Assembly (NCBI GenBank): GCA_016870475.1
Contig: VGBO01000007.1
Coordinates: 1-62,683 of the forward strand
DNA length: 62,683 nt
Direction of reading: 5' to 3'
From: Actinomycetota bacterium
GTDB lineage: Bacteria; Actinomycetota; Acidimicrobiia; Acidimicrobiales; CAIXPF01
Position 1 is the first letter of the stretch, and the number at the start of each line of letters is the position of its first letter. Made by a program: the position numbers and the translations under genes. Positions 1 to 62,683 of the stretch are shown in pieces. A model generated the notes under the pieces. The model searched no databases. It saw nothing but the letters and a program-made list of their open reading frames with translations, and was not told the DNA's origin.

Positions 1-1382
1 TCCAGGGGCTCGACGTCGCCGGCAGCTCGTTCAACGTGCTGGCCCTGGTCGGTGGCCTCACGACGCTCGTGGGCGGGTCACTCGCCTTCGTGCAGCGGGA
101 CATCAAGAAAGTGCTCGCGTACTCGACGGTCTCACAGCTCGGGTACATGGTCATGGCGCTCGGCGTCGGTGCCTGGACCGCTGCGATGTTCCACCTCTTC
201 ACGCACGCGTTCTTCAAGGCCTGCCTGTTCCTCGGTTCGGGATCGGTCAGCCACGCCTGCAACCACAGCTTCGACATGAAGTACGACATGGGCGGGCTCC
301 GCAAGTACATGCCGAAGACGCATGCGACGTTCCTCGTCGGGACGCTGGCACTCGCCGGTCTGCCGTTGCTGTCCGGGTTCTGGTCGAAGGACGAGATCCT
401 CGCCGGAACCGGTGGTCTCGGACTCTCGACCGGCGCCAACGGGACCTACCACCTCATGCTGATCATGGGCCTCGCGACCGGTGGCATGACGGCGGCGTAC
501 ATGACCCGCTGCTACTGGCTGACCTTCATGGGTGAGTGGCGCGGTGCGAACTCACCGAACGCCCATCACGGCCACGGCGGTCACGGAGGTCATGACGACC
601 ACGGTCATGACGCGCACGCGGCGCACGGTCATGACGACCACGGCCATGATTCCCACGGTCACGACGCGCACGACGCCAACGACGCACACGGCGGGCTGCC
701 GCACGAGTCGGGCACGCGCATCACGACCCCGCTGCTGATCCTCGCCGTCATGGCGTTCCTCGCCACCTTCACCAACATCCCCGGCAAGTTCTCCTCCTAC
801 CTCGGTATCCCCGAGAGCTGGACCCTGCGCTTCGAGCACTACGTCGAGCCGCGGGCGGACTACTTCCCGAAGATCAGCCACGCCGAGTTCAGCCCGGCGC
901 TCGCGGTGCTGTCGATGGTGATCGCTGCGGTCTGCGCGGGCGCGGCCATCGCCTACTACCGCAAGGTCCAGTCGATCGACCCGCTCGCCACCGAGCTCGC
1001 CGACGGTCCGACCACCCGGATCCCGCTCGCCCGTGCGGCGTACCGGGTTCTCGAGAACAAGTTCTACCTCGACCACCTCTACACCGGGATCATCGCCGGG
1101 GCGACGAAGGGCCCACTCGCCCGTGCCACGGACCGGTTCAACCAGCAGGTGCTCGATGGTGTGGTCAACGGCGCAGCGAGCGTGTCGCGAGTCGCTGCGG
1201 GCGGTCTGTACACCTACGTCGACCAACAGGTCGTCGACGGCGTGGTGAACGCATCGGGTGCGGGAGCGTCGGAGGCGGGCGGTGTGCTGCGCAAGCTGCA
1301 GACCGGACGCATCCAGGCGTATGCCGGACTCATGTTCGCCGCAGCCGCCGTCCTCGCCGGGATCTTCGTCCTGGTGATCTGA
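1..1382 (+). CDS. nuoL: NADH-quinone oxidoreductase subunit L, 3' part (5' end outside window)
   Basis: This is the C-terminal part of the large antiporter-like membrane subunit of respiratory complex I, which couples quinone reduction to proton pumping. The frame is open from base 3, so the gene begins upstream. Visible are the core helices with DIKKVLAYSTVSQLGYM and the lysine/histidine segment HLFTHAFFKACLFLGSG, then a long lateral-helix-like C-terminus. Between two membrane segments, at about 563-700, lies a loop of some 44 residues made mostly of His, Asp and Gly. It leads into nuoM after 129 bases that hold only a small GCCC-TTCG-GGGC hairpin at 1418-1429 and a GGAG at 1491, so one nuo transcript is likely. 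Family assignment is secure. Confidence 0.97.
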   Translation, partial: QGLDVAGSSFNVLALVGGLTTLVGGSLAFVQRDIKKVLAYSTVSQLGYMVMALGVGAWTAAMFHLFTHAFFKACLFLGSGSVSHACNHSFDMKYDMGGLRKYMPKTHATFLVGTLALAGLPLLSGFWSKDEILAGTGGLGLSTGANGTYHLMLIMGLATGGMTAAYMTRCYWLTFMGEWRGANSPNAHHGHGGHGGHDDHGHDAHAAHGHDDHGHDSHGHDAHDANDAHGGLPHESGTRITTPLLILAVMAFLATFTNIPGKFSSYLGIPESWTLRFEHYVEPRADYFPKISHAEFSPALAVLSMVIAAVCAGAAIAYYRKVQSIDPLATELADGPTTRIPLARAAYRVLENKFYLDHLYTGIIAGATKGPLARATDRFNQQVLDGVVNGAASVSRVAAGGLYTYVDQQVVDGVVNASGAGASEAGGVLRKLQTGRIQAYAGLMFAAAAVLAGIFVLVI

Positions 1383-1511
1383 CCTTCCAACGACCACGCG
1401 AACGAACACACCGACAGGCCCTTCGGGGCGCAACTGCAGGAACTCGACACCGGAGGACGGCACCAGCAGGGTCCGCCCCGAGGTTCGAGAGGAGAGGCGA
1501 GAGCAACCGAG

Positions 1512-3044
1512 ATGACGGACTTCCTGAACGACTGGGGACTCACGATCCCGACGTTGCTGCCACTCGTGGCGGCCGTCGTAATGATGCTCATCCCCAAAGC
1601 CGAAGAGGAGACGCACAAGGTCGTCGCGCTGGCCACATCGCTGGTCGTCGCCGTCTTCGGCGTGCTGCTGCTCCTGAACTTCGATTTCGACCGCACGAAG
1701 GACCTGCAGTTCGCGGTCGACATCGGCTGGATCGACATCATCCGGTCCCGGTTCACGATCGGCGTCGACGGCATCGCCCTGCCGCTGATCCTGCTCACGA
1801 TGTTCGTGGTTCCGCTGGTGATCATCTACAGCTGGAACCACTTCCCCGAGCCGCACAACCCCAAGGCGTTCCTGATCCTGATCATGATCCTGCACACGGG
1901 CATGCTCGGATCCTTCGTCGCCCAGGACCTGATCCTGTTCTTCGTGTTCTTCGAGGTCGTGCTCCTGCCGATGTACTTCATGATCGGCGTCTGGGGCGGC
2001 GAGCAGCGACAGTACGCATCGATCAAGTTCTTCCTCTACACGCTGTTCGGTTCGGCGCTCATGATCGTGAGCTTCCTGGCGTTGTTCGTGCTCACCGGGG
2101 CCGAGACCTTCAACATGGTCCAGCTCGCCGAGCAGGTCGCCGCCCGTGAGATCGCGCTCTCGACCCAGGTGCTCATCTTCGGCGGCATGTTCATGGGCTT
2201 CGGCATCAAGGTGCCGATGTTCCCGTTCCACACCTGGCTGCCCGACGCGCACACGCAGGCCCCGACCCAGGGATCGGTGATCCTTGCGGCGGTGCTGCTC
2301 AAGCTCGGCACCTACGGCTTCGTGCGCATCGCACTGCCCATCCTCCCCGACGCGGCGATCGAGTGGGCACCGTGGATCGGCCTGCTCGCCGTGATCGGCA
2401 TCATCTATGGCGCACTCGGCTGTCTCGCCCAGACCGACATGAAGCGACTGATCGCGTTCTCGTCGGTTGCGCACATGGGCTACGTCATGCTCGGGATCGC
2501 CACGCTCACCGACTTCGGCATCAACGCCGCCATCTTCGGCATGGTCGCCCACGGTCTCATCACCGGCATGCTGTTCTTCATCGCCGGCTCGATCAAGGAG
2601 CGGTTCCACACCCTCGAGATCAAGCGTCTCGGCGGACTGCTGAAGCAGGCCCCGCGCATGGGCTGGATCCTCGGTCTCACGACGATGGCCTCGCTCGGCC
2701 TCCCCGGCCTCGCCGGGTTCTGGGGTGAGTTCCCGGCGATCCTAGCCGCGTACAACCCCGCCGAGGGTCTCAACGTCACGCTGTTCCGTGCGTACATGGT
2801 CATCGCTGCGCTCGGAACGGTCCTCGCCGCGGCCTACCTCCTGTGGCTCTATCAGCGCACGGCGTTCGGTGAGCCGAAGGAGGAGTTCGCACACGAGCAC
2901 GTCCACGACATGCACGTGACCGAGTGGATCGCGTGGATCCCGATGGTCATCGCGTTCGTGGTCCTCGGTCTCATGCCGGGTCTGCTGTTCGGGATGATGG
3001 ACGGTGCCGTGACCAACATGGTCCGCACGGCGTTCGGAGGCTGA
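1512..3044 (+). CDS. nuoM: NADH-quinone oxidoreductase subunit M
   Basis: Membrane antiporter-like subunit of complex I, 510 residues, the usual length, with about 14 hydrophobic helices. The glutamate helix FFEVVLLPMYFMIGVWGG (near residue 145) and the lysine helix FGIKVPMFPFHTWLPDAH (near residue 235) that form the proton path are intact. A short His-rich stretch (EHVHDMHV) lies near the C-terminus. The ATG start is preceded by GGAG about 17 bases upstream, which is rather far. It sits between nuoL and nuoN with 3 bases to the next gene, so it is co-transcribed and probably translationally coupled to nuoN. Confidence 0.97.
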   Translation: MTDFLNDWGLTIPTLLPLVAAVVMMLIPKAEEETHKVVALATSLVVAVFGVLLLLNFDFDRTKDLQFAVDIGWIDIIRSRFTIGVDGIALPLILLTMFVVPLVIIYSWNHFPEPHNPKAFLILIMILHTGMLGSFVAQDLILFFVFFEVVLLPMYFMIGVWGGEQRQYASIKFFLYTLFGSALMIVSFLALFVLTGAETFNMVQLAEQVAAREIALSTQVLIFGGMFMGFGIKVPMFPFHTWLPDAHTQAPTQGSVILAAVLLKLGTYGFVRIALPILPDAAIEWAPWIGLLAVIGIIYGALGCLAQTDMKRLIAFSSVAHMGYVMLGIATLTDFGINAAIFGMVAHGLITGMLFFIAGSIKERFHTLEIKRLGGLLKQAPRMGWILGLTTMASLGLPGLAGFWGEFPAILAAYNPAEGLNVTLFRAYMVIAALGTVLAAAYLLWLYQRTAFGEPKEEFAHEHVHDMHVTEWIAWIPMVIAFVVLGLMPGLLFGMMDGAVTNMVRTAFGG

Positions 3045-3047
3045 TCC

Positions 3048-4568
3048 GTGATCGCCACCCTCCTCGCCCAGGTCTCGTCGACGTTCGAGCCGCCGACGCT
3101 CGACTTCCACGCGCTCGCGCCGGAGATCACGTTCGCCGCGTGCGTCGCGTTGCTGTACCTCGTCGACATGATCAAGCTCGAGGACGGGCGGCGTCTGATG
3201 CCGGGTCTCTCCGGTCTCGCCCTGCTCGCACCGCTCATCCCGATCATGACCCTCGCGCTCGATGGTGCGGACCGAACGCTGTTCGGTGGGGCGTTCGTGG
3301 TCGACAACGTGGCGCTGCTGCTCAAGGCGATGTTCTTCCTGTCCGGCTACGTGGTGGTGCTCCTCTCCACGAACCACCTTGCCGAAGGTGACTTCTGGGA
3401 GAGCGAGTACTACCTGATGCTCACGTCGTCTCTGCTCGGCATGGTCGTCATGTCGTCGGCACGGGACCTGGTGACGATCTTCGTGGCGCTCGAGCTGCTG
3501 TCGATCCCTGCCTACCTCATGGCGACCTGGGAGAAGCGGAGCCTGCGTTCGAACGAAGCGGGCCTGAAGTACTACCTGATGGGCGTGTTCGCGTCGGCGC
3601 TGATGCTGTACGGGATGTCGCTGTTGTTCGGGATCTCCGGTTCGACGCTGCTCACCGACATCGGCGCACGGATCGCCGAGGGCAACAGCTCCACGCCGAT
3701 CGTGTCCCTTGCGATCGTTCTCGTGATCGTCGGGTTCGCGTTCAAGGTCTCCGCCGTCCCGTTCCACTCGTGGGCGCCGGACACCTACGAGGGCGCACCG
3801 ACCCCGGTCACGGCCTTCCTCGCGGTCGCGTCGAAGGCGGCCGGGTTCGTGGCGCTGCTCCAGCTCGCGTTCGTCGGGTTCGCCGGTCGAACGGACGTCG
3901 TCGAACCGCTGATGTGGGTGCTCGCCGCAGCGTCGATGACGGTGGGCAACCTGATCGCCCTCCGCCAGACGAACATCGTCCGGATGCTGGCCTACTCCGG
4001 TATCGCGCAGGCGGGCTTCATCCTCGCTCCCTTCGCTGTCATGAGCGATAGCGCCACCGAGTCCCTCACGGCGGTGGTGACCTACCTCGTGATCTACGCG
4101 GCGATGAACCTCGGGGCGTTCGTCATCGTCATCGCCGTCGCCCGCAAGACGCAGTCCGGTGAGATCTCGTCGTTCGGAGGGCTGTTCGGCTACGCCCCCG
4201 GGCTCACGGTGGCCATGACTGTCTTCCTCGCCTCGCTCGCCGGCATCCCACCGCTCGGTGGTTGGTTCGCGAAGTTCGTCGTGTTCAAGGCGCTCGCCAC
4301 GGCCGGCACGCCCTGGGGCTACTCGCTCGCCGTGGTGATGGCCGTGAACTCCGTCGTCGCGTTCTACTACTACGCGCTCGTCCTCAAGGCCATGTGGTTC
4401 GACGAGGCGCCCTACGGCGACACATCACCGGTACGGGTCCCCGTGTCGCTCATCTCGGCGACCGGCCTGACGGCTGGGGCGACGATCCTGTTCGGGGTCT
4501 TCCCCGGGCTGCTCGGTCACTTCACCGGCAGCCTCGAGGGGATCATCGCCGTTCTCCCCGGCGGCTGA
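3048..4568 (+). CDS. nuoN: NADH-quinone oxidoreductase subunit N
   Basis: Third antiporter-like subunit of complex I, 506 residues with about 14 transmembrane helices. The conserved glutamate region VALELLSIPAYLMATW and the lysine region FKVSAVPFHSWAPDTYEGAP are present. A GTG start lies 3 bases after the nuoM stop. It is the last nuo gene; a MidA-type methyltransferase follows after 16 bases with no terminator between them, so that gene may be part of the same transcript. Confidence 0.97.
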   Translation: MIATLLAQVSSTFEPPTLDFHALAPEITFAACVALLYLVDMIKLEDGRRLMPGLSGLALLAPLIPIMTLALDGADRTLFGGAFVVDNVALLLKAMFFLSGYVVVLLSTNHLAEGDFWESEYYLMLTSSLLGMVVMSSARDLVTIFVALELLSIPAYLMATWEKRSLRSNEAGLKYYLMGVFASALMLYGMSLLFGISGSTLLTDIGARIAEGNSSTPIVSLAIVLVIVGFAFKVSAVPFHSWAPDTYEGAPTPVTAFLAVASKAAGFVALLQLAFVGFAGRTDVVEPLMWVLAAASMTVGNLIALRQTNIVRMLAYSGIAQAGFILAPFAVMSDSATESLTAVVTYLVIYAAMNLGAFVIVIAVARKTQSGEISSFGGLFGYAPGLTVAMTVFLASLAGIPPLGGWFAKFVVFKALATAGTPWGYSLAVVMAVNSVVAFYYYALVLKAMWFDEAPYGDTSPVRVPVSLISATGLTAGATILFGVFPGLLGHFTGSLEGIIAVLPGG

Positions 4569-4584
4569 CCCGAGTCCGCCCGCG

Positions 4585-5553
4585 GTGACCACCGAGGGTG
4601 AGCGGTTCGACCGGTTCATGGAGCGGGCGCTCTATGCGCCGGAGACGGGGTTCTTCACGTCGGGGCGCGGCTCGGCCGGTCGGCGCGGCGATTTCCTGAC
4701 CTCGGTGGAGGTGGGTCCGCTGTTCGGCGCCGTGATGGCCCGCATGCTCGACACCGAGTGGGACCGTCACGACCGGCCGGCGACGTTCACCGTCGTCGAT
4801 GCGGGCGCCGGCGTCGGTACGCTGCTGCGCAGCATCCTCGCCGCCGAACCCCGGTGCGCCGGTGCGCTCGACCTCGTCGCCGTCGAGATCGCACGGACCC
4901 AGCATCCCGGTCTCCCCCCGCAGGTCCGCAGCAGCGACGAGGTGCCGCGGGTTGAGGTCGGTGTCGTGATCGCCAACGAACTGCTCGACAACCTCCCGGT
5001 GCGCGTCCTCGAGCGCACGTCGGAGGGATGGCGGGAGCTCCACGTCGTGGAGGGGAGGGCGGTGGTACGACCCACCGAGCTGGTGGGGCCCGACGAGGTG
5101 CCCGTCGGCGCCCGCATCCCGATCGCCGAAGCGGCGGTCGGGTGGGTCCGGACCACGCTCGATCGGATCGACAGCGGTCGCCTCGTCGTCATCGACTACG
5201 GCGCGGACACCGCCGAGCTCGCCCGACGGCCCGCCGCCGGGTGGCTGCGCACCTATCGCTCCCACGGGCGCGGTGGTCCGCCGGAGGAGGATCCCGGTTC
5301 CCAGGACATCACCTACGACGTCCCCTTCGACCAGCTCCCCGGTGGCACGAGGACGACGCAGGCCGGCTGGCTCCGTCGCCACGGGATCGACGCTCTCGTC
5401 GATGAGGGCCGGCGGATCTGGGCGGAACGGGCCGCAGTGGCCGACCTCGGGGCGCTGCGGGCGCGCAGCCGAGTCCGTGAGGCGGAGGCGTTGGTCGACC
5501 CGGCGGGTCTGGGCGGCTTCGTCGTTGCGGAGTGGCAGCGTCCGGATTTGTGA
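4585..5553 (+). CDS. MidA/NDUFAF7-type SAM-dependent methyltransferase (COG1565)
   Basis: A 322-residue class I methyltransferase of the MidA family (DUF185/COG1565). Residues 72-79 give the SAM-binding loop DAGAGVGT, followed by the family motif IANELLDNLPVRVL and, later, DYGAD. The N-terminal GRGSAGRRGDFLTSVEVGPLFG is also typical. In mitochondria the relative NDUFAF7 dimethylates an arginine of the complex I subunit NDUFS2 and is needed for assembly. The bacterial substrate is not established, but here the gene follows nuoN by 16 bases, which suggests a complex I role; that is inference. The GTG start overlaps nothing, and the reading frame ends inside the leader of acs. Confidence 0.88.
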   Translation: MTTEGERFDRFMERALYAPETGFFTSGRGSAGRRGDFLTSVEVGPLFGAVMARMLDTEWDRHDRPATFTVVDAGAGVGTLLRSILAAEPRCAGALDLVAVEIARTQHPGLPPQVRSSDEVPRVEVGVVIANELLDNLPVRVLERTSEGWRELHVVEGRAVVRPTELVGPDEVPVGARIPIAEAAVGWVRTTLDRIDSGRLVVIDYGADTAELARRPAAGWLRTYRSHGRGGPPEEDPGSQDITYDVPFDQLPGGTRTTQAGWLRRHGIDALVDEGRRIWAERAAVADLGALRARSRVREAEALVDPAGLGGFVVAEWQRPDL

Positions 5554-5633
5554 GGGGCGATGCGCCGTGGGCGCCGCGTAAGCTCGCCCTGCCGTTCACG
5601 TCGACGATCGACCTGCGCACGGGGGAGAGCACG

Positions 5634-7628
5634 GTGGCCGAGCCCACGATCGAGAACTACTACAGCGAGGACCGGACCTTCCCGCCCTCCGATGCATTCC
5701 GCTCCGGCGCTCTTCTGACCGACCGGTCGATGTGGGAGGAGGCCGAGCGGGACTACGAGGCGTTCTGGGCGCGCCAGGCGCGTGAGCACGTGAGCTGGTT
5801 CGAGGACTTCCACACGACGCTCGAGTGGGAGGTCCCCTTCGCCAAGTGGTTCATCGGCGGGAAGCTGAACGTCAGCTACAACTGCCTCGACCGGCACGTC
5901 GAGGCCGGCAAGGGCAGCAAGGTCGCGTTCCACTGGGAGGGCGAACCGGGTGACACCCGGACGATCACCTACGCCGAGCTCCTCGCCGACGTCGAGCGGT
6001 TCGCGAACGCACTTCGGGACCTCGGGCTTCGGTCCGGCGACCGGGTCGCCATCTACATGCCGATGGTGCCCGAGCTCCCCGTGGCGATGCTGGCCTGCAC
6101 GCGCATCGGTGTGGCGCACTCGGTGATCTTCGGGGGGTTCAGCCCCGACGCGATCGTCGACCGCTGCAACGACGCAGCGGCCCGGCTCATCATCACCGCC
6201 GACGCCGGGTACCGCCGCGGCGCTCCCTCTGCGCTCAAGGCGAACGTCGACCTCGCGTTGCCGTCGTGCACGAGCGTCGAGAAGGTCGTCGTCGTGAACC
6301 GCTGCGGGGTCGCCGTCGACATGGTCGAGGGCCGGGACGTGTGGTGGGACGACGTGATGGCCGCTGCGGCACCCTCGTGCCCCCCCGAGCCGCTCGACAG
6401 CGAGCACCTCATGTACCTGCTCTACACCTCGGGGACCACGGCCAAGCCGAAGGGCATCATGCACACGACCGGGGGCTACCTCACCCAGGTCGCGTTCACC
6501 CACCGGTACACCTTCGACCTGCACCCCGAGACCGACGTGTACTGGTGTGCCGCCGACATCGGCTGGGTGACCGGGCACAGCTACATCGTCTACGGCCCGC
6601 TCGCGAACGGTGCGACGTCGGTGCTCTACGAAGGCACACCGGACACGCCGCGACCCGAGCTCCGGGAGGGCGCCGACCCCGGCGCGTGGCGCAAGGATCG
6701 GCTCTGGGACATCGTCGAGCGCTACGGGGTCACGCAGCTCTACACCGCACCGACGGCGATCCGCACCTTCATGAAGTGGGGCGCGACCTGGCCGGCGGCA
6801 CACGACATGTCCACGCTGCGCGTGCTCGGGACGGTCGGCGAGCCGATCAACCCCGAGGCCTGGATGTGGTACCACGAACACATCGGCGGCAGTTCCTGCC
6901 CGATCGTGGACACGTGGTGGCAGACCGAGACCGGCGGGCACATGATCACCCCGTGGCCGGGGGTCACCACCACCAAGCCGGGCTCGGCGACCCATGCGAT
7001 CCCCGGGGTGTTCATCGAGCTCGTCGACGACGACGGTGCCCAGGTGGAGCGCGGCGGCGGCTACCTCACGATCACCCGTCCCTGGCCGGGCATGCTGCGG
7101 GGTATCTGGGGTGCGCCGGAGCGGTATGCGGAGACCTACTGGAGCCGCTTCCCCGGCCGGTACTTCGCCGGTGACGGTGCGAAGCTCGACGACGACGGGT
7201 ACCTCTGGCTGCTCGGTCGCGTCGACGACGTCATGAACGTCTCGGGGCACCGGATCTCCACCACCGAGGTGGAGTCGGCCCTCGTCGATCACCCGACCGT
7301 CGCCGAGGCAGCGGTCGTGGGTGCGAACGACGACGTCACCGGTCAGGCGATCTACGGCTACGTGATCCTCCGTGGCGGGAACGAGGCGTCGGACGGGCTG
7401 CGGGAGGAGATCCGTCAGCACGTGGCGAAGAAGCTCGGGGCGATCGCCCGTCCCAAGGCGGTCATCATCGTCCCCGACCTCCCCAAGACCAGGTCGGGGA
7501 AGATCATGCGCCGCCTGCTCCGGGATGTGGTCGAGGGACGGACCCTCGGAGACACCACCACCCTCGCCGACGCCAACGTCGTGGAGGCGATCCGCACCCG
7601 TGCCGCGGATGCCTCCCAGGAGGACTGA
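5634..7628 (+). CDS. acs: Acetyl-CoA synthetase (AMP-forming)
   Basis: Activates acetate to acetyl-CoA through an acetyl-AMP intermediate in the cytosol. The protein is 664 residues, close to the usual 650. It has the adenylate-forming motif LLYTSGTTAKPKGIMHTT, the acetate-pocket region WWQTETGGHMITP, the hinge region YLWLLGRVDDVMNVSGHR and the C-terminal PKTRSGKIMRR, whose Lys (about 623) is the residue acetylated to switch off Acs in other bacteria. I chose the GTG at 5634 because GGGGGAG at 5621-5627 lies at the right distance; an in-frame GTG at 5532 would overlap the methyltransferase and add unconserved residues. A TAAGCT at 5579 could be a -10 box, but no good -35 box is seen. Confidence 0.96.
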   Translation: MAEPTIENYYSEDRTFPPSDAFRSGALLTDRSMWEEAERDYEAFWARQAREHVSWFEDFHTTLEWEVPFAKWFIGGKLNVSYNCLDRHVEAGKGSKVAFHWEGEPGDTRTITYAELLADVERFANALRDLGLRSGDRVAIYMPMVPELPVAMLACTRIGVAHSVIFGGFSPDAIVDRCNDAAARLIITADAGYRRGAPSALKANVDLALPSCTSVEKVVVVNRCGVAVDMVEGRDVWWDDVMAAAAPSCPPEPLDSEHLMYLLYTSGTTAKPKGIMHTTGGYLTQVAFTHRYTFDLHPETDVYWCAADIGWVTGHSYIVYGPLANGATSVLYEGTPDTPRPELREGADPGAWRKDRLWDIVERYGVTQLYTAPTAIRTFMKWGATWPAAHDMSTLRVLGTVGEPINPEAWMWYHEHIGGSSCPIVDTWWQTETGGHMITPWPGVTTTKPGSATHAIPGVFIELVDDDGAQVERGGGYLTITRPWPGMLRGIWGAPERYAETYWSRFPGRYFAGDGAKLDDDGYLWLLGRVDDVMNVSGHRISTTEVESALVDHPTVAEAAVVGANDDVTGQAIYGYVILRGGNEASDGLREEIRQHVAKKLGAIARPKAVIIVPDLPKTRSGKIMRRLLRDVVEGRTLGDTTTLADANVVEAIRTRAADASQED

Positions 7629-7656
7629 CCGTCCCGCGAAAAATCTCTCCGGGTCG

Positions 7657-7690
7657 GGAATGATCTCGGGAGAGCCTCGGTTACACCTCT
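7657..7690 (+). promoter_or_regulatory. Possible ECF-type promoter (GGAAT-N18-GTT) with overlapping inverted repeat
   Basis: GGAAT at 7657-7661 is followed after exactly 18 bases by GTTAC at 7680-7684. This matches the GGAAT-N18-GTT form recognised by SigR/SigH-type sigma factors in actinobacteria. The expected start near 7690 lies just before the first stem of the putative 6C RNA. A perfect inverted repeat, CGGTTAC at 7678-7684 and GTAACCG at 7692-7698, surrounds that start and could be an operator. The match is short and could be chance. Confidence 0.4.
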
Positions 7691-7790
7691 CGTAACCGCT
7701 CGAGGGTCGATCCCCCCTCACCCGACGTAGCGGAACTTACCGGCCGGCTGCAACCACTCCCCCCGGGTCGCAGCCGGCCGGTGCTCTTTT
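7691..7790 (+). ncRNA. Probable 6C small RNA (two C6-loop hairpins, the second a terminator)
   Basis: Two stem-loops follow each other in the gap after acs, each with exactly six cytosines in its loop (7712-7717 and 7759-7764). Stem 1 pairs CCGCT 7696-7700 with AGCGG 7729-7733 and GGGT 7704-7707 with ACCC 7720-7723. Stem 2 is a perfect 13-bp helix (7739-7751 with 7770-7782) followed by GCTCTTTT, so it also ends transcription. This is the defining layout of the actinobacterial 6C RNA family, a widespread small RNA of poorly known function. I identified it from pattern alone, without a covariance-model search. Confidence 0.72.
7739..7790 (+). terminator. Rho-independent terminator
   Basis: The perfect 13-bp stem 7739-7751/7770-7782 with an 18-base loop is followed by TTTT at 7787-7790. 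It ends the putative 6C RNA and would also stop read-through from acs. Confidence 0.8.
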
Positions 7791-7827
7791 CACCGTCCCT
7801 TCGACGGCGCTCCCTACGATGCCGTCC

Positions 7828-8553
7828 GTGCACCTCACCTACAACGACGCGCTGCGTCGACGCCTGCTCGAGAACCTCGGTCGCCGGGAGGCGCTCGACG
7901 GAGCGGCTGACGGACTGCGACTCGCCGCCGTGGCCGTGGTCGTGGTCGACAGTGACCCGGACCTGCACGGCACCGACCCGGGAACCGTCGACGTCTCCCG
8001 ACTCGTCGACATCCCCGGTGTCGACCCGGCGACGCTCTCGGGCCGGCTCGACGGTGTCGCCGGCGGCCCGGCGGTCCTGCTGACGCGGCGGGCACCGAAG
8101 CTCCGGGACCACGGAGGGCAGTGGGCGCTCCCCGGCGGGAGGGTCGATGCGGGGGAGTCGCCCCTCGATGCCGCCCGTCGAGAGTGCCGAGAGGAGCTCG
8201 GCCTCGATCTCGGGCTCGACCGGCTGCTCGGCCGACTCGACGACTACCCGACGAGATCGGGCTACCTCATGCGCCCCTTCGTGTTCTGGGGTGGGGCCGA
8301 CCCTGAGCTCCGACCCGATCCCCGCGAGGTCGCTTCCGTGCACCGGGTGTCGGTGCGCGAGCTCTGCCGACCGGATTCGCCCCGTCTCGTCACGATCCCC
8401 GAGAGCGACCGCCCGGTGCTGCAGCTCCCACTCGGCGGCGATCTCGTGCACGCCCCCACGGCTGCGGTGCTGTACCAGTTCCGGCTCGTCGCCCTCGAAG
8501 GTCGAGACGAGCGGGTCGACCACTTCGAGCAGCCGACGTTCGCCTGGCGCTGA
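7828..8553 (+). CDS. Nudix hydrolase (CoA pyrophosphatase-like)
   Basis: A 241-residue Nudix protein that should hydrolyse a nucleoside-diphosphate-linked substrate. The Nudix box [20 protein letters not shown](ELG) fits GX5EX7REUXEEXGU. The stretch [22 protein letters not shown] before it resembles CoA/NADH pyrophosphatase relatives, but the substrate cannot be fixed from sequence. I place the start at GTG 7828, because TACGAT at 7815-7820 lies 7 bases before it, as for other leaderless-looking genes here. The in-frame ATG at 7819 overlaps that hexamer. It stands alone between the 6C RNA and the convergent yajQ. Confidence 0.88.
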
Positions 8554-8571
8554 CGCGCCGACGACGGGCGG

Positions 8572-9060
8572 TCAGTCGCGGAAGTTCTCGAACTGGAGCG
8601 GGATCCCGAAGTCGTGCTCGCGCAGCGCGGCGATCACCGCCTGGAGGTCGTCGCGCTTCTTCCCTGTGACGCGGAGCTGTTCGCCCTGGGTCTGGCTCTG
8701 CACACCCTTGAGGTTCAGTCCCTTGATGTGGGTGTTGATCGCCTTGGCCTTGTCGGAGGAGATCCCGGCGACGAGGGCGATCCGTTGGCGGGCACGTCCA
8801 CCCGAGGCCTCCTCGATCTTGCCCGGATCGAGGGACTTGAGGGACACCTTGCGCTTCACGAGCTTCTCCTCGAGCAGGAGGCGGAGTGCCGCGAGCCGGT
8901 CCTCGCTCGCCGAGTTCAGGGTGAACCCGGTGTCGTCGAGGTCGATGCCGGAATCGGTGCCCTTGAAGTCGTAGCGAGTCGCGATTTCCCGCCGGGCCTG
9001 ATCGACGGCGTTGCGGACTTCCTGCAGATCGACCTGGGAGACGACATCGAACGTGGGCAT
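8572..9060 (-). CDS. yajQ: YajQ family nucleotide-binding protein
   Basis: A 162-residue member of the YajQ/UPF0234 family, the usual length, with the N-terminal MPTFDVVSQVDLQEVRNAVD and the C-terminal DFGIPLQFENFRD that mark the family. Members have two ferredoxin-like domains and bind nucleic acids and nucleotides; a relative in Xanthomonas binds cyclic di-GMP. The biological role in actinobacteria is unknown. On the minus strand TAGCGT (complement of 9067-9072) lies 6 bases before the ATG, so the mRNA is probably leaderless. The gene is divergent from tRNA-Tyr and convergent with the Nudix gene, 18 bases away. Confidence 0.95.
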   Translation of the reverse strand: MPTFDVVSQVDLQEVRNAVDQARREIATRYDFKGTDSGIDLDDTGFTLNSASEDRLAALRLLLEEKLVKRKVSLKSLDPGKIEEASGGRARQRIALVAGISSDKAKAINTHIKGLNLKGVQSQTQGEQLRVTGKKRDDLQAVIAALREHDFGIPLQFENFRD

Positions 9061-9072
9061 GCCGCAACGCTA
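9061..9072 (-). promoter_or_regulatory. Leaderless-type -10 box of yajQ
   Basis: On the minus strand TAGCGT (complement of 9067-9072) is followed by six bases and the ATG of yajQ. This leaves no room for a ribosome-binding site. No convincing -35 hexamer is visible. Confidence 0.5.
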
Positions 9073-9146
9073 CCGCTGCATCCGGTGGCGCTCGGTCGCG
9101 GTTTCGGCCGGGCTGGGCCGGGCGCTAGAGTCTGGGCTTCCGATCG

Positions 9147-9229
9147 GGGTCGGTGCCCGAGTGGCCAAAGGGAGCGGGCTGTAAACCCGCCGGCTTACGC
9201 CTACGGAGGTTCGAATCCTTCCCGGCCCA
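9147..9229 (+). tRNA. tRNA-Tyr (GTA)
   Basis: An 83-base class II tRNA. The acceptor stem GGGTCGG pairs with CCGGCCC, the anticodon GTA is at 9181-9183 in loop CTGTAAA, a long variable arm follows, and the T arm is GGAGG-TTCGAAT-CCTTC. CCA is not encoded. TAGAGT at 9126-9131 is a plausible -10 box. Confidence 0.95.
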
Positions 9230-9241
9230 CATCAGGTGTGC

Positions 9242-9273
9242 ACGGCCGCCCAGACGGGCGGCCGTTGTGCTTT
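9242..9273 (+). terminator. Rho-independent terminator of tRNA-Tyr
   Basis: A perfect 10-bp stem (9242-9251 with 9256-9265) with an AGAC loop and a short T-rich tail (TTTCC from 9271) lies 13 bases after the tRNA. It ends just before the amidase gene. Confidence 0.75.
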
Positions 9274-9282
9274 CCTTCCGGG

Positions 9283-10419
9283 ATGACGACGTTCCTGCTG
9301 CGCCTCGACCCGAACCCGACGGCAGTCGGCCCCCGACTCGCGGTGAAGGACCTCATCGACGTCGCCGGGACGCCGACGACGTACGGGTCCCGAGCGCTCG
9401 TCGCGGCGGGGCCGGGTGCGACCGTCGTAGACGTCGATGCAGCGTGTCTCGCCGGGGCGCGTGCCGCCGGCGCCCGACTCGTCGGCAAGACGAATCTGCA
9501 CGAGCTCGCCTTCGGTGGCCGTGGGGTGAACCCGCACTTCGGGACGCCGCGGAACCCGATCGACCCGACCCGGATCCCCGGGGGATCGTCGAGCGGTTCC
9601 GCGGTCGCGGTCGCCGACGGCGACGCCGACGTCGCCTTCGGATCCGACACCGGCGGATCGGTGCGGATCCCGGCGGCGTGCTGCGGCGTGGTGGGCCTCA
9701 AGACGACACACGGACGCATCCCCCTCGAGGGGTGTCGTCCGCTCGCCCCCGTGTTCGACACGGTCGGCCCGCTCGGTCGGGACGTCGCGGCGGTCGCGCT
9801 CGGCATGGCACTGCTCGAACCCGGGTTCGTCCCGTCCTCGGCAGCAGCGTTGCCCGATGTCGTGGGCATCCCCCGGCAGGGGCCCGACACCGATCCGGGC
9901 ATCACGGCCGCCGTAGAGGACGCGATCCGTGCCGCGGGGTGGCGGACGGTGCCCGTCGACCTCCCCGGGTGGGATGCAGCGGACCGCGCCGCGACGGTGG
10001 TCTCCGCCGCGACCGCGTACCGGCACTGGTCCTGGCTGCTCGATTCGCACGGCGACCTCATCGGCGCCGACGTCCGGGGCCGGCTCGCCGCCGGCGCCGC
10101 GATCGACGCCGACGAGGTGGAGCGGGCGAGGGCGGTCCTCGTGGCATGGCGGGCCGAGCTCCGAGCCGTGTTCCGCACCACACCCCTGCTGGCCATGCCG
10201 ACCCTCGCCGTCGTCCCGCCCCCCATCGACGAGGAGGTCGCGGCCCCGGTGCTGACCGGCTGGACGCGCGCGGCGAACGCTTCCGGCACCCCGGCGATCT
10301 CGCTCCCGGTCCCGCGCCGTGGCGGTGGGTTCCCGGCATCGCTGCAGTTCCTCGCCGACGACGGTGCGGAGGACGTCCTGCTCACGGCAGCGGCCCGGGT
10401 CGAGGCCGCCGTCGCCTGA
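9283..10419 (+). CDS. Amidase signature family protein
   Basis: A 378-residue amidase-signature hydrolase that should cleave a C-N bond of an unknown amide. The Ser-cisSer-Lys triad is visible: Lys in AVKDLIDVAG (near residue 22), the cis-Ser in PGGSSSGSAVAVADGD and the nucleophile Ser in FGSDTGGSVRIPAA. It is about 100 residues shorter than GatA, and no gatB or gatC is near, so it is unlikely to be the tRNA amidotransferase subunit. The ATG at 9283 follows the tRNA-Tyr terminator directly and has no clear ribosome-binding site; the frame is open further upstream, but only through the tRNA. It is convergent with the GNAT gene. Confidence 0.9.
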   Translation: MTTFLLRLDPNPTAVGPRLAVKDLIDVAGTPTTYGSRALVAAGPGATVVDVDAACLAGARAAGARLVGKTNLHELAFGGRGVNPHFGTPRNPIDPTRIPGGSSSGSAVAVADGDADVAFGSDTGGSVRIPAACCGVVGLKTTHGRIPLEGCRPLAPVFDTVGPLGRDVAAVALGMALLEPGFVPSSAAALPDVVGIPRQGPDTDPGITAAVEDAIRAAGWRTVPVDLPGWDAADRAATVVSAATAYRHWSWLLDSHGDLIGADVRGRLAAGAAIDADEVERARAVLVAWRAELRAVFRTTPLLAMPTLAVVPPPIDEEVAAPVLTGWTRAANASGTPAISLPVPRRGGGFPASLQFLADDGAEDVLLTAAARVEAAVA

Positions 10420-10426
10420 GGGCCGC

Positions 10427-10912
10427 TCACAGCATCCGCTGGAAGAGCTCCATGTCGATCCACCTGCCGAACTTCCGTCCGACCTCGCGTTCGGTGCCGA
10501 TGTGGGTGAAGCCGAGCGCCTCGTGCAGGGCGCGTGAGGCGTCGTTGCCGGAGATGATCTTCGCCATCACCGAGTGGAACCCGTGCGCGGTGGCGATGTC
10601 GAGGAGCCCGGTGAGCAACGCCCGGCCCACGCCATGACCGTGTCGGTCGCGCCGGACGTAGACGGAGTCCTCCGCCGTGGCGTTGTACCCGGCCCGCTCG
10701 CGGTACGGCGAGAGGGAACCGAACCCGACGATCTCGTCGTGGTCGACCGCGACGAGCACCACGTAGGTGCCCATGCGCGAGCGCAGGTAGTCGCGCTGCA
10801 CCTCGAGCGTGCGCGGCACCAGGTCGAGCGTCGCCGTGGACGTCTCCACCTCGTGGTTGTAGATCGTCCGGATCGCGTCGGCGTCCTCGAGGACGGCAGG
10901 CCGCACCAACAT
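10427..10912 (-). CDS. GNAT N-acetyltransferase, phosphinothricin/methionine sulfoximine type
   Basis: A 161-residue acetyl-CoA-dependent acetyltransferase of the phosphinothricin acetyltransferase-like group. It opens with MLVRPAVLEDADAIRTIYNHEV, has SVYVRRDRHGHGVGRALL as the acetyl-CoA loop (R-x-x-G-x-G) and ends with GFTHIGTEREVGRKFGRWIDMELFQ-type features of that group. The substrate is unknown; relatives acetylate methionine sulfoximine or phosphinothricin. I use the ATG at 10912, because TATCGT (complement of 10920-10925) lies 7 bases upstream and the residues before it are not conserved. Divergent from tRNA-Thr. Confidence 0.88.
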   Translation of the reverse strand: MLVRPAVLEDADAIRTIYNHEVETSTATLDLVPRTLEVQRDYLRSRMGTYVVLVAVDHDEIVGFGSLSPYRERAGYNATAEDSVYVRRDRHGHGVGRALLTGLLDIATAHGFHSVMAKIISGNDASRALHEALGFTHIGTEREVGRKFGRWIDMELFQRML

Positions 10913-10925
10913 CGTCCTGACGATA
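10913..10925 (-). promoter_or_regulatory. Leaderless-type -10 box of the GNAT gene
   Basis: TATCGT on the minus strand (complement of 10920-10925) lies 7 bases before the ATG at 10912, which supports that start and a leaderless mRNA. Confidence 0.45.
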
Positions 10926-11023
10926 CCGGCGGCGGGCCCCGACACCGCCCGCCTCGTTCGCACTCCCGTCGGTAGGGGTGTAACGTCAGCGCTCCGACGG
11001 ACCTGCCCGGTGCCGGTCCGCCT

Positions 11024-11096
11024 GCCCCCTTAGCTCAGTCGGCAGAGCGTTTCCATGGTAAGGAAAAGGTCGTCAGTTCGATTCTGACAGGGGGCT
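11024..11096 (+). tRNA. tRNA-Thr (GGT)
   Basis: A 73-base tRNA with acceptor GCCCCCT/AGGGGGC, anticodon GGT at 11057-11059 between TTTCC and GGAAA, and T arm GTCAG-TTCGATT-CTGAC. CCA is not encoded. It lies 42 bases before tRNA-Met, the common actinobacterial Thr-Met pair. Confidence 0.95.
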
Positions 11097-11138
11097 CGCC
11101 GGATCGATGCCGTGCTCGGAGTAGAGCAGGATCCACTC

Positions 11139-11212
11139 GGCGGCGTAGCTCAGTTGGTGAGAGCACTCGGCTCATAATCGAGGGGTCGTCAGTTCGATTC
11201 TGACCGCCGCCA
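11139..11212 (+). tRNA. tRNA-Met (CAT), elongator type
   Basis: A 74-base tRNA with a fully paired acceptor GGCGGCG/CGCCGCC, anticodon CAT at 11173-11175 in loop CTCATAA, and T arm GTCAG-TTCGATT-CTGAC. The paired first base argues against initiator tRNA. A lysidine-modified tRNA-Ile cannot be fully excluded, but the Thr-Met context favours Met. Confidence 0.9.
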
Positions 11213-11218
11213 CGCGGA

Positions 11219-11247
11219 GGACCGTCACCTGCACGAGGTGACGGTCC
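11219..11247 (+). terminator. Hairpin after tRNA-Met
   Basis: A perfect 12-bp stem (11219-11230 with 11236-11247) and a GCACG loop start 7 bases after tRNA-Met. There is no T run, so it may terminate weakly or only protect the 3' end. It lies just before the sigma-factor gene. Confidence 0.6.
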
Positions 11248-11304
11248 GTTGCGGTGCCGGTGCAGGACGGGACGGCGCCGATGGGGCAGAATGACCGGGT
11301 TCCC

Positions 11305-11916
11305 ATGGCCGAGCCTGCGACCACCACCGAACTCCCGGTCGTCCCGGGGCCGCTCGACGCACTCGTCGATCGCGCCCGAGCGGGCGACGACGCGGCGTTC
11401 GAGGAGCTCGTCCGGGCGACCCACGTCGACGCGTTCACCCTCGCCCACCGGATCACCGGCGACGAGGAGGACGCTCGGGATGTCGTCCAAGAGGCCTATC
11501 TGCGTGCGTACCGGGGCCTGCGTCGGTTCCGAGGGGATGCGCAGTTCACGACCTGGCTCTACCGCATCACGGCGAACTGCGCCGCCACCGCGCTCGGGAA
11601 GCGGGCCCGCCACCGTCACGAGGAGCTCGACGAGGACGGCGACCTGATCGAGTCCTCGCCCGACGGCGATCCCGAGGCGCAGGTCGACCGTGGCGCCGAC
11701 CGTGACGAGTTGACGGCTGCGTTGGCGGCCCTTCCGCACCGGCTCCGCGCCGTGGTCGTGCTCCGTGATGTCTACGACCTGCCGCACGAGGCGATCGCCG
11801 CGCAGCTCGGCATCTCGGAGTCGGCGGCGAAGGTGCGCCTCCACCGCGCCCGCCGAAAGCTGCGCGAGCAGCTCTACCCGCTCGGTACCGAAGAGCGTCG
11901 TCGGCGTGCGGTGTGA
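11305..11916 (+). CDS. ECF RNA polymerase sigma factor (RpoE-like)
   Basis: A 203-residue extracytoplasmic-function sigma factor. Region 2 runs from LVDRARAGDDAAFEELV through DARDVVQEAYLRAYRGL to TTWLYRITANCA, and region 4 is ALPHRLRAVVVLRDVYDLPHEAIAAQLGISESAAKVRLHR(AR), a helix-turn-helix for the -35 element. It should direct polymerase to a small stress regulon and be held by the anti-sigma factor encoded next, whose start overlaps its stop. I take the ATG at 11305; in-frame starts at 11254 and 11281 are possible but have no better ribosome-binding site. It occupies the place between tRNA-Met and tRNA-Trp where rpmG is common in actinobacteria. Confidence 0.9.
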   Translation: MAEPATTTELPVVPGPLDALVDRARAGDDAAFEELVRATHVDAFTLAHRITGDEEDARDVVQEAYLRAYRGLRRFRGDAQFTTWLYRITANCAATALGKRARHRHEELDEDGDLIESSPDGDPEAQVDRGADRDELTAALAALPHRLRAVVVLRDVYDLPHEAIAAQLGISESAAKVRLHRARRKLREQLYPLGTEERRRRAV

Positions 11917-12265
11917 GACCCTGCGCCGTCGGCTCGCAGGGGTGGCCGACGGCACGGTGACGCTCGACGAGGACGAGCGGTCGCACGTGGCGGAGTGTCT
12001 CCGCTGCCAGGCGGAACTCGCCCAGTACCGCAAGCTCCTCCGGGCACTGCGCTTGCTGCGGACCGAGGTACTCGAGCCCAGCCCCAGTCTCGTCAGCGAC
12101 GTGCTCGCCGGGTTGTCCGTGGCAGGTGAGCGGCACGTGCTGCGCCGGCTGGTCTCGGGTCGCCGTGCCGTCTACGCCGGTGGTGCCGCCGCGACCTTCT
12201 CGGTCGTGGCGTCCCTGCTGGTGGTCGTCGTGGTGCTCGCCCGTCGCCGGTCACCCCGGGTCTGA
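11906..12265 (+). CDS. Membrane-anchored zinc-type anti-sigma factor
   Basis: A 119-residue protein read from GTG 11906, overlapping the end of the sigma gene by 11 bases, so translation is probably coupled. It contains HVAECLRC near residue 31-38, the H-x3-C-x2-C pattern of zinc-binding anti-sigma (ZAS) domains, a helical stretch with AELAQYRKLLRALRLLRTEV, and one C-terminal membrane segment (about residues 89-112) with a basic end ARRRSPRV. Family knowledge says such proteins hold the sigma factor at the membrane until a signal, often redox or envelope stress, releases it. The exact signal is unknown. Gene overlap plus the motif makes the role likely. Confidence 0.82.
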   Translation: MRCETLRRRLAGVADGTVTLDEDERSHVAECLRCQAELAQYRKLLRALRLLRTEVLEPSPSLVSDVLAGLSVAGERHVLRRLVSGRRAVYAGGAAATFSVVASLLVVVVVLARRRSPRV

Positions 12266-12274
12266 ACCGCCCCC

Positions 12275-12304
12275 TTGGGCAGGTCGGGGCCGGTCGGCTA
12301 CGCT
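12275..12304 (+). promoter_or_regulatory. Promoter of tRNA-Trp (and probably secE-nusG)
   Basis: TTGGGC at 12275-12280 and TACGCT at 12299-12304 are 18 bases apart and end 11 bases before tRNA-Trp, a good housekeeping-type promoter. Confidence 0.6.
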
Positions 12305-12315
12305 GGCGGTCCCCT

Positions 12316-12388
12316 AGGGCAGTGGCGCAACTGGCAGCGCAACGGTCTCCAAAACCGTAGGTTGGGGGTTCGAGTCCCTCCTGCCCTG
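12316..12388 (+). tRNA. tRNA-Trp (CCA)
   Basis: A 73-base tRNA with acceptor AGGGCAG/CTGCCCT, anticodon CCA at 12349-12351 between ACGGT and ACCGT, and T loop TTCGAGT. It precedes secE, the usual actinobacterial order. Confidence 0.95.
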
Positions 12389-12402
12389 CAAGTCGTGGCG
12401 AA

Positions 12403-12430
12403 GGGTCGGGCCTCCTCGGGGACCCGACCC
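12403..12430 (+). terminator. Hairpin between tRNA-Trp and secE
   Basis: GGGTCGGG at 12403-12410 pairs with CCCGACCC at 12423-12430 around a 12-base loop. No T run follows, so it may be a processing or partial termination signal that still lets transcription reach secE. Confidence 0.5.
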
Positions 12431-12497
12431 GTAGGCGCGGGACCGTCCCGTTCCGAACCCAACACCCCGACCCCCGAACCCGACCGACGAGGATCTC

Positions 12498-12806
12498 ATG
12501 GCGAGCAACATGAACCGGGAGCAGAAGCGCATGCTCCAGCGCGCCGGGTACCTCGGCGAGGACGGCGAGGTCCAACGCACTCGGGCGACCCCGGCGCAGA
12601 CCGCTCCGAAGCGCGAGCGCACCTCACCTCGCCGGTTCGTGCGGGAGATGGTCGCCGAGCTCCGCAAGGTGGCGTGGCCGACCCGCTCGGAGGTCGTGAA
12701 CTACTCGATCATCACGCTGGTCTTCCTCGTGGTGGTGACCGCGGTGATCGGCGTCGTGGACTGGGGCTTCGCCCGGGCCGTGTTCTGGCTGTTCGCCATC
12801 GACTGA
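12498..12806 (+). CDS. secE: Preprotein translocase subunit SecE
   Basis: A 102-residue small subunit of the SecYEG export channel. It is the short one-helix type: a hydrophilic N-terminus, the conserved amphipathic segment FVREMVAELRKVAWPTRSEV, and one transmembrane helix YSIITLVFLVVVTAVIGVV near residues 74-92. It lies between tRNA-Trp and nusG, its standard place, with secY far downstream in the ribosomal protein cluster of this window. Confidence 0.96.
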   Translation: MASNMNREQKRMLQRAGYLGEDGEVQRTRATPAQTAPKRERTSPRRFVREMVAELRKVAWPTRSEVVNYSIITLVFLVVVTAVIGVVDWGFARAVFWLFAID

Positions 12807-12831
12807 ACGCATCGACAGGGACGTGGACAAC

Positions 12832-13518
12832 GTGGATCAGGAACTCGACGACCTCGCCGCCGATCTCGGCGAGCAGACCGACGCCGACGACGACGTCGCG
12901 CTCGGCGCGACCGAGGTGATCGCCGCCGAGGACCTCCTCGTCGAGGAGGCTGCGGCCGAGGAGCAGAGCCCCTTCGACCGGCCCGGCAAGTGGTACGTCG
13001 TGCATTCGCAGTCGGGGTACGAGAACAAGGTCAAGCAGAACCTCGAGGCACGCGTCGTCTCCATGAACATGGAGGAGCGCATCCACGAGGTGGCGATCCC
13101 CACCGAGGACGTCGTCGAGTTCAAGGGCGGCCGCAAGGTCGTCGTCCAGCGCAAGGTCTTCCCGGGGTACCTGCTCGTCCGGTGCACGCTCGACGAGCCG
13201 GCCTGGTACGTGATCCGGAACACGCCCGGGGTCACGGGATTCGTCGGTGCCGGCAACAAGCCGTCGCCGCTGCGCCGTCACGAGGTGGAGCAGTTCCTGC
13301 ACACCAAGCCGGCCGGCGAGGCGCCGACCAAGAAGGGCAAGCCCCGTCTCGAGTACGAGCTCGGTGACACCGTCCGCGTGAAGGAAGGGCCGTTCTCGGA
13401 CTTCTCGGGCGAGATCGTCGAGATCAACGAGGACCAGCTCAAGGTGAAGGTCCTCGTCAACATCTTCGGCCGGGAGACCCCGGTCGAGCTGGAGTTCGGG
13501 CAGATCGCCCGCCTCTGA
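12832..13518 (+). CDS. nusG: Transcription termination/antitermination factor NusG
   Basis: NusG binds the RNA polymerase clamp and links it to Rho or the ribosome. The protein is about 228 residues: an acidic N-terminal extension of some 45 residues, common in actinobacteria, the NGN domain starting at KWYVVHSQSGYENKVKQNL and a C-terminal KOW domain (DTVRVKEGPFSDFSGEIVEI). Two GTG codons, 12823 and 12832, could start it; AGGGA at 12817-12821 is 10 bases from 12832 and only 1 base from 12823, so I use 12832. Confidence 0.96.
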   Translation: MDQELDDLAADLGEQTDADDDVALGATEVIAAEDLLVEEAAAEEQSPFDRPGKWYVVHSQSGYENKVKQNLEARVVSMNMEERIHEVAIPTEDVVEFKGGRKVVVQRKVFPGYLLVRCTLDEPAWYVIRNTPGVTGFVGAGNKPSPLRRHEVEQFLHTKPAGEAPTKKGKPRLEYELGDTVRVKEGPFSDFSGEIVEINEDQLKVKVLVNIFGRETPVELEFGQIARL

Positions 13519-13610
13519 CCCGACGCACGTCGTCGTTCCACGAAGTTCCGTTTGGTCACCGGGTCGCGAGTGCGCGACGCTGGTAGGCCGCCGAGTGAGG
13601 TTGAGGTGCT

Positions 13611-14039
13611 GTGGCCAAGAAGCAGGTAGTGGCCGTCGTGAAGATCCAGATCCCCGCTGGGAAGGCGAACCCCGCCCCCCCGGTCGGTACCGCGCTGGGT
13701 CCGCACGGCATCGCGATCATGGATTTCTGCAAGCAGTACAACGCTGCGACGGAGTCCCAGGCGGGCACGATCATCCCGGCCGAGGTGACGGTCTACGCCG
13801 ACCGGACCTTCAGCTTCGTGACGAAGACCCCGCCGACCCCGGTGCTGCTGCGGCAGGCCGCGGGCCTCGAGAAGGGCTCGACGAAGCCGGGCAAGGAGAG
13901 CGCGGGCGTCGTCACCGACGCGCAGATCACCGAGATCGCCCGCACGAAGCTGAACGATCTGAACGCCTACGACCTCGACGCCGCCAAGGCGCAGGTCGCC
14001 GGCACGGCCCGGTCCATGGGCCTGCGCGTCGAGTCCTGA
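13611..14039 (+). CDS. rplK: 50S ribosomal protein L11
   Basis: A 142-residue protein of the GTPase-associated centre of the large subunit. It starts [20 protein letters not shown] after a GTG and carries the proline-rich [20 protein letters not shown] that thiopeptide antibiotics contact. TGAGGT lies about 8 bases before the start. The 92-base gap after nusG shows no clear promoter, so it is probably read from the secE-nusG transcript. Confidence 0.98.
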
Positions 14040-14109
14040 ACGACCGAACATCCGACAGCGACCGGGGGAGGACCTCGCTTCCGGCGCCGACACCACGAGG
14101 GAGCCCACC

Positions 14110-14808
14110 ATGGCGCAAGGAAAGCGATACGACGACTCGGTGAAGCGGTTCGACCGCGATCACCTGCACAGCCCCGGCGAGTGCGTCGACGTCGTGAAGA
14201 CCCTGGCGAAGGCGAACTTCGACGAGACCGTCGAGCTCGCCGTCCGACTCGGCGTCGACCCCCGCAAGGCCGACCAGATGGTGCGCGGCACCGTTGCGTT
14301 GCCCTCCGGCACCGGTCGCGACGTCCGGATCGCCGTGTTCGCTGCCGGTGAGGCCGCCGCCGCAGCCCGTGAAGCGGGCGCCGACCACGTCGGTGCGGAC
14401 GACCTCGTCGCCCAGATCGAGGCCGGCATGACCGACTTCGACCTTGCGATCGCGACGCCCGACCTCATGCCGATGGTCGGCAAGCTCGGTCGGGTGCTCG
14501 GCCCCCGAGGGCTCATGCCGAACCCGAAGACCGGAACGGTCACCCCCGACCCTGCGAAGGCGGTCGGTGAGTTCAAGGGTGGTCGCGTCGAGTACCGGAC
14601 CGACCGGTACGGGAACGTGCACGTGCCGATCGGCAAGGCGAGCTTCGAGGCCGACGCCCTGCTCGCCAACTTCACGGCTGTCGTCGACGAGCTGAACCGG
14701 GCGAAGCCGTCGTCGTCGAAGGGTCGCTACATCCGCAAGGTCGTCATGTCCACCACCCACGGTCCGGGCGTCAAGGTCGACCCCGCCAAGGTGGCCGCAG
14801 AACGCTGA
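14110..14808 (+). CDS. rplA: 50S ribosomal protein L1
   Basis: A 232-residue L1 of normal length, which forms the mobile stalk at the E site. Signature segments are GKLGRVLGPRGLMPNPKTGT and FKGGRVEYRTDRYGNVHVPIG. The ATG follows GAGGGAG by a few bases. L1 in other bacteria represses its own operon by binding the leader; no such site is obvious here. The L10 leader begins right after the stop. Confidence 0.98.
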   Translation: MAQGKRYDDSVKRFDRDHLHSPGECVDVVKTLAKANFDETVELAVRLGVDPRKADQMVRGTVALPSGTGRDVRIAVFAAGEAAAAAREAGADHVGADDLVAQIEAGMTDFDLAIATPDLMPMVGKLGRVLGPRGLMPNPKTGTVTPDPAKAVGEFKGGRVEYRTDRYGNVHVPIGKASFEADALLANFTAVVDELNRAKPSSSKGRYIRKVVMSTTHGPGVKVDPAKVAAER

Positions 14809-14817
14809 TTCGTGCCT

Positions 14818-14945
14818 GCGCAGCGCGGGCCAAGGTGTCGGCCGGGCAACCGGTCGGCGAACCCGAGACACAACCGGCGCCGCTCGCCGAAGACCTCCGG
14901 TGCAACCGCTCAATGGGCCTCGGCCCGCCGGAGCAGGCGGACCCT
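14818..14945 (+). ncRNA. Ribosomal protein L10 leader
   Basis: The gap between rplA and rplJ contains the features of the L10 leader family: GGCCGGGCAACCGGTCGG early on and CCGAAGACCTCCGGTGC near 14887-14905, inside a multi-branched fold. L10 bound to L7/L12 is known to bind this RNA in other bacteria and repress rplJ-rplL. Borders are approximate because no covariance search was possible. Confidence 0.65.
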
Positions 14946-14985
14946 CCTCGGCCGGATCGTCACACGGCTCCACCGTGTCGGATCC

Positions 14986-15022
14986 AGGACGTGGATGTCC
15001 GCTCCTGCGGGCTCCACGTCCT
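14986..15022 (+). promoter_or_regulatory. Attenuator-like hairpin before rplJ
   Basis: AGGACGTGGA at 14986-14995 pairs perfectly with TCCACGTCCT at 15013-15022. It lies after the L10 leader core and before the strong ribosome-binding site of rplJ, so it may couple L10 binding to transcription stop, although the tail (GTTGCGTT) is only weakly T-rich. Confidence 0.5.
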
Positions 15023-15074
15023 GTTGCGTTCCGGAGCCATGTCCGAACCGAACAAGAACCGAAAGGAGGTGCAG

Positions 15075-15626
15075 GTGGAGAACCCGAGACCCGAGAAGGT
15101 CGCCGTCGTGGCGGATGTCCAGGAACGGATGTCCTCCGCAGAGGCGGTCATCCTGACCGAGTACCGCGGCATGTCCGTCGCCAACATCTCGTCGTTGCGC
15201 AGGCAGCTGCGTGACGTCGGTGGCGAATACCGGATCTACAAGAACACGCTCGTGCGATTCGCCGCCCGGAACCTGGGCGTCGACATCGACGAGCTGTTGC
15301 ACGGCCCCACTGCACTCGCAATCGTCGCGAACCGGCCCGATGGCACCGCTGGTGACATCGCCGGGGTGGCGAAGGTGCTGCGATCGTTCTCCCGAGACGT
15401 GCCCACGCTGGTCGTCAAGGGCGGCGTGCTCGGCACGTCGGTGATCGACGCAGAGGATGCCAAGGCACTCGCCGACATGCCGTCGCGCGACCAGGTGCTG
15501 GCCCAGATCGCCGGTCTGCTGGAGGCGCCTGCTTCCCAGTTCGCCGCGCTGCTCGACGCCGTCCCCCGGTCGTTCACCTATGCCGTGCAGGCCCTGGCGG
15601 ACAAGCGGTCCGCCGAGGCGGCGTGA
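15075..15626 (+). CDS. rplJ: 50S ribosomal protein L10
   Basis: A 183-residue protein that anchors the L7/L12 stalk. It has the family segments VILTEYRGMSVANISSLRRQ and YRIYKNTLVRFAA. GTG 15075 is chosen because a near-perfect anti-16S sequence AAAGGAGGT (15062-15070) sits 4 bases before it; an in-frame ATG at 15039 has no suitable site. The reading frame is open further back into the leader but without homology. Followed by rplL in an operon likely controlled through the L10 leader. Confidence 0.96.
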   Translation: MENPRPEKVAVVADVQERMSSAEAVILTEYRGMSVANISSLRRQLRDVGGEYRIYKNTLVRFAARNLGVDIDELLHGPTALAIVANRPDGTAGDIAGVAKVLRSFSRDVPTLVVKGGVLGTSVIDAEDAKALADMPSRDQVLAQIAGLLEAPASQFAALLDAVPRSFTYAVQALADKRSAEAA

Positions 15627-15686
15627 GCACGCGACGAATCCGCACGAACGTACGAACCGACACGAATCCGAAAGAAGGCAAGAACC

Positions 15687-16079
15687 ATGGCTGTTTCCAT
15701 CGATGAGATCCTCGACGCGATCGGCGGCATGACCGTCCTCGAGCTGGTCGAGCTGAAGAAGGCGTTCGAAGAGCGCTTCGACGTCACCGCTGCCGCCCCG
15801 ATGGCGGTCGCCGTGGCCGCTCCGGGTGCTGCCGCCGCCGGCGGCGACGCCGCCGGAGGCGACGAGCAGACCGAGTTCGACGTCATCCTGACCGACGCCG
15901 GTGCCCAGAAGATCCAGGTCATCAAGGAGGTGCGGACCCTCACGAACCTCGGCCTCAAGGAGGCCAAGGACCTCGTCGACGGTGCGCCCAAGCCGGTGCT
16001 CGAGAAGGTGTCGAAGGAAGACGCCCAGAAGGCGAAGGAAGCCCTCGAGGGCGCCGGCGCCAGCGTCGAAGTCAAGTGA
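15687..16079 (+). CDS. rplL: 50S ribosomal protein L7/L12
   Basis: A 130-residue stalk protein that recruits translation factors. N-terminal dimerisation region [21 protein letters not shown], an Ala/Gly hinge near residues 38-55, and the C-terminal factor-binding domain with [29 protein letters not shown] lies before the ATG. The 60-base gap after rplJ is A-rich and repeats CGAATCCG twice, probably an unstructured site for strong translation, as L12 is made in excess over L10. Confidence 0.98.
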
Positions 16080-16097
16080 TCTGACGATCCGTCGTGC

Positions 16098-16123
16098 GGA
16101 GCCGGGCCTTCGGGCCCGGCTCC
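16098..16123. terminator. Shared hairpin terminator of rplL and thiD
   Basis: An 11-bp GC stem (16098-16108 with 16113-16123) with a TTCG tetraloop lies between the convergent rplL and thiD, 18 bases past rplL and 13 bases past the end of thiD. It lacks a T run on either side, but its place suggests it serves both strands. Confidence 0.6.
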
Positions 16124-16136
16124 GGCGCGTCCGGGG

Positions 16137-16928
16137 TCAGACTCGGGGTGTCGGGTCGATCGGACCGGGGCCGGCGCCGAGACGCCACGTCGCCGACCGG
16201 GCGACCGCCGAGCGGACCGTGTCGACTGCGAGATCGACGGCGTCGTCGAGGTCGAGGCCTCGTGCGAGGCCCACGGTGATCGCTGCGCTGAGGGTGTCGC
16301 CGGTGCCGGCGTTGTTCGGCGTCGGGGTGCGGACGCCGACGATTCGTCGTGCCTCCCCGGAACGGACGAACACGTCCACCACCTCGTCGCCGACGAGGCG
16401 CCCGCCACTCGCGAACACGGCCCGGGCGTCGAGTCGTCGGGCTGCCGCCTCGAGGTCGTCGATGTCGTCCGCCCGGACGCCGGCGAGCAGGGCGATCTCG
16501 TCGCGGTTGGGCGTGACGACGGTCGCGACCGGCAGCAGGCGTTCCCGGTAGGCGTCGGTCACCGCCGACGGGAACGGGGGTCGACCGTGCCGGTCCACGA
16601 GGACGGGATCGACGACGAGGTTCGGGAGTCGTCCGGCGGCAGCGAGCGCGGCGACCGCCTCGACGAGATCGACCCGACCGAGCATCCCGGTCTTCACCGC
16701 GGCGACCGGCAGATCGTCCACCACGGCCGTGACCTGCGCGACGACGGCCTCCGTGGGTACGACCGTCGCGCCACGGATCGCGACGCTGTCCTGTGCGGTC
16801 ACGACGGTGATCGCACAGGTGCCGAAGGCCCCGAGCGCGGCGATGGCGCGCAGATCGGCCTGCACGCCGTGCGCGCCGCCGGAGTCGGAGCCCCCGATGG
16901 TGAGGATGACCGGCGGCGCAGCGGTCAT
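16137..16928 (-). CDS. thiD: Hydroxymethylpyrimidine/phosphomethylpyrimidine kinase
   Basis: A 263-residue ribokinase-fold enzyme that phosphorylates HMP and HMP-P for thiamine synthesis. It has ILTIGGSDSGGAHGVQADLR at the N-terminus and the anion-hole motif NNAGTGDTLSAAI with catalytic Asp near residue 212. The usual first motif GSDSSGGAG reads GSDSGGAHG here, so a close sugar- or pyridoxal-kinase role is possible. Its ATG overlaps the stop of the HelD-type gene by 4 bases (ATGA), so the two are co-transcribed on the minus strand. No other thi gene is in the window. Confidence 0.88.
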   Translation of the reverse strand: MTAAPPVILTIGGSDSGGAHGVQADLRAIAALGAFGTCAITVVTAQDSVAIRGATVVPTEAVVAQVTAVVDDLPVAAVKTGMLGRVDLVEAVAALAAAGRLPNLVVDPVLVDRHGRPPFPSAVTDAYRERLLPVATVVTPNRDEIALLAGVRADDIDDLEAAARRLDARAVFASGGRLVGDEVVDVFVRSGEARRIVGVRTPTPNNAGTGDTLSAAITVGLARGLDLDDAVDLAVDTVRSAVARSATWRLGAGPGPIDPTPRV

Positions 16929-19276
16929 CGCATCGGCTCGGGGAGCGCAGCGTGGTGGACGATCTCGAGCACGCGGGTCGCGCGGGTGAGGGCCACGTAG
17001 AGCGATCGCAGGCCGGCGATCGTGTCACCGGCGACTGCGGCCGGTTCGACCACGACGACGCCGTCGAACTCGAGGCCCTTCGTCTCCGTTGCCGAGTAGA
17101 CCGCGACCGGCGTCTCGAGGGTGTCGCCGCCGGCGGCGACTGCGAGCCCGGCAGCGGTGAGTGCGTCACGGACGGCCGTCCGGAGGGTGTCCGGCACGAT
17201 GACGGCCAGACGCCCGTCGCCGACCTCGGCGAGGGCCCGCGTCGCCGCGGTGACGACTGCGCCGGGCAGATCCTCCGCGGGTGCCCAGGTGGTCCGGGGG
17301 CTGACACCGGCGCTGCGCACCGATGATGGCGGGGTGAGACCCGGGTCGGTATGGGCGAGGATCGCTGCGGCGACCTCCATGATCTCCGTCGGGGTCCGGT
17401 AGTTGACGGTCAGCTCCGCCCGACGTGGTTCACGGCGGGCGGGCAGGTGGGCGAGCGCGTCGTCCCAGGTGGCGAGCGCGGCCGGTCGACTCGCCTGCCC
17501 GAGGTCGCCAACGATGGTCATGGAACCGTTCGGGCACCGTCGTGCGACGGCGCGCCACTGCATCGCCGAGAGGTCCTGCGCCTCGTCCACGATCACGTGG
17601 CCGAACACCGGGGGGAACGCCTCGTCCTCGTCCTCGGCGAGCGCTGCCTGCTCCCGGTCGGTGAGCCGTTCGACGAGCTGCCGACGCATGGTCGCGTCGA
17701 GCTCACCCGTCTGCAACGTGACGTCGGCGACGGTCTCCTCGATGCGCCAGAGCGCGTTCTCCCGCAGCTGGGCCCGCCGTCGACGCTGCACGCGGCTCGG
17801 AAGCGGTCCGAGGAGCGTCGCCGCCTCGTCGAGCAGGGCGACATCGGCGGTGGTCCACGCCACGAGGCCGCTGTCCGTCACCCGGGCGCGGCGCAACGCG
17901 TCGCGCTCGTCGTCGCGCAGAACCCCGGCGGTTGCGAGCCGCAGCAGGCCGGGGGATCCGAAGAGGTCGTTGAGGAGGTCCTCGGGGGTGAGGAGCGGCC
18001 ACATGCGTTCGAGCACGACGCGAACCTCGGGAGCCCGGCCGATCGCCGCGAGGAAGTTCTCCTCCTCCCGTTCGAGGGCGAGCGCCGAGGCGCGGACGAC
18101 GTCGAGGGGGTCGAGATCGTCGTCGGTGTCGAGGGGGAGTTCGACGGGGAGGCGGTCGAGTCCCGACCGGACATGGGGGCGGTGGTTCCGCCACAGGGCC
18201 CGGTGCAGGCGTCGGGCGAACACGGCACGCCGTTCGTTGTGGGTGCCGGGCCGTTGCCGGACCTGGTCGACGATCCGTTGCAGCTCGTTCCGCCGCACCC
18301 GGATGATCCGCGTGCCGTAGGGGACGCGGAGATCGTCGGGCGGCACCCGTTCCCGGTCGCGCACGGCGTTGCGGATCACCTCGACCATGCGCACATCGCC
18401 CTTGACCCGCTCGGCGTCGGGGGTATCGGTCCCGGCGACCAGCGCGCGCCCGTAGAGCCCGTCGACCGTCATGAGCTCGACGCCGTTCTCGCCGAGGGAC
18501 GGCAGCACGTGCTCGATGTAGCGGAGGAAGGTCCGGTTGGGGCCGACGACGAGCACGCCGGCGTCCTCGAGCCGCTGCCGGTTCGCGTAGAGGAGGTAGG
18601 CGGCCCGGTGGAGGGCGACGGCGGTCTTGCCGGTACCCGGCCCGCCCTGCACCACGAGGATCCCCGGGAACGGCGCCCGGATCACCAGGTCCTGCTCGGC
18701 CTGGATCGTGGCGACGATGTCGCCCATTCGGCCCGTCCGTGACCGGCCGAGCGCAGCGAGCAGCGCGCCTTCCCCGACGACGCCGAGTCGGGCGTCGTCG
18801 GCGCGGTCGAGGTCGAAGATCTCGTCGTCGATGTCGACGACGCGTCGGCCACGGCTGAGGAGGTGTCGACGGCGGACCAGACCCATCGGGTCCCGACCGG
18901 TCGCCCGGTAGAAGGGCTCGGCCGCCGGTGCTCGCCAGTCGATCACGAGCGGGTCGCCCGTCTCGTCGAGGATCGAGAGACGACCGATCTGGTAGCTCTC
19001 GGCGTCGGTGGTGTCGATGCGACCGAAGCAGAGCGCGGCCCCGCCGAGTTCGAGGTGGTGCAGCCGCTGATCGGTCAGCGCCAGCAGGCTCTCCCACTCG
19101 ACCCGGGCCTGTCCGGTGGCGGTCGAATTGAGCTCGCGGTGGTGACGGACGACGTCGAGCGCGGATTCGCGCATCGCGGCGAGTCGCTCGTAGGCGCGGT
19201 CGACGGCCTGTTGTTCGACGCGGAGCTCGTCATCGAGGCTCTTCGGCGGGGGACCGGCCGTCCCGTGGTCGTCCAT
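16925..19276 (-). CDS. helD: HelD-type RNA polymerase-associated ATPase/helicase
   Basis: A 783-residue superfamily 1 ATPase of the HelD group. The N-terminal residues 15-75 form a predicted coiled coil; residues 112-123 read IDWRAPAAEPFY, a HelD hallmark; Walker A GGPGTGKTA is at 211-219, Walker B VDEAQD near 563-568, and TVNYRTPTEI and SATETKGLEFDGVVV are later helicase motifs. HelD proteins bind RNA polymerase through both channels, release stalled enzyme, and in some actinobacteria (HelR) counter rifampicin. Its divergent place beside rpoB supports this role. I use ATG 19276; a TTG at 19279 could also start it. TAGACT on the minus strand (complement of 19288-19293) is a likely -10 box. 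Confidence 0.87.
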   Translation of the reverse strand: MDDHGTAGPPPKSLDDELRVEQQAVDRAYERLAAMRESALDVVRHHRELNSTATGQARVEWESLLALTDQRLHHLELGGAALCFGRIDTTDAESYQIGRLSILDETGDPLVIDWRAPAAEPFYRATGRDPMGLVRRRHLLSRGRRVVDIDDEIFDLDRADDARLGVVGEGALLAALGRSRTGRMGDIVATIQAEQDLVIRAPFPGILVVQGGPGTGKTAVALHRAAYLLYANRQRLEDAGVLVVGPNRTFLRYIEHVLPSLGENGVELMTVDGLYGRALVAGTDTPDAERVKGDVRMVEVIRNAVRDRERVPPDDLRVPYGTRIIRVRRNELQRIVDQVRQRPGTHNERRAVFARRLHRALWRNHRPHVRSGLDRLPVELPLDTDDDLDPLDVVRASALALEREEENFLAAIGRAPEVRVVLERMWPLLTPEDLLNDLFGSPGLLRLATAGVLRDDERDALRRARVTDSGLVAWTTADVALLDEAATLLGPLPSRVQRRRRAQLRENALWRIEETVADVTLQTGELDATMRRQLVERLTDREQAALAEDEDEAFPPVFGHVIVDEAQDLSAMQWRAVARRCPNGSMTIVGDLGQASRPAALATWDDALAHLPARREPRRAELTVNYRTPTEIMEVAAAILAHTDPGLTPPSSVRSAGVSPRTTWAPAEDLPGAVVTAATRALAEVGDGRLAVIVPDTLRTAVRDALTAAGLAVAAGGDTLETPVAVYSATETKGLEFDGVVVVEPAAVAGDTIAGLRSLYVALTRATRVLEIVHHAALPEPMR

Positions 19277-19287
19277 CAAGGCGCGAC

Positions 19288-19293
19288 AGTCTA
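19288..19293 (-). promoter_or_regulatory. Likely -10 box of the helD-thiD transcript
   Basis: TAGACT on the minus strand lies 11 bases before the ATG at 19276 (8 before TTG 19279), so the leader is only a few bases long. The -35 region is weak. Confidence 0.4.
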
Positions 19294-19328
19294 GGACAGG
19301 GTGTCGTCCCGCTCACCAGCGGAGACGC

Positions 19329-19357
19329 TTGACCGACGGGGTGGTCGCTCGTACCGT
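19329..19357 (+). promoter_or_regulatory. rpoB promoter P1
   Basis: TTGACC at 19329-19334 and TACCGT at 19352-19357 are separated by 17 bases. This is the closest match to the housekeeping consensus in the control region between helD and rpoB. The start would be near 19364. Confidence 0.6.
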
Positions 19358-19390
19358 TCGTGCGGTCGAAGCGCTGGTCTGGAGGGCCGG

Positions 19391-19419
19391 TTGCGGGGGG
19401 AGCAGACCGTGGCTAGTCT
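19391..19419 (+). promoter_or_regulatory. rpoB promoter P2
   Basis: TTGCGG at 19391-19396 and TAGTCT at 19414-19419 are separated by 17 bases, giving a start near 19426 and a leader of about 140 bases before rpoB. Tandem promoters are common before rpoB. Nothing else is recognised in the rest of 19277-19564. Confidence 0.6.
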
Positions 19420-19564
19420 GGTCCGTTGCCGTCCCCGCGCCCCGTTGCCGCTGCGTCTTCCTCGTGTCGTCGCGCGTCCCCGTGGTTCGGAACGGCGTGC
19501 AGATGACGGCCCGTCATCGTCGCCATCCTCATCGTGGGTCAACGCGCACCCGGGGAGCTCTCAC

Positions 19565-22500
19565 TTGTCCTCTCGCTCCGTCGAACGGGAACGGTATTCC
19601 TTCGCCAATCTCGACGAGGTCCTCGATCTTCCGGACCTCATCGCGATCCAACGGGAAAGTTTCGACTGGTTCCTCCGGCACGGCCTCGCTGAGGCGTTCG
19701 CCGACATCAGCCCCATCAAGGACTTCACCGAGAACCTGCAGCTCGAGCTGGAGTTCGATCCCGACGACGAGGACCTGAGGCCGCCGCCGAAGTTCACCGT
19801 CGAGGAGTGCAAGGAGAAGGACATGACCTTCTCCGCGCCGATCTTCGTGCGGGCCCGCTTCATGAACGCCAAGACCGGCGAGATCAAGGAGCAGACCGTG
19901 TTCATGGGGGACTTCCCCATGATGACGGACAAGGGAACCTTCATCATCAACGGCACTGAGCGGGTCGTCGTGTCCCAGCTCGTGCGGAGCCCGGGCGTGA
20001 TCTTCCAGCCCGGTGAGCGGTTCCGCCTGCGGAACCTGCAGAAGCACCAGCTCGTGACGGGCACGGTCCACCCCTACCGCGGCGAGTGGATCGAGTTCGA
20101 CGTCGAGCAGAAGCCCGGCAAGGACGTCACGGCCGGTTGCCGGGTCGCCCGCAAGCGGCGGCTCTCGATCTTCACCGTGCTGCGCGCCCTCGGCTACGAC
20201 GAGGAGAACGCCCCGGGTTTCCTCGAGGCCTTCGTCCGGTACTTCGACTTCCTCGAGGGCCAGTGGGAGAAGGACCGCGACGTCGCCCCGACCCAGGACG
20301 AGTCGCTGGTCGAGATCTACAAGCGGGCACGGCCGGGCGAACCGCCGACCGTGGAGTCCGCCCGGGCGTACTTCCGCAACGCCTTCTTCGAGTCGCGGCG
20401 TTACGACCTCTCGCGGGTCGGTCGCTACAAGCTCAACCGGAAGCTCGGCGCCGAGCTCGTCAAGCTCGAGAGCGTCTTCGGTCTCGAGCTCGACCGTCCC
20501 GAGGCCGATCAGCCGGTGCTGTCCCGCTGTGAGGTGCTCGCGGCGATCAGCTACCTGCTGCACCTCGTGAAGCCGGAGCCCGGCTACCGCCTCGACGACC
20601 AGGACCACTTCGCGAACCGCCGCATCCGGTCGGTCGGCGAGCTGATCCAGAACCAGGTCCGCATCGGGCTCTCCCGCATGGAGCGGGTGGTGCGCGAGCG
20701 CATGACCACCCAGGACGAAGAGGCGATCACCCCGACGACCCTGATCAACATCCGCCCGGTGGTGGCGGCGATCAAGGAGTTCTTCGGAACCTCGCAGCTC
20801 TCCCAGTTCATGGACCAGGTCAACCCGCTGTCGGGTCTGACCCACCGCCGTCGCCTCTCGGCGCTCGGCCCCGGTGGCCTCAGCCGCGAGCGTGCCGGCT
20901 TCGAGGTCCGTGACGTCCACTTCAGCCACTACGGCCGGATGTGCCCGATCGAGACCCCGGAAGGTCCGAACATCGGCCTGATCGGCGGCTTGGCGAGCTT
21001 CGGCCGGGTGAACGACTTCGGGTTCATCGAGTCGCCCTACCGCCGGGTCGTCGAGGGTCGGGTCACCTCTGACATCGTCTACCTCGCAGCGGACGAGGAG
21101 GAGGACTACGTCGTCGCCCAGGCGAACGTGCCCCTCGGCCCGGACGGGACCTTCCTCGACGACCGGGTGCTTGCCCGTCGCTCCCCGCAGGCGGCGTCGC
21201 TGTCGGACCTGAAGCTCCAGCTCGAGCGTGACGTGTTCTTCGGTGCGACGACCGAGATCTCCTCGGTCACCCCGGCCGAGGTCCAGATGATGGACGTGTC
21301 GCCGAAGCAGATCATCTCGATCGCCACGGCGCTGATCCCCTTCCTCGAGCACGACGACGCGAACCGTGCGCTCATGGGCGCGAACATGCAGCGCCAGGCC
21401 GTGCCGCTGGTCCGGGCGGAAGCGCCCTACATCGGCACCGGGGTCGAGGCGCGGGCGGCCCGTGACGCCGCCGACATGGTGCTCGCGCTCGACGACGGCG
21501 TGGTCGCCGAGGTGACGGGCCGGGTCGTGACGGTCGACTACGCCCGTCTCGGGCGCCAACCGCACCGGCTCCTCAAGTTCGAGCGCTCGAACCAGGACAC
21601 CTGCATCAACCAGAAGCCGCGGGTGGTCGAGGGTCAGAAGCTCCGGAAGGGCGACATCATCGCCGACGGTCCCTCGACCGATCTCGGCGAGCTCGCGCTC
21701 GGCAAGAACATGCTCGTCGCGTTCATGCCGTGGGAGGGCTACAACTTCGAGGACGCGATCATCCTCTCCGAGCGCATCGTCCGTGACGACGTGCTCACCT
21801 CGATCCACATCCACGAGCACGAGATCGATGCCCGTGACACCAAGCTCGGCCCCGAGGAGATCACCCGGGACATCCCGAACCTCTCCGAGGAGATCCTCGC
21901 CGACCTCGACGAGCGCGGGATCATCCGCATCGGCGCCGAGGTCGGTCCGGGCGACGTGCTCGTCGGCAAGGTCACCCCGAAGGGCGAGACCGAGCTCACT
22001 CCCGAGGAGCGTCTGCTCCGGGCGATCTTCGGCGAGAAGGCCCGCGAGGTGCGGGACACGTCGCTGAAGGTCCCCCACGGCGAGAGCGGCAAGGTCATCG
22101 ACGTCCGGGTCTTCACCCGTGAGGACGGCCACGAGCTCCCGCCGGGCGTCAACCAGATCGTCCGGGTGTACGTCGGGCAGAAGCGCAAGATCTCCGTCGG
22201 CGACAAGCTCGCCGGTCGTCACGGCAACAAGGGCGTGATCTCCAAGATCCTGCCCCTCGAGGACATGCCGCACATGGCCGACGGCACGCCCGTCGACATC
22301 ATCCTCAACCCCCTCGGCGTGCCGTCCCGGATGAACGTGGGTCAGGTGCTCGAGTCGCACCTCGGTTACGCCGCCCGCTGGGGCTGGGACCTCGCCGGCG
22401 ACGGCAAGGTCGACGTCGGGTCGACCCCGATCCGTGGGACCGAGACCAAGACCCGCCCGAACACGACGCCGGCGACGTTCATCTCGACGCCGGTGTTCGA

Positions 22501-23146
22501 CGGGGCGAAGTGGGACGAGGTCGAGCTCGCCGGGAAGCACCCGACGATCAAGCGTCTCCTCGAGAACCTCTACCCGGAGGCGGTCGACGGTCGGCGCCTC
22601 ATCGGGCCCGACGGCAAGGCGCAGCTCTACAACGGCCGCACCGGAGAGCCGTACGACAACCCGGTGATGGTCGGCTACGTCTACATCCTGAAGCTCGCGC
22701 ACCTCGTGGACGACAAGATCCACGCCCGCAGCACCGGTCCGTACTCGATGATCACCCAGCAGCCGCTCGGTGGGAAGGCGCAGTTCGGCGGCCAGCGCTT
22801 CGGTGAGATGGAGGTGTGGGCGCTCGAGGCGTACGGCGCCGCCTACTGCCTGCAGGAGCTCCTCACCATCAAGTCCGACGACGTGCTCGGCCGTGTGAAG
22901 GTCTACGAGGCGATCGTCAAGGGCGAGAACATCCCCGAGCCCGGGATTCCCGAGTCCTTCAAGGTGCTCATCAAGGAGATGCAGGCCCTGTGCCTCAACG
23001 TCGAGGTCCGTGCGGCCGACGGTGCCGAGATCGAGATGCGTGAACTCGACGAGGACATCTTCCGTACCGCCGAGGAACTCGGCATCGACCTGTCCCGCCC
23101 GGAGCGTGGCTCCGACGACGAGGACATGCGGCGTTTCGGCCGCTGA
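19565..23146 (+). CDS. rpoB: DNA-directed RNA polymerase subunit beta
   Basis: Catalytic beta subunit, 1193 residues from the TTG at 19565, which has GGGGAG at 19552-19557, 7 bases before it. The frame is open upstream to 19301 but without homology. The rifampicin region is present ([20 protein letters not shown]), followed by [20 protein letters not shown], and [13 protein letters not shown]-type core motifs occur later. At the position equivalent to E. coli Asn518 there is Val (codon 19819-20821 region, at 20819). Asp516, His526 and Ser531 equivalents are unchanged, so no strong resistance allele is seen. Co-transcribed with rpoC, 47 bases downstream. Confidence 0.97.
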
Positions 23147-23193
23147 CCCGACCACCACCAGGCTCCCGCGAACGAAGGCGAAGTAGGCACCCA

Positions 23194-27111
<3,918 letters not shown>

Positions 27112-27121
27112 CCCGCCCCTT

Positions 27122-27150
27122 TTGCTCCCCCGCACCGCCCGTCGTAGAGT
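27122..27150 (+). promoter_or_regulatory. Promoter of rpsL-rpsG(-fusA-tuf)
   Basis: TTGCTC at 27122-27127 and TAGAGT at 27145-27150 are 17 bases apart, 11 bases past the rpoC stop. The start would be near 27157, leaving a leader of about 70 bases. Confidence 0.6.
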
Positions 27151-27228
27151 GAGCAGCCGCTTCGCTGGCGACTGCACGCGCGCCTGACGGACGCGTCCAC
27201 GTCGTCGAACCGAATTCCCGAGGTATCC

Positions 27229-27600
27229 GTGCCCACCATCCAGCAGCTGGTCCGCAAGGGCCGAGAGTCGAAGCCCGCCAAGGGCAAGACGCCGGCGCTC
27301 AAGGGCGCGCCGCAACGGCGCGGCGTGTGCACCCGCGTGTACACGACGACGCCGAAGAAGCCGAACTCCGCGCTTCGCAAGGTCGCCCGTGTGCGGCTCT
27401 CGAGCGGCATGGAGGTGACGGCCTACATCCCCGGTGAGGGCCACAACCTCCAGGAGCACTCGATCGTGCTCGTCCGCGGTGGCCGTGTGAAGGACCTCCC
27501 CGGTGTCCGCTACAAGATCATCCGCGGCACGCTCGACACCTCCGGTGTGAAGAACCGCAAGCAGGCCCGCAGCCGTTACGGCGCGAAGAAGGAGAAGTAG
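27229..27600 (+). CDS. rpsL: 30S ribosomal protein S12
   Basis: A 123-residue decoding-centre protein. It starts at GTG 27229 ([19 protein letters not shown] follows). The streptomycin-relevant lysines are wild type, in [12 protein letters not shown] (Lys43 equivalent) and [12 protein letters not shown] (Lys88 equivalent). Heads the str operon; rpsG follows after 2 bases. Confidence 0.98.
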
Positions 27601-27602
27601 AC

Positions 27603-28073
27603 GTGCCCCGCAAGGGTCCCGCACCCCGTCGCGAGCTCATGCCCGACCCGATCTACCGGTCGGTGCTCGTGACCCAGGTCGTCAACAAGATCCTGCTCCG
27701 GGGCAAGCGCTCCGTGGCGGAGCGCATCGTGTACGAGGCGCTCGCCGTGGTCGAACAGAAGACGGGCTCCGAGCCGGTCGCAACCCTCAAGCGGGCGGTC
27801 GACAACGTCAAGCCCCAGCTCGAGGTCCGCAGCCGCCGGGTCGGTGGCGCCACCTACCAGGTCCCCGTCGAGGTGCGCCCCCGTCGGGCGAACACCCTGG
27901 CCATCCGCTGGCTCGTGGGGTTCTCCCGGGCGCGGCGTGAGCGCTCGATGGCGCTCCGGTTGGCCAACGAGATCCTCGATGCCGCCAACGGCATCGGTGC
28001 GTCGGTGAAGCGACGCGAAGATCTGCACAAGATGGCCGAGTCGAACAAGGCGTTCGCCCACTACCGCTGGTGA
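27603..28073 (+). CDS. rpsG: 30S ribosomal protein S7
   Basis: A 156-residue primary 16S rRNA-binding protein of the small-subunit head, standard length. It starts at GTG 27603, 2 bases after rpsL, reading [20 protein letters not shown], and ends [11 protein letters not shown] as in other actinobacteria. A hairpin follows before fusA. Confidence 0.98.
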
Positions 28074-28076
28074 CCG

Positions 28077-28098
28077 TCCGTCGGCCCCGGCCGACGGA
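28077..28098 (+). terminator. Hairpin between rpsG and fusA
   Basis: TCCGTCGGC pairs with GCCGACGGA around a CCCG loop, 4 bases after the rpsG stop. With no T run it may only attenuate. A TACACT at 28117-28122 beyond it could be a -10 box for fusA, but its -35 region is poor. Confidence 0.45.
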
Positions 28099-28233
28099 TT
28101 CCCCGGTCCTGGCCGGTACACTTCCCGAGCGCGTCCGCACCCCCCGCAGACGTGCCGACCTTCCGGATCCGCCCGGCACGATGCCCTCGCCCGTGGCGCC
28201 CCGCTGACCGACACGAGAGAACGTAGAAGAACG

Positions 28234-30324
<2,091 letters not shown>

Positions 30325-30367
30325 ACCACGAATCCTCCTACCCGGGAAAGCAGAAAAGGAAACAGCA

Positions 30368-31558
<1,191 letters not shown>

Positions 31559-31573
31559 CACCTGCGTCGCGTC

Positions 31574-31605
31574 GACCGGGCCGGCCCCTCCGGGGCGGCC
31601 CGGTC
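31574..31605 (+). terminator. Terminator hairpin of tuf
   Basis: A 14-bp stem with one bulged G (31574-31588 with 31592-31605) and a TCC loop begins 16 bases after tuf. There is no T run. Confidence 0.6.
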
Positions 31606-31617
31606 TCGCGTCCGGGC

Positions 31618-31647
31618 TTGCCCACCACCCGAGGCCCCCCGTAGGGT
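31618..31647 (+). promoter_or_regulatory. S10 operon promoter before rpsJ
   Basis: TTGCCC at 31618-31623 and TAGGGT at 31642-31647 are 18 bases apart, giving a start near 31654 and a short leader of about 30 bases before rpsJ. Confidence 0.6.
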
Positions 31648-31682
31648 ACCTCTCCGGTTCTTTGACAAGGGAGCGACGAGTC

Positions 31683-31997
31683 ATGGCTGACGGACAGAAG
31701 ATCCGTATCAGGCTGAAGGCCTACGACCACGAGATCATCGACCAGTCGACAAGGAAGATCGTCGAGACGGTCGTGCGGACCCAGGCGACGGTACGGGGAC
31801 CCGTGCCGCTGCCGACCGAGAAGCACCGGTTCACGGTGATCCGGTCGCCGCACAAGTACAAGGACTCTCGCGAGCACTTCGAGATGCGCATCCACAAGCG
31901 CCTCCTCGACATCGTCGATCCCTCGGCGAAGACCGTCGACGCACTCCAGCGGCTCGAGCTGCCGGCGGGCGTCGACATCGAGATCAAGATCCAGTGA
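31683..31997 (+). CDS. rpsJ: 30S ribosomal protein S10
   Basis: A 104-residue small-subunit protein that also partners NusB/NusG in antitermination. It reads [19 protein letters not shown] from ATG 31683, with GGGAGCGA shortly upstream. Unusually for an S10 cluster, the next gene rplC lies 269 bases away and has its own promoter and structured leader, so rpsJ may be partly a separate transcript. Confidence 0.98.
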
Positions 31998-32013
31998 TAC
32001 CCGAGCCCGCGGA

Positions 32014-32043
32014 TTGGTGACCACCGCTCCCGGTCGCTAGTCT
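32014..32043 (+). promoter_or_regulatory. Internal promoter before rplC
   Basis: TTGGTG at 32014-32019 and TAGTCT at 32038-32043 are 18 bases apart, 17 bases after the rpsJ stop. The start would be near 32050. Confidence 0.55.
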
Positions 32044-32049
32044 TTCCGG

Positions 32050-32266
32050 GCTGCGCTCCGCCCTCACGGGTGGATGCTGCGAAATCGTCCAACTGACGTC
32101 CGAACAGGCCCTTCCGGGAACCGTACGGCACAACCGAGCAGGCGCTCCGCCCCCGATGTCGGGCGGAGCGTTCGCATGAGACCCGTCCTCCGGGACGGGA
32201 ACCGCATCGAAACGAGCCCACGGACCCGGTTCGGGTCCCTCTGGGGAGAAACGGACAACCACCGTC
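32050..32266 (+). promoter_or_regulatory. Structured leader of rplC with three hairpins
   Basis: The predicted 217-base leader holds three consecutive perfect hairpins: 32143-32152/32161-32170 (10 bp), 32182-32188/32193-32199 (7 bp, TCCG loop) and 32222-32228/32232-32238 (7 bp). The last ends 28 bases before the ATG of rplC; the only GGGGAG (32243) is 18 bases from the start. In other bacteria L4 represses the S10 operon through such a leader; whether this element does so is unknown. Confidence 0.5.
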
Positions 32267-32905
32267 ATGGCAAGCAAGGCAATCGTCGGCCAGAAGGTCG
32301 GCATGACCCAGATCTGGGACGAGGAGAACCGCGTCGTCCCGGTGACCGTCGTGCGGGTCGACCCGTGCCGCATCGTCCAGATCAAGACGCCCGAGCGCGA
32401 CGGCTATTCGGCGCTGCAGGTGACCTTCGGTCGCCGGGCCGCTTCGAAGCTCACGCGGCCCGAGGCCGGTCACTTCGAGCACGCCGGGGTCGAGCCGGGC
32501 GTCCGCCTCGTCGAGCTCCGCCTCGACGACATCGACGGCTACAGCGTCGGCGACGAGCTGAACGCCGAGAGCTTCGCCGAGATCGCGACCGTCGACGTGA
32601 CCGCCGTGTCGAAGGGCAAGGGCTTCCAGGGCGGCATGAAGCGGCACAACTTCAAGGGCCAGGGCGCTGCACACGGTAACCACCGCTCGCACCGTGCCCC
32701 GGGTTCGGTCGGCGCCTGCGCCACGCCGGCTCGGGTGTTCCGCGGGACACGGATGGCCGGTCACATGGGCGCCACGACGGTCACCACCCTGAACCTCCGG
32801 GTGGTCCGGGCCGATGCCAAGCAGGGAATCCTCCTCGTGAAGGGCGCAGTGCCCGGGCCGAACGGCGGTCTCGTCCTCGTACGCAACGCGGTCAAGGCGA
32901 AGTAG
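32267..32905 (+). CDS. rplC: 50S ribosomal protein L3
   Basis: A 212-residue protein near the peptidyl-transferase centre. It begins [20 protein letters not shown] and contains the rRNA-contacting loop [20 protein letters not shown] near residue 125, plus the glutamine segment often methylated in relatives. It opens the rplC-to-rpsQ stretch of closely packed genes and follows the structured leader. Confidence 0.98.
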
Positions 32906-32910
32906 GGAAC

Positions 32911-33507
32911 ATGGCACCGACCAAGGCGAACACCGTGCTCGACCCGACGATCTTCGGGATCGAGCCCCACGTGCCGGTGATGCACCAGGTGGTGACCGCG
33001 CAGCTCGCGGCACGCCGAGCCGGCACGCAGTCGACCAAGACCCGGAGCGAGGTCTCCGGTGGCGGCGCGAAGCCGTGGAAGCAGAAGGGCACCGGCCGTG
33101 CCCGTGCGGGCTCGATCCGTGCGCCGCACTGGCGTGGCGGCGGCGTCGCGCTCGGCCCGAAGCCGCGTTCCTACGAGCAGCGGACCCCGAAGAAGATGAT
33201 CCGGCTCGCCCTCCGTTCGGCGCTCTCCGACCGGGCCACCGAGGGTCGGGTCGTGGTCGTGGACCAGTGGGGCTGGGACGGTCCGTCGACCAAGGCCGCA
33301 CGTGCGGCGCTCGGTTCGCTCGGGATCGACGGACGTGCGCTCGTCGTGCTGCGGCGCGAGGACGAGGCGATCTGGAAGAGCTTCCGCAACCTCGGCGACG
33401 TGCAGGTCATCGACGTCCGTGAGCTGAACACCTACGACGTGCTCGTCAACGACTGGATCGTGTTCACGTCCGCGACGCTGCCGACGAACCAGGAGGCCCA
33501 GTCGTGA
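32911..33507 (+). CDS. rplD: 50S ribosomal protein L4
   Basis: A 198-residue L4, somewhat short but within range. The exit-tunnel loop is [21 protein letters not shown]-like near residues 46-66, followed by [11 protein letters not shown]. In several bacteria L4 is the autogenous repressor of this operon. Its TGA overlaps the GTG of rplW. Confidence 0.97.
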
Positions 33508-33794
33508 AGGACCCCCGGGACATCATCATCAAGCCGGTGGTGTCGGAGAAGAGCTACGGCCTCTTCGATGCCGGCGTCTACACGTTCGTCGTTCACCCCG
33601 ACGCGTCGAAGCCGGAGATCCGTGACGCGATCGAGGCGATCTTCGACGTCAAGGTCCGGAAGGTGAACACGCTGAACCGTTCGGGCAAGCGCAAGCGGAA
33701 CCGCCGGACCGGCGTGTTCGGCAAGCGCGCCGACACCAAGCGCGCCATCGTCAGCCTGGCCGAGGGCCAGACGATCGAATTCCTCGAGGTGTAG
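33504..33794 (+). CDS. rplW: 50S ribosomal protein L23
   Basis: A 96-residue protein at the exit of the peptide tunnel, docking site of trigger factor and SRP. It reads [20 protein letters not shown] from a GTG that overlaps the rplD stop by 4 bases. Standard length and order. Confidence 0.97.
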
Positions 33795-33801
33795 GTCGAT
33801 C

Positions 33802-34638
33802 ATGGCCATCCGCAAGCGCAAGCCCACGAGCCCCGGACGTCGGTTCCAGACGTCCTCGGACTTCTCCGAGATCACGAAGGACCGCCCCGAGCGGACCCTC
33901 ATCGCCAAGCAGTCCGGCTCCGGTGGTCGGAACAACTACGGCCGCAAGACCGCCCGGCACCGTGGCGGCGGTCACAAGCGTCGGTACCGCATCGTCGACT
34001 TCCGACGGAACAAGGACGGCGTTCCCGCGAAGGTCGCAGCGATCGAGTACGACCCGAACCGCAACTGCCGGATCGCCCTGCTGCACTACCTCGACGGCGA
34101 GAAGCGGTACATCCTCGCGGCGAACGGTCTGCGCGTCGGCGACCTGGTGTCGTCGGGGCCGGCGGCGGAGATCCGTCCCGGCAACGCCCTGCCGCTGCGG
34201 AACATCCCCGTCGGTACGGTCGTGCACAACGTCGAGTTCCGGCCCGGGGCGGGTGGCAAGCTCGCCCGCGGTGCCGGGACGAGCGTGCAGCTCATCGCCA
34301 AGGAAGGCGATTACGCGGCGCTACGCCTGCCCTCTTCCGAGATGCGCCGCGTCTCCATCGAGTGCAAGGCGACCGTCGGTGAGGTCGGCAACGCCGAGGC
34401 CGACCTGGTCAAGATCGGCAAGGCGGGCCGCAACCGGTGGAAGGGCGTCCGCCCCCAGACCCGTGGTGTCGCCATGAACCCCGTCGACCACCCGCTCGGT
34501 GGTGGAGAGGGCAAGACCTCGGGTGGTCGCCACCCGGTGTCCCCCTGGGGCAAGCCGGAAACCCGTACCCGTAATTCGAACAAGCCCAGCCAGAAGCTGA
34601 TCATCCGTCGACGCCGCGGACGCGGCGGGCGTCGGTGA
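33802..34638 (+). CDS. rplB: 50S ribosomal protein L2
   Basis: A 278-residue protein needed for subunit joining and peptidyl transfer. It includes [20 protein letters not shown] and the C-terminal [20 protein letters not shown] with the essential histidine. Seven bases separate it from rplW. Confidence 0.98.
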
Positions 34639-34651
34639 GAGGTAGCGAGTC

Positions 34652-34933
34652 ATGCCGCGCAGTCTGAAGAAGGGTCCGTTCATCGACGACCACCTGCTCC
34701 GCAAGGTGGACGACCTGAACTCCCGCAACGAGAAGCGAGTGATCAAGACCTGGTCACGTCGCTCGACGATCATCCCGGAGATGATCGGCCACACGCTTGC
34801 CGTCCACGACGGCCGCAAGCACGTGCCGGTCTACGTCACCGAGGCCATGGTCGGTCACAAGGTCGGCGAGTTCGCGCCGACCCGGACCTTCCGTTTCCAC
34901 GCCGGCCAGGAGAAGAAGGCAGGTCGACGCTGA
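34652..34933 (+). CDS. rpsS: 30S ribosomal protein S19
   Basis: A 93-residue protein of the small-subunit head. It begins [20 protein letters not shown] and has [19 protein letters not shown]-type core. GAGAGGTAG lies before the ATG. Its TGA overlaps the ATG of rplV by one base. Confidence 0.98.
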
Positions 34934-35526
34934 TGGCCTTCGGAGTCAAGACCAACGAGCGTCCGGGAACGCGCTGTGTCGTGCGCAACGTGCGCATGTC
35001 GGCGTGGAAGGCCCGGGTCGTGTTGGACCTGGTCCGCAACAAGCCGGTCCGTGAGGCGGCGGAGATCCTCGCCTTCACCGAACGTGGCGCCGCCGACGTC
35101 GTGGCGAAGGCGCTGACCTCGGCGGTAGCGAACGCGGTCGTGAACGACGGCCAGCAGGCCGACGAGCTCTACGTGTCGGCGTGCTTCGCCGACGAGGGCC
35201 CGACGATGAAGCGCTGGCGGCCTCGTGCGCGTGGTCGTGCGACCCGTATCCGCAAGCGCACCTGCCACATCACCCTGATCGTGAGCCGGTACGACGATGC
35301 GGAGCTGGCGCGTCGCCGAGCGTCCGCAGCAGCGCGTGGCGCCGCCCGCCCGGTCCGTTCCGCGGCAGAGGCCCGTCGCCGCCGCGTCGAGGCGAGCCGG
35401 AGCGAGGCCCCCGTCGTCGAGGCGGAGGTCATCGAGGAGACGGTGATCGAGGAGGCGGCGGTCGAGGAGACCACCGTCGAGGAGACCGAGACCGACGCCG
35501 CCGAGACCGAGGAAGAGGCGAAGTAA
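34933..35526 (+). CDS. rplV: 50S ribosomal protein L22 with long acidic C-terminal tail
   Basis: L22 lines the exit tunnel. The first ~120 residues are a normal L22, with [20 protein letters not shown] and the tunnel loop ending [20 protein letters not shown]. After that come about 75 extra residues: an Ala/Arg-rich link, then a tail made mostly of Glu, Val and Thr ([19 protein letters not shown]). The total of 197 residues is far above the usual 110-130. Such tails occur in some actinobacteria, but their job is unknown. Start and stop overlap neighbours by one base. Confidence 0.96.
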
Positions 35527-36458
35527 TGGGCCAGAAGGTCAACCCGTACGGCTTCCGCCTCGGCATCACCACCGACTGGAAGTCCCGGTGGTTCGCCGAT
35601 CGCAAGCAGTACAGCGACTACCTCATCGAGGACTGGAAGATCCGCAACTACCTCATGACCCAGATGCCGCACGCGGCCATCTCCCGGGTCGAGGTCGAGC
35701 GGACGCGCGACAAGCTCCGCGTCGACGTGCACACGGCACGTCCCGGGATCGTCATCGGACGTCGTGGTGCCGAGGCCGATCGCCTCCGGGGCGGCCTCGC
35801 GAAGATCACCGGCAACCTCAAGGTCCAGCTCAACATCCAGGAGATCAAGCAGCCCGAGCTCGACGCGGCGCTGATCGCCCAGGGCGTCGCCGATCAGCTC
35901 GCCGGCCGCGTCGCCTTCCGTCGTGCGATGAAGCGGGCCGTGCAGAACGCACAGAAGGCCGGCGCACTCGGCATCCGGGTCCAGTGCTCGGGTCGCCTCG
36001 GCGGCGCCGAGATGAGCCGGACCGAGTGGTACCGCGAAGGTCGGGTCCCGCTGCACACGCTGCGAGCCGACATCGACTACGGGTTCCGTGAGGCCAAGAC
36101 GACCGCCGGGCGGATCGGCGTGAAGGTGTGGCTCTACAAGGGCGACGTCGTCCCCTACCGCACGACGGTCGAGGACAAGATCCGCCGCGAGGCGGCGATG
36201 GCCGCAGGCGAGACCTCCGGTGCCGGGCGTCCCCGGAGCGTGGTGTCCTCGGGCGCCGGCCGCAGCCGCCGACCCGAGCGTCCCGAGGCTGCGCCGGTCG
36301 CACCGGAGCAGGTCGACGAGGAGCTCGCCACCGCTGCGGCACCGCTCGTGAAGGAAGCGGACCCCGAGTTCGAACGCCTCCTCGCCGAGGAGGAGGAGAT
36401 CGAGCGCTCGACGCGTTCGTCGAGCGAGACGCCCCACTTCCGAATGGGGGATGACTGA
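35526..36458 (+). CDS. rpsC: 30S ribosomal protein S3 with extended C-terminus
   Basis: A 310-residue S3 that forms part of the mRNA entry channel. The KH domain carries [20 protein letters not shown] and the second domain [19 protein letters not shown]. The usual protein ends near residue 220; here about 90 more residues follow, first rich in Ala, Arg and Pro, then acidic with [23 protein letters not shown] 35526 overlaps the rplV stop; the frame is open further upstream only as a shadow of rplV. Confidence 0.96.
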
Positions 36459-36460
36459 TC

Positions 36461-36877
36461 ATGTTGATGCCGAGGAAGGTTGCGCACCGCAAGCACCAGC
36501 GGGGACGTCTCAAGGGTGACGCCAAGGGCGGCACCGAGGTGACCTTCGGTGACTACGGGATCCAGGCGCTCGAGCCGGGTTGGCTGACGGCCCGCCAGAT
36601 CGAGGCCGCCCGTATCGCGATGACCCGACACATCCGTCGTGGCGGCAAGGTCTGGATCAACGTGTTCCCGGACAAGCCGATCACCGCGAAGCCCGCTGAG
36701 ACCCGCATGGGTTCCGGCAAGGGCAACCCGGAGAAGTGGGTGGCCGTGGTGAAGCCCGGACGGATCCTGTTCGAGCTCCGCTACCCCGACGCCAAGATCG
36801 CCCGCGAGGCGATGGAGCGGGCGATCCAGAAGCTGCCGATCAAGGCGCGGTTCGTCGCCCGGGAGGAGCAGTTCTGA
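36461..36877 (+). CDS. rplP: 50S ribosomal protein L16
   Basis: A 138-residue protein that helps position A-site tRNA. It begins [20 protein letters not shown] and contains [19 protein letters not shown]. It starts 2 bases after rpsC and its TGA overlaps rpmC by one base. Confidence 0.98.
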
Positions 36878-37101
36878 TGGCTCGCAAGGAGAACCTCGCC
36901 GAGCTCGACGACCGAACGATCGTCAGCCGGCTCGCCGACACCAAGGCGGAGCTGTTCAACCTCCGCTTCCAGCACGCCACCGGGCAGCTGACGGACTACA
37001 AGCGCATCCGTCGGCTGCGCAAGGAGGTGGCGCGGCTGTTGACCGCACACCGTGCCCTCGAGATCAAGGCCGCCGAGGCCCTCGCCGCCGGAGGCAAGTG
37101 A
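36877..37101 (+). CDS. rpmC: 50S ribosomal protein L29
   Basis: A 74-residue protein near the tunnel exit, with ELDDRTIVSRLADTKAELFN and FQHATGQLTDYKRIRRLRKE. The ATG overlaps the rplP stop and its own TGA overlaps rpsQ by one base, so translation runs through. Confidence 0.97.
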   Translation: MARKENLAELDDRTIVSRLADTKAELFNLRFQHATGQLTDYKRIRRLRKEVARLLTAHRALEIKAAEALAAGGK

Positions 37102-37382
37102 TGGCCGAGACAATCGCAACGGCCGAGACCCGGCCGAACAACCGGAAGATCCGGGACGGGATCGTCGTGTCCAACAAGATGGACCAGACCGCTGTCGTCG
37201 CCGTGGTCAGCCGCGTGCGACACCCCCGATACAACAAGACCGTCCAGCGCACCGCGAAGCTCTTCGTCGACGATCCGTCGAACGACCTGAACATCGGTGA
37301 CCGGGTGCGGGTCCAGGAGACCCGTCCGCTGTCGAAGCTGAAGCGCTGGCGGGTCGTCGAGGTCCTGGAGCGTGCCCGATGA
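37101..37382 (+). CDS. rpsQ: 30S ribosomal protein S17
   Basis: A 93-residue primary rRNA-binding protein. An N-terminal extension of about 12 residues precedes [20 protein letters not shown]; later [18 protein letters not shown] and [16 protein letters not shown] mark the family. ATG 37101 is preferred over GTG 37098. The stop overlaps rplN by 4 bases. Confidence 0.97.
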
Positions 37383-37747
37383 TCCAGCAGGAATCCCGTC
37401 TCAAGGTCGCCGACAACAGCGGCGCCCGTGAGGTGCTCTGCATCCGCGTCCTCGGCGGTACGAAGCGTCGCTATGCGTCGATCGGCGACGTGTTCGTCGC
37501 GACCGTCAAGGATGCGATCCCGGGCGCCGCGGTCAAGCGGGGCGACGTCGTGAAGTGTGTCGTCGTCCGTACCAAGAAGGAACGGCGTCGCGCCGATGGC
37601 AGCTACATCCGCTTCGACGAGAACGCCGCCGTGTTGATCAACGACCAGATGCAGCCGCGAGGCACCCGCATCTTCGGTCCGGTCGGTCGCGAACTGCGCG
37701 ACAAGAAGTTCATGCGCATCGTCTCGCTCGCTCCGGAGGTGCTGTGA
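37379..37747 (+). CDS. rplN: 50S ribosomal protein L14
   Basis: A 122-residue protein at the subunit interface with the exact family length. It begins [20 protein letters not shown] and ends [15 protein letters not shown] overlap with rpsQ and one-base overlap with rplX indicate coupled translation. Confidence 0.98.
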
Positions 37748-38067
37748 TGGCTGGTCTCCGCATCCGCAAGGGTGACCGGGTCCGCGTGCTGACCGGCAAG
37801 GACCGGGGCCGTGAGGGCGTCGTGTCGAGAGTGCTGCCCCGTGAGGGCAAGGTCATCGTCGACGGGATCAACGTCGCACGGAAGCACGTGGCCGCCAACC
37901 CCTCGAAGAACGAGCCGGGCGGGGTCATCGACAAGGACATGCCGATGGACGTCTCGAACGTCGCCGTGATCAGCCCGAAGGACGGCAAGCCGACCCGCGT
38001 CGGTTTCCGGGTCGGGCCCGACGGCACCAAGGTCCGCATCTGCAAGCGCACGGGGGACGACCTCTGA
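37747..38067 (+). CDS. rplX: 50S ribosomal protein L24
   Basis: A 106-residue assembly initiator protein with a KOW motif, [20 protein letters not shown], and [23 protein letters not shown] 37747 overlaps the rplN stop; a longer frame to 37555 is a shadow of rplN. Confidence 0.97.
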
Positions 38068-38627
38068 TGTCGACGATCGAGAGTGCACCGCGGCTCAAGC
38101 GCCAGTTCAACGACGAGATCCGGGCGAAGCTCCAGACCGAGCTCGGCCTGCCGAACATCATGATGGTCCCTCGTCTCGAGAAGATCGTCGTGAACGTCGG
38201 TGTCGGCGCGGCGCTCGCACAGCCCAAGCTGCTCGACGGCGCGGTCGCCGATCTGACGGCCATCACCGGCCAGAAGCCGGTCATCGCGAAGGCCAAGAAG
38301 TCGATCGCCGGCTTCAAGCTGCGTCAGGGCAACGCCATCGGCGCTCGCGTCACGCTGCGGGGTGACCGGATGTGGGAGTTCCTCGACCGGCTCATCAGCC
38401 TGTCGATCCCCCGAATCCGTGACTTCCGCGGCCTCAACCCCCGTGCCTTCGACGGCACCGGGAACTACACGTTCGGGGTCACCGAACAGCTGATCTTCCC
38501 GGAGATCGACTACGACAAGGTCGACGTTCCCCGGGGCATGAACATCACCATCGTGACGACCGCTCGCACCGATGCCGAGGGCAAGGCCCTGCTCGATGCG
38601 TTCAACTTCCCCTTCAGGAGGGACTGA
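38067..38627 (+). CDS. rplE: 50S ribosomal protein L5
   Basis: A 186-residue 5S rRNA-binding protein. It has [20 protein letters not shown] and [19 protein letters not shown]. One-base overlap with rplX, then 2 bases to rpsN. Confidence 0.98.
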
Positions 38628-38629
38628 GC

Positions 38630-38815
38630 GTGGCCAAGAAGGCGCTCATCGAGAAGCAGCAGCGGACGCCCAAGTTCAAGGTCCGTGGGTACACCCGTTG
38701 CAAGCGCTGCGGTCGTCCCCGGGCGGTGTTCCGGCGTTTCATGCTCTGCCGTGTCTGCCTGCGGGAGCTCGCCCATGCCGGCGAGATCCCCGGCGTGACC
38801 AAGGCCAGTTGGTGA
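38630..38815 (+). CDS. rpsN: 30S ribosomal protein S14, zinc-binding type
   Basis: A 61-residue S14 of the short type Z. Two CxxC pairs, in [12 protein letters not shown] and [10 protein letters not shown], bind one zinc ion. The long zinc-free paralogue is not in this window. GTG 38630 starts it 2 bases after rplE. Confidence 0.97.
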
Positions 38816-38831
38816 AGGAGGTTCGTTCGAG

Positions 38832-39233
38832 ATGATGACCGACCCCATCGCCGACATGCTCACCCGGCTGCGCAACGCCAACGTGGCGATGCACGACGAG
38901 GTAGCCATGCCGTCGTCGAAGCTGAAGGAGTCGCTCGCAGCGCTGCTCGAGCGCGAGGGCTACATCGCCGGCCACACCGTGGCCCCTGCGTCGAAGGGTC
39001 CGGGCACCGTCCTGACCGTTCGGCTCAAGTACTCGCCGGAGCGTGCTCGCACGATCTCCGGCATCCGCCGGGTCTCCAAGCCCGGGCTGCGCGTCTACTC
39101 CAAGGCAGAGGACGTGCCCCGTGTACTCGGTGGCCTCGGTGTCGCCGTCCTGTCCACCAACCAGGGGCTCATGACCGACCGCGAGGCGCGCAAGCGTCGC
39201 GTGGGCGGCGAGATCCTCTGCTACGTCTGGTAG
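38832..39233 (+). CDS. rpsH: 30S ribosomal protein S8
   Basis: A 133-residue protein that binds helix 21 of 16S rRNA; in other bacteria it represses the spc operon. It begins [20 protein letters not shown] and ends [19 protein letters not shown] at 38815-38822 is 9 bases before the first of two adjacent ATG codons, which favours 38832. Confidence 0.98.
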
Positions 39234-39241
39234 GAGCGACG

Positions 39242-39781
39242 ATGTCCCGCATCGGTAAGGCACCGATCCCCGTGCCGTCGAACGTGCAGGTCGCGGTCGA
39301 CGGAGGCACGGTCACCGTCAAGGGTCCGAAGGGCGAGCTCTCCCACGAGCTCCCCGAGAAGATCTCCGTCCGTCAGGACGGCGACCAGTTGCTCGTCGAG
39401 CGCGTCGACGACGAACGCCGCTCGCGCTCACTGCACGGACTCACCCGGACCCTCGTCGGCAACATGGTCGTCGGCGTGTCGGAGGGGTTCCGCAAGGAAC
39501 TCGAGATCATCGGCGTCGGCTATCGCGCCACGGCGAAGGGTCCGGGGGAGCTCGAGCTCGCCCTCGGGTTCTCCCACCCCGTGAACGTCGATGCTCCGGC
39601 GGGCATCACCTTCGAGGTGCCGAGCGCGACGCGCATCGGCATCGTCGGAATCGACAAGCAGAAGGTCGGTCAGGTCGCCGCCGATATCCGGGCGATCCGC
39701 AAGCCCGAGCCGTACAAGGGCAAGGGCATCCGGTACGTCGACGAGCGTGTCATCCGCAAGGCCGGGAAGACCGGGAAGTAA
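39242..39781 (+). CDS. rplF: 50S ribosomal protein L6
   Basis: A 179-residue protein near the factor-binding site. It begins [20 protein letters not shown] and includes [20 protein letters not shown] at the C-terminus. GAGCGACG precedes the ATG. Standard length. Confidence 0.98.
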
Positions 39782-39792
39782 GGGCAGCCACG

Positions 39793-40158
39793 ATGAGCGA
39801 CGCAGCGAAGAAGAAGCGCGAAGGGCGCCTGCGCCGGCACCGCCGGATCCGCAAGAAGGTCACCGGAACGGCGGCGCGCCCGCGCCTCGCCGTGTACCGG
39901 TCGAACAAGCACATCCATGCACAGCTGATCGACGACGTCGCAGGGCGGACGGTCGCAGCGGCGTCGACACTCGACACCGGCCTCCGCGCCGGCTCGACGG
40001 GCAACGTCGACGCCGCCTCCAAGGTCGGCAGCCTTCTCGCCGAGCGGGCGCGTGCCGCCGGGGTGACCTCGGTCGTGTTCGACCGGGGCGGTTTCTCCTA
40101 CCACGGGCGGACCGCTGCCCTCGCCGATGCCGCCCGTGCGGGCGGACTGGAGTTCTGA
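39793..40158 (+). CDS. rplR: 50S ribosomal protein L18
   Basis: A 121-residue 5S rRNA-binding protein. It has [33 protein letters not shown] and [20 protein letters not shown]. It lies 11 bases after rplF and 5 before rpsE. Confidence 0.98.
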
Positions 40159-40163
40159 ATCCG

Positions 40164-40718
40164 ATGGCCGCAGCAGACATGCAGCTCCGGGACAGCCGGG
40201 TCATCAACATCAACCGGGTCGCCAAGGTCGTCAAGGGTGGTCGGCGGTTCAGCTTCACCGCCCTCGTCGTCGTCGGTGACGGGAACGGTCGCGTCGGTCT
40301 CGGCTACGGGAAGGCGAAGGAAGTCCCCCTTGCCATCCAGAAGGGCACCGAGGAAGCGCGGAAGAACCTCTTCGAGGTCCCCCTCGCCGGTTCGACCGTC
40401 ATCCACCCCGTCATCGGGGAGACCGGCGCCGGACGGGTGCTGCTCAAGCCGGCGTCGCCCGGTACCGGTGTCATCGCCGGCGGCGCTGCCCGGATCATTC
40501 TCGAGGAGGCCGGGATCCACGACGTGCTCTGCAAGTCGCTCGGTTCCTCGAACCACATCAACGTCGCCCGCGCGACGATCGCTGCGCTCCGGGCGCTGAA
40601 GCGCCCCGACGAGATCGCCCGCCTGCGCGGCCTGCCGGCCGACACCTTCGTCCCGGCGGGACTGCTCAAGGCCTACAACGAGGGACGCCACGCTCGCGCG
40701 GCGTCCGCTGGGGAGTGA
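40164..40718 (+). CDS. rpsE: 30S ribosomal protein S5
   Basis: A 184-residue protein of the mRNA entry region. The rRNA-binding core is [20 protein letters not shown] with [13 protein letters not shown], and later [22 protein letters not shown] 40164 reads [20 protein letters not shown]. The longer upstream frame is a shadow of rplR. Confidence 0.97.
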
Positions 40719-40726
40719 GGATCGGT

Positions 40727-40906
40727 ATGGCGGACCTCAAGGTCACCCAGGTCCGGTCGGCGATCGGGGCGAAGCCGAAGCAGCGTGGGACGCTGCGGGC
40801 GCTCGGCCTGGGCCGTATCGGCAAGTCCAACACCCTGCCCGACCGGCCGGAGATCCGGGGCATGATCGCCCGGGTCCCGCACCTGGTCGCGGTCGAGGAG
40901 GCCTGA
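40727..40906 (+). CDS. rpmD: 50S ribosomal protein L30
   Basis: A 59-residue protein, ADLKVTQVRSAIGAKPKQRG followed by GLGRIGKSNTLPDRPEIRGM. ATG 40727 has AGG 8 bases before it; a GTG at 40715 that overlaps rpsE is less likely. Confidence 0.96.
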   Translation: MADLKVTQVRSAIGAKPKQRGTLRALGLGRIGKSNTLPDRPEIRGMIARVPHLVAVEEA

Positions 40907-40909
40907 GTC

Positions 40910-41398
40910 ATGAAGTTGCACGATCTCCAGCCCCCCGAGGGCTCGAACCGTCGTCGGAAGCGCGTCGGTCGCGGTATCGCCGGCAAGGGCGGCAAGACCG
41001 CCGGCCGTGGTACCAAGGGCCAGAAGGCCCGCCGTCAGATCCCGATCGGGTTCGAAGGCGGCCAGATGCCGTTGCAGCGGCGGATCCCGAAGCTGCGCGG
41101 CTTCACGAACCCCTTCCGGGTCGAGTATCAGGCGATCAATCTCGACGTCCTCTCCGACGCCGAACTCACCGACGTGACCCCCGAGGCGCTCCTCGCCAAG
41201 GGCCTCGTCGGCAAGGGTGCACTCGTCAAGGTGCTCGGTCGTGGGGAGCTGAACCGCTCGGTCAACGTCTCCGCCCATGCGTTCTCGCGCTCGGCGCGAG
41301 AGGCCATCGAGGCCCGCGGCGGTCGCGTCGAGATCCTGCCGTTGCCCTTCGGCAACGGCCGCCCGCCCGCCAAGGGCAACCAGCACACGAACCGCTGA
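40910..41398 (+). CDS. rplO: 50S ribosomal protein L15
   Basis: A 162-residue late-assembly protein. Its Gly/Arg-rich N-terminus has RKRVGRGIAGKGGKTAGRGT, then GFEGGQMPLQRRIPKLRGF. It lies 3 bases after rpmD and 49 before secY. Confidence 0.97.
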   Translation: MKLHDLQPPEGSNRRRKRVGRGIAGKGGKTAGRGTKGQKARRQIPIGFEGGQMPLQRRIPKLRGFTNPFRVEYQAINLDVLSDAELTDVTPEALLAKGLVGKGALVKVLGRGELNRSVNVSAHAFSRSAREAIEARGGRVEILPLPFGNGRPPAKGNQHTNR

Positions 41399-41447
41399 CG
41401 CTCTCGTCTCCCGACGAGCACGACGACACCGAAGGAGCCCCGACCAC

Positions 41448-42815
41448 GTGGCGACCGGTACCGGACGATCCTCCTCCACGGGCGGCCCCCGCCTCGGTGG
41501 GATGGCGAACATCTTCAAGGCGCGCGACCTGCGTCGGAAGCTCCTGTTCACCCTCGTGATCATCCTGCTCTACCGCTTCGGCGCGTTCGTCCCGGCCCCC
41601 GGGATCGACCTCAACGCCGTGCAGATCCTGAAGGACAACGCGGACCAGGGCGGGATTCTCGCGTTGCTCCAGCTGTTCTCCGGCGGAGCGCTCACGAACT
41701 TCGCGGTGTTCGCCCTCGGCATCATGCCGTACATCACATCGTCGATCATCCTGCAGATCCTCGGCGTCGTGATCCCCAAGCTCGAGGCCCTCCAGCAGCA
41801 GGGAGCCGTCGGCCAGCGGAAGATCAACCAGTACACGAGATACCTCACGATCGCCATCGCGGTCCTGCAATCGACCGGACTCGTGTTCCTGTTCAACAAC
41901 GGCGGCGGGAGCCTCACGGGCGAGGCGTCGAACAACCTCAACCTCGTTCCGAACTTCACCCCGTTCCGGGTGATGCTGATCGTGCTCACGATCACCGCCG
42001 GAACGGCGCTCATCATGTGGATGGGGGAGTTGATCAGCAACCGCGGCGTCGGCAACGGCATGTCGCTCATCATCTTCACCTCGATCGTCTCGAGCCTGCC
42101 GTCGCAGGGCGCGCTGATCCGGGCGCAGGGCGGCACGGTGGCGCTGCTCGTCGTGATCGTGATGTTCATCGCGCTCCTCGTGGCGATCGTCGCGATCGAG
42201 CAGGGGCAGCGGCGCATCCCGGTGCAGTTCGCCAAGCGGGTGGTGGGCCGCCGCATGTACGGCGGACAGTCGACGTACATCCCGCTGAAGGTGAACCAGT
42301 CCGGTGTGATCCCGGTGATCTTCGCGAGCTCCGTGCTCTACCTGCCGGTGCTGCTCACCAACCTCGTTCCGGCCACCGGCTGGGGTGACACGGTGCGGCG
42401 TCTCGTGCAGGACAACCTCGTGAACCACACGAGCATCTTCTACCTGGCGTTCTACGGGCTGCTGATCATCGGATTCGCCTACTTCTACACGGCCATCAGC
42501 TTCGATCCGGTGCAGCGGGCCGACGAGTTGCGGAAGCAGGGTGGTTTCGTGCCGGGCATCCGACCCGGACCCCAGACCGAGCGGCACCTCCAGCGGATCG
42601 TCTCGCGCATCACCCTGCCCGGGGCGCTGTTCATCGCCGGCATCGCGCTGCTCCCGCCGCTGTTCATCAACTACGTGCTCAGCGTCGACCTGTCGGGCCA
42701 GCAGCTTGCGTTCGGTGGCACGTCCGTCCTCATCGCCGTCGGCGTGGCCCTCGAGACGATGAAGCAGATCGACAGCCAGCTGATGATGCGCAACTACGAG
42801 GGGTTCCTCAAGTGA
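41448..42815 (+). CDS. secY: Preprotein translocase subunit SecY
   Basis: A 455-residue channel protein with ten transmembrane helices. Family segments include FGAFVPAPGIDLNAVQ, FALGIMPYITSSIILQIL and, near the end, GVALETMKQIDSQLMMRNYE. I use GTG 41448, which has GAAGGAG (41431-41437) 10 bases upstream; this gives an 18-residue Ser/Gly-rich N-terminus before MANIFKARDLRRKLLFT. ATG 41502 is an alternative. It works with SecE encoded at 12498. Confidence 0.96.
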   Translation: MATGTGRSSSTGGPRLGGMANIFKARDLRRKLLFTLVIILLYRFGAFVPAPGIDLNAVQILKDNADQGGILALLQLFSGGALTNFAVFALGIMPYITSSIILQILGVVIPKLEALQQQGAVGQRKINQYTRYLTIAIAVLQSTGLVFLFNNGGGSLTGEASNNLNLVPNFTPFRVMLIVLTITAGTALIMWMGELISNRGVGNGMSLIIFTSIVSSLPSQGALIRAQGGTVALLVVIVMFIALLVAIVAIEQGQRRIPVQFAKRVVGRRMYGGQSTYIPLKVNQSGVIPVIFASSVLYLPVLLTNLVPATGWGDTVRRLVQDNLVNHTSIFYLAFYGLLIIGFAYFYTAISFDPVQRADELRKQGGFVPGIRPGPQTERHLQRIVSRITLPGALFIAGIALLPPLFINYVLSVDLSGQQLAFGGTSVLIAVGVALETMKQIDSQLMMRNYEGFLK

Positions 42816-42843
42816 CCGTGCGACCCGATCGGAGCAGCCGCTG

Positions 42844-43410
42844 ATGACCAAGCCCGTCCGACTCGTCATCTTCGGCCGCCAGGGTGCGGGCAAGGGGACG
42901 CAGTGCGTCAAGCTCGTCGAGCACTACGGCGCCGTGCACATCTCCACCGGTGACATGCTCCGCGCTGCGGTCGAGGAGGGAACCGAGTTTGGCCGCAAGG
43001 CGAACGAGTTCATGTCGGCTGGCCAGCTCGTGCCCGACGAGGTGATCATCGGCGTGGTGCGCGACCGGCTCGCGCAGGAGGACGTGCGGGCGAAGGGCTT
43101 CCTCCTCGACGGCTTCCCGCGGACCGAGCCGCAGGCGCAGGCCCTCGCCGCGACGATCGGCGAGGACGGCTTCGACCTCGCCGTCAACATCGAGGTACCG
43201 CTCGACGTCGTGAAGGACCGCATCGCCGGTCGGAACCGGGGTGACGACGCGCCGGAGGCCGTCGAGCGACGACTCGCCGACTACGAGGCGAAGACGGTCC
43301 CGGCCGTCCGGTGGTTCTCCGGCATCGGCAAGCTCGTCGAGGTCGACGGTGTCGGTGCCGAGGACGAGGTGTTCGACCGAGTGCGGACGGTGATCGACAC
43401 CCATCTCTGA
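42844..43410 (+). CDS. adk: Adenylate kinase
   Basis: A 188-residue enzyme that interconverts ATP, ADP and AMP. The P-loop is IFGRQGAGKGTQCVKLVEHY, and the AMP-binding part is GFLLDGFPRTEPQAQAL. It is the short form: GRNRGDDAPEAVERRL connects straight on, without the long zinc or hydrogen-bonded LID. It follows secY by 28 bases, as usual, but the expected next genes map and infA are missing. Confidence 0.96.
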   Translation: MTKPVRLVIFGRQGAGKGTQCVKLVEHYGAVHISTGDMLRAAVEEGTEFGRKANEFMSAGQLVPDEVIIGVVRDRLAQEDVRAKGFLLDGFPRTEPQAQALAATIGEDGFDLAVNIEVPLDVVKDRIAGRNRGDDAPEAVERRLADYEAKTVPAVRWFSGIGKLVEVDGVGAEDEVFDRVRTVIDTHL

Positions 43411-43440
43411 CCTCCCGTCACCTGCGTCGGAGAAGACGAT

Positions 43441-43469
43441 TTGGTGACACGGCACGAAGCCGGTAGCGT
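43441..43469 (+). promoter_or_regulatory. Promoter of rpmJ-rpsM-rpsK-rpsD-rpoA-rplQ
   Basis: TTGGTG at 43441-43446 and TAGCGT at 43464-43469 are 17 bases apart. The start near 43476 gives a leader of about 100 bases. The 167-base gap is too short for infA and contains no other gene. Confidence 0.58.
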
Positions 43470-43577
43470 GGCGCTCCGGCTTTCCGCCGGCCGCGCGCGC
43501 TGCGATCCCCACTTCGGTGGGACCGCACGAGCGCCGCGATCCCGCAGAAGCATCCACTCCAGCCCGAAAGATCCCTG

Positions 43578-43691
43578 ATGAAAGTCCGTCCAAGCGTCAA
43601 GGCCATGTGCGACAAGTGCAAGGTGATCCGCCGCCACGGTGTGGTGCGGGTCCTCTGCGCGAACCCGCGGCACAAGCAGCGACAGGGCTGA
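43578..43691 (+). CDS. rpmJ: 50S ribosomal protein L36
   Basis: A 37-residue zinc-type L36, reading [20 protein letters not shown] and then [16 protein letters not shown]. The Cys-x2-Cys ... Cys-x4-His ligands are complete. It starts directly at ATG 43578 and lies 13 bases before rpsM, its normal place, although infA is not upstream. Confidence 0.97.
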
Positions 43692-43704
43692 GGAAAGGCC
43701 GACC

Positions 43705-44082
43705 ATGGCACGAATCGCCGGCGTCGACGTCCCGCGCGAGAAGCGCGTCGAGATCTCGCTTCGCTACATCTACGGCATCGGCCCCACCGCAGCGCATCAG
43801 ATCTGCGTGGCGACGGGGATCGACCCGAACACCCGGGTGCGTGACCTCACCGACGAAGAGGTCAACCGGATCCGGGCGTTCATCGAGCAGAACCACAAGG
43901 TCGAGGGTGACCTGCGACGCGAGGTCGCGCAGGACATCAAGCGGAAGATGGAGATCGGGTGTTACCAGGGTCTCCGTCACCGCAAGGGCCTGCCGGTCCG
44001 CGGACAGCGGACCCACACGAATGCGCGGACCCGCAAGGGGCCGAAGAAGACCGTGGCCGGTAAGAAGAAGGCCAAGCGGTAG
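43705..44082 (+). CDS. rpsM: 30S ribosomal protein S13
   Basis: A 125-residue head protein that contacts P-site tRNA and L5. It begins [20 protein letters not shown] and has [20 protein letters not shown] with a basic C-terminal tail. GAGGAAAGG precedes the ATG at 43705. Confidence 0.98.
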
Positions 44083-44119
44083 GACCGGGACGACCAGGTA
44101 GTAGGAGAGCAACGCATCC

Positions 44120-44518
44120 ATGGCGAAGCCCAAGCCAGGCGGCCGTCGGCCCAGGCGCAAGGAACGCAAGAACGTCGCCTACGGGGTGGCGCACATCAAG
44201 TCGAGCTTCAACAACACGATCGTGACCATCACGGACCAGGAGGGCAATGTGCTCTCGTGGGCGTCGGCGGGAAACGTCGGATTCAAGGGCTCGAGGAAGT
44301 CGACCCCCTTCGCTGCGCAGATGGCAGCGGAGAAGGCGGCCCGCGCTGCGATGGACCATGGCGTCCGTCGTGTCGACGTGCTCGTCAAGGGGCCCGGCTC
44401 CGGTCGTGAGACCGCGATCCGTTCGATCCAGAACACGGGGATCGAAGTGACCGGGATCAAGGACGTGACGCCGGTGCCGCACAACGGGTGCCGTCCCCCG
44501 AAGCGGCGGAGGGTCTGA
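44120..44518 (+). CDS. rpsK: 30S ribosomal protein S11
   Basis: A 132-residue platform protein. It has [40 protein letters not shown] and the end [23 protein letters not shown] sequence lies before the ATG. One base separates it from rpsD. Confidence 0.98.
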
Positions 44519-44519
44519 G

Positions 44520-45137
44520 ATGGCGCGCTATATCGGACCCAAGGCCCGTGTCTCGCGTCGTCTCGGCGCCAACATCTGGGGCACGCGCGGCGAGAACATC
44601 GCACTCGACCGTCGTCCCTACCCGCCCGGTGAGCACGGGCGCACCCGCCGCCGGTCGAACCCCTCCGAGTACCTCCTGCAGCTGCAGGAGAAGCAGAAGG
44701 CCCGGTTCACCTACGGCCTCTCCGAGAAGCAGTTCCGCAACCTCTTCGAGGAGGCGAACCGCAGGGAGGGCGTGACCGGCGAGATCATGCTGCGCTACCT
44801 CGAGCTCCGGGTCGACAACATCGTCTACCGGGCCGGATGGGCGGCGACCCGTCCCCAGGCGCGGCAGTTCGTCTCCCACGGGCACGTGGACGTGAACGGT
44901 CGTCGGGTCACGATCCCGAGCTACCGGGTACGCAAGGGCGACGTCGTCGAACTGCGCACCAAGGCCCGTGAGTTCATCGTGATCCGCCAGAACGTCGACG
45001 TGCTCGACCGCACACCGCCGCCGTGGCTGGAGCCCACCGAGGGGGGCCAGCGAATCACGGTCCGAGAGCTTCCGCTCCGCGAGCACATCGACGTGCCCGT
45101 GCGCGAACAGCTCATCGTTGAGCTCTACAGCAAGTAA
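44520..45137 (+). CDS. rpsD: 30S ribosomal protein S4
   Basis: A 205-residue 16S-binding assembly protein of the zinc-free type: no cysteines in the N-terminal part (ARYIGPKARVSRRLGANIWG). The S4 domain contains RQFVSHGHVDVNGRRVTIPS. In other bacteria S4 represses the alpha operon; no matching site is apparent. Confidence 0.98.
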   Translation: MARYIGPKARVSRRLGANIWGTRGENIALDRRPYPPGEHGRTRRRSNPSEYLLQLQEKQKARFTYGLSEKQFRNLFEEANRREGVTGEIMLRYLELRVDNIVYRAGWAATRPQARQFVSHGHVDVNGRRVTIPSYRVRKGDVVELRTKAREFIVIRQNVDVLDRTPPPWLEPTEGGQRITVRELPLREHIDVPVREQLIVELYSK

Positions 45138-45167
45138 TCCCGCCCAGCCCCCACCGAAGAGGTCGTT

Positions 45168-46103
45168 ATGCTGGTCATTCAGCGTCCCACCGTCGAGCCC
45201 GCCGGGGAGCAGGTCGGCAATCGTCAGCAGTTCCAGATCTCACCGCTCGAGCCCGGTTTCGGGTACACGCTCGGTGCGGCACTGCGGCGGACCCTGCTCT
45301 CCTCCATCCCCGGCGCCGCGATCACCCAGGTCCGGTTCGAGGACGCCCTGCACGAGTTCGACACGATCAATGGCGTCGCCGAAGACGTGACGGACATCAT
45401 CCTGAACCTGAAGGACCTCGTGGTCACGTCGGTGACCGACGACGCCGTGACGGTCCACGTCGACATCCGCGGCCCTCGTGAGGTGACCGCGGCGGACATC
45501 TCGGTGCCGACCGGCGTCGAGGTGCTCAACCCGGATCTCCACCTCGCCACGCTGTCGGCGAAGGGTCGTCTTGCGTTCGACATGACCGTCGAGCGGGGTC
45601 GTGGGTACCTCTCCGCCGATCGCTCGAACTCGGCGAACACCATCGGGATCATCCCCGTCGACGCGATCTTCAGCCCGGTTCGCCGGGTCGCCGTGGAGGT
45701 CGAGCCGACGCGGGTCGAGCAGTCGACCGAGTACGACCGGCTCATCCTCGACATCGAGACCGACGGGTCGATCAGCCCGCGTGAAGCGCTCGCCTCGGCG
45801 GGCGCGACGCTCGGAGCGCTCATCGGGCTCGTGTCCGAGCTCGTCGACGAACCGGCCGGGCTCGAGCTCGCCGGCGCCGAGGAGCCCGCCCGGGCCCGTG
45901 ACCTCGACGTCGCCATCGAGGAGCTCGACCTCTCCGAACGGCCGCGCAACTGCCTCAAGCGGGCGCAGGTCAACACGATCGGTGAGCTCATCGACAAGAC
46001 CGAGGACGACCTCCTGAACATCACCAACTTCGGCCAGAAGTCGCTGGACGAGGTGCTCGAGAAGCTCGATGCGCGGGGCCTGCGGCTCCGCTCCAAGGAC
46101 TGA
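45168..46103 (+). CDS. rpoA: DNA-directed RNA polymerase subunit alpha
   Basis: A 311-residue subunit. The N-terminal assembly domain carries [20 protein letters not shown] and the C-terminal domain, after an acidic linker, has [20 protein letters not shown] and [16 protein letters not shown], which bind promoter UP elements and activators. GAAGAGGTCGTT lies before the ATG. Followed by rplQ after 11 bases. Confidence 0.98.
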
Positions 46104-46114
46104 GGAGGACCGCC

Positions 46115-46468
46115 GTGCGTGGAACCCCCAGGCAGGCCCGCCGCTTCGGCGGGGACGCTGCCCACCAGAAGGCGATGATGGCCAACCTCGTCGCTTCCCT
46201 GATCGCCGCCGAGGCGATCGTCACGACCGAGGCGAAGGCGAAGGCGCTCCGCCCCATCGCCGAGAAGGTCATCACCAAGGCCCGGAAGGGCGGCGTGCAC
46301 AACCAGCGGCTCGTCGTGTCCTTCATCCGGGACAAGGAGATGGCGTCGAAGCTCTTCAACGAGATCGGGCCCCGCTACGCCGACCGCCCGGGCGGGTACA
46401 CGCGGATCCTCAAGCTCGGCCCGCGACCCGGTGACAACGCGCCGATGGCGCGCATCGAGCTGGTCTGA
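46115..46468 (+). CDS. rplQ: 50S ribosomal protein L17
   Basis: A 117-residue protein, the last of the alpha operon. It reads [20 protein letters not shown] from GTG 46115 and includes [20 protein letters not shown]. It starts 11 bases after rpoA; truA follows after 17 bases. Confidence 0.97.
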
Positions 46469-46485
46469 CCGACCACGCGGGTCGC

Positions 46486-47331
46486 GTGACCCCCGAAGCG
46501 GTTCTCGAACCACGGCGAGCGGCCCCCGGTGGGCCGCTCGTGCGCGTCCGGATGACCCTCGCGTACGACGGCACGGAGTTCCATGGGTTCGCCGAGCAGC
46601 CGGGGCTGCGGACCGTCGCCGGCACCCTTCGAGCGGCGATCGAGCGGGTCGTCGGTCATCCGGTGGTGTTGGTCGGTGCCGGGCGGACCGACCGCGGGGT
46701 GCACGCCCGGGCGCAGGTGGTGTCCTTCGACGTCGTGCAGGACACCGATCTCGCGGCGCTTCGGCGGCGTGTCGGTCGCCTCACGGCGGCGGACCTCGCC
46801 GTCGTGTCGATCGAGGAGGCGCCGGCGTCCTTCGACGCCCGGTTCTCGGCGACGAGTCGTCGCTACCGCTACACCATCTGCAACCGGGACGTCCCCGACC
46901 CTTTGCTGCGTCGCAGCGCATGGTGGGTCCCCGAGCCACTCGACCTGAACCTGCTCCGGCTCGCCGTCGACCCGCTGATCGGGGAGCACGACTTCAGCTC
47001 CTTCTGCCGCCGCCCCAGAGGTACGGGCGACCGGGTGTCCCTCGTGCGACGGGTGCTCGACGCCTCGTGGGAGGACGCGGGGGAGGGCATCCTCCACTTC
47101 TGGATCGAGGCAAACGCGTTCTGTCACCAGATGGTGCGGTCGATCACCGGAACGCTCGTCGGAACGGGGACCGGTGGGCGACCGCGGCCGGGCGAGCTGC
47201 TCGGCGTCCTCGGGGCGCGCGACCGCGCCGCAGCAGGGCAGATCGCGCCACCGCACGGCCTCGTGTTGTGGGAGGTTCGGTATCCGTCGTCGTTCGGTTT
47301 GTCTCCTCCGCCCGACCCCCCTAAGCTCTAG
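46486..47331 (+). CDS. truA: tRNA pseudouridine(38-40) synthase TruA
   Basis: A 281-residue enzyme that makes pseudouridine at tRNA positions 38-40. It has RMTLAYDGTEFHGFAEQPGL, the catalytic aspartate in GAGRTDRGVHARAQVVSFD and the C-terminal ANAFCHQMVRSITGTLVGTG. The start is uncertain: GTG 46486 is used, but GTG 46540 would remove 18 residues without homology. Placement between rplQ and rplM is standard. Its last bases contain the rplM promoter. Confidence 0.96.
   Translation: MTPEAVLEPRRAAPGGPLVRVRMTLAYDGTEFHGFAEQPGLRTVAGTLRAAIERVVGHPVVLVGAGRTDRGVHARAQVVSFDVVQDTDLAALRRRVGRLTAADLAVVSIEEAPASFDARFSATSRRYRYTICNRDVPDPLLRRSAWWVPEPLDLNLLRLAVDPLIGEHDFSSFCRRPRGTGDRVSLVRRVLDASWEDAGEGILHFWIEANAFCHQMVRSITGTLVGTGTGGRPRPGELLGVLGARDRAAAGQIAPPHGLVLWEVRYPSSFGLSPPPDPPKL
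47299..47327 (+). promoter_or_regulatory. Promoter of rplM-rpsI
   Basis: TTGTCT at 47299-47304 and TAAGCT at 47322-47327 are 17 bases apart, inside the end of truA. A small hairpin (CACGGG/CCCGTG) lies in the short leader. Confidence 0.55.
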
Positions 47332-47376
47332 AGCCGCTTCACGGGTGCCGCGCGCCCGTGCCGGAAGGAACGCAAC

Positions 47377-47823
47377 GTGAGCACGTACAGCCCCAAGGCC
47401 AGCGAGATCACCCGGAGCTGGCACGTCGTCGATGCCGAGGGTCTGGTCCTCGGTCGGATGGCGACCGAGGTCGCGCGCATCCTGCGCGGCAAGCACAAGC
47501 CGATGTTCGCCCCGCACCTCGATACGGGCGACCACGTCATCGTCATCAACGCCGACAAGGTGGTGCTGACGTCGGGCAAGGCTGCCCGCAAGGACGTGTG
47601 GCGCCACTCCGGCTATCCGGGCGGGATCAAGCGGGCCACCTACGGTGACCTCCTGCAGACCAAGCCCGAGGAAGCGGTGCGCCGCACGATCCGTGGCATG
47701 CTGCCGAAGAACCGGCTGGGTCGTTCGATGGCCACCAAGCTGAAGGTCTACGCCGGCCCCGACCACCCCCACGCCGCCCAGCAGCCGAGCCCGCTCGCGC
47801 TGGACCACGCCAAGGCTCGCTGA
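47377..47823 (+). CDS. rplM: 50S ribosomal protein L13
   Basis: A 148-residue early-assembly protein, starting at GTG 47377 with [20 protein letters not shown]. It includes [20 protein letters not shown] and [28 protein letters not shown] lies before the start. It pairs with rpsI, 13 bases downstream. Confidence 0.98.
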
Positions 47824-47836
47824 GAAGGAACGCACG

Positions 47837-48229
47837 ATGCCCAAGCCCCTCGTCCAGTCGACCGGTCGTCGTAAGGAAGCCGTGGCGCGCGTGCGTCTGC
47901 GGCCCGGTTCCGGCACCATCACCGTGAACGGTCGCCCCGCGGAGGCGTACTTCCCCTCGCTGACCCACCGTATGGTCATCGCCGAACCGCTTCGCCTCAC
48001 CAACACGAACGAGGTGTACGACGTCGACTGCACGATCGACGGCGGCGGGATCACGGGTCAGGCCGGTGCGCTCCGTCTCGGGATCGCACGCGGGCTGATC
48101 GAGCTCGACCCCGAGCTCCGCCCGACCCTCAAGAAGGCCGGAATGCTCACGCGTGACGACCGGAAGAAGGAGTCGAAGAAGTACGGCCTCAAGAAGGCCC
48201 GCAAGGCTCCGCAGTACTCCAAGCGCTGA
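47837..48229 (+). CDS. rpsI: 30S ribosomal protein S9
   Basis: A 130-residue protein whose C-terminal tail reaches the P-site tRNA. It has [20 protein letters not shown] and ends [13 protein letters not shown], as required. GAGAAGGAA precedes the ATG. glmM follows after 22 bases. Confidence 0.98.
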
Positions 48230-48251
48230 CGGCCGACGAAGGCCCAGCAGT

Positions 48252-49598
48252 ATGGAGGCGCCCCGCTTTGGGACCGATGGGGTCCGTGGCGTCGCCAATG
48301 TCGAGGTGACTGCGGAGTTCGCGCTCCTGTTCGCACGCGCCGTCGCTGCAGTGCTCGCGCCGGACGTCGCCCTCATCGGTCGGGACACCCGTCGCAGCGG
48401 CCCGATGCTCGAGGCCGCACTCGCCGCGGGGTTCGCTGCGGAGGGTGTCGACGTGCGTCGGCTCGGCGTCTGCCCGACGCCGACGGTCGCATGGGGTGCG
48501 GCACGTTCGGGCCCGGAACCGAGTCGAGTCGTCGGGGTCGTGGTGTCGGCGTCGCACAACCCCTTCGAGGACAACGGTTTGAAGGTCTTCGCCTCCGGAG
48601 GCCGCAAGCTGACCGATGCCGAACAGACGGCGATCGAGGCGGCGGTCGCAGCCGGCGTGCCGGCGACGTCGACGCGAAGTGGTCGGCACGTCGGGACGAT
48701 CACGTCGGATCCCGAGCTCGTCGAGGCGTGGATCGACTCGGTCACGGGGTCGATCGACGGTCGCCGCCTCGACGGCCTCACCGTGGTCGTCGACGCCGGA
48801 CACGGCGCGGCGTACCGCGTCGCGCCGGAGATCCTGCGCCGCCTCGGCGCCGAGATCGTGGTGCTCGGTGCTGAGCCCGACGGCTGCAACATCAACGAGG
48901 GACGCGGGTCGACCGACACCGCTGCGTTGCGGGATGTCGTGGTAGCCACCGGTGCCCATGCCGGGGTCGCCTTCGACGGCGATGCCGACCGGCTCGTCGC
49001 GGTCGACGCCGACGGCCGGGAGATCGACGGCGATCAACTCCTCGCCATGTGTGCGATCGATCGTTCGGAGCGCGGGCTGCTCCGCGGGGAGACGGTCGTC
49101 GCAACGGTCATGGCGAACCTCGGGCTTCGCATCGGGATGGCGGCCCGTGGGATCACGGTGCGGGAGACCCCCGTCGGCGACCGACACGTCCTCGAGGCGC
49201 TCGAGGCCGGTGGTTGGACGCTCGGGGGGGAGCAGTCCGGTCACCTCGTGTTCCGGGACCTCGCCACGACCGGCGACGGGGTGTTGAGCGCAGTGCAGGT
49301 GCTCGATCTCCTCGCTCGGAGCGGTCGGACGATCGCCGAGCTCGCCGACACGGCCATGCATCGGCTTCCCCAGGTCCTGCGGAACGTCACCGTGCAGCGG
49401 GACGCGGCCGAGGTCGTCGCGGCGCTCCGCGCCGAGATCGACGTCGTGGCGGCGCGGCTCGGGACGCAGGGGCGCGTGCTCGTGCGGCCGTCGGGGACTG
49501 AGCCGGTGGTGCGGGTGATGGCCGAGGCCGCGGACCTCGACACCGCCACCGCAGCGGTGGCCGAGCTCGTCGCCGCAGTGGAACGCGTCGTGGGATGA
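48252..49598 (+). CDS. glmM: Phosphoglucosamine mutase
   Basis: A 448-residue enzyme that converts glucosamine-6-phosphate to glucosamine-1-phosphate for UDP-GlcNAc and peptidoglycan. The phosphoserine loop VVSASHNPFEDNG is near residue 97-109, the Mg site FDGDADR near 238-244, the sugar-specificity loop GEQSGH near 326-331 and the phosphate site RPSGTEPVVRVM near the end. ATG 48252; the upstream frame overlaps rpsI as a shadow. It stands directly before the glmS-like gene, so the two consecutive steps are encoded together. Confidence 0.97.
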   Translation: MEAPRFGTDGVRGVANVEVTAEFALLFARAVAAVLAPDVALIGRDTRRSGPMLEAALAAGFAAEGVDVRRLGVCPTPTVAWGAARSGPEPSRVVGVVVSASHNPFEDNGLKVFASGGRKLTDAEQTAIEAAVAAGVPATSTRSGRHVGTITSDPELVEAWIDSVTGSIDGRRLDGLTVVVDAGHGAAYRVAPEILRRLGAEIVVLGAEPDGCNINEGRGSTDTAALRDVVVATGAHAGVAFDGDADRLVAVDADGREIDGDQLLAMCAIDRSERGLLRGETVVATVMANLGLRIGMAARGITVRETPVGDRHVLEALEAGGWTLGGEQSGHLVFRDLATTGDGVLSAVQVLDLLARSGRTIAELADTAMHRLPQVLRNVTVQRDAAEVVAALRAEIDVVAARLGTQGRVLVRPSGTEPVVRVMAEAADLDTATAAVAELVAAVERVVG

Positions 49599-49663
49599 GC
49601 GAAGGGCCGTCCGGACACGACCGGTAGGCTCCATCCCACCCTGGGCCGGAAGGAGGCGCGCCG

Positions 49664-52600
49664 ATGTGCGGCATCATCGCAGTGCTACGCCGCCGCGCCG
49701 AGCGCCCGGCACCGTTGGCGACGGAGATCCTCGAGCTGGTAGCCGATGCTGGGCGGGAGCTCGCCGCAGAGGTCGCCGGGGTCGCTGCGCTCGCCGCGGC
49801 GTCCGCTGCGCTGCGCCGCGCCGACGAGCTGCTCCGAGGAGCCCCCGGGGCGGAGCTGCTCGCCCGCGATCGCACGGTCGTCGACCTGATGGCCTCCCGA
49901 CTCGACGATCTCCTGGGTCGGCTCGACGAGCTCGACGACGACCTCGACGGTCTCGAGCAGCTCGGACCCGAGGAGCTCGAGCGGCGCAGCGCGCGCGCCG
50001 TCGAGGTGCGCGACGTCCTGTGGGCGCTGCGCAACGACCGGCTGCGCACCGCCCGGGAGGTCGCTGCGCTGGCCGGCCCGACGGCGACGTCGTCGGCGCT
50101 CGCCGCGTATCTGGCTGTGCAGGAGGCGCTCTCCGGACTCGACCGGCTCGAGGTGCGCGGCCGGGACTCCGCGGGCGTCCACGTCTACGTGCGCCGTCCC
50201 GGCATCGACCTGTCGTCGCCGACGGTCGCCGCGGCCGTCGCTGCCCGGTCCACCGACCCACTCTTCGGTTCGGGTTCGGTGCGCGTCCTCGGGGACGTGA
50301 TCGGCTTCGTCTACAAGGCCGCCGCCGAGATCGGCGAGCTCGGCGACAACGTCCGGGCGATACGGGCCGAGATCGTCGCCGACGATCTGTTCCGTCAGGC
50401 GGTGTCCGGTCCCGATGCCGAGGTCGCCGTGCTCGGACACACGCGGTGGGCGTCGGTCGGCATCATCTCGGCCGCGAACGCCCACCCGCTCGACGCCGAA
50501 GAGGTCGGACGGCCGACCGGGGTCCACGTGACGGCGGCACTCAACGGGGACGTCGACAACTTCGCCGACCTCAAGGCCACCCACGGTCTGCGGATCCGCC
50601 CCGAGATCACCACCGACGCCAAGGTGATCCCGACGCTCGTCGCCCGAGCGATCGAGGGTGGGAACGACGTGGTCGAGGCGTTCCGCCGTTCCGTCGAGCA
50701 GATGGAGGGATCGGTGGCGATCGCCGCCCAGATCGCCGGGGTGCCGGACCGACTGCATCTGGCGCTGCGCGGGAGCGGGCAGGCGCTCTACGTCGGGTTC
50801 GCCGAGGACCTCTACGTCGTGGCGAGTGAGCCGTACGGGCTCGTGGAACTCGCCGACCGGTACCTCCGCCTCGACGGCGAGACGCCGTCGGATCCCGGGA
50901 ATCCCACGGGAAGTCGTGGGCAGGTGGTGGTCCTCGACGGCTGCGCCGCAGGGACGCTCCACGGTGTGGAGCGTCGGTCCTTCGACGGCTCGGTCCTGCC
51001 GGTCGCAGCGACCGAGCTCGCCGCGACCCAGATCACGACGCGCGACATCGACCGCGGCAGCTTTCCGCACTTCCTGCTGAAGGAGATCTCCGAGTCCCCG
51101 AGCTCGTTCCGCAAGACGTTGCGCGGGAAGCTCCTCGGACGCGACGACCGTCTGCACGTCGAGGTCGGGCACGAGGCACTCCCCCGGACGGTGCGGGACG
51201 CGTTGCGCAGCGGCGAGATCCGTCGCGTCTGTGTGATCGGGCAGGGGACGGCGGCGGTCGCCGGCCAGGCGGTCGCCCTTGCGCTCGGTCGGGCACTCGG
51301 TGGCGTCGGCCCCGTGGTCGAGTGCCTGCCGGCCACCGAGCTCTCGGCCTTCCACCTCCGATCGGACCTCGGGGACACGCTCGTCGTTGCGATCAGTCAG
51401 TCGGGCACGACGACGGACACCAACCGCACCGTCGACCTGGTTCGGGCGCGCGGTGCACGTGTGCTCGCGATCGTGAACCGGAGGAACTCCGACCTCACCG
51501 ACCGTGCAGACGGTGTGCTCTACACCTCCGACGGGCGCGACGTCGAGATGTCGGTCGCGTCGACGAAGGCGTTCTACGCCCAGGTGGCCGCCGGGTTCCT
51601 GCTCGCCCAGGCGATCGCCGAGGCGGTCGATCCCGCTCGTGACGGATCGGACCCTGCAACCCAGGAACTCCTCGTCGGCCTGGCTCGTCTGCCCGATTGC
51701 ATGGAGGCGGTTCTCGAAGGGCGCGCCGAGATCGCGGCTGCGGCTCGACGCTTCGCGCCGCAGCGACGTCACTGGGCCATCGTCGGCAACGGACCGAATC
51801 GCATCGCTGCGGCGGAGGTGCGGATCAAGCTGTCCGAACTCTGTTACAAGTCCATCGCTGCGGACGTCACCGAGGACAAGAAGCACATCGATCTGTCCTC
51901 GGAGCCACTGATCCTCGTGTGCGCGACCGGGCTCGTCGGCTCGACCGCCGACGACGTCGCCAAGGAGGTCGGGATCTACCGGGCGCACCGGGCTGCACCG
52001 ATCGTGGTCACGTCGGAGAGCTCCGTCCCGTTCCCCGCGGCGCTGGCGGAGATCCGCGTCCCCGACACGCACCCGCTGCTCGCGTTCGTCCTGTCCGCGA
52101 TGGCCGGGCACCTCTTCGGCTACGAGGCGGCGCTCGCCATCGACGCTCTCGCCGTGCCCCTCCGGACGGCTCGTGCGGTGATCGAGGCGGCGATCACCGA
52201 CGGCGCCGACGCCGATGCGCTGATCGCGCTCCGGGAGCGCTTCGAAGCGCCAGCCGCACAGTTCTTCGCCGACCTCCGTGCGGGGGAGCACAACGGACAG
52301 CTCGACGCCTCCACTGCTGCTCGCCTCGCCTCGCTGTTCCGCTACGCGACCGGGGTCGTCCCCCTCGACAGCTACCAGCTCGAGTGGGGCAAGGTGGGCA
52401 CGCCTGCGGTCGTCGTGGAGGACCTGACCCAGGCGCTGACGCAGGCGATCGACGAGCTCACGAGACCGGTCGACGCGATCAAGCACCAGGCGAAGACGGT
52501 CACCGTGGGGATCTCCCGCTCGGACGAGACCCTCCTCGAGACCGGGCTCGTCCGGGCGGCGCTCGACGCCGGCGCGGGGCGCGACCGGCTCAGCTACGAG

Positions 52601-53092
52601 ACGCTGCGCACGCTCGCCGCGTTGTCGCCGCTCGTCGGGGAGACCATCGGGTTCACCCGGTACCGGATCGAGCCGGGACCGTCGTCCGACGATCATCGGG
52701 TCACCGTGGTCGACCGGGGCGGGATCGCGCTCGACCTGCCGCTGCGGACCGAACGCGACCCGCGACTGCGGGGGACGAAGCGGCTCGTGGCCTCCGAGCA
52801 GAAGGTGCTCGTGGGGCGGGGCCGGGCGGACGGCAGGCTCATCGTCATCGTCCCGGAGGTGAAGGACGGTGATTCGGTGGGGATCACCCTGCTGCACGTC
52901 CGCTTCGTCGACGCCCTGCCCGTCGCAACGCTGCGCACGGCGCTGACGATGTACCGCAACCGTTTCCGAGCGATCGAGGCGGCGGTGACGGAGACCGAGC
53001 CGACCTTCCGCGACGACCTGCTCTCGACGGTTCCGCTGGACGAGCTGTTCACCGTGCCGGTCGCGACGCTCGCCGACCGCTGGCGGCCCTGA
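49664..53092 (+). CDS. glmS: Oversized glutamine-fructose-6-phosphate aminotransferase (GlmS-like, 1142 aa)
   Basis: GlmS makes glucosamine-6-phosphate from fructose-6-phosphate and glutamine. The usual length is about 610; this one has 1142 residues. The glutaminase domain starts with Cys2 (MCGIIAVL), then a helical insert of about 150 residues (9-158), then RGRDSAG at 165-171, HTRWA at 259-263, LNGDVDNF at 293-300 and TDAKVI at 317-322. The first SIS domain has SQSGTTTDT (579-587) and VASTKAF (631-637). In the second, Lys722, Glu725 and His741 match the isomerase residues Lys485, Glu488 and His504 of E. coli. A segment resembling the catalytic tail, KTVTV, lies at 944-948, after about 100 extra residues, and about 195 more residues follow it. 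GAAGGAGG lies before the ATG. All catalytic parts seem present, so activity is likely, but the role of the added parts is unknown. Confidence 0.85.
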   Translation: MCGIIAVLRRRAERPAPLATEILELVADAGRELAAEVAGVAALAAASAALRRADELLRGAPGAELLARDRTVVDLMASRLDDLLGRLDELDDDLDGLEQLGPEELERRSARAVEVRDVLWALRNDRLRTAREVAALAGPTATSSALAAYLAVQEALSGLDRLEVRGRDSAGVHVYVRRPGIDLSSPTVAAAVAARSTDPLFGSGSVRVLGDVIGFVYKAAAEIGELGDNVRAIRAEIVADDLFRQAVSGPDAEVAVLGHTRWASVGIISAANAHPLDAEEVGRPTGVHVTAALNGDVDNFADLKATHGLRIRPEITTDAKVIPTLVARAIEGGNDVVEAFRRSVEQMEGSVAIAAQIAGVPDRLHLALRGSGQALYVGFAEDLYVVASEPYGLVELADRYLRLDGETPSDPGNPTGSRGQVVVLDGCAAGTLHGVERRSFDGSVLPVAATELAATQITTRDIDRGSFPHFLLKEISESPSSFRKTLRGKLLGRDDRLHVEVGHEALPRTVRDALRSGEIRRVCVIGQGTAAVAGQAVALALGRALGGVGPVVECLPATELSAFHLRSDLGDTLVVAISQSGTTTDTNRTVDLVRARGARVLAIVNRRNSDLTDRADGVLYTSDGRDVEMSVASTKAFYAQVAAGFLLAQAIAEAVDPARDGSDPATQELLVGLARLPDCMEAVLEGRAEIAAAARRFAPQRRHWAIVGNGPNRIAAAEVRIKLSELCYKSIAADVTEDKKHIDLSSEPLILVCATGLVGSTADDVAKEVGIYRAHRAAPIVVTSESSVPFPAALAEIRVPDTHPLLAFVLSAMAGHLFGYEAALAIDALAVPLRTARAVIEAAITDGADADALIALRERFEAPAAQFFADLRAGEHNGQLDASTAARLASLFRYATGVVPLDSYQLEWGKVGTPAVVVEDLTQALTQAIDELTRPVDAIKHQAKTVTVGISRSDETLLETGLVRAALDAGAGRDRLSYETLRTLAALSPLVGETIGFTRYRIEPGPSSDDHRVTVVDRGGIALDLPLRTERDPRLRGTKRLVASEQKVLVGRGRADGRLIVIVPEVKDGDSVGITLLHVRFVDALPVATLRTALTMYRNRFRAIEAAVTETEPTFRDDLLSTVPLDELFTVPVATLADRWRP

Positions 53093-53093
53093 C

Positions 53094-53516
53094 GTGGGCG
53101 GGGCGGATGCCACGGTCGGCGCGCTCGCCGAGGTGATCGGCGTCGGCGTCGACGTGGTCGACATCGACCGGTTCCGTCGGGTGCTCCGTCGGCGACCACG
53201 GCTCGCAGATCGCCTGTTCACCGACGCGGAGCGGGCGTACGCGGCGCGGCAGGCCGACCCGACCCGACGTCTCGCAGCGCGGTTCGCCGCAAAGGAGGCG
53301 GTGCTCAAGTCGATGGGCGTCGGCCTGGGGGCCTGCGCGCTGCGGGACATCGAGGTCGTGCGTGACGAGGCCGGTCGCCCGTCGGTCGCCCTCTGCCGTT
53401 CGGCGGCGGGCCTCGCCGATCGCCACGGTGTCGGGGGCTGGCACCTGAGCCTCAGCCACAGCGATCTCGTCGCGACGGCGACCGCCGTCGCGGTGCGGGC
53501 GGTGGCGCGACCGTGA
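53094..53516 (+). CDS. acpS: Holo-[acyl-carrier-protein] synthase
   Basis: A 140-residue phosphopantetheinyl transferase that activates acyl carrier protein for fatty acid synthesis. It has IGVGVDVVDIDRFRRVL with the Mg-binding Asp, RFAAKEAVLKSMGVG with the Glu, and WHLSLSHSD. GTG 53094 lies 1 base after the glmS stop, and the end overlaps the next gene by 4 bases. This begins a run of overlapping genes to tsaD. Confidence 0.95.
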   Translation: MGGADATVGALAEVIGVGVDVVDIDRFRRVLRRRPRLADRLFTDAERAYAARQADPTRRLAARFAAKEAVLKSMGVGLGACALRDIEVVRDEAGRPSVALCRSAAGLADRHGVGGWHLSLSHSDLVATATAVAVRAVARP

Positions 53517-54874
53517 TCCCCGTCGTGACCCCGGCGGAGATGGCGGCGATCGACGCCGTGGCGCCCGAACCGTTCGAGGTGCTCGTCGAACGTGCCGGTG
53601 CGGCGGTCGCCCGTCGGGCCCGGGCGTTGCTCGGCGGCACCTACGGGCGGCGCGTGGTCGTGATCGCCGGGCGTGGTCACAACGGGGACGACGGACGCGT
53701 GGCGGCCCGACGACTCGCAGCGATCGGTGTGAAGGTGCGTGTGGTCGCGCCGGGGGAGCCGCTGCCGAGCGGCGACATCGACCTCGTCGTCGATGCGGCC
53801 TACGGCACCGGGTACGTCGCCCGTGGCCCGCTCGTCGACGTCCCGACCGGTGGGGCGCCCGTCCTCGCCGTGGACATCCCCTCCGGGGTCTGCGGGCTCA
53901 CGGGCGTAGCGTCGGAGGGCACGCTCGCAGCGACTGAGACGATCACCTTCGCTGCGCTCAAGCCGGGGCTGCTGTTGCACCCGGGTCGCTCGCTCGCAGG
54001 GCGGGTCGTGGTCGCCGACATCGGTCTGTCGACCACGTCGGCCCGGGCGTTCGTCGTCACCGGCGACGACGTCGCCGCATGGCTGCCGACCCGGCCGGTC
54101 GATGCCCACAAGTGGCGGACGGCATGCCTCGTCGTCGCCGGGGCACCCGGCATGGTCGGGGCGGCGGCGTTGTGCACCGCGGCGGCGTTCCGTGCGGGCG
54201 CCGGCTACGTCCGACTCGTCGCGCCGGAGGGCACGGGGTCGCACGGGCTCCCGCTCGAGGCGGTCGTCACGTCCCGACCGGTCGAGCGGTGGGCGGCGGA
54301 CGCGCTGCATGACGTCGACCGCTTCGCCGCCGCCGTGATCGGCCCCGGTCTCGGCCGGGCTGCGACGGCGCGAGCCGACGTCGTGGCGTTCCTCGCCGGG
54401 TGCCCGGTCCCTGCCGTCGTCGACGGTGACGCGCTCGCGGCGTTGGGGCCGGACGTCGCCGAGGTGGTGCGGCGTCGGGTCGCTCCGACCGTGCTCACTC
54501 CCCACGACGGCGAGTTCGCGGCGCTGACCGGCGGTCCGCCCGGCGCCGACCGGCTCGAAGCCGCCCGGTCGCTCGCTGCGGAGACCGGCGCGGTGGTGCT
54601 GTTGAAGGGGCCGACGACGGTGGTGGCGGCGCCGGACGGTTCCGTCGCGCTGTCGTTGCGGGGGGACGAGCGGCTCGCCACCGCCGGGACCGGTGACGTG
54701 CTCGCCGGCGTGTGCGGTGCCCTGCTCGCACGCGGTGTCGAGGCGTGCCGTGCGGCGGCGGCCGCTGCGTGGTTGCACGGGGCGGCGGCCGAAGCCGGTC
54801 CGCCCGCCGGGCTCGTCGCGAGCGATCTCCTCGACCTGTTGCCCACGGTGGTCCCGACGAGGAGCGCGACGTGA
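53513..54874 (+). CDS. nnr: Bifunctional NAD(P)HX epimerase/dehydratase
   Basis: A 453-residue repair enzyme for hydrated NAD(P)H. Residues 1-~195 form the epimerase (YjeF_N) domain with GRGHNGDDGRVAARRLA and AVDIPSGVCGLTG; residues ~205-453 form the ADP-dependent dehydratase with IGPGLGRAATARADVV, TPHDGEFAALTG and LATAGTGDVLAGVCGALL. The first motif normally reads GxGNNGGDG; here it is GRGHNGDDG, so the epimerase half may be weak. The GTG overlaps the acpS stop and the end overlaps alr by 4 bases. Confidence 0.94.
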   Translation: MIPVVTPAEMAAIDAVAPEPFEVLVERAGAAVARRARALLGGTYGRRVVVIAGRGHNGDDGRVAARRLAAIGVKVRVVAPGEPLPSGDIDLVVDAAYGTGYVARGPLVDVPTGGAPVLAVDIPSGVCGLTGVASEGTLAATETITFAALKPGLLLHPGRSLAGRVVVADIGLSTTSARAFVVTGDDVAAWLPTRPVDAHKWRTACLVVAGAPGMVGAAALCTAAAFRAGAGYVRLVAPEGTGSHGLPLEAVVTSRPVERWAADALHDVDRFAAAVIGPGLGRAATARADVVAFLAGCPVPAVVDGDALAALGPDVAEVVRRRVAPTVLTPHDGEFAALTGGPPGADRLEAARSLAAETGAVVLLKGPTTVVAAPDGSVALSLRGDERLATAGTGDVLAGVCGALLARGVEACRAAAAAAWLHGAAAEAGPPAGLVASDLLDLLPTVVPTRSAT

Positions 54875-56013
54875 GCCGCGCCCGGGCGATCGTCGACGTT
54901 GGGGCGATCCGCCACAACGTGGGGGTCATCGACGCGCACGTCCGAGGACTCGCCGACGCTGTGCGCTCTGCGGCGGTGTGTGCCGTGGTGAAGGCGGACG
55001 GCTACGGGCACGGCGCCGTCGCGTCGGCCCGTGCCGCGCTCGACGGCGGCGCACGGTGGCTCGCGGTCGCCCACGCGTTCGAGGGCGCCGAACTCCGGGC
55101 CGCCGGCATCGACGCGCCCGTGCTGCTCTTGACCGAGCCGCTCAGTCACGAGCTCGATGCCGTCGTCGAGCACGATCTCCGGGTCGCCGTGTACTCGGTG
55201 GAGGGACTCGATCGGCTGACGGCGGTGGCGGCACGCTCGGCGCAAGCGATCCGTGTGCACCTGAAGGTCAACACGGGCATGAACCGCGCCGGGGCGCGGC
55301 CGGAGGACGTCTCGGACCTCGCCGTGCGTGTGGCGCGTACTCCCGGACTCGAGCTCGAGGGTCTCTGGACGCACTTCGCGTCCGGCGAGGTCGTGGGCAG
55401 TTCGGCGACGGCGGTGCAGCTCGAGCGGTTCGCCGAGGTCCGCGCCGGGCTCGGCGCCGCCGGGATCGAACCGCCGCTCGTGCACGCCTCGAACTCCGGG
55501 GCGACGATCCTCCGTCCGGACGCGCACTTCGACATGGTCCGGCCGGGCCTCGCCGTCTACGGCGTGGCACCTGCGCACGAGCTCGCCGGGCACCTGCACC
55601 TGCTCCCGGCGCTCTCCCTCGAATCGGAGGTGACGCACGTGCAGCGCGGGCTCGCCGGTGAGGGGGTCTCCTACGGCTGGCACCATCGGCTGGCTCGGGA
55701 CACGGTGCTCGCGACCGTCCCGATCGGCTACGCCGACGGCATCCCCCGGCGCAGCGGCATGGTCGGGGCGACCGTCCTCGTCGGCGGTCGGGCGGTGCCG
55801 ATCGTCGGCGCGGTCACGATGGACCAGCTCGTGGTCGACGTCGGGCCGACGGGCGAGGTGGGTGTCGGCGACGCCGTGGTGCTCGTGGGCGCCCAGGGAG
55901 GCGAACGCGTCGCCGTCGAGGACTGGGCGGGTCGATTGGGGCTGTTGACCTACGAGGTGCTGACCGGCATCGGTGGCCGGGTCGAGCGCGTCTACCGGGG
56001 AGGCGGTCGGTGA
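54871..56013 (+). CDS. alr: Alanine racemase
   Basis: A 380-residue PLP enzyme making D-alanine for peptidoglycan. The PLP lysine lies in [15 protein letters not shown] (near residue 39), the catalytic tyrosine region is [20 protein letters not shown] followed by IGYADGIPR, and TMDQLVVDV is near the C-terminus. GTG 54871 overlaps the nnr stop as GTGA; the longer upstream frame is a shadow of nnr. Placement next to nnr and tsaE is conserved in many bacteria. Confidence 0.95.
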
Positions 56014-56507
56014 TCGTCGCCCGCACCGCGTCCGCCGAGGGCACGAGGGCCCTCGCCGCGGCACTAGCCGGTGTCGTGCGAGGCGGCGACCTGCTCGTGC
56101 TCGGTGGCGATCTCGGCGCAGGCAAGACGACGTTCACGCAGGGGTTCGCTGCGGCACTCGGTGTCGACGCACCGGTGACGAGCCCGACCTTCACCCTGCA
56201 CAACCTCTACCGGGGGCGGCTCGATGTGCACCACCTCGACGTGTACCGGATCGGCGACATCGCCGAGGCGACCGATCTCGCGCTCGAGGAACTCCTCGAC
56301 TCCGGGGCGGTCACCGTCGTGGAGTGGGGGGCGACGATCCGCGAGGCGTTCGGCGTCGACGAGCTCGAGGTGACCCTCGAGCTCGGGCCCGGTGACGACG
56401 ATCGGGTCGTCACGGTGCGTGGGCACGGATCCCGGTGGCACGACCGGCTCGGCGAGGTCGTCGACGCGCTGCGTCCGTGGACGACCGGTGGGGTGGCGCC
56501 GTGCTGA
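56010..56507 (+). CDS. tsaE: tRNA t6A synthesis ATPase TsaE
   Basis: A 165-residue P-loop protein that works with TsaB and TsaD in making threonylcarbamoyl-adenosine at tRNA position 37. The Walker A motif is [15 protein letters not shown] near residues 32-46, followed by [12 protein letters not shown] and [10 protein letters not shown]. The GTG overlaps the alr stop by 4 bases and the end overlaps tsaB by 7. Confidence 0.94.
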
Positions 56508-57205
56508 TCCTCGGTCTCGAGACGTCGACGAGTCAGGTGAGCGTGGCGATCGGTGGACCGGACGGCGTGACGGCTTCGGCCCGTGTCCGTCGGGACCAGC
56601 GCCACGCCGAGCTGCTCGCGCCGCTCGTCGAGCAGATGCTGCGGTCGACGTCGACCCGGCTCGCTGACCTCGCCGCCGTCGCCGTCGGTGACGGCCCGGG
56701 GCTCTACACCGGGCTCCGGGTCGGTGTCGCCACGGCGAAGACGCTCGCCCTCGCCCTCGACCTCCCCGTCGTGCCGGTCTGCTCCCTCGACCTGCTCGCC
56801 CATGCCGCCCGGCATGGCGCCGGCCGGGTGGCCGCCGTCATGGACGCGCGACGCAGCGAGGTGTTCTGGGCCGTCTACGAGACCGATCGGCGGGGGGTGC
56901 GCACCGTCGTCGAGCCGGCGGTCGGCCGACCCGACGCCGCGGCCGAACGCCTCGGGGCGATCGCCGCCGATGCGGGTCCGGTGCGGATCGTCGGTGACGG
57001 CGCGCTCCGCCACGCGGCGCCGTTCCTGCCGGTCGGCGGCGACGTCGCGGCGGACTGGCCGGCGTACCCATCGGCGTCGGCCCTCGTGCAGATCGCCGTG
57101 CAGCGCCTCGACCTCGGGGGCGGTGTGGCGCAGGACGCCGTCGTCCCGCGCTACCTGCGGCGCCCGGATGCGGAGGCGAACTGGGTCGAACGGGGCCCGG
57201 CGTGA
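56501..57205 (+). CDS. tsaB: tRNA t6A synthesis scaffold TsaB
   Basis: A 234-residue ASKHA-fold protein without metal site that binds TsaD. It begins [18 protein letters not shown], with VGDGPGLYTGLRVGVATAKT and ARRSEVFWAVYE. GTG 56501 overlaps tsaE by 7 bases; earlier in-frame starts lie inside tsaE and lack homology. Its stop overlaps rimI as GTGA. Confidence 0.93.
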   Translation: MLILGLETSTSQVSVAIGGPDGVTASARVRRDQRHAELLAPLVEQMLRSTSTRLADLAAVAVGDGPGLYTGLRVGVATAKTLALALDLPVVPVCSLDLLAHAARHGAGRVAAVMDARRSEVFWAVYETDRRGVRTVVEPAVGRPDAAAERLGAIAADAGPVRIVGDGALRHAAPFLPVGGDVAADWPAYPSASALVQIAVQRLDLGGGVAQDAVVPRYLRRPDAEANWVERGPA

Positions 57206-57747
57206 GCGTGGCCGCCGAGCCGGACACGTCCCCGGTGGTGATCACCGCGATGCGACGACGTCACCTGCCGGGGGTGCTCCGCATCGAGAAGCAGGTGTAC
57301 CCGCGTCCCTGGACGCTCGGGCTGTACCTGGGCGAGCTCGCCCTGCCGACCACGCGCCACTACGTCGTCGCCCGGATCGAGGGCACGGTCGTGGGGTACG
57401 GGGGCGTGATGCTCACACTCGACGAGGGGCACGTCACGACGGTCGCGGTCGAGCCCGGGCTGCACCGGCACAAGATCGGTACCCGTCTGCTCCTCGTCCT
57501 CGTCGAGCGGGCCGTGGCCCGCGGGGCGACGGCGCTCACGCTCGAGGTGCGGGTCTCGAACCGGGCCGCCCAGGAGCTCTACCGTCGGTTCGGGTTCGCG
57601 CCGGCGGGGGTGCGGAAGAACTACTACCCGGAGACCGGGGAGGATGCCTTGGTGATGTGGGCCCACGACGTCGATGGACCGGAGTACGCCCGTCGCCTGG
57701 CGACGATCGAGGCGGGCCTGCCCTCGCCGCTGGTGGTGCAGGCGTGA
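57202..57747 (+). CDS. rimI: Ribosomal protein N-acetyltransferase RimI-like
   Basis: A 181-residue GNAT enzyme; RimI acetylates the N-terminus of ribosomal protein S18 in E. coli. It has IEKQVYPRPWTLGLYLGEL, the acetyl-CoA loop VEPGLHRHKIGTRLLLVLVE and RVSNRAAQELYRRFGFAPAG, plus KNYYPETGEDALVMW near the end, typical of this group. The context between tsaB and tsaD is the usual one. The first ~13 residues are extra. Overlaps on both sides are 4 bases. Confidence 0.92.
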   Translation: MSVAAEPDTSPVVITAMRRRHLPGVLRIEKQVYPRPWTLGLYLGELALPTTRHYVVARIEGTVVGYGGVMLTLDEGHVTTVAVEPGLHRHKIGTRLLLVLVERAVARGATALTLEVRVSNRAAQELYRRFGFAPAGVRKNYYPETGEDALVMWAHDVDGPEYARRLATIEAGLPSPLVVQA

Positions 57748-58760
57748 GTGCCGTCGTGCTCGGGATCGAGACGTCGTGCGACGAGACCGCCGCCGCGGTC
57801 GTCGGGTCGGACCTCGTCGTGCGGTCGTCGGTGGTGTCGAGCCAGATCGACCTGCACGCCCGCTACGGCGGTGTCGTGCCAGAGATCGCGTCGCGTGCCC
57901 ACATCGAGCGGATCACGCCCGTGGTGGTGGAAGCACTCGCCGACGCAGGAATGTCACCGCAGCGTCCCGACGGCATCGACGCCGTCGCGGCGACGATCGG
58001 CCCGGGTCTCGTCGGGTCGCTCCTCGTCGGAGTCAGCGCAGCGAAGGCCCTGGCGCTCGCGTGGGACGTGCCGTTCGTCGGGGTGAACCACCTCGAGGCG
58101 CACCTTTTCGCGCCGATGCTCGAAGAGCCCGACGTGGCCTACCCGCTCCTCGTGCTTCTCGTCTCGGGTGGCCACTCGATGTTCCTCGCGATGCACGGCC
58201 CGGGCGAGTACCGGCTCCTCGGTCGCACGGTCGACGATGCCGCGGGGGAGGCATTCGACAAGGTCGCCCGGTTCCTCGGTCTCGGGTACCCGGGTGGACC
58301 GGTGATCGATCGGCTCGCCGAGGAGGGCGACGCGCAGGCGATCGCATTCCCGCGGTCGATGTTGCACGAGGGGTTCGATCTGTCGTTCTCGGGGCTGAAG
58401 ACCTCCGTCGTCAACCACGTGCGCCGCAACCCGTCGGTGTCGAGCGCCGATGTCGCGGCGTCGTTCCGGGAGGCGGTGGTCGACGTGCTCGTGCACAAGG
58501 CACGTCGAGCGGCGGCCGAGATCGGAGCCGTGGGGGTGTCGCTCGCCGGTGGCGTGGCGGCGAACAGTCGCCTGCGTGACCGTTGGGTGGCCTTCGCCGA
58601 GGAGGACGGGCTGCGCGCCCATCTGCCGAGCCGGGCGTACTGCACGGACAACGCGGCGATGGTCGCAGCCGCCGGGGCGTGGCGCCTCGGCCGGACCGGA
58701 TCGTCGCCCCTCGACGCGGCGGTTGATCCGAACCTGCCGCTCGTCGTTGTCGGCGGCTGA
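57744..58760 (+). CDS. tsaD: tRNA N6-adenosine threonylcarbamoyltransferase TsaD
   Basis: A 338-residue ASKHA-fold enzyme that transfers the threonylcarbamoyl group to A37 of tRNA. It has VLGIETSCDETAAAVVG, the metal-binding NHLEAHLFAPM, LVSGGHSMFLAMHGPGEY, DDAAGEAFDKVARFLGLGYP and the later SLAGGVAANSRLR. GTG 57744 overlaps the rimI stop by 4 bases. It ends the t6A operon; a promoter with CIRCE follows. Confidence 0.96.
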   Translation: MSAVVLGIETSCDETAAAVVGSDLVVRSSVVSSQIDLHARYGGVVPEIASRAHIERITPVVVEALADAGMSPQRPDGIDAVAATIGPGLVGSLLVGVSAAKALALAWDVPFVGVNHLEAHLFAPMLEEPDVAYPLLVLLVSGGHSMFLAMHGPGEYRLLGRTVDDAAGEAFDKVARFLGLGYPGGPVIDRLAEEGDAQAIAFPRSMLHEGFDLSFSGLKTSVVNHVRRNPSVSSADVAASFREAVVDVLVHKARRAAAEIGAVGVSLAGGVAANSRLRDRWVAFAEEDGLRAHLPSRAYCTDNAAMVAAAGAWRLGRTGSSPLDAAVDPNLPLVVVGG

Positions 58761-58794
58761 AGCCGGCGGCGATCCGATCGATCGCCTCCCCGGC

Positions 58795-58824
58795 TTGCCG
58801 AGGCCGACGACGGCTGCGTATCGT
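58795..58824 (+). promoter_or_regulatory. groESL promoter
   Basis: TTGCCG at 58795-58800 and TATCGT at 58819-58824 are 18 bases apart. The -10 box touches the CIRCE operator, so repressor binding would block polymerase. Confidence 0.65.
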
Positions 58825-58850
58825 TAGCACTCGCAATCCGAGAGTGCTAA
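58824..58850. promoter_or_regulatory. CIRCE operator (HrcA binding site)
   Basis: TTAGCACTC at 58824-58832, nine bases, then GAGTGCTAA at 58842-58850: a perfect CIRCE element. HrcA represses groESL through it until heat or misfolded protein draws off GroEL. Confidence 0.97.
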
Positions 58851-58881
58851 CGAAGCACCGGTCGCAGCCAGGAGGCTCAAC

Positions 58882-60818
<1,937 letters not shown>

Positions 60819-60850
60819 TCCCCGGCGCATTCGACGCCTGGAGAACGTGA

Positions 60851-60878
60851 ACGGCCGGCCCTTCGGGGCCGGCCGTTT
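60851..60878 (+). terminator. Rho-independent terminator of groESL
   Basis: An 11-bp perfect GC stem (60851-60861 with 60866-60876) with a TTCG tetraloop is followed by TTT. It ends 17 bases before the next gene's start. Confidence 0.8.
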
Positions 60879-60881
60879 CGC

Positions 60882-60887
60882 TAGGTT
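60882..60887 (+). promoter_or_regulatory. Leaderless-type -10 box of the Nudix gene
   Basis: TAGGTT lies 7 bases before the ATG at 60895, right after the groESL terminator. No good -35 box is seen. Confidence 0.45.
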
Positions 60888-60894
60888 CGACCTC

Positions 60895-61578
60895 ATGCGA
60901 GGCGGCCCGCAGGTGATCCCCCGGCCCGACGGTGCGCTCGTCCCAGGGCCGCCGGCGCCCTGGGCGCACGTCGCCCCGACCGATCGCATGGTCACGCTCC
61001 CGACCCTGGCCGACGTGCTCGACGGTCGGGTGCCCGGCCCGCCGGAGGAGATCGTCCCGATCGCGCACCGACGCGCCTCGGGGGTGCTCGTCCCGCTCTA
61101 CGAGGACGACGACGGTGAGCTGCGGATCATCCTCACCCGACGCACGGCGCACCTCCGCACCCACAAGGGTGAGGTCGCGTTCCCCGGCGGCGGGCAGGAC
61201 CCCGACGACGCGTCGCCCTTGCACACGGCGCTGCGCGAAGCCTGGGAGGAGATCGGACTCCCTCCGGAGGACGTGCGCCTCCTCGGGCCGCTCGATCCGC
61301 TCGCCACCCTCACGAGCGGCGCGCTGATCAACCCCTTCGTCGGTGTCCTCCCGCGCCGCCCGCGGTTCCGGGCCGACCCGAACGAGGTGGCTGCGGTGCT
61401 CGACGTCGCCGTGCGGGAACTGCTCGACGATGCGACGTTCCGTACGGAACGTTGGCCGATGCCGCCCGAACTCGGGTCGTGGCGTGACATGTACTTCTTC
61501 GATCTCGTCGGCGACACCGTGTGGGGTGCGACGGCACGGATGCTCGTGCAGTTCCTCCGTCTCGGCACCGGCACCTGA
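60895..61578 (+). CDS. Nudix hydrolase, CoA pyrophosphatase (NudL-like)
   Basis: A 227-residue Nudix protein. The family-specific segment LTRRTAHLRTHKGEVAFPGG and the Nudix box GGGQDPDDASPLHTALREAW followed by EEIGL identify the coenzyme A pyrophosphatase (UPF0035) group, which splits CoA into 3',5'-ADP and phosphopantetheine. The PINPFVG-like region INPFVGVLPRRPRF is also present. ATG 60895 is chosen from the -10 box 7 bases upstream; an earlier GTG at 60847 lies inside the terminator stem region. Confidence 0.9.
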   Translation: MRGGPQVIPRPDGALVPGPPAPWAHVAPTDRMVTLPTLADVLDGRVPGPPEEIVPIAHRRASGVLVPLYEDDDGELRIILTRRTAHLRTHKGEVAFPGGGQDPDDASPLHTALREAWEEIGLPPEDVRLLGPLDPLATLTSGALINPFVGVLPRRPRFRADPNEVAAVLDVAVRELLDDATFRTERWPMPPELGSWRDMYFFDLVGDTVWGATARMLVQFLRLGTGT

Positions 61579-61588
61579 TCGCCGCCGC

Positions 61589-61594
61589 TAGGGT
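61589..61594 (+). promoter_or_regulatory. Leaderless-type -10 box of the alpha/beta hydrolase gene
   Basis: TAGGGT lies 8 bases before the ATG at 61603, only 10 bases after the preceding stop codon. Confidence 0.45.
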
Positions 61595-61602
61595 CCGCGC
61601 CC

Positions 61603-62526
61603 ATGGCCGACCCCGACATCGATCCGAACCGGTTCGCCACGCACACGGCGACGCTCTCCACGGGGGTGGAGGTCGCCTACCTGCGGGAGGGGATCGGCGG
61701 GGTGCCGATCGTGCTCGTCCACGGGTGGCCGGAGACCCGGAGGATCTGGTGGCGGGTCGTCGCACCGCTCGTCGACGCCGGGTTCGAGGTGATCGCCCCC
61801 GATCTCCGCGGCTTCGGCGGCTCGTCACCCGGCGACTTCGGGGACGCCCCCGCGTGCGCGTCCGACGTCCTGGCACTGTGCACCGAGGTGCTGGGTCACG
61901 ACCGGGTCGTGCTCGCGGGTGGTGACTTCGGCGGTCCGATCGTGCAGGACCTCGCGCTGCGACACCCGGCGTTCGTCGATCGGCTCGTGCTGTTCAACAG
62001 CCCATTGCCCTACGACCGTGAGGCGATGGCCGCCATGGCGACCCGCGCGTCACGCGACGCAGCCGACTACTTCCGCCGTCAGGGCACCGACGCCGACGCG
62101 TTGGCCGCCGAACTGGCCACGCCGGAGCAGCGTCGCCGCTACGTCGCCACCTTCTACACCTCCCGCTTCTGGGCGCATCCCGGGTCCTTCGACGACGCTG
62201 CGGTCGCCTTCCACACGGAGCCCTTCGCAGCGTCGGCGCAGCTCCGCGCCGGGTTCCGGGCCTACGAGGCGTCCTTCGGCGAGGCGGCGCGCAGCACGGC
62301 GCCGGTGCTGCGCCGCAACCCGAACGTGCGGGCACTGCTGCTGTTCGGGCCGTCCGACCACGTGCTCTACCCCGACTTCGACCGCATGGCGGCGACGGTC
62401 TTCCCGGATCACGTCGGGCCGTTCCTGCTCCGGGACTGCGGACACTTCGTGCCATGGGAGGCACCGCACGCGTTCTGTAGCGGCGTCGTGGCGTTCTGTG
62501 GGGATCTTCTCGTGCGAAGTCGCTGA
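61603..62526 (+). CDS. Alpha/beta hydrolase, epoxide hydrolase/dehalogenase-like
   Basis: A 307-residue alpha/beta-hydrolase. HGWPETRRIW gives the oxyanion HGxP motif, LAGGDFGGPIVQDLALRHP carries an aspartate at the nucleophile elbow (near residue 108) as in epoxide hydrolases and haloalkane dehalogenases, GPSDHVLYP carries a second Asp and DCGHFVPWEAP the catalytic His. The natural substrate is unknown. It stands alone between two promoters; its 3' side has no terminator-like stem. Confidence 0.9.
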   Translation: MADPDIDPNRFATHTATLSTGVEVAYLREGIGGVPIVLVHGWPETRRIWWRVVAPLVDAGFEVIAPDLRGFGGSSPGDFGDAPACASDVLALCTEVLGHDRVVLAGGDFGGPIVQDLALRHPAFVDRLVLFNSPLPYDREAMAAMATRASRDAADYFRRQGTDADALAAELATPEQRRRYVATFYTSRFWAHPGSFDDAAVAFHTEPFAASAQLRAGFRAYEASFGEAARSTAPVLRRNPNVRALLLFGPSDHVLYPDFDRMAATVFPDHVGPFLLRDCGHFVPWEAPHAFCSGVVAFCGDLLVRSR

Positions 62527-62567
62527 GAACGGCCCGAAACACGCCGAGGGCGGACTGCGGCGCGGGC

Positions 62568-62573
62568 TAATCT
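62568..62573 (+). promoter_or_regulatory. Possible -10 box before the GuaB3-type gene
   Basis: TAATCT lies 67 bases before the ATG at 62641. The -35 region (about 62545) is poor. GTAGGAGC at 62629-62636 is the ribosome-binding site. Confidence 0.35.
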
Positions 62574-62640
62574 CGGACATCGAGCGTCGTCGGCGTCGAT
62601 GCGTGGACCCCCCTCCGCATCGGCCGGGGTAGGAGCAGTC

Positions 62641-62683
62641 ATGGCAGACATCGAGATCGGTCTCGGCAAGTCCGGTCGTCGTG
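62641..62683 (+). CDS. GuaB3 family IMP dehydrogenase-related protein, 5' end only
   Basis: Only 14 codons are in the window: MADIEIGLGKSGRR. This matches the start of GuaB3-type proteins, IMP dehydrogenase relatives common in actinobacteria and often next to guaB. TAGGAGC lies 4 bases before the ATG. The rest lies beyond the right edge, so the function cannot be checked here. Confidence 0.75.
   Translation, partial: MADIEIGLGKSGRR

Follow-up and report, generated by a model that had tools for sequence, protein, structure and literature searches.

The locus analysed here raises the question of whether a protein of 1142 residues, in which the parts of GlmS are interrupted by added segments and its catalytic tail lies inside the chain, can serve as the GlmS of its cell and, if so, what the added parts do. 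Synthesis of UDP-GlcNAc and peptidoglycan starts with GlmS, and the coupling of its two active sites has been studied for a long time. The best reading of our data is that the long protein is the only GlmS of the organism, in an architecture not described before. In the open-access literature we found no long, acidimicrobial or PAS-bearing GlmS, although an earlier description elsewhere is possible. An essential housekeeping enzyme would have been swapped in place for an architecture that the standard family model misses at its cut-off. An internal, putatively mobile C-tail that carries a sensor-like domain offers a natural experiment on the role of the tail, and this lineage also bears on how an amidotransferase can be regulated.

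Organization of the long glmS gene

In the window, that is, the whole stretch of 62,683 nucleotides analysed, the gene runs on the plus strand from an ATG at 49664 to a stop codon at 53092 as a single unbroken frame of 1142 codons. The ATG at 49664 is the first start codon past an upstream stop, and Cys2 therefore lies directly after the initiator Met. The gene, its parts and its neighbours are as follows:

48252..49598, plus strand: glmM, upstream neighbour, with a start inferred from MEAPRFGTDG; adjoins both long and normal glmS
49664..53092, plus strand: long GlmS gene, 1142 codons plus stop
49664..49690, plus strand: residues 1-9, opening strand (3-9 in the model) that carries the nucleophile Cys2; the aligned sequences share an invariant MCGI
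49691..50089, plus strand: residues 10-142, helical insert 1 (133 aa); absent from canonical GlmS, no Pfam family
50090..50878, plus strand: residues 143-405, remaining glutaminase domain (RGRDSAG, HTRWA, NGDVDN, TTDAK), from sequence comparison
51044..51643, plus strand: residues 461-660, first SIS domain (SQSGTT, VASTKAF)
51644..52153, plus strand: residues 661-830, second SIS domain (KLSE, KKH)
52154..52459, plus strand: residues 831-932, second helical insert of about 100 aa, separating SIS2 from the tail, from the alignment and models
52460..52519, plus strand: residues 933-952, internal C-tail; A943 and K944 correspond to E. coli A602 and K603
52589..52912, plus strand: residues 976-1083, predicted PAS-like domain (model pLDDT about 95; Foldseek matches)
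52913..53089, plus strand: residues 1084-1142, C-terminal helices, from the models
53094..53516, plus strand: acpS, downstream neighbour, named from its own sequence

The earlier note, made from this DNA alone, had described a GlmS of 1142 residues with three added segments, and this description is confirmed: the gene encodes a complete, divergent GlmS in one frame. Its segment sizes are roughly correct: about 100 residues lie before the tail, about 190 follow KTVTV where the note had some 195, and the first insert has 133 residues and not 150. Including a small extra insert in the glutaminase domain, the added parts comprise residues 10-142, about 178-211, 831-932 and everything past 949. In the model, the helices of insert 1 span residues 19-34, 40-57, 59-68, 70-96 and 102-137. 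Neither a glmS ribozyme nor any other Rfam RNA was found around the gene. An antisense open frame of 1697 aa (49685-54778, minus strand) lies opposite the whole glmS-acpS-nnr stretch; the DNA being so GC-rich, this frame is most likely an effect of codon usage and not a gene.

Enzyme identity and replacement of canonical GlmS

In a profile search the protein matched a class II glutaminase and the SIS domain, and its best NCBIfam equivalent was GlmS (TIGR01135; E 2e-65), with 221 bits against a curated cut-off of 418 bits. Since the other long forms listed reach about 254 bits at most, we regard the long forms as a separate subfamily. Identity to canonical GlmS in the core is 26% over 556 columns (residues 156-825). 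Residues kept, in E. coli numbering, are C1, R26, R73, W74, N98, G99, D123, T302, S347, Q348, S349, T352, V399, S401, K485, E488, H504, A602 and K603, all invariant in an alignment of 55 long sequences. The note's claim that all glutaminase and isomerase residues of GlmS were present thus holds for most of them and fails for four, with T76 replaced by Ser, H77 by Val, C300 by Gln and S303 by Ala. In the numbering of the long protein, the invariant residues of the glutaminase are C2, R165, R261, W262, N294, G295 and D318 (n = 55), those of the two-SIS isomerase S578, Q579, S580, T583, S633, K722, E725 and H741, and the tail retains an invariant A943-K944 (Ala602-Lys603), although in an internal position.

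The long form therefore has in common with canonical GlmS and GFAT (E. coli GlmS, human GFAT-1) an N-terminal Cys glutaminase, two SIS domains, nearly all catalytic residues and the AK(S/T)VTV tail, and with canonical GlmS of actinobacteria the place beside glmM. It differs from them in its length (1142 versus about 610 aa), in its two helical inserts, in a score below the TIGR01135 cut-off and in an internal tail, where Gly949 stands in place of the terminal Glu and a PAS-like domain follows.

No second GlmS was found in the window, as the earlier note had stated, or elsewhere in the 98.7%-complete source genome, where a glmS of normal length, proposed as a check on the assignment, was searched for and not found. 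The only other match to the GlmS model there is a separate 511-codon gene with the glutaminase half alone, as would be expected for PurF. A search for nagB, as an alternative route, gave no match in this genome.

Among 149 genomes of the class Acidimicrobiia, 80 carry a canonical GlmS above the cut-off, 64 a long one and none both, and in the other five neither form is complete (Fisher p 1e-36, computed ignoring shared ancestry). Each family in this sample is uniformly long or uniformly canonical. In many Acidimicrobiia, then, GlmS is almost double its normal size. A few genomes from other classes (G154, G182, G240, G258, G293 and G302) have the long form too, all of them without a canonical copy. 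Both forms occurred in G175 alone, a 6.5 Mb bin with 5% contamination; its long copy is without the usual neighbours, its G+C is not clearly different, and it may belong to a foreign contig. The long glmS of G154 and of G302, two bins that do not belong to the class, is split inside the gene between two contigs, which may reflect a strain mixture of two glmS types. Of the 412 confirmed relatives in a contig scan, the best 80 bear titles that mostly name Acidimicrobiia or Actinomycetota, a few of them evidently mistaken; the sampling in depth covered Actinomycetota, and the long form may occur in other phyla as well. No plasmid record covered 80% of it. The long GlmS of the 1.8 Mb genome G009 (family f26) sits at the end of a very long branch and keeps all added parts.

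Both forms occupy a common slot, rplM-rpsI-glmM-[glmS]-acpS-nnr-alr-tsaE, in which the neighbours were named from their own sequences, without profile search. Within family f74, the neighbours in G230 (canonical) and G302 (long, with the gene broken across two contigs) show 63-90% protein identity, whereas glmS differs. The long form thus takes the chromosomal place of the ordinary GlmS, and is for this reason probably a variant of an essential enzyme with different regulation. In a quick tree of the neighbouring genes, the long or canonical label needs seven changes. In an equally quick tree of long GlmS, the copies from outside the class fall into more than one group, and the f54, f74 and f77 copies cluster with members of the class from families f8, f11 and f17, suggesting that the long glmS passed from class to class. 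The long gene of G293 stands at another place, beside genes resembling map and recN.

The mutual exclusion with normal glmS, the common slot, the catalytic residues and the predicted fold support the identity of the protein, which we consider well supported by computation; the protein is very probably the GlmS of the cell, with the activity predicted for it.

The internal tail and the added domains

Canonical GlmS proteins of the compared genomes end in D.PRNLAK[STV]VTVE. The corresponding motif of the long form, R.[VI]DAIKHQAKTVTVG, was present in 78 of 82 long sequences, and there the chain runs on past it. Conservation along the protein peaks at residues 933-952, where 16 of 20 positions are invariant. 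In GFAT the tail is a mobile element with residues of both active sites (PMC8041777), and in GlmS it forms, together with Trp74, a channel that prevents the leakage of ammonia (PMC7948480).

An AlphaFold2 model of the full-length protein, built on the 55-sequence alignment, has a mean pLDDT of 87 and a pTM of 0.78, and human GFAT-1 and E. coli GlmS were the top Foldseek matches of the whole model. Values of pLDDT below 50 are restricted to the tail (937-953) and to a loop at 729-741, which bears the equivalent of His504. Such low values are in keeping with mobile parts, while being no proof of motion.

Modelled alone, the last 307 residues reach a pLDDT of 90, with about 95 for the final domain. 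The predicted topology of this domain is beta-beta-alphas-beta-beta-beta, as in a PAS domain, with strands at 991-1003 and 1012-1020, helices at 1021-1045 and strands at 1049-1052, 1059-1067 and 1070-1081. The best PDB match of these 307 residues in Foldseek was L-GDH180, the large glutamate dehydrogenase of Mycobacterium smegmatis (7jsr; E 3e-4 over 230 columns, the aligned part of 7jsr not being displayed), the only one to reach E 0.001; Cache, GAF and LOV/PAS sensor domains followed at E 0.003-0.1. By sequence, no Pfam profile, for PAS or otherwise, matched the C-terminal domain up to E 10, and comparison of the added parts with Pfam and PDB sequences gave nothing significant and no family for any of them. 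PAS domains often escape detection by sequence (PMC8175468). We conclude that the last domain is quite probably PAS-like, as judged from its model. Invariant charged residues in it, such as R999, R1028, K1039, D1056, R1058 and E1065, could form a pocket. One match to the C-terminal domain, from genome G130, lies within a methylmalonyl-CoA mutase-like ORF and was taken as chance.

L-GDH180 is also an enzyme of nitrogen metabolism extended by PAS-type and helical modules, and its authors propose the role of a metabolic sensor for the ACT/PAS segment (PMC8175468). Its catalytic part, however, is unrelated to GlmS, and its modules are at the N-terminus. Sequence similarity between L-GDH and the C-terminal domain of long GlmS was at chance level both in hhalign and in a home-made profile alignment. 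Homology between the two gained no support from sequence, and motifs that appeared common to them by eye were not relied on. With PAS, Cache and GAF sensors, such as the sensor of sporulation kinase D and LOV domains, the last domain shares its predicted topology, at weak structural scores and with no sequence match, and in long GlmS it is not mounted on a kinase or receptor.

Possible control through the tail and rival explanations

We infer an active enzyme that senses a ligand and is controlled through its tail. Like ordinary GlmS, it would make glucosamine-6-phosphate from fructose-6-phosphate and glutamine, with Cys2 releasing ammonia, the SIS domains aminating the sugar and the tail, with Lys944, closing over both active sites. 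Instead of being a free chain end, this tail would be held between the helical insert before it and the PAS-like domain after it. Binding of a small ligand or a partner by the PAS-like domain may then shift the tail or alter its mobility, and in this way switch how glutamine hydrolysis is coupled to amination. No such mode of control was found described for GlmS or GFAT in the open-access literature. That the last domain regulates through the tail seems to us slightly favoured over its not doing so, and the whole proposal of a sole GlmS with a sensor-like domain acting on a mobile tail is, with some reserve, the explanation we favour. A broader scenario, in which a lineage swapped its GlmS for an allosteric version with a metabolite-sensing PAS-like domain acting directly on the tail, and the gene also moved into other actinobacterial classes, is put forward tentatively.

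A regulatory or partner-binding module had already been suggested in the earlier note. This suggestion fits our results in that the identity as GlmS is supported and a PAS-like fold, of a sensor kind, is predicted for the last module. Adjacency to glmM, also invoked there, is uninformative about the extra parts and lends no weight to a putative docking of GlmM, because the ordinary glmS of sister genomes adjoins glmM as well. Putative feedback by UDP-GlcNAc on long GlmS, the note's other example, is possible.

Alternatively, the additions, helical inserts and PAS-like domain alike, might be purely structural, holding a particular oligomer together or sealing the ammonia channel with no signal bound. 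Two of the three additions are indeed plain helical inserts, and every complete long form examined has all added parts, with no intermediate seen. A PAS-like fold placed right after the mobile tail nevertheless suits regulation, as does the pocket that its invariant charged residues could form, and we consider a structural role unlikely, although worth keeping in mind.

More distant from our reading is a protein that is not GlmS at all, but an amidotransferase for another phosphosugar in a cell that obtains GlcN6P from elsewhere. The core identity of only about 26%, the score below the GlmS cut-off and the four active-site substitutions would agree with this. Against it are the perfect alternation with canonical GlmS in the same slot beside glmM, the lack of nagB in the source genome and the retention of the tail and isomerase residues, which together make it improbable. 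A few relatives have the gene split at contig ends or mid-gene (G114, G076 and G081), which could recall a fusion of separate genes by frameshift or misassembly; nothing of the kind is seen in the window. Dozens of independent genomes have full-length frames of the same architecture, among them genomes in a single contig, such as G002 and Aquihabitans sp. G128, so that an artefact, of negligible probability, is already refuted by the relatives. Returning to the sole GlmS with a sensor-like domain, its single-copy replacement of the canonical form, the conservation of catalytic residues and tail, and the predicted folds are all direct outcomes of the computation.

A minor observation concerns GlmU-like proteins of 385 aa (G000 contig 20, L185 524-1681) and 361 aa (G034, L186 973-2058). 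In both, the match to the 452-position GlmU model stops at about 341-344, and the acetyltransferase half apparently lacks its end; acetylation may be done by an enzyme other than this shortened protein. The same shortened match occurs in G051, a genome with normal GlmS.
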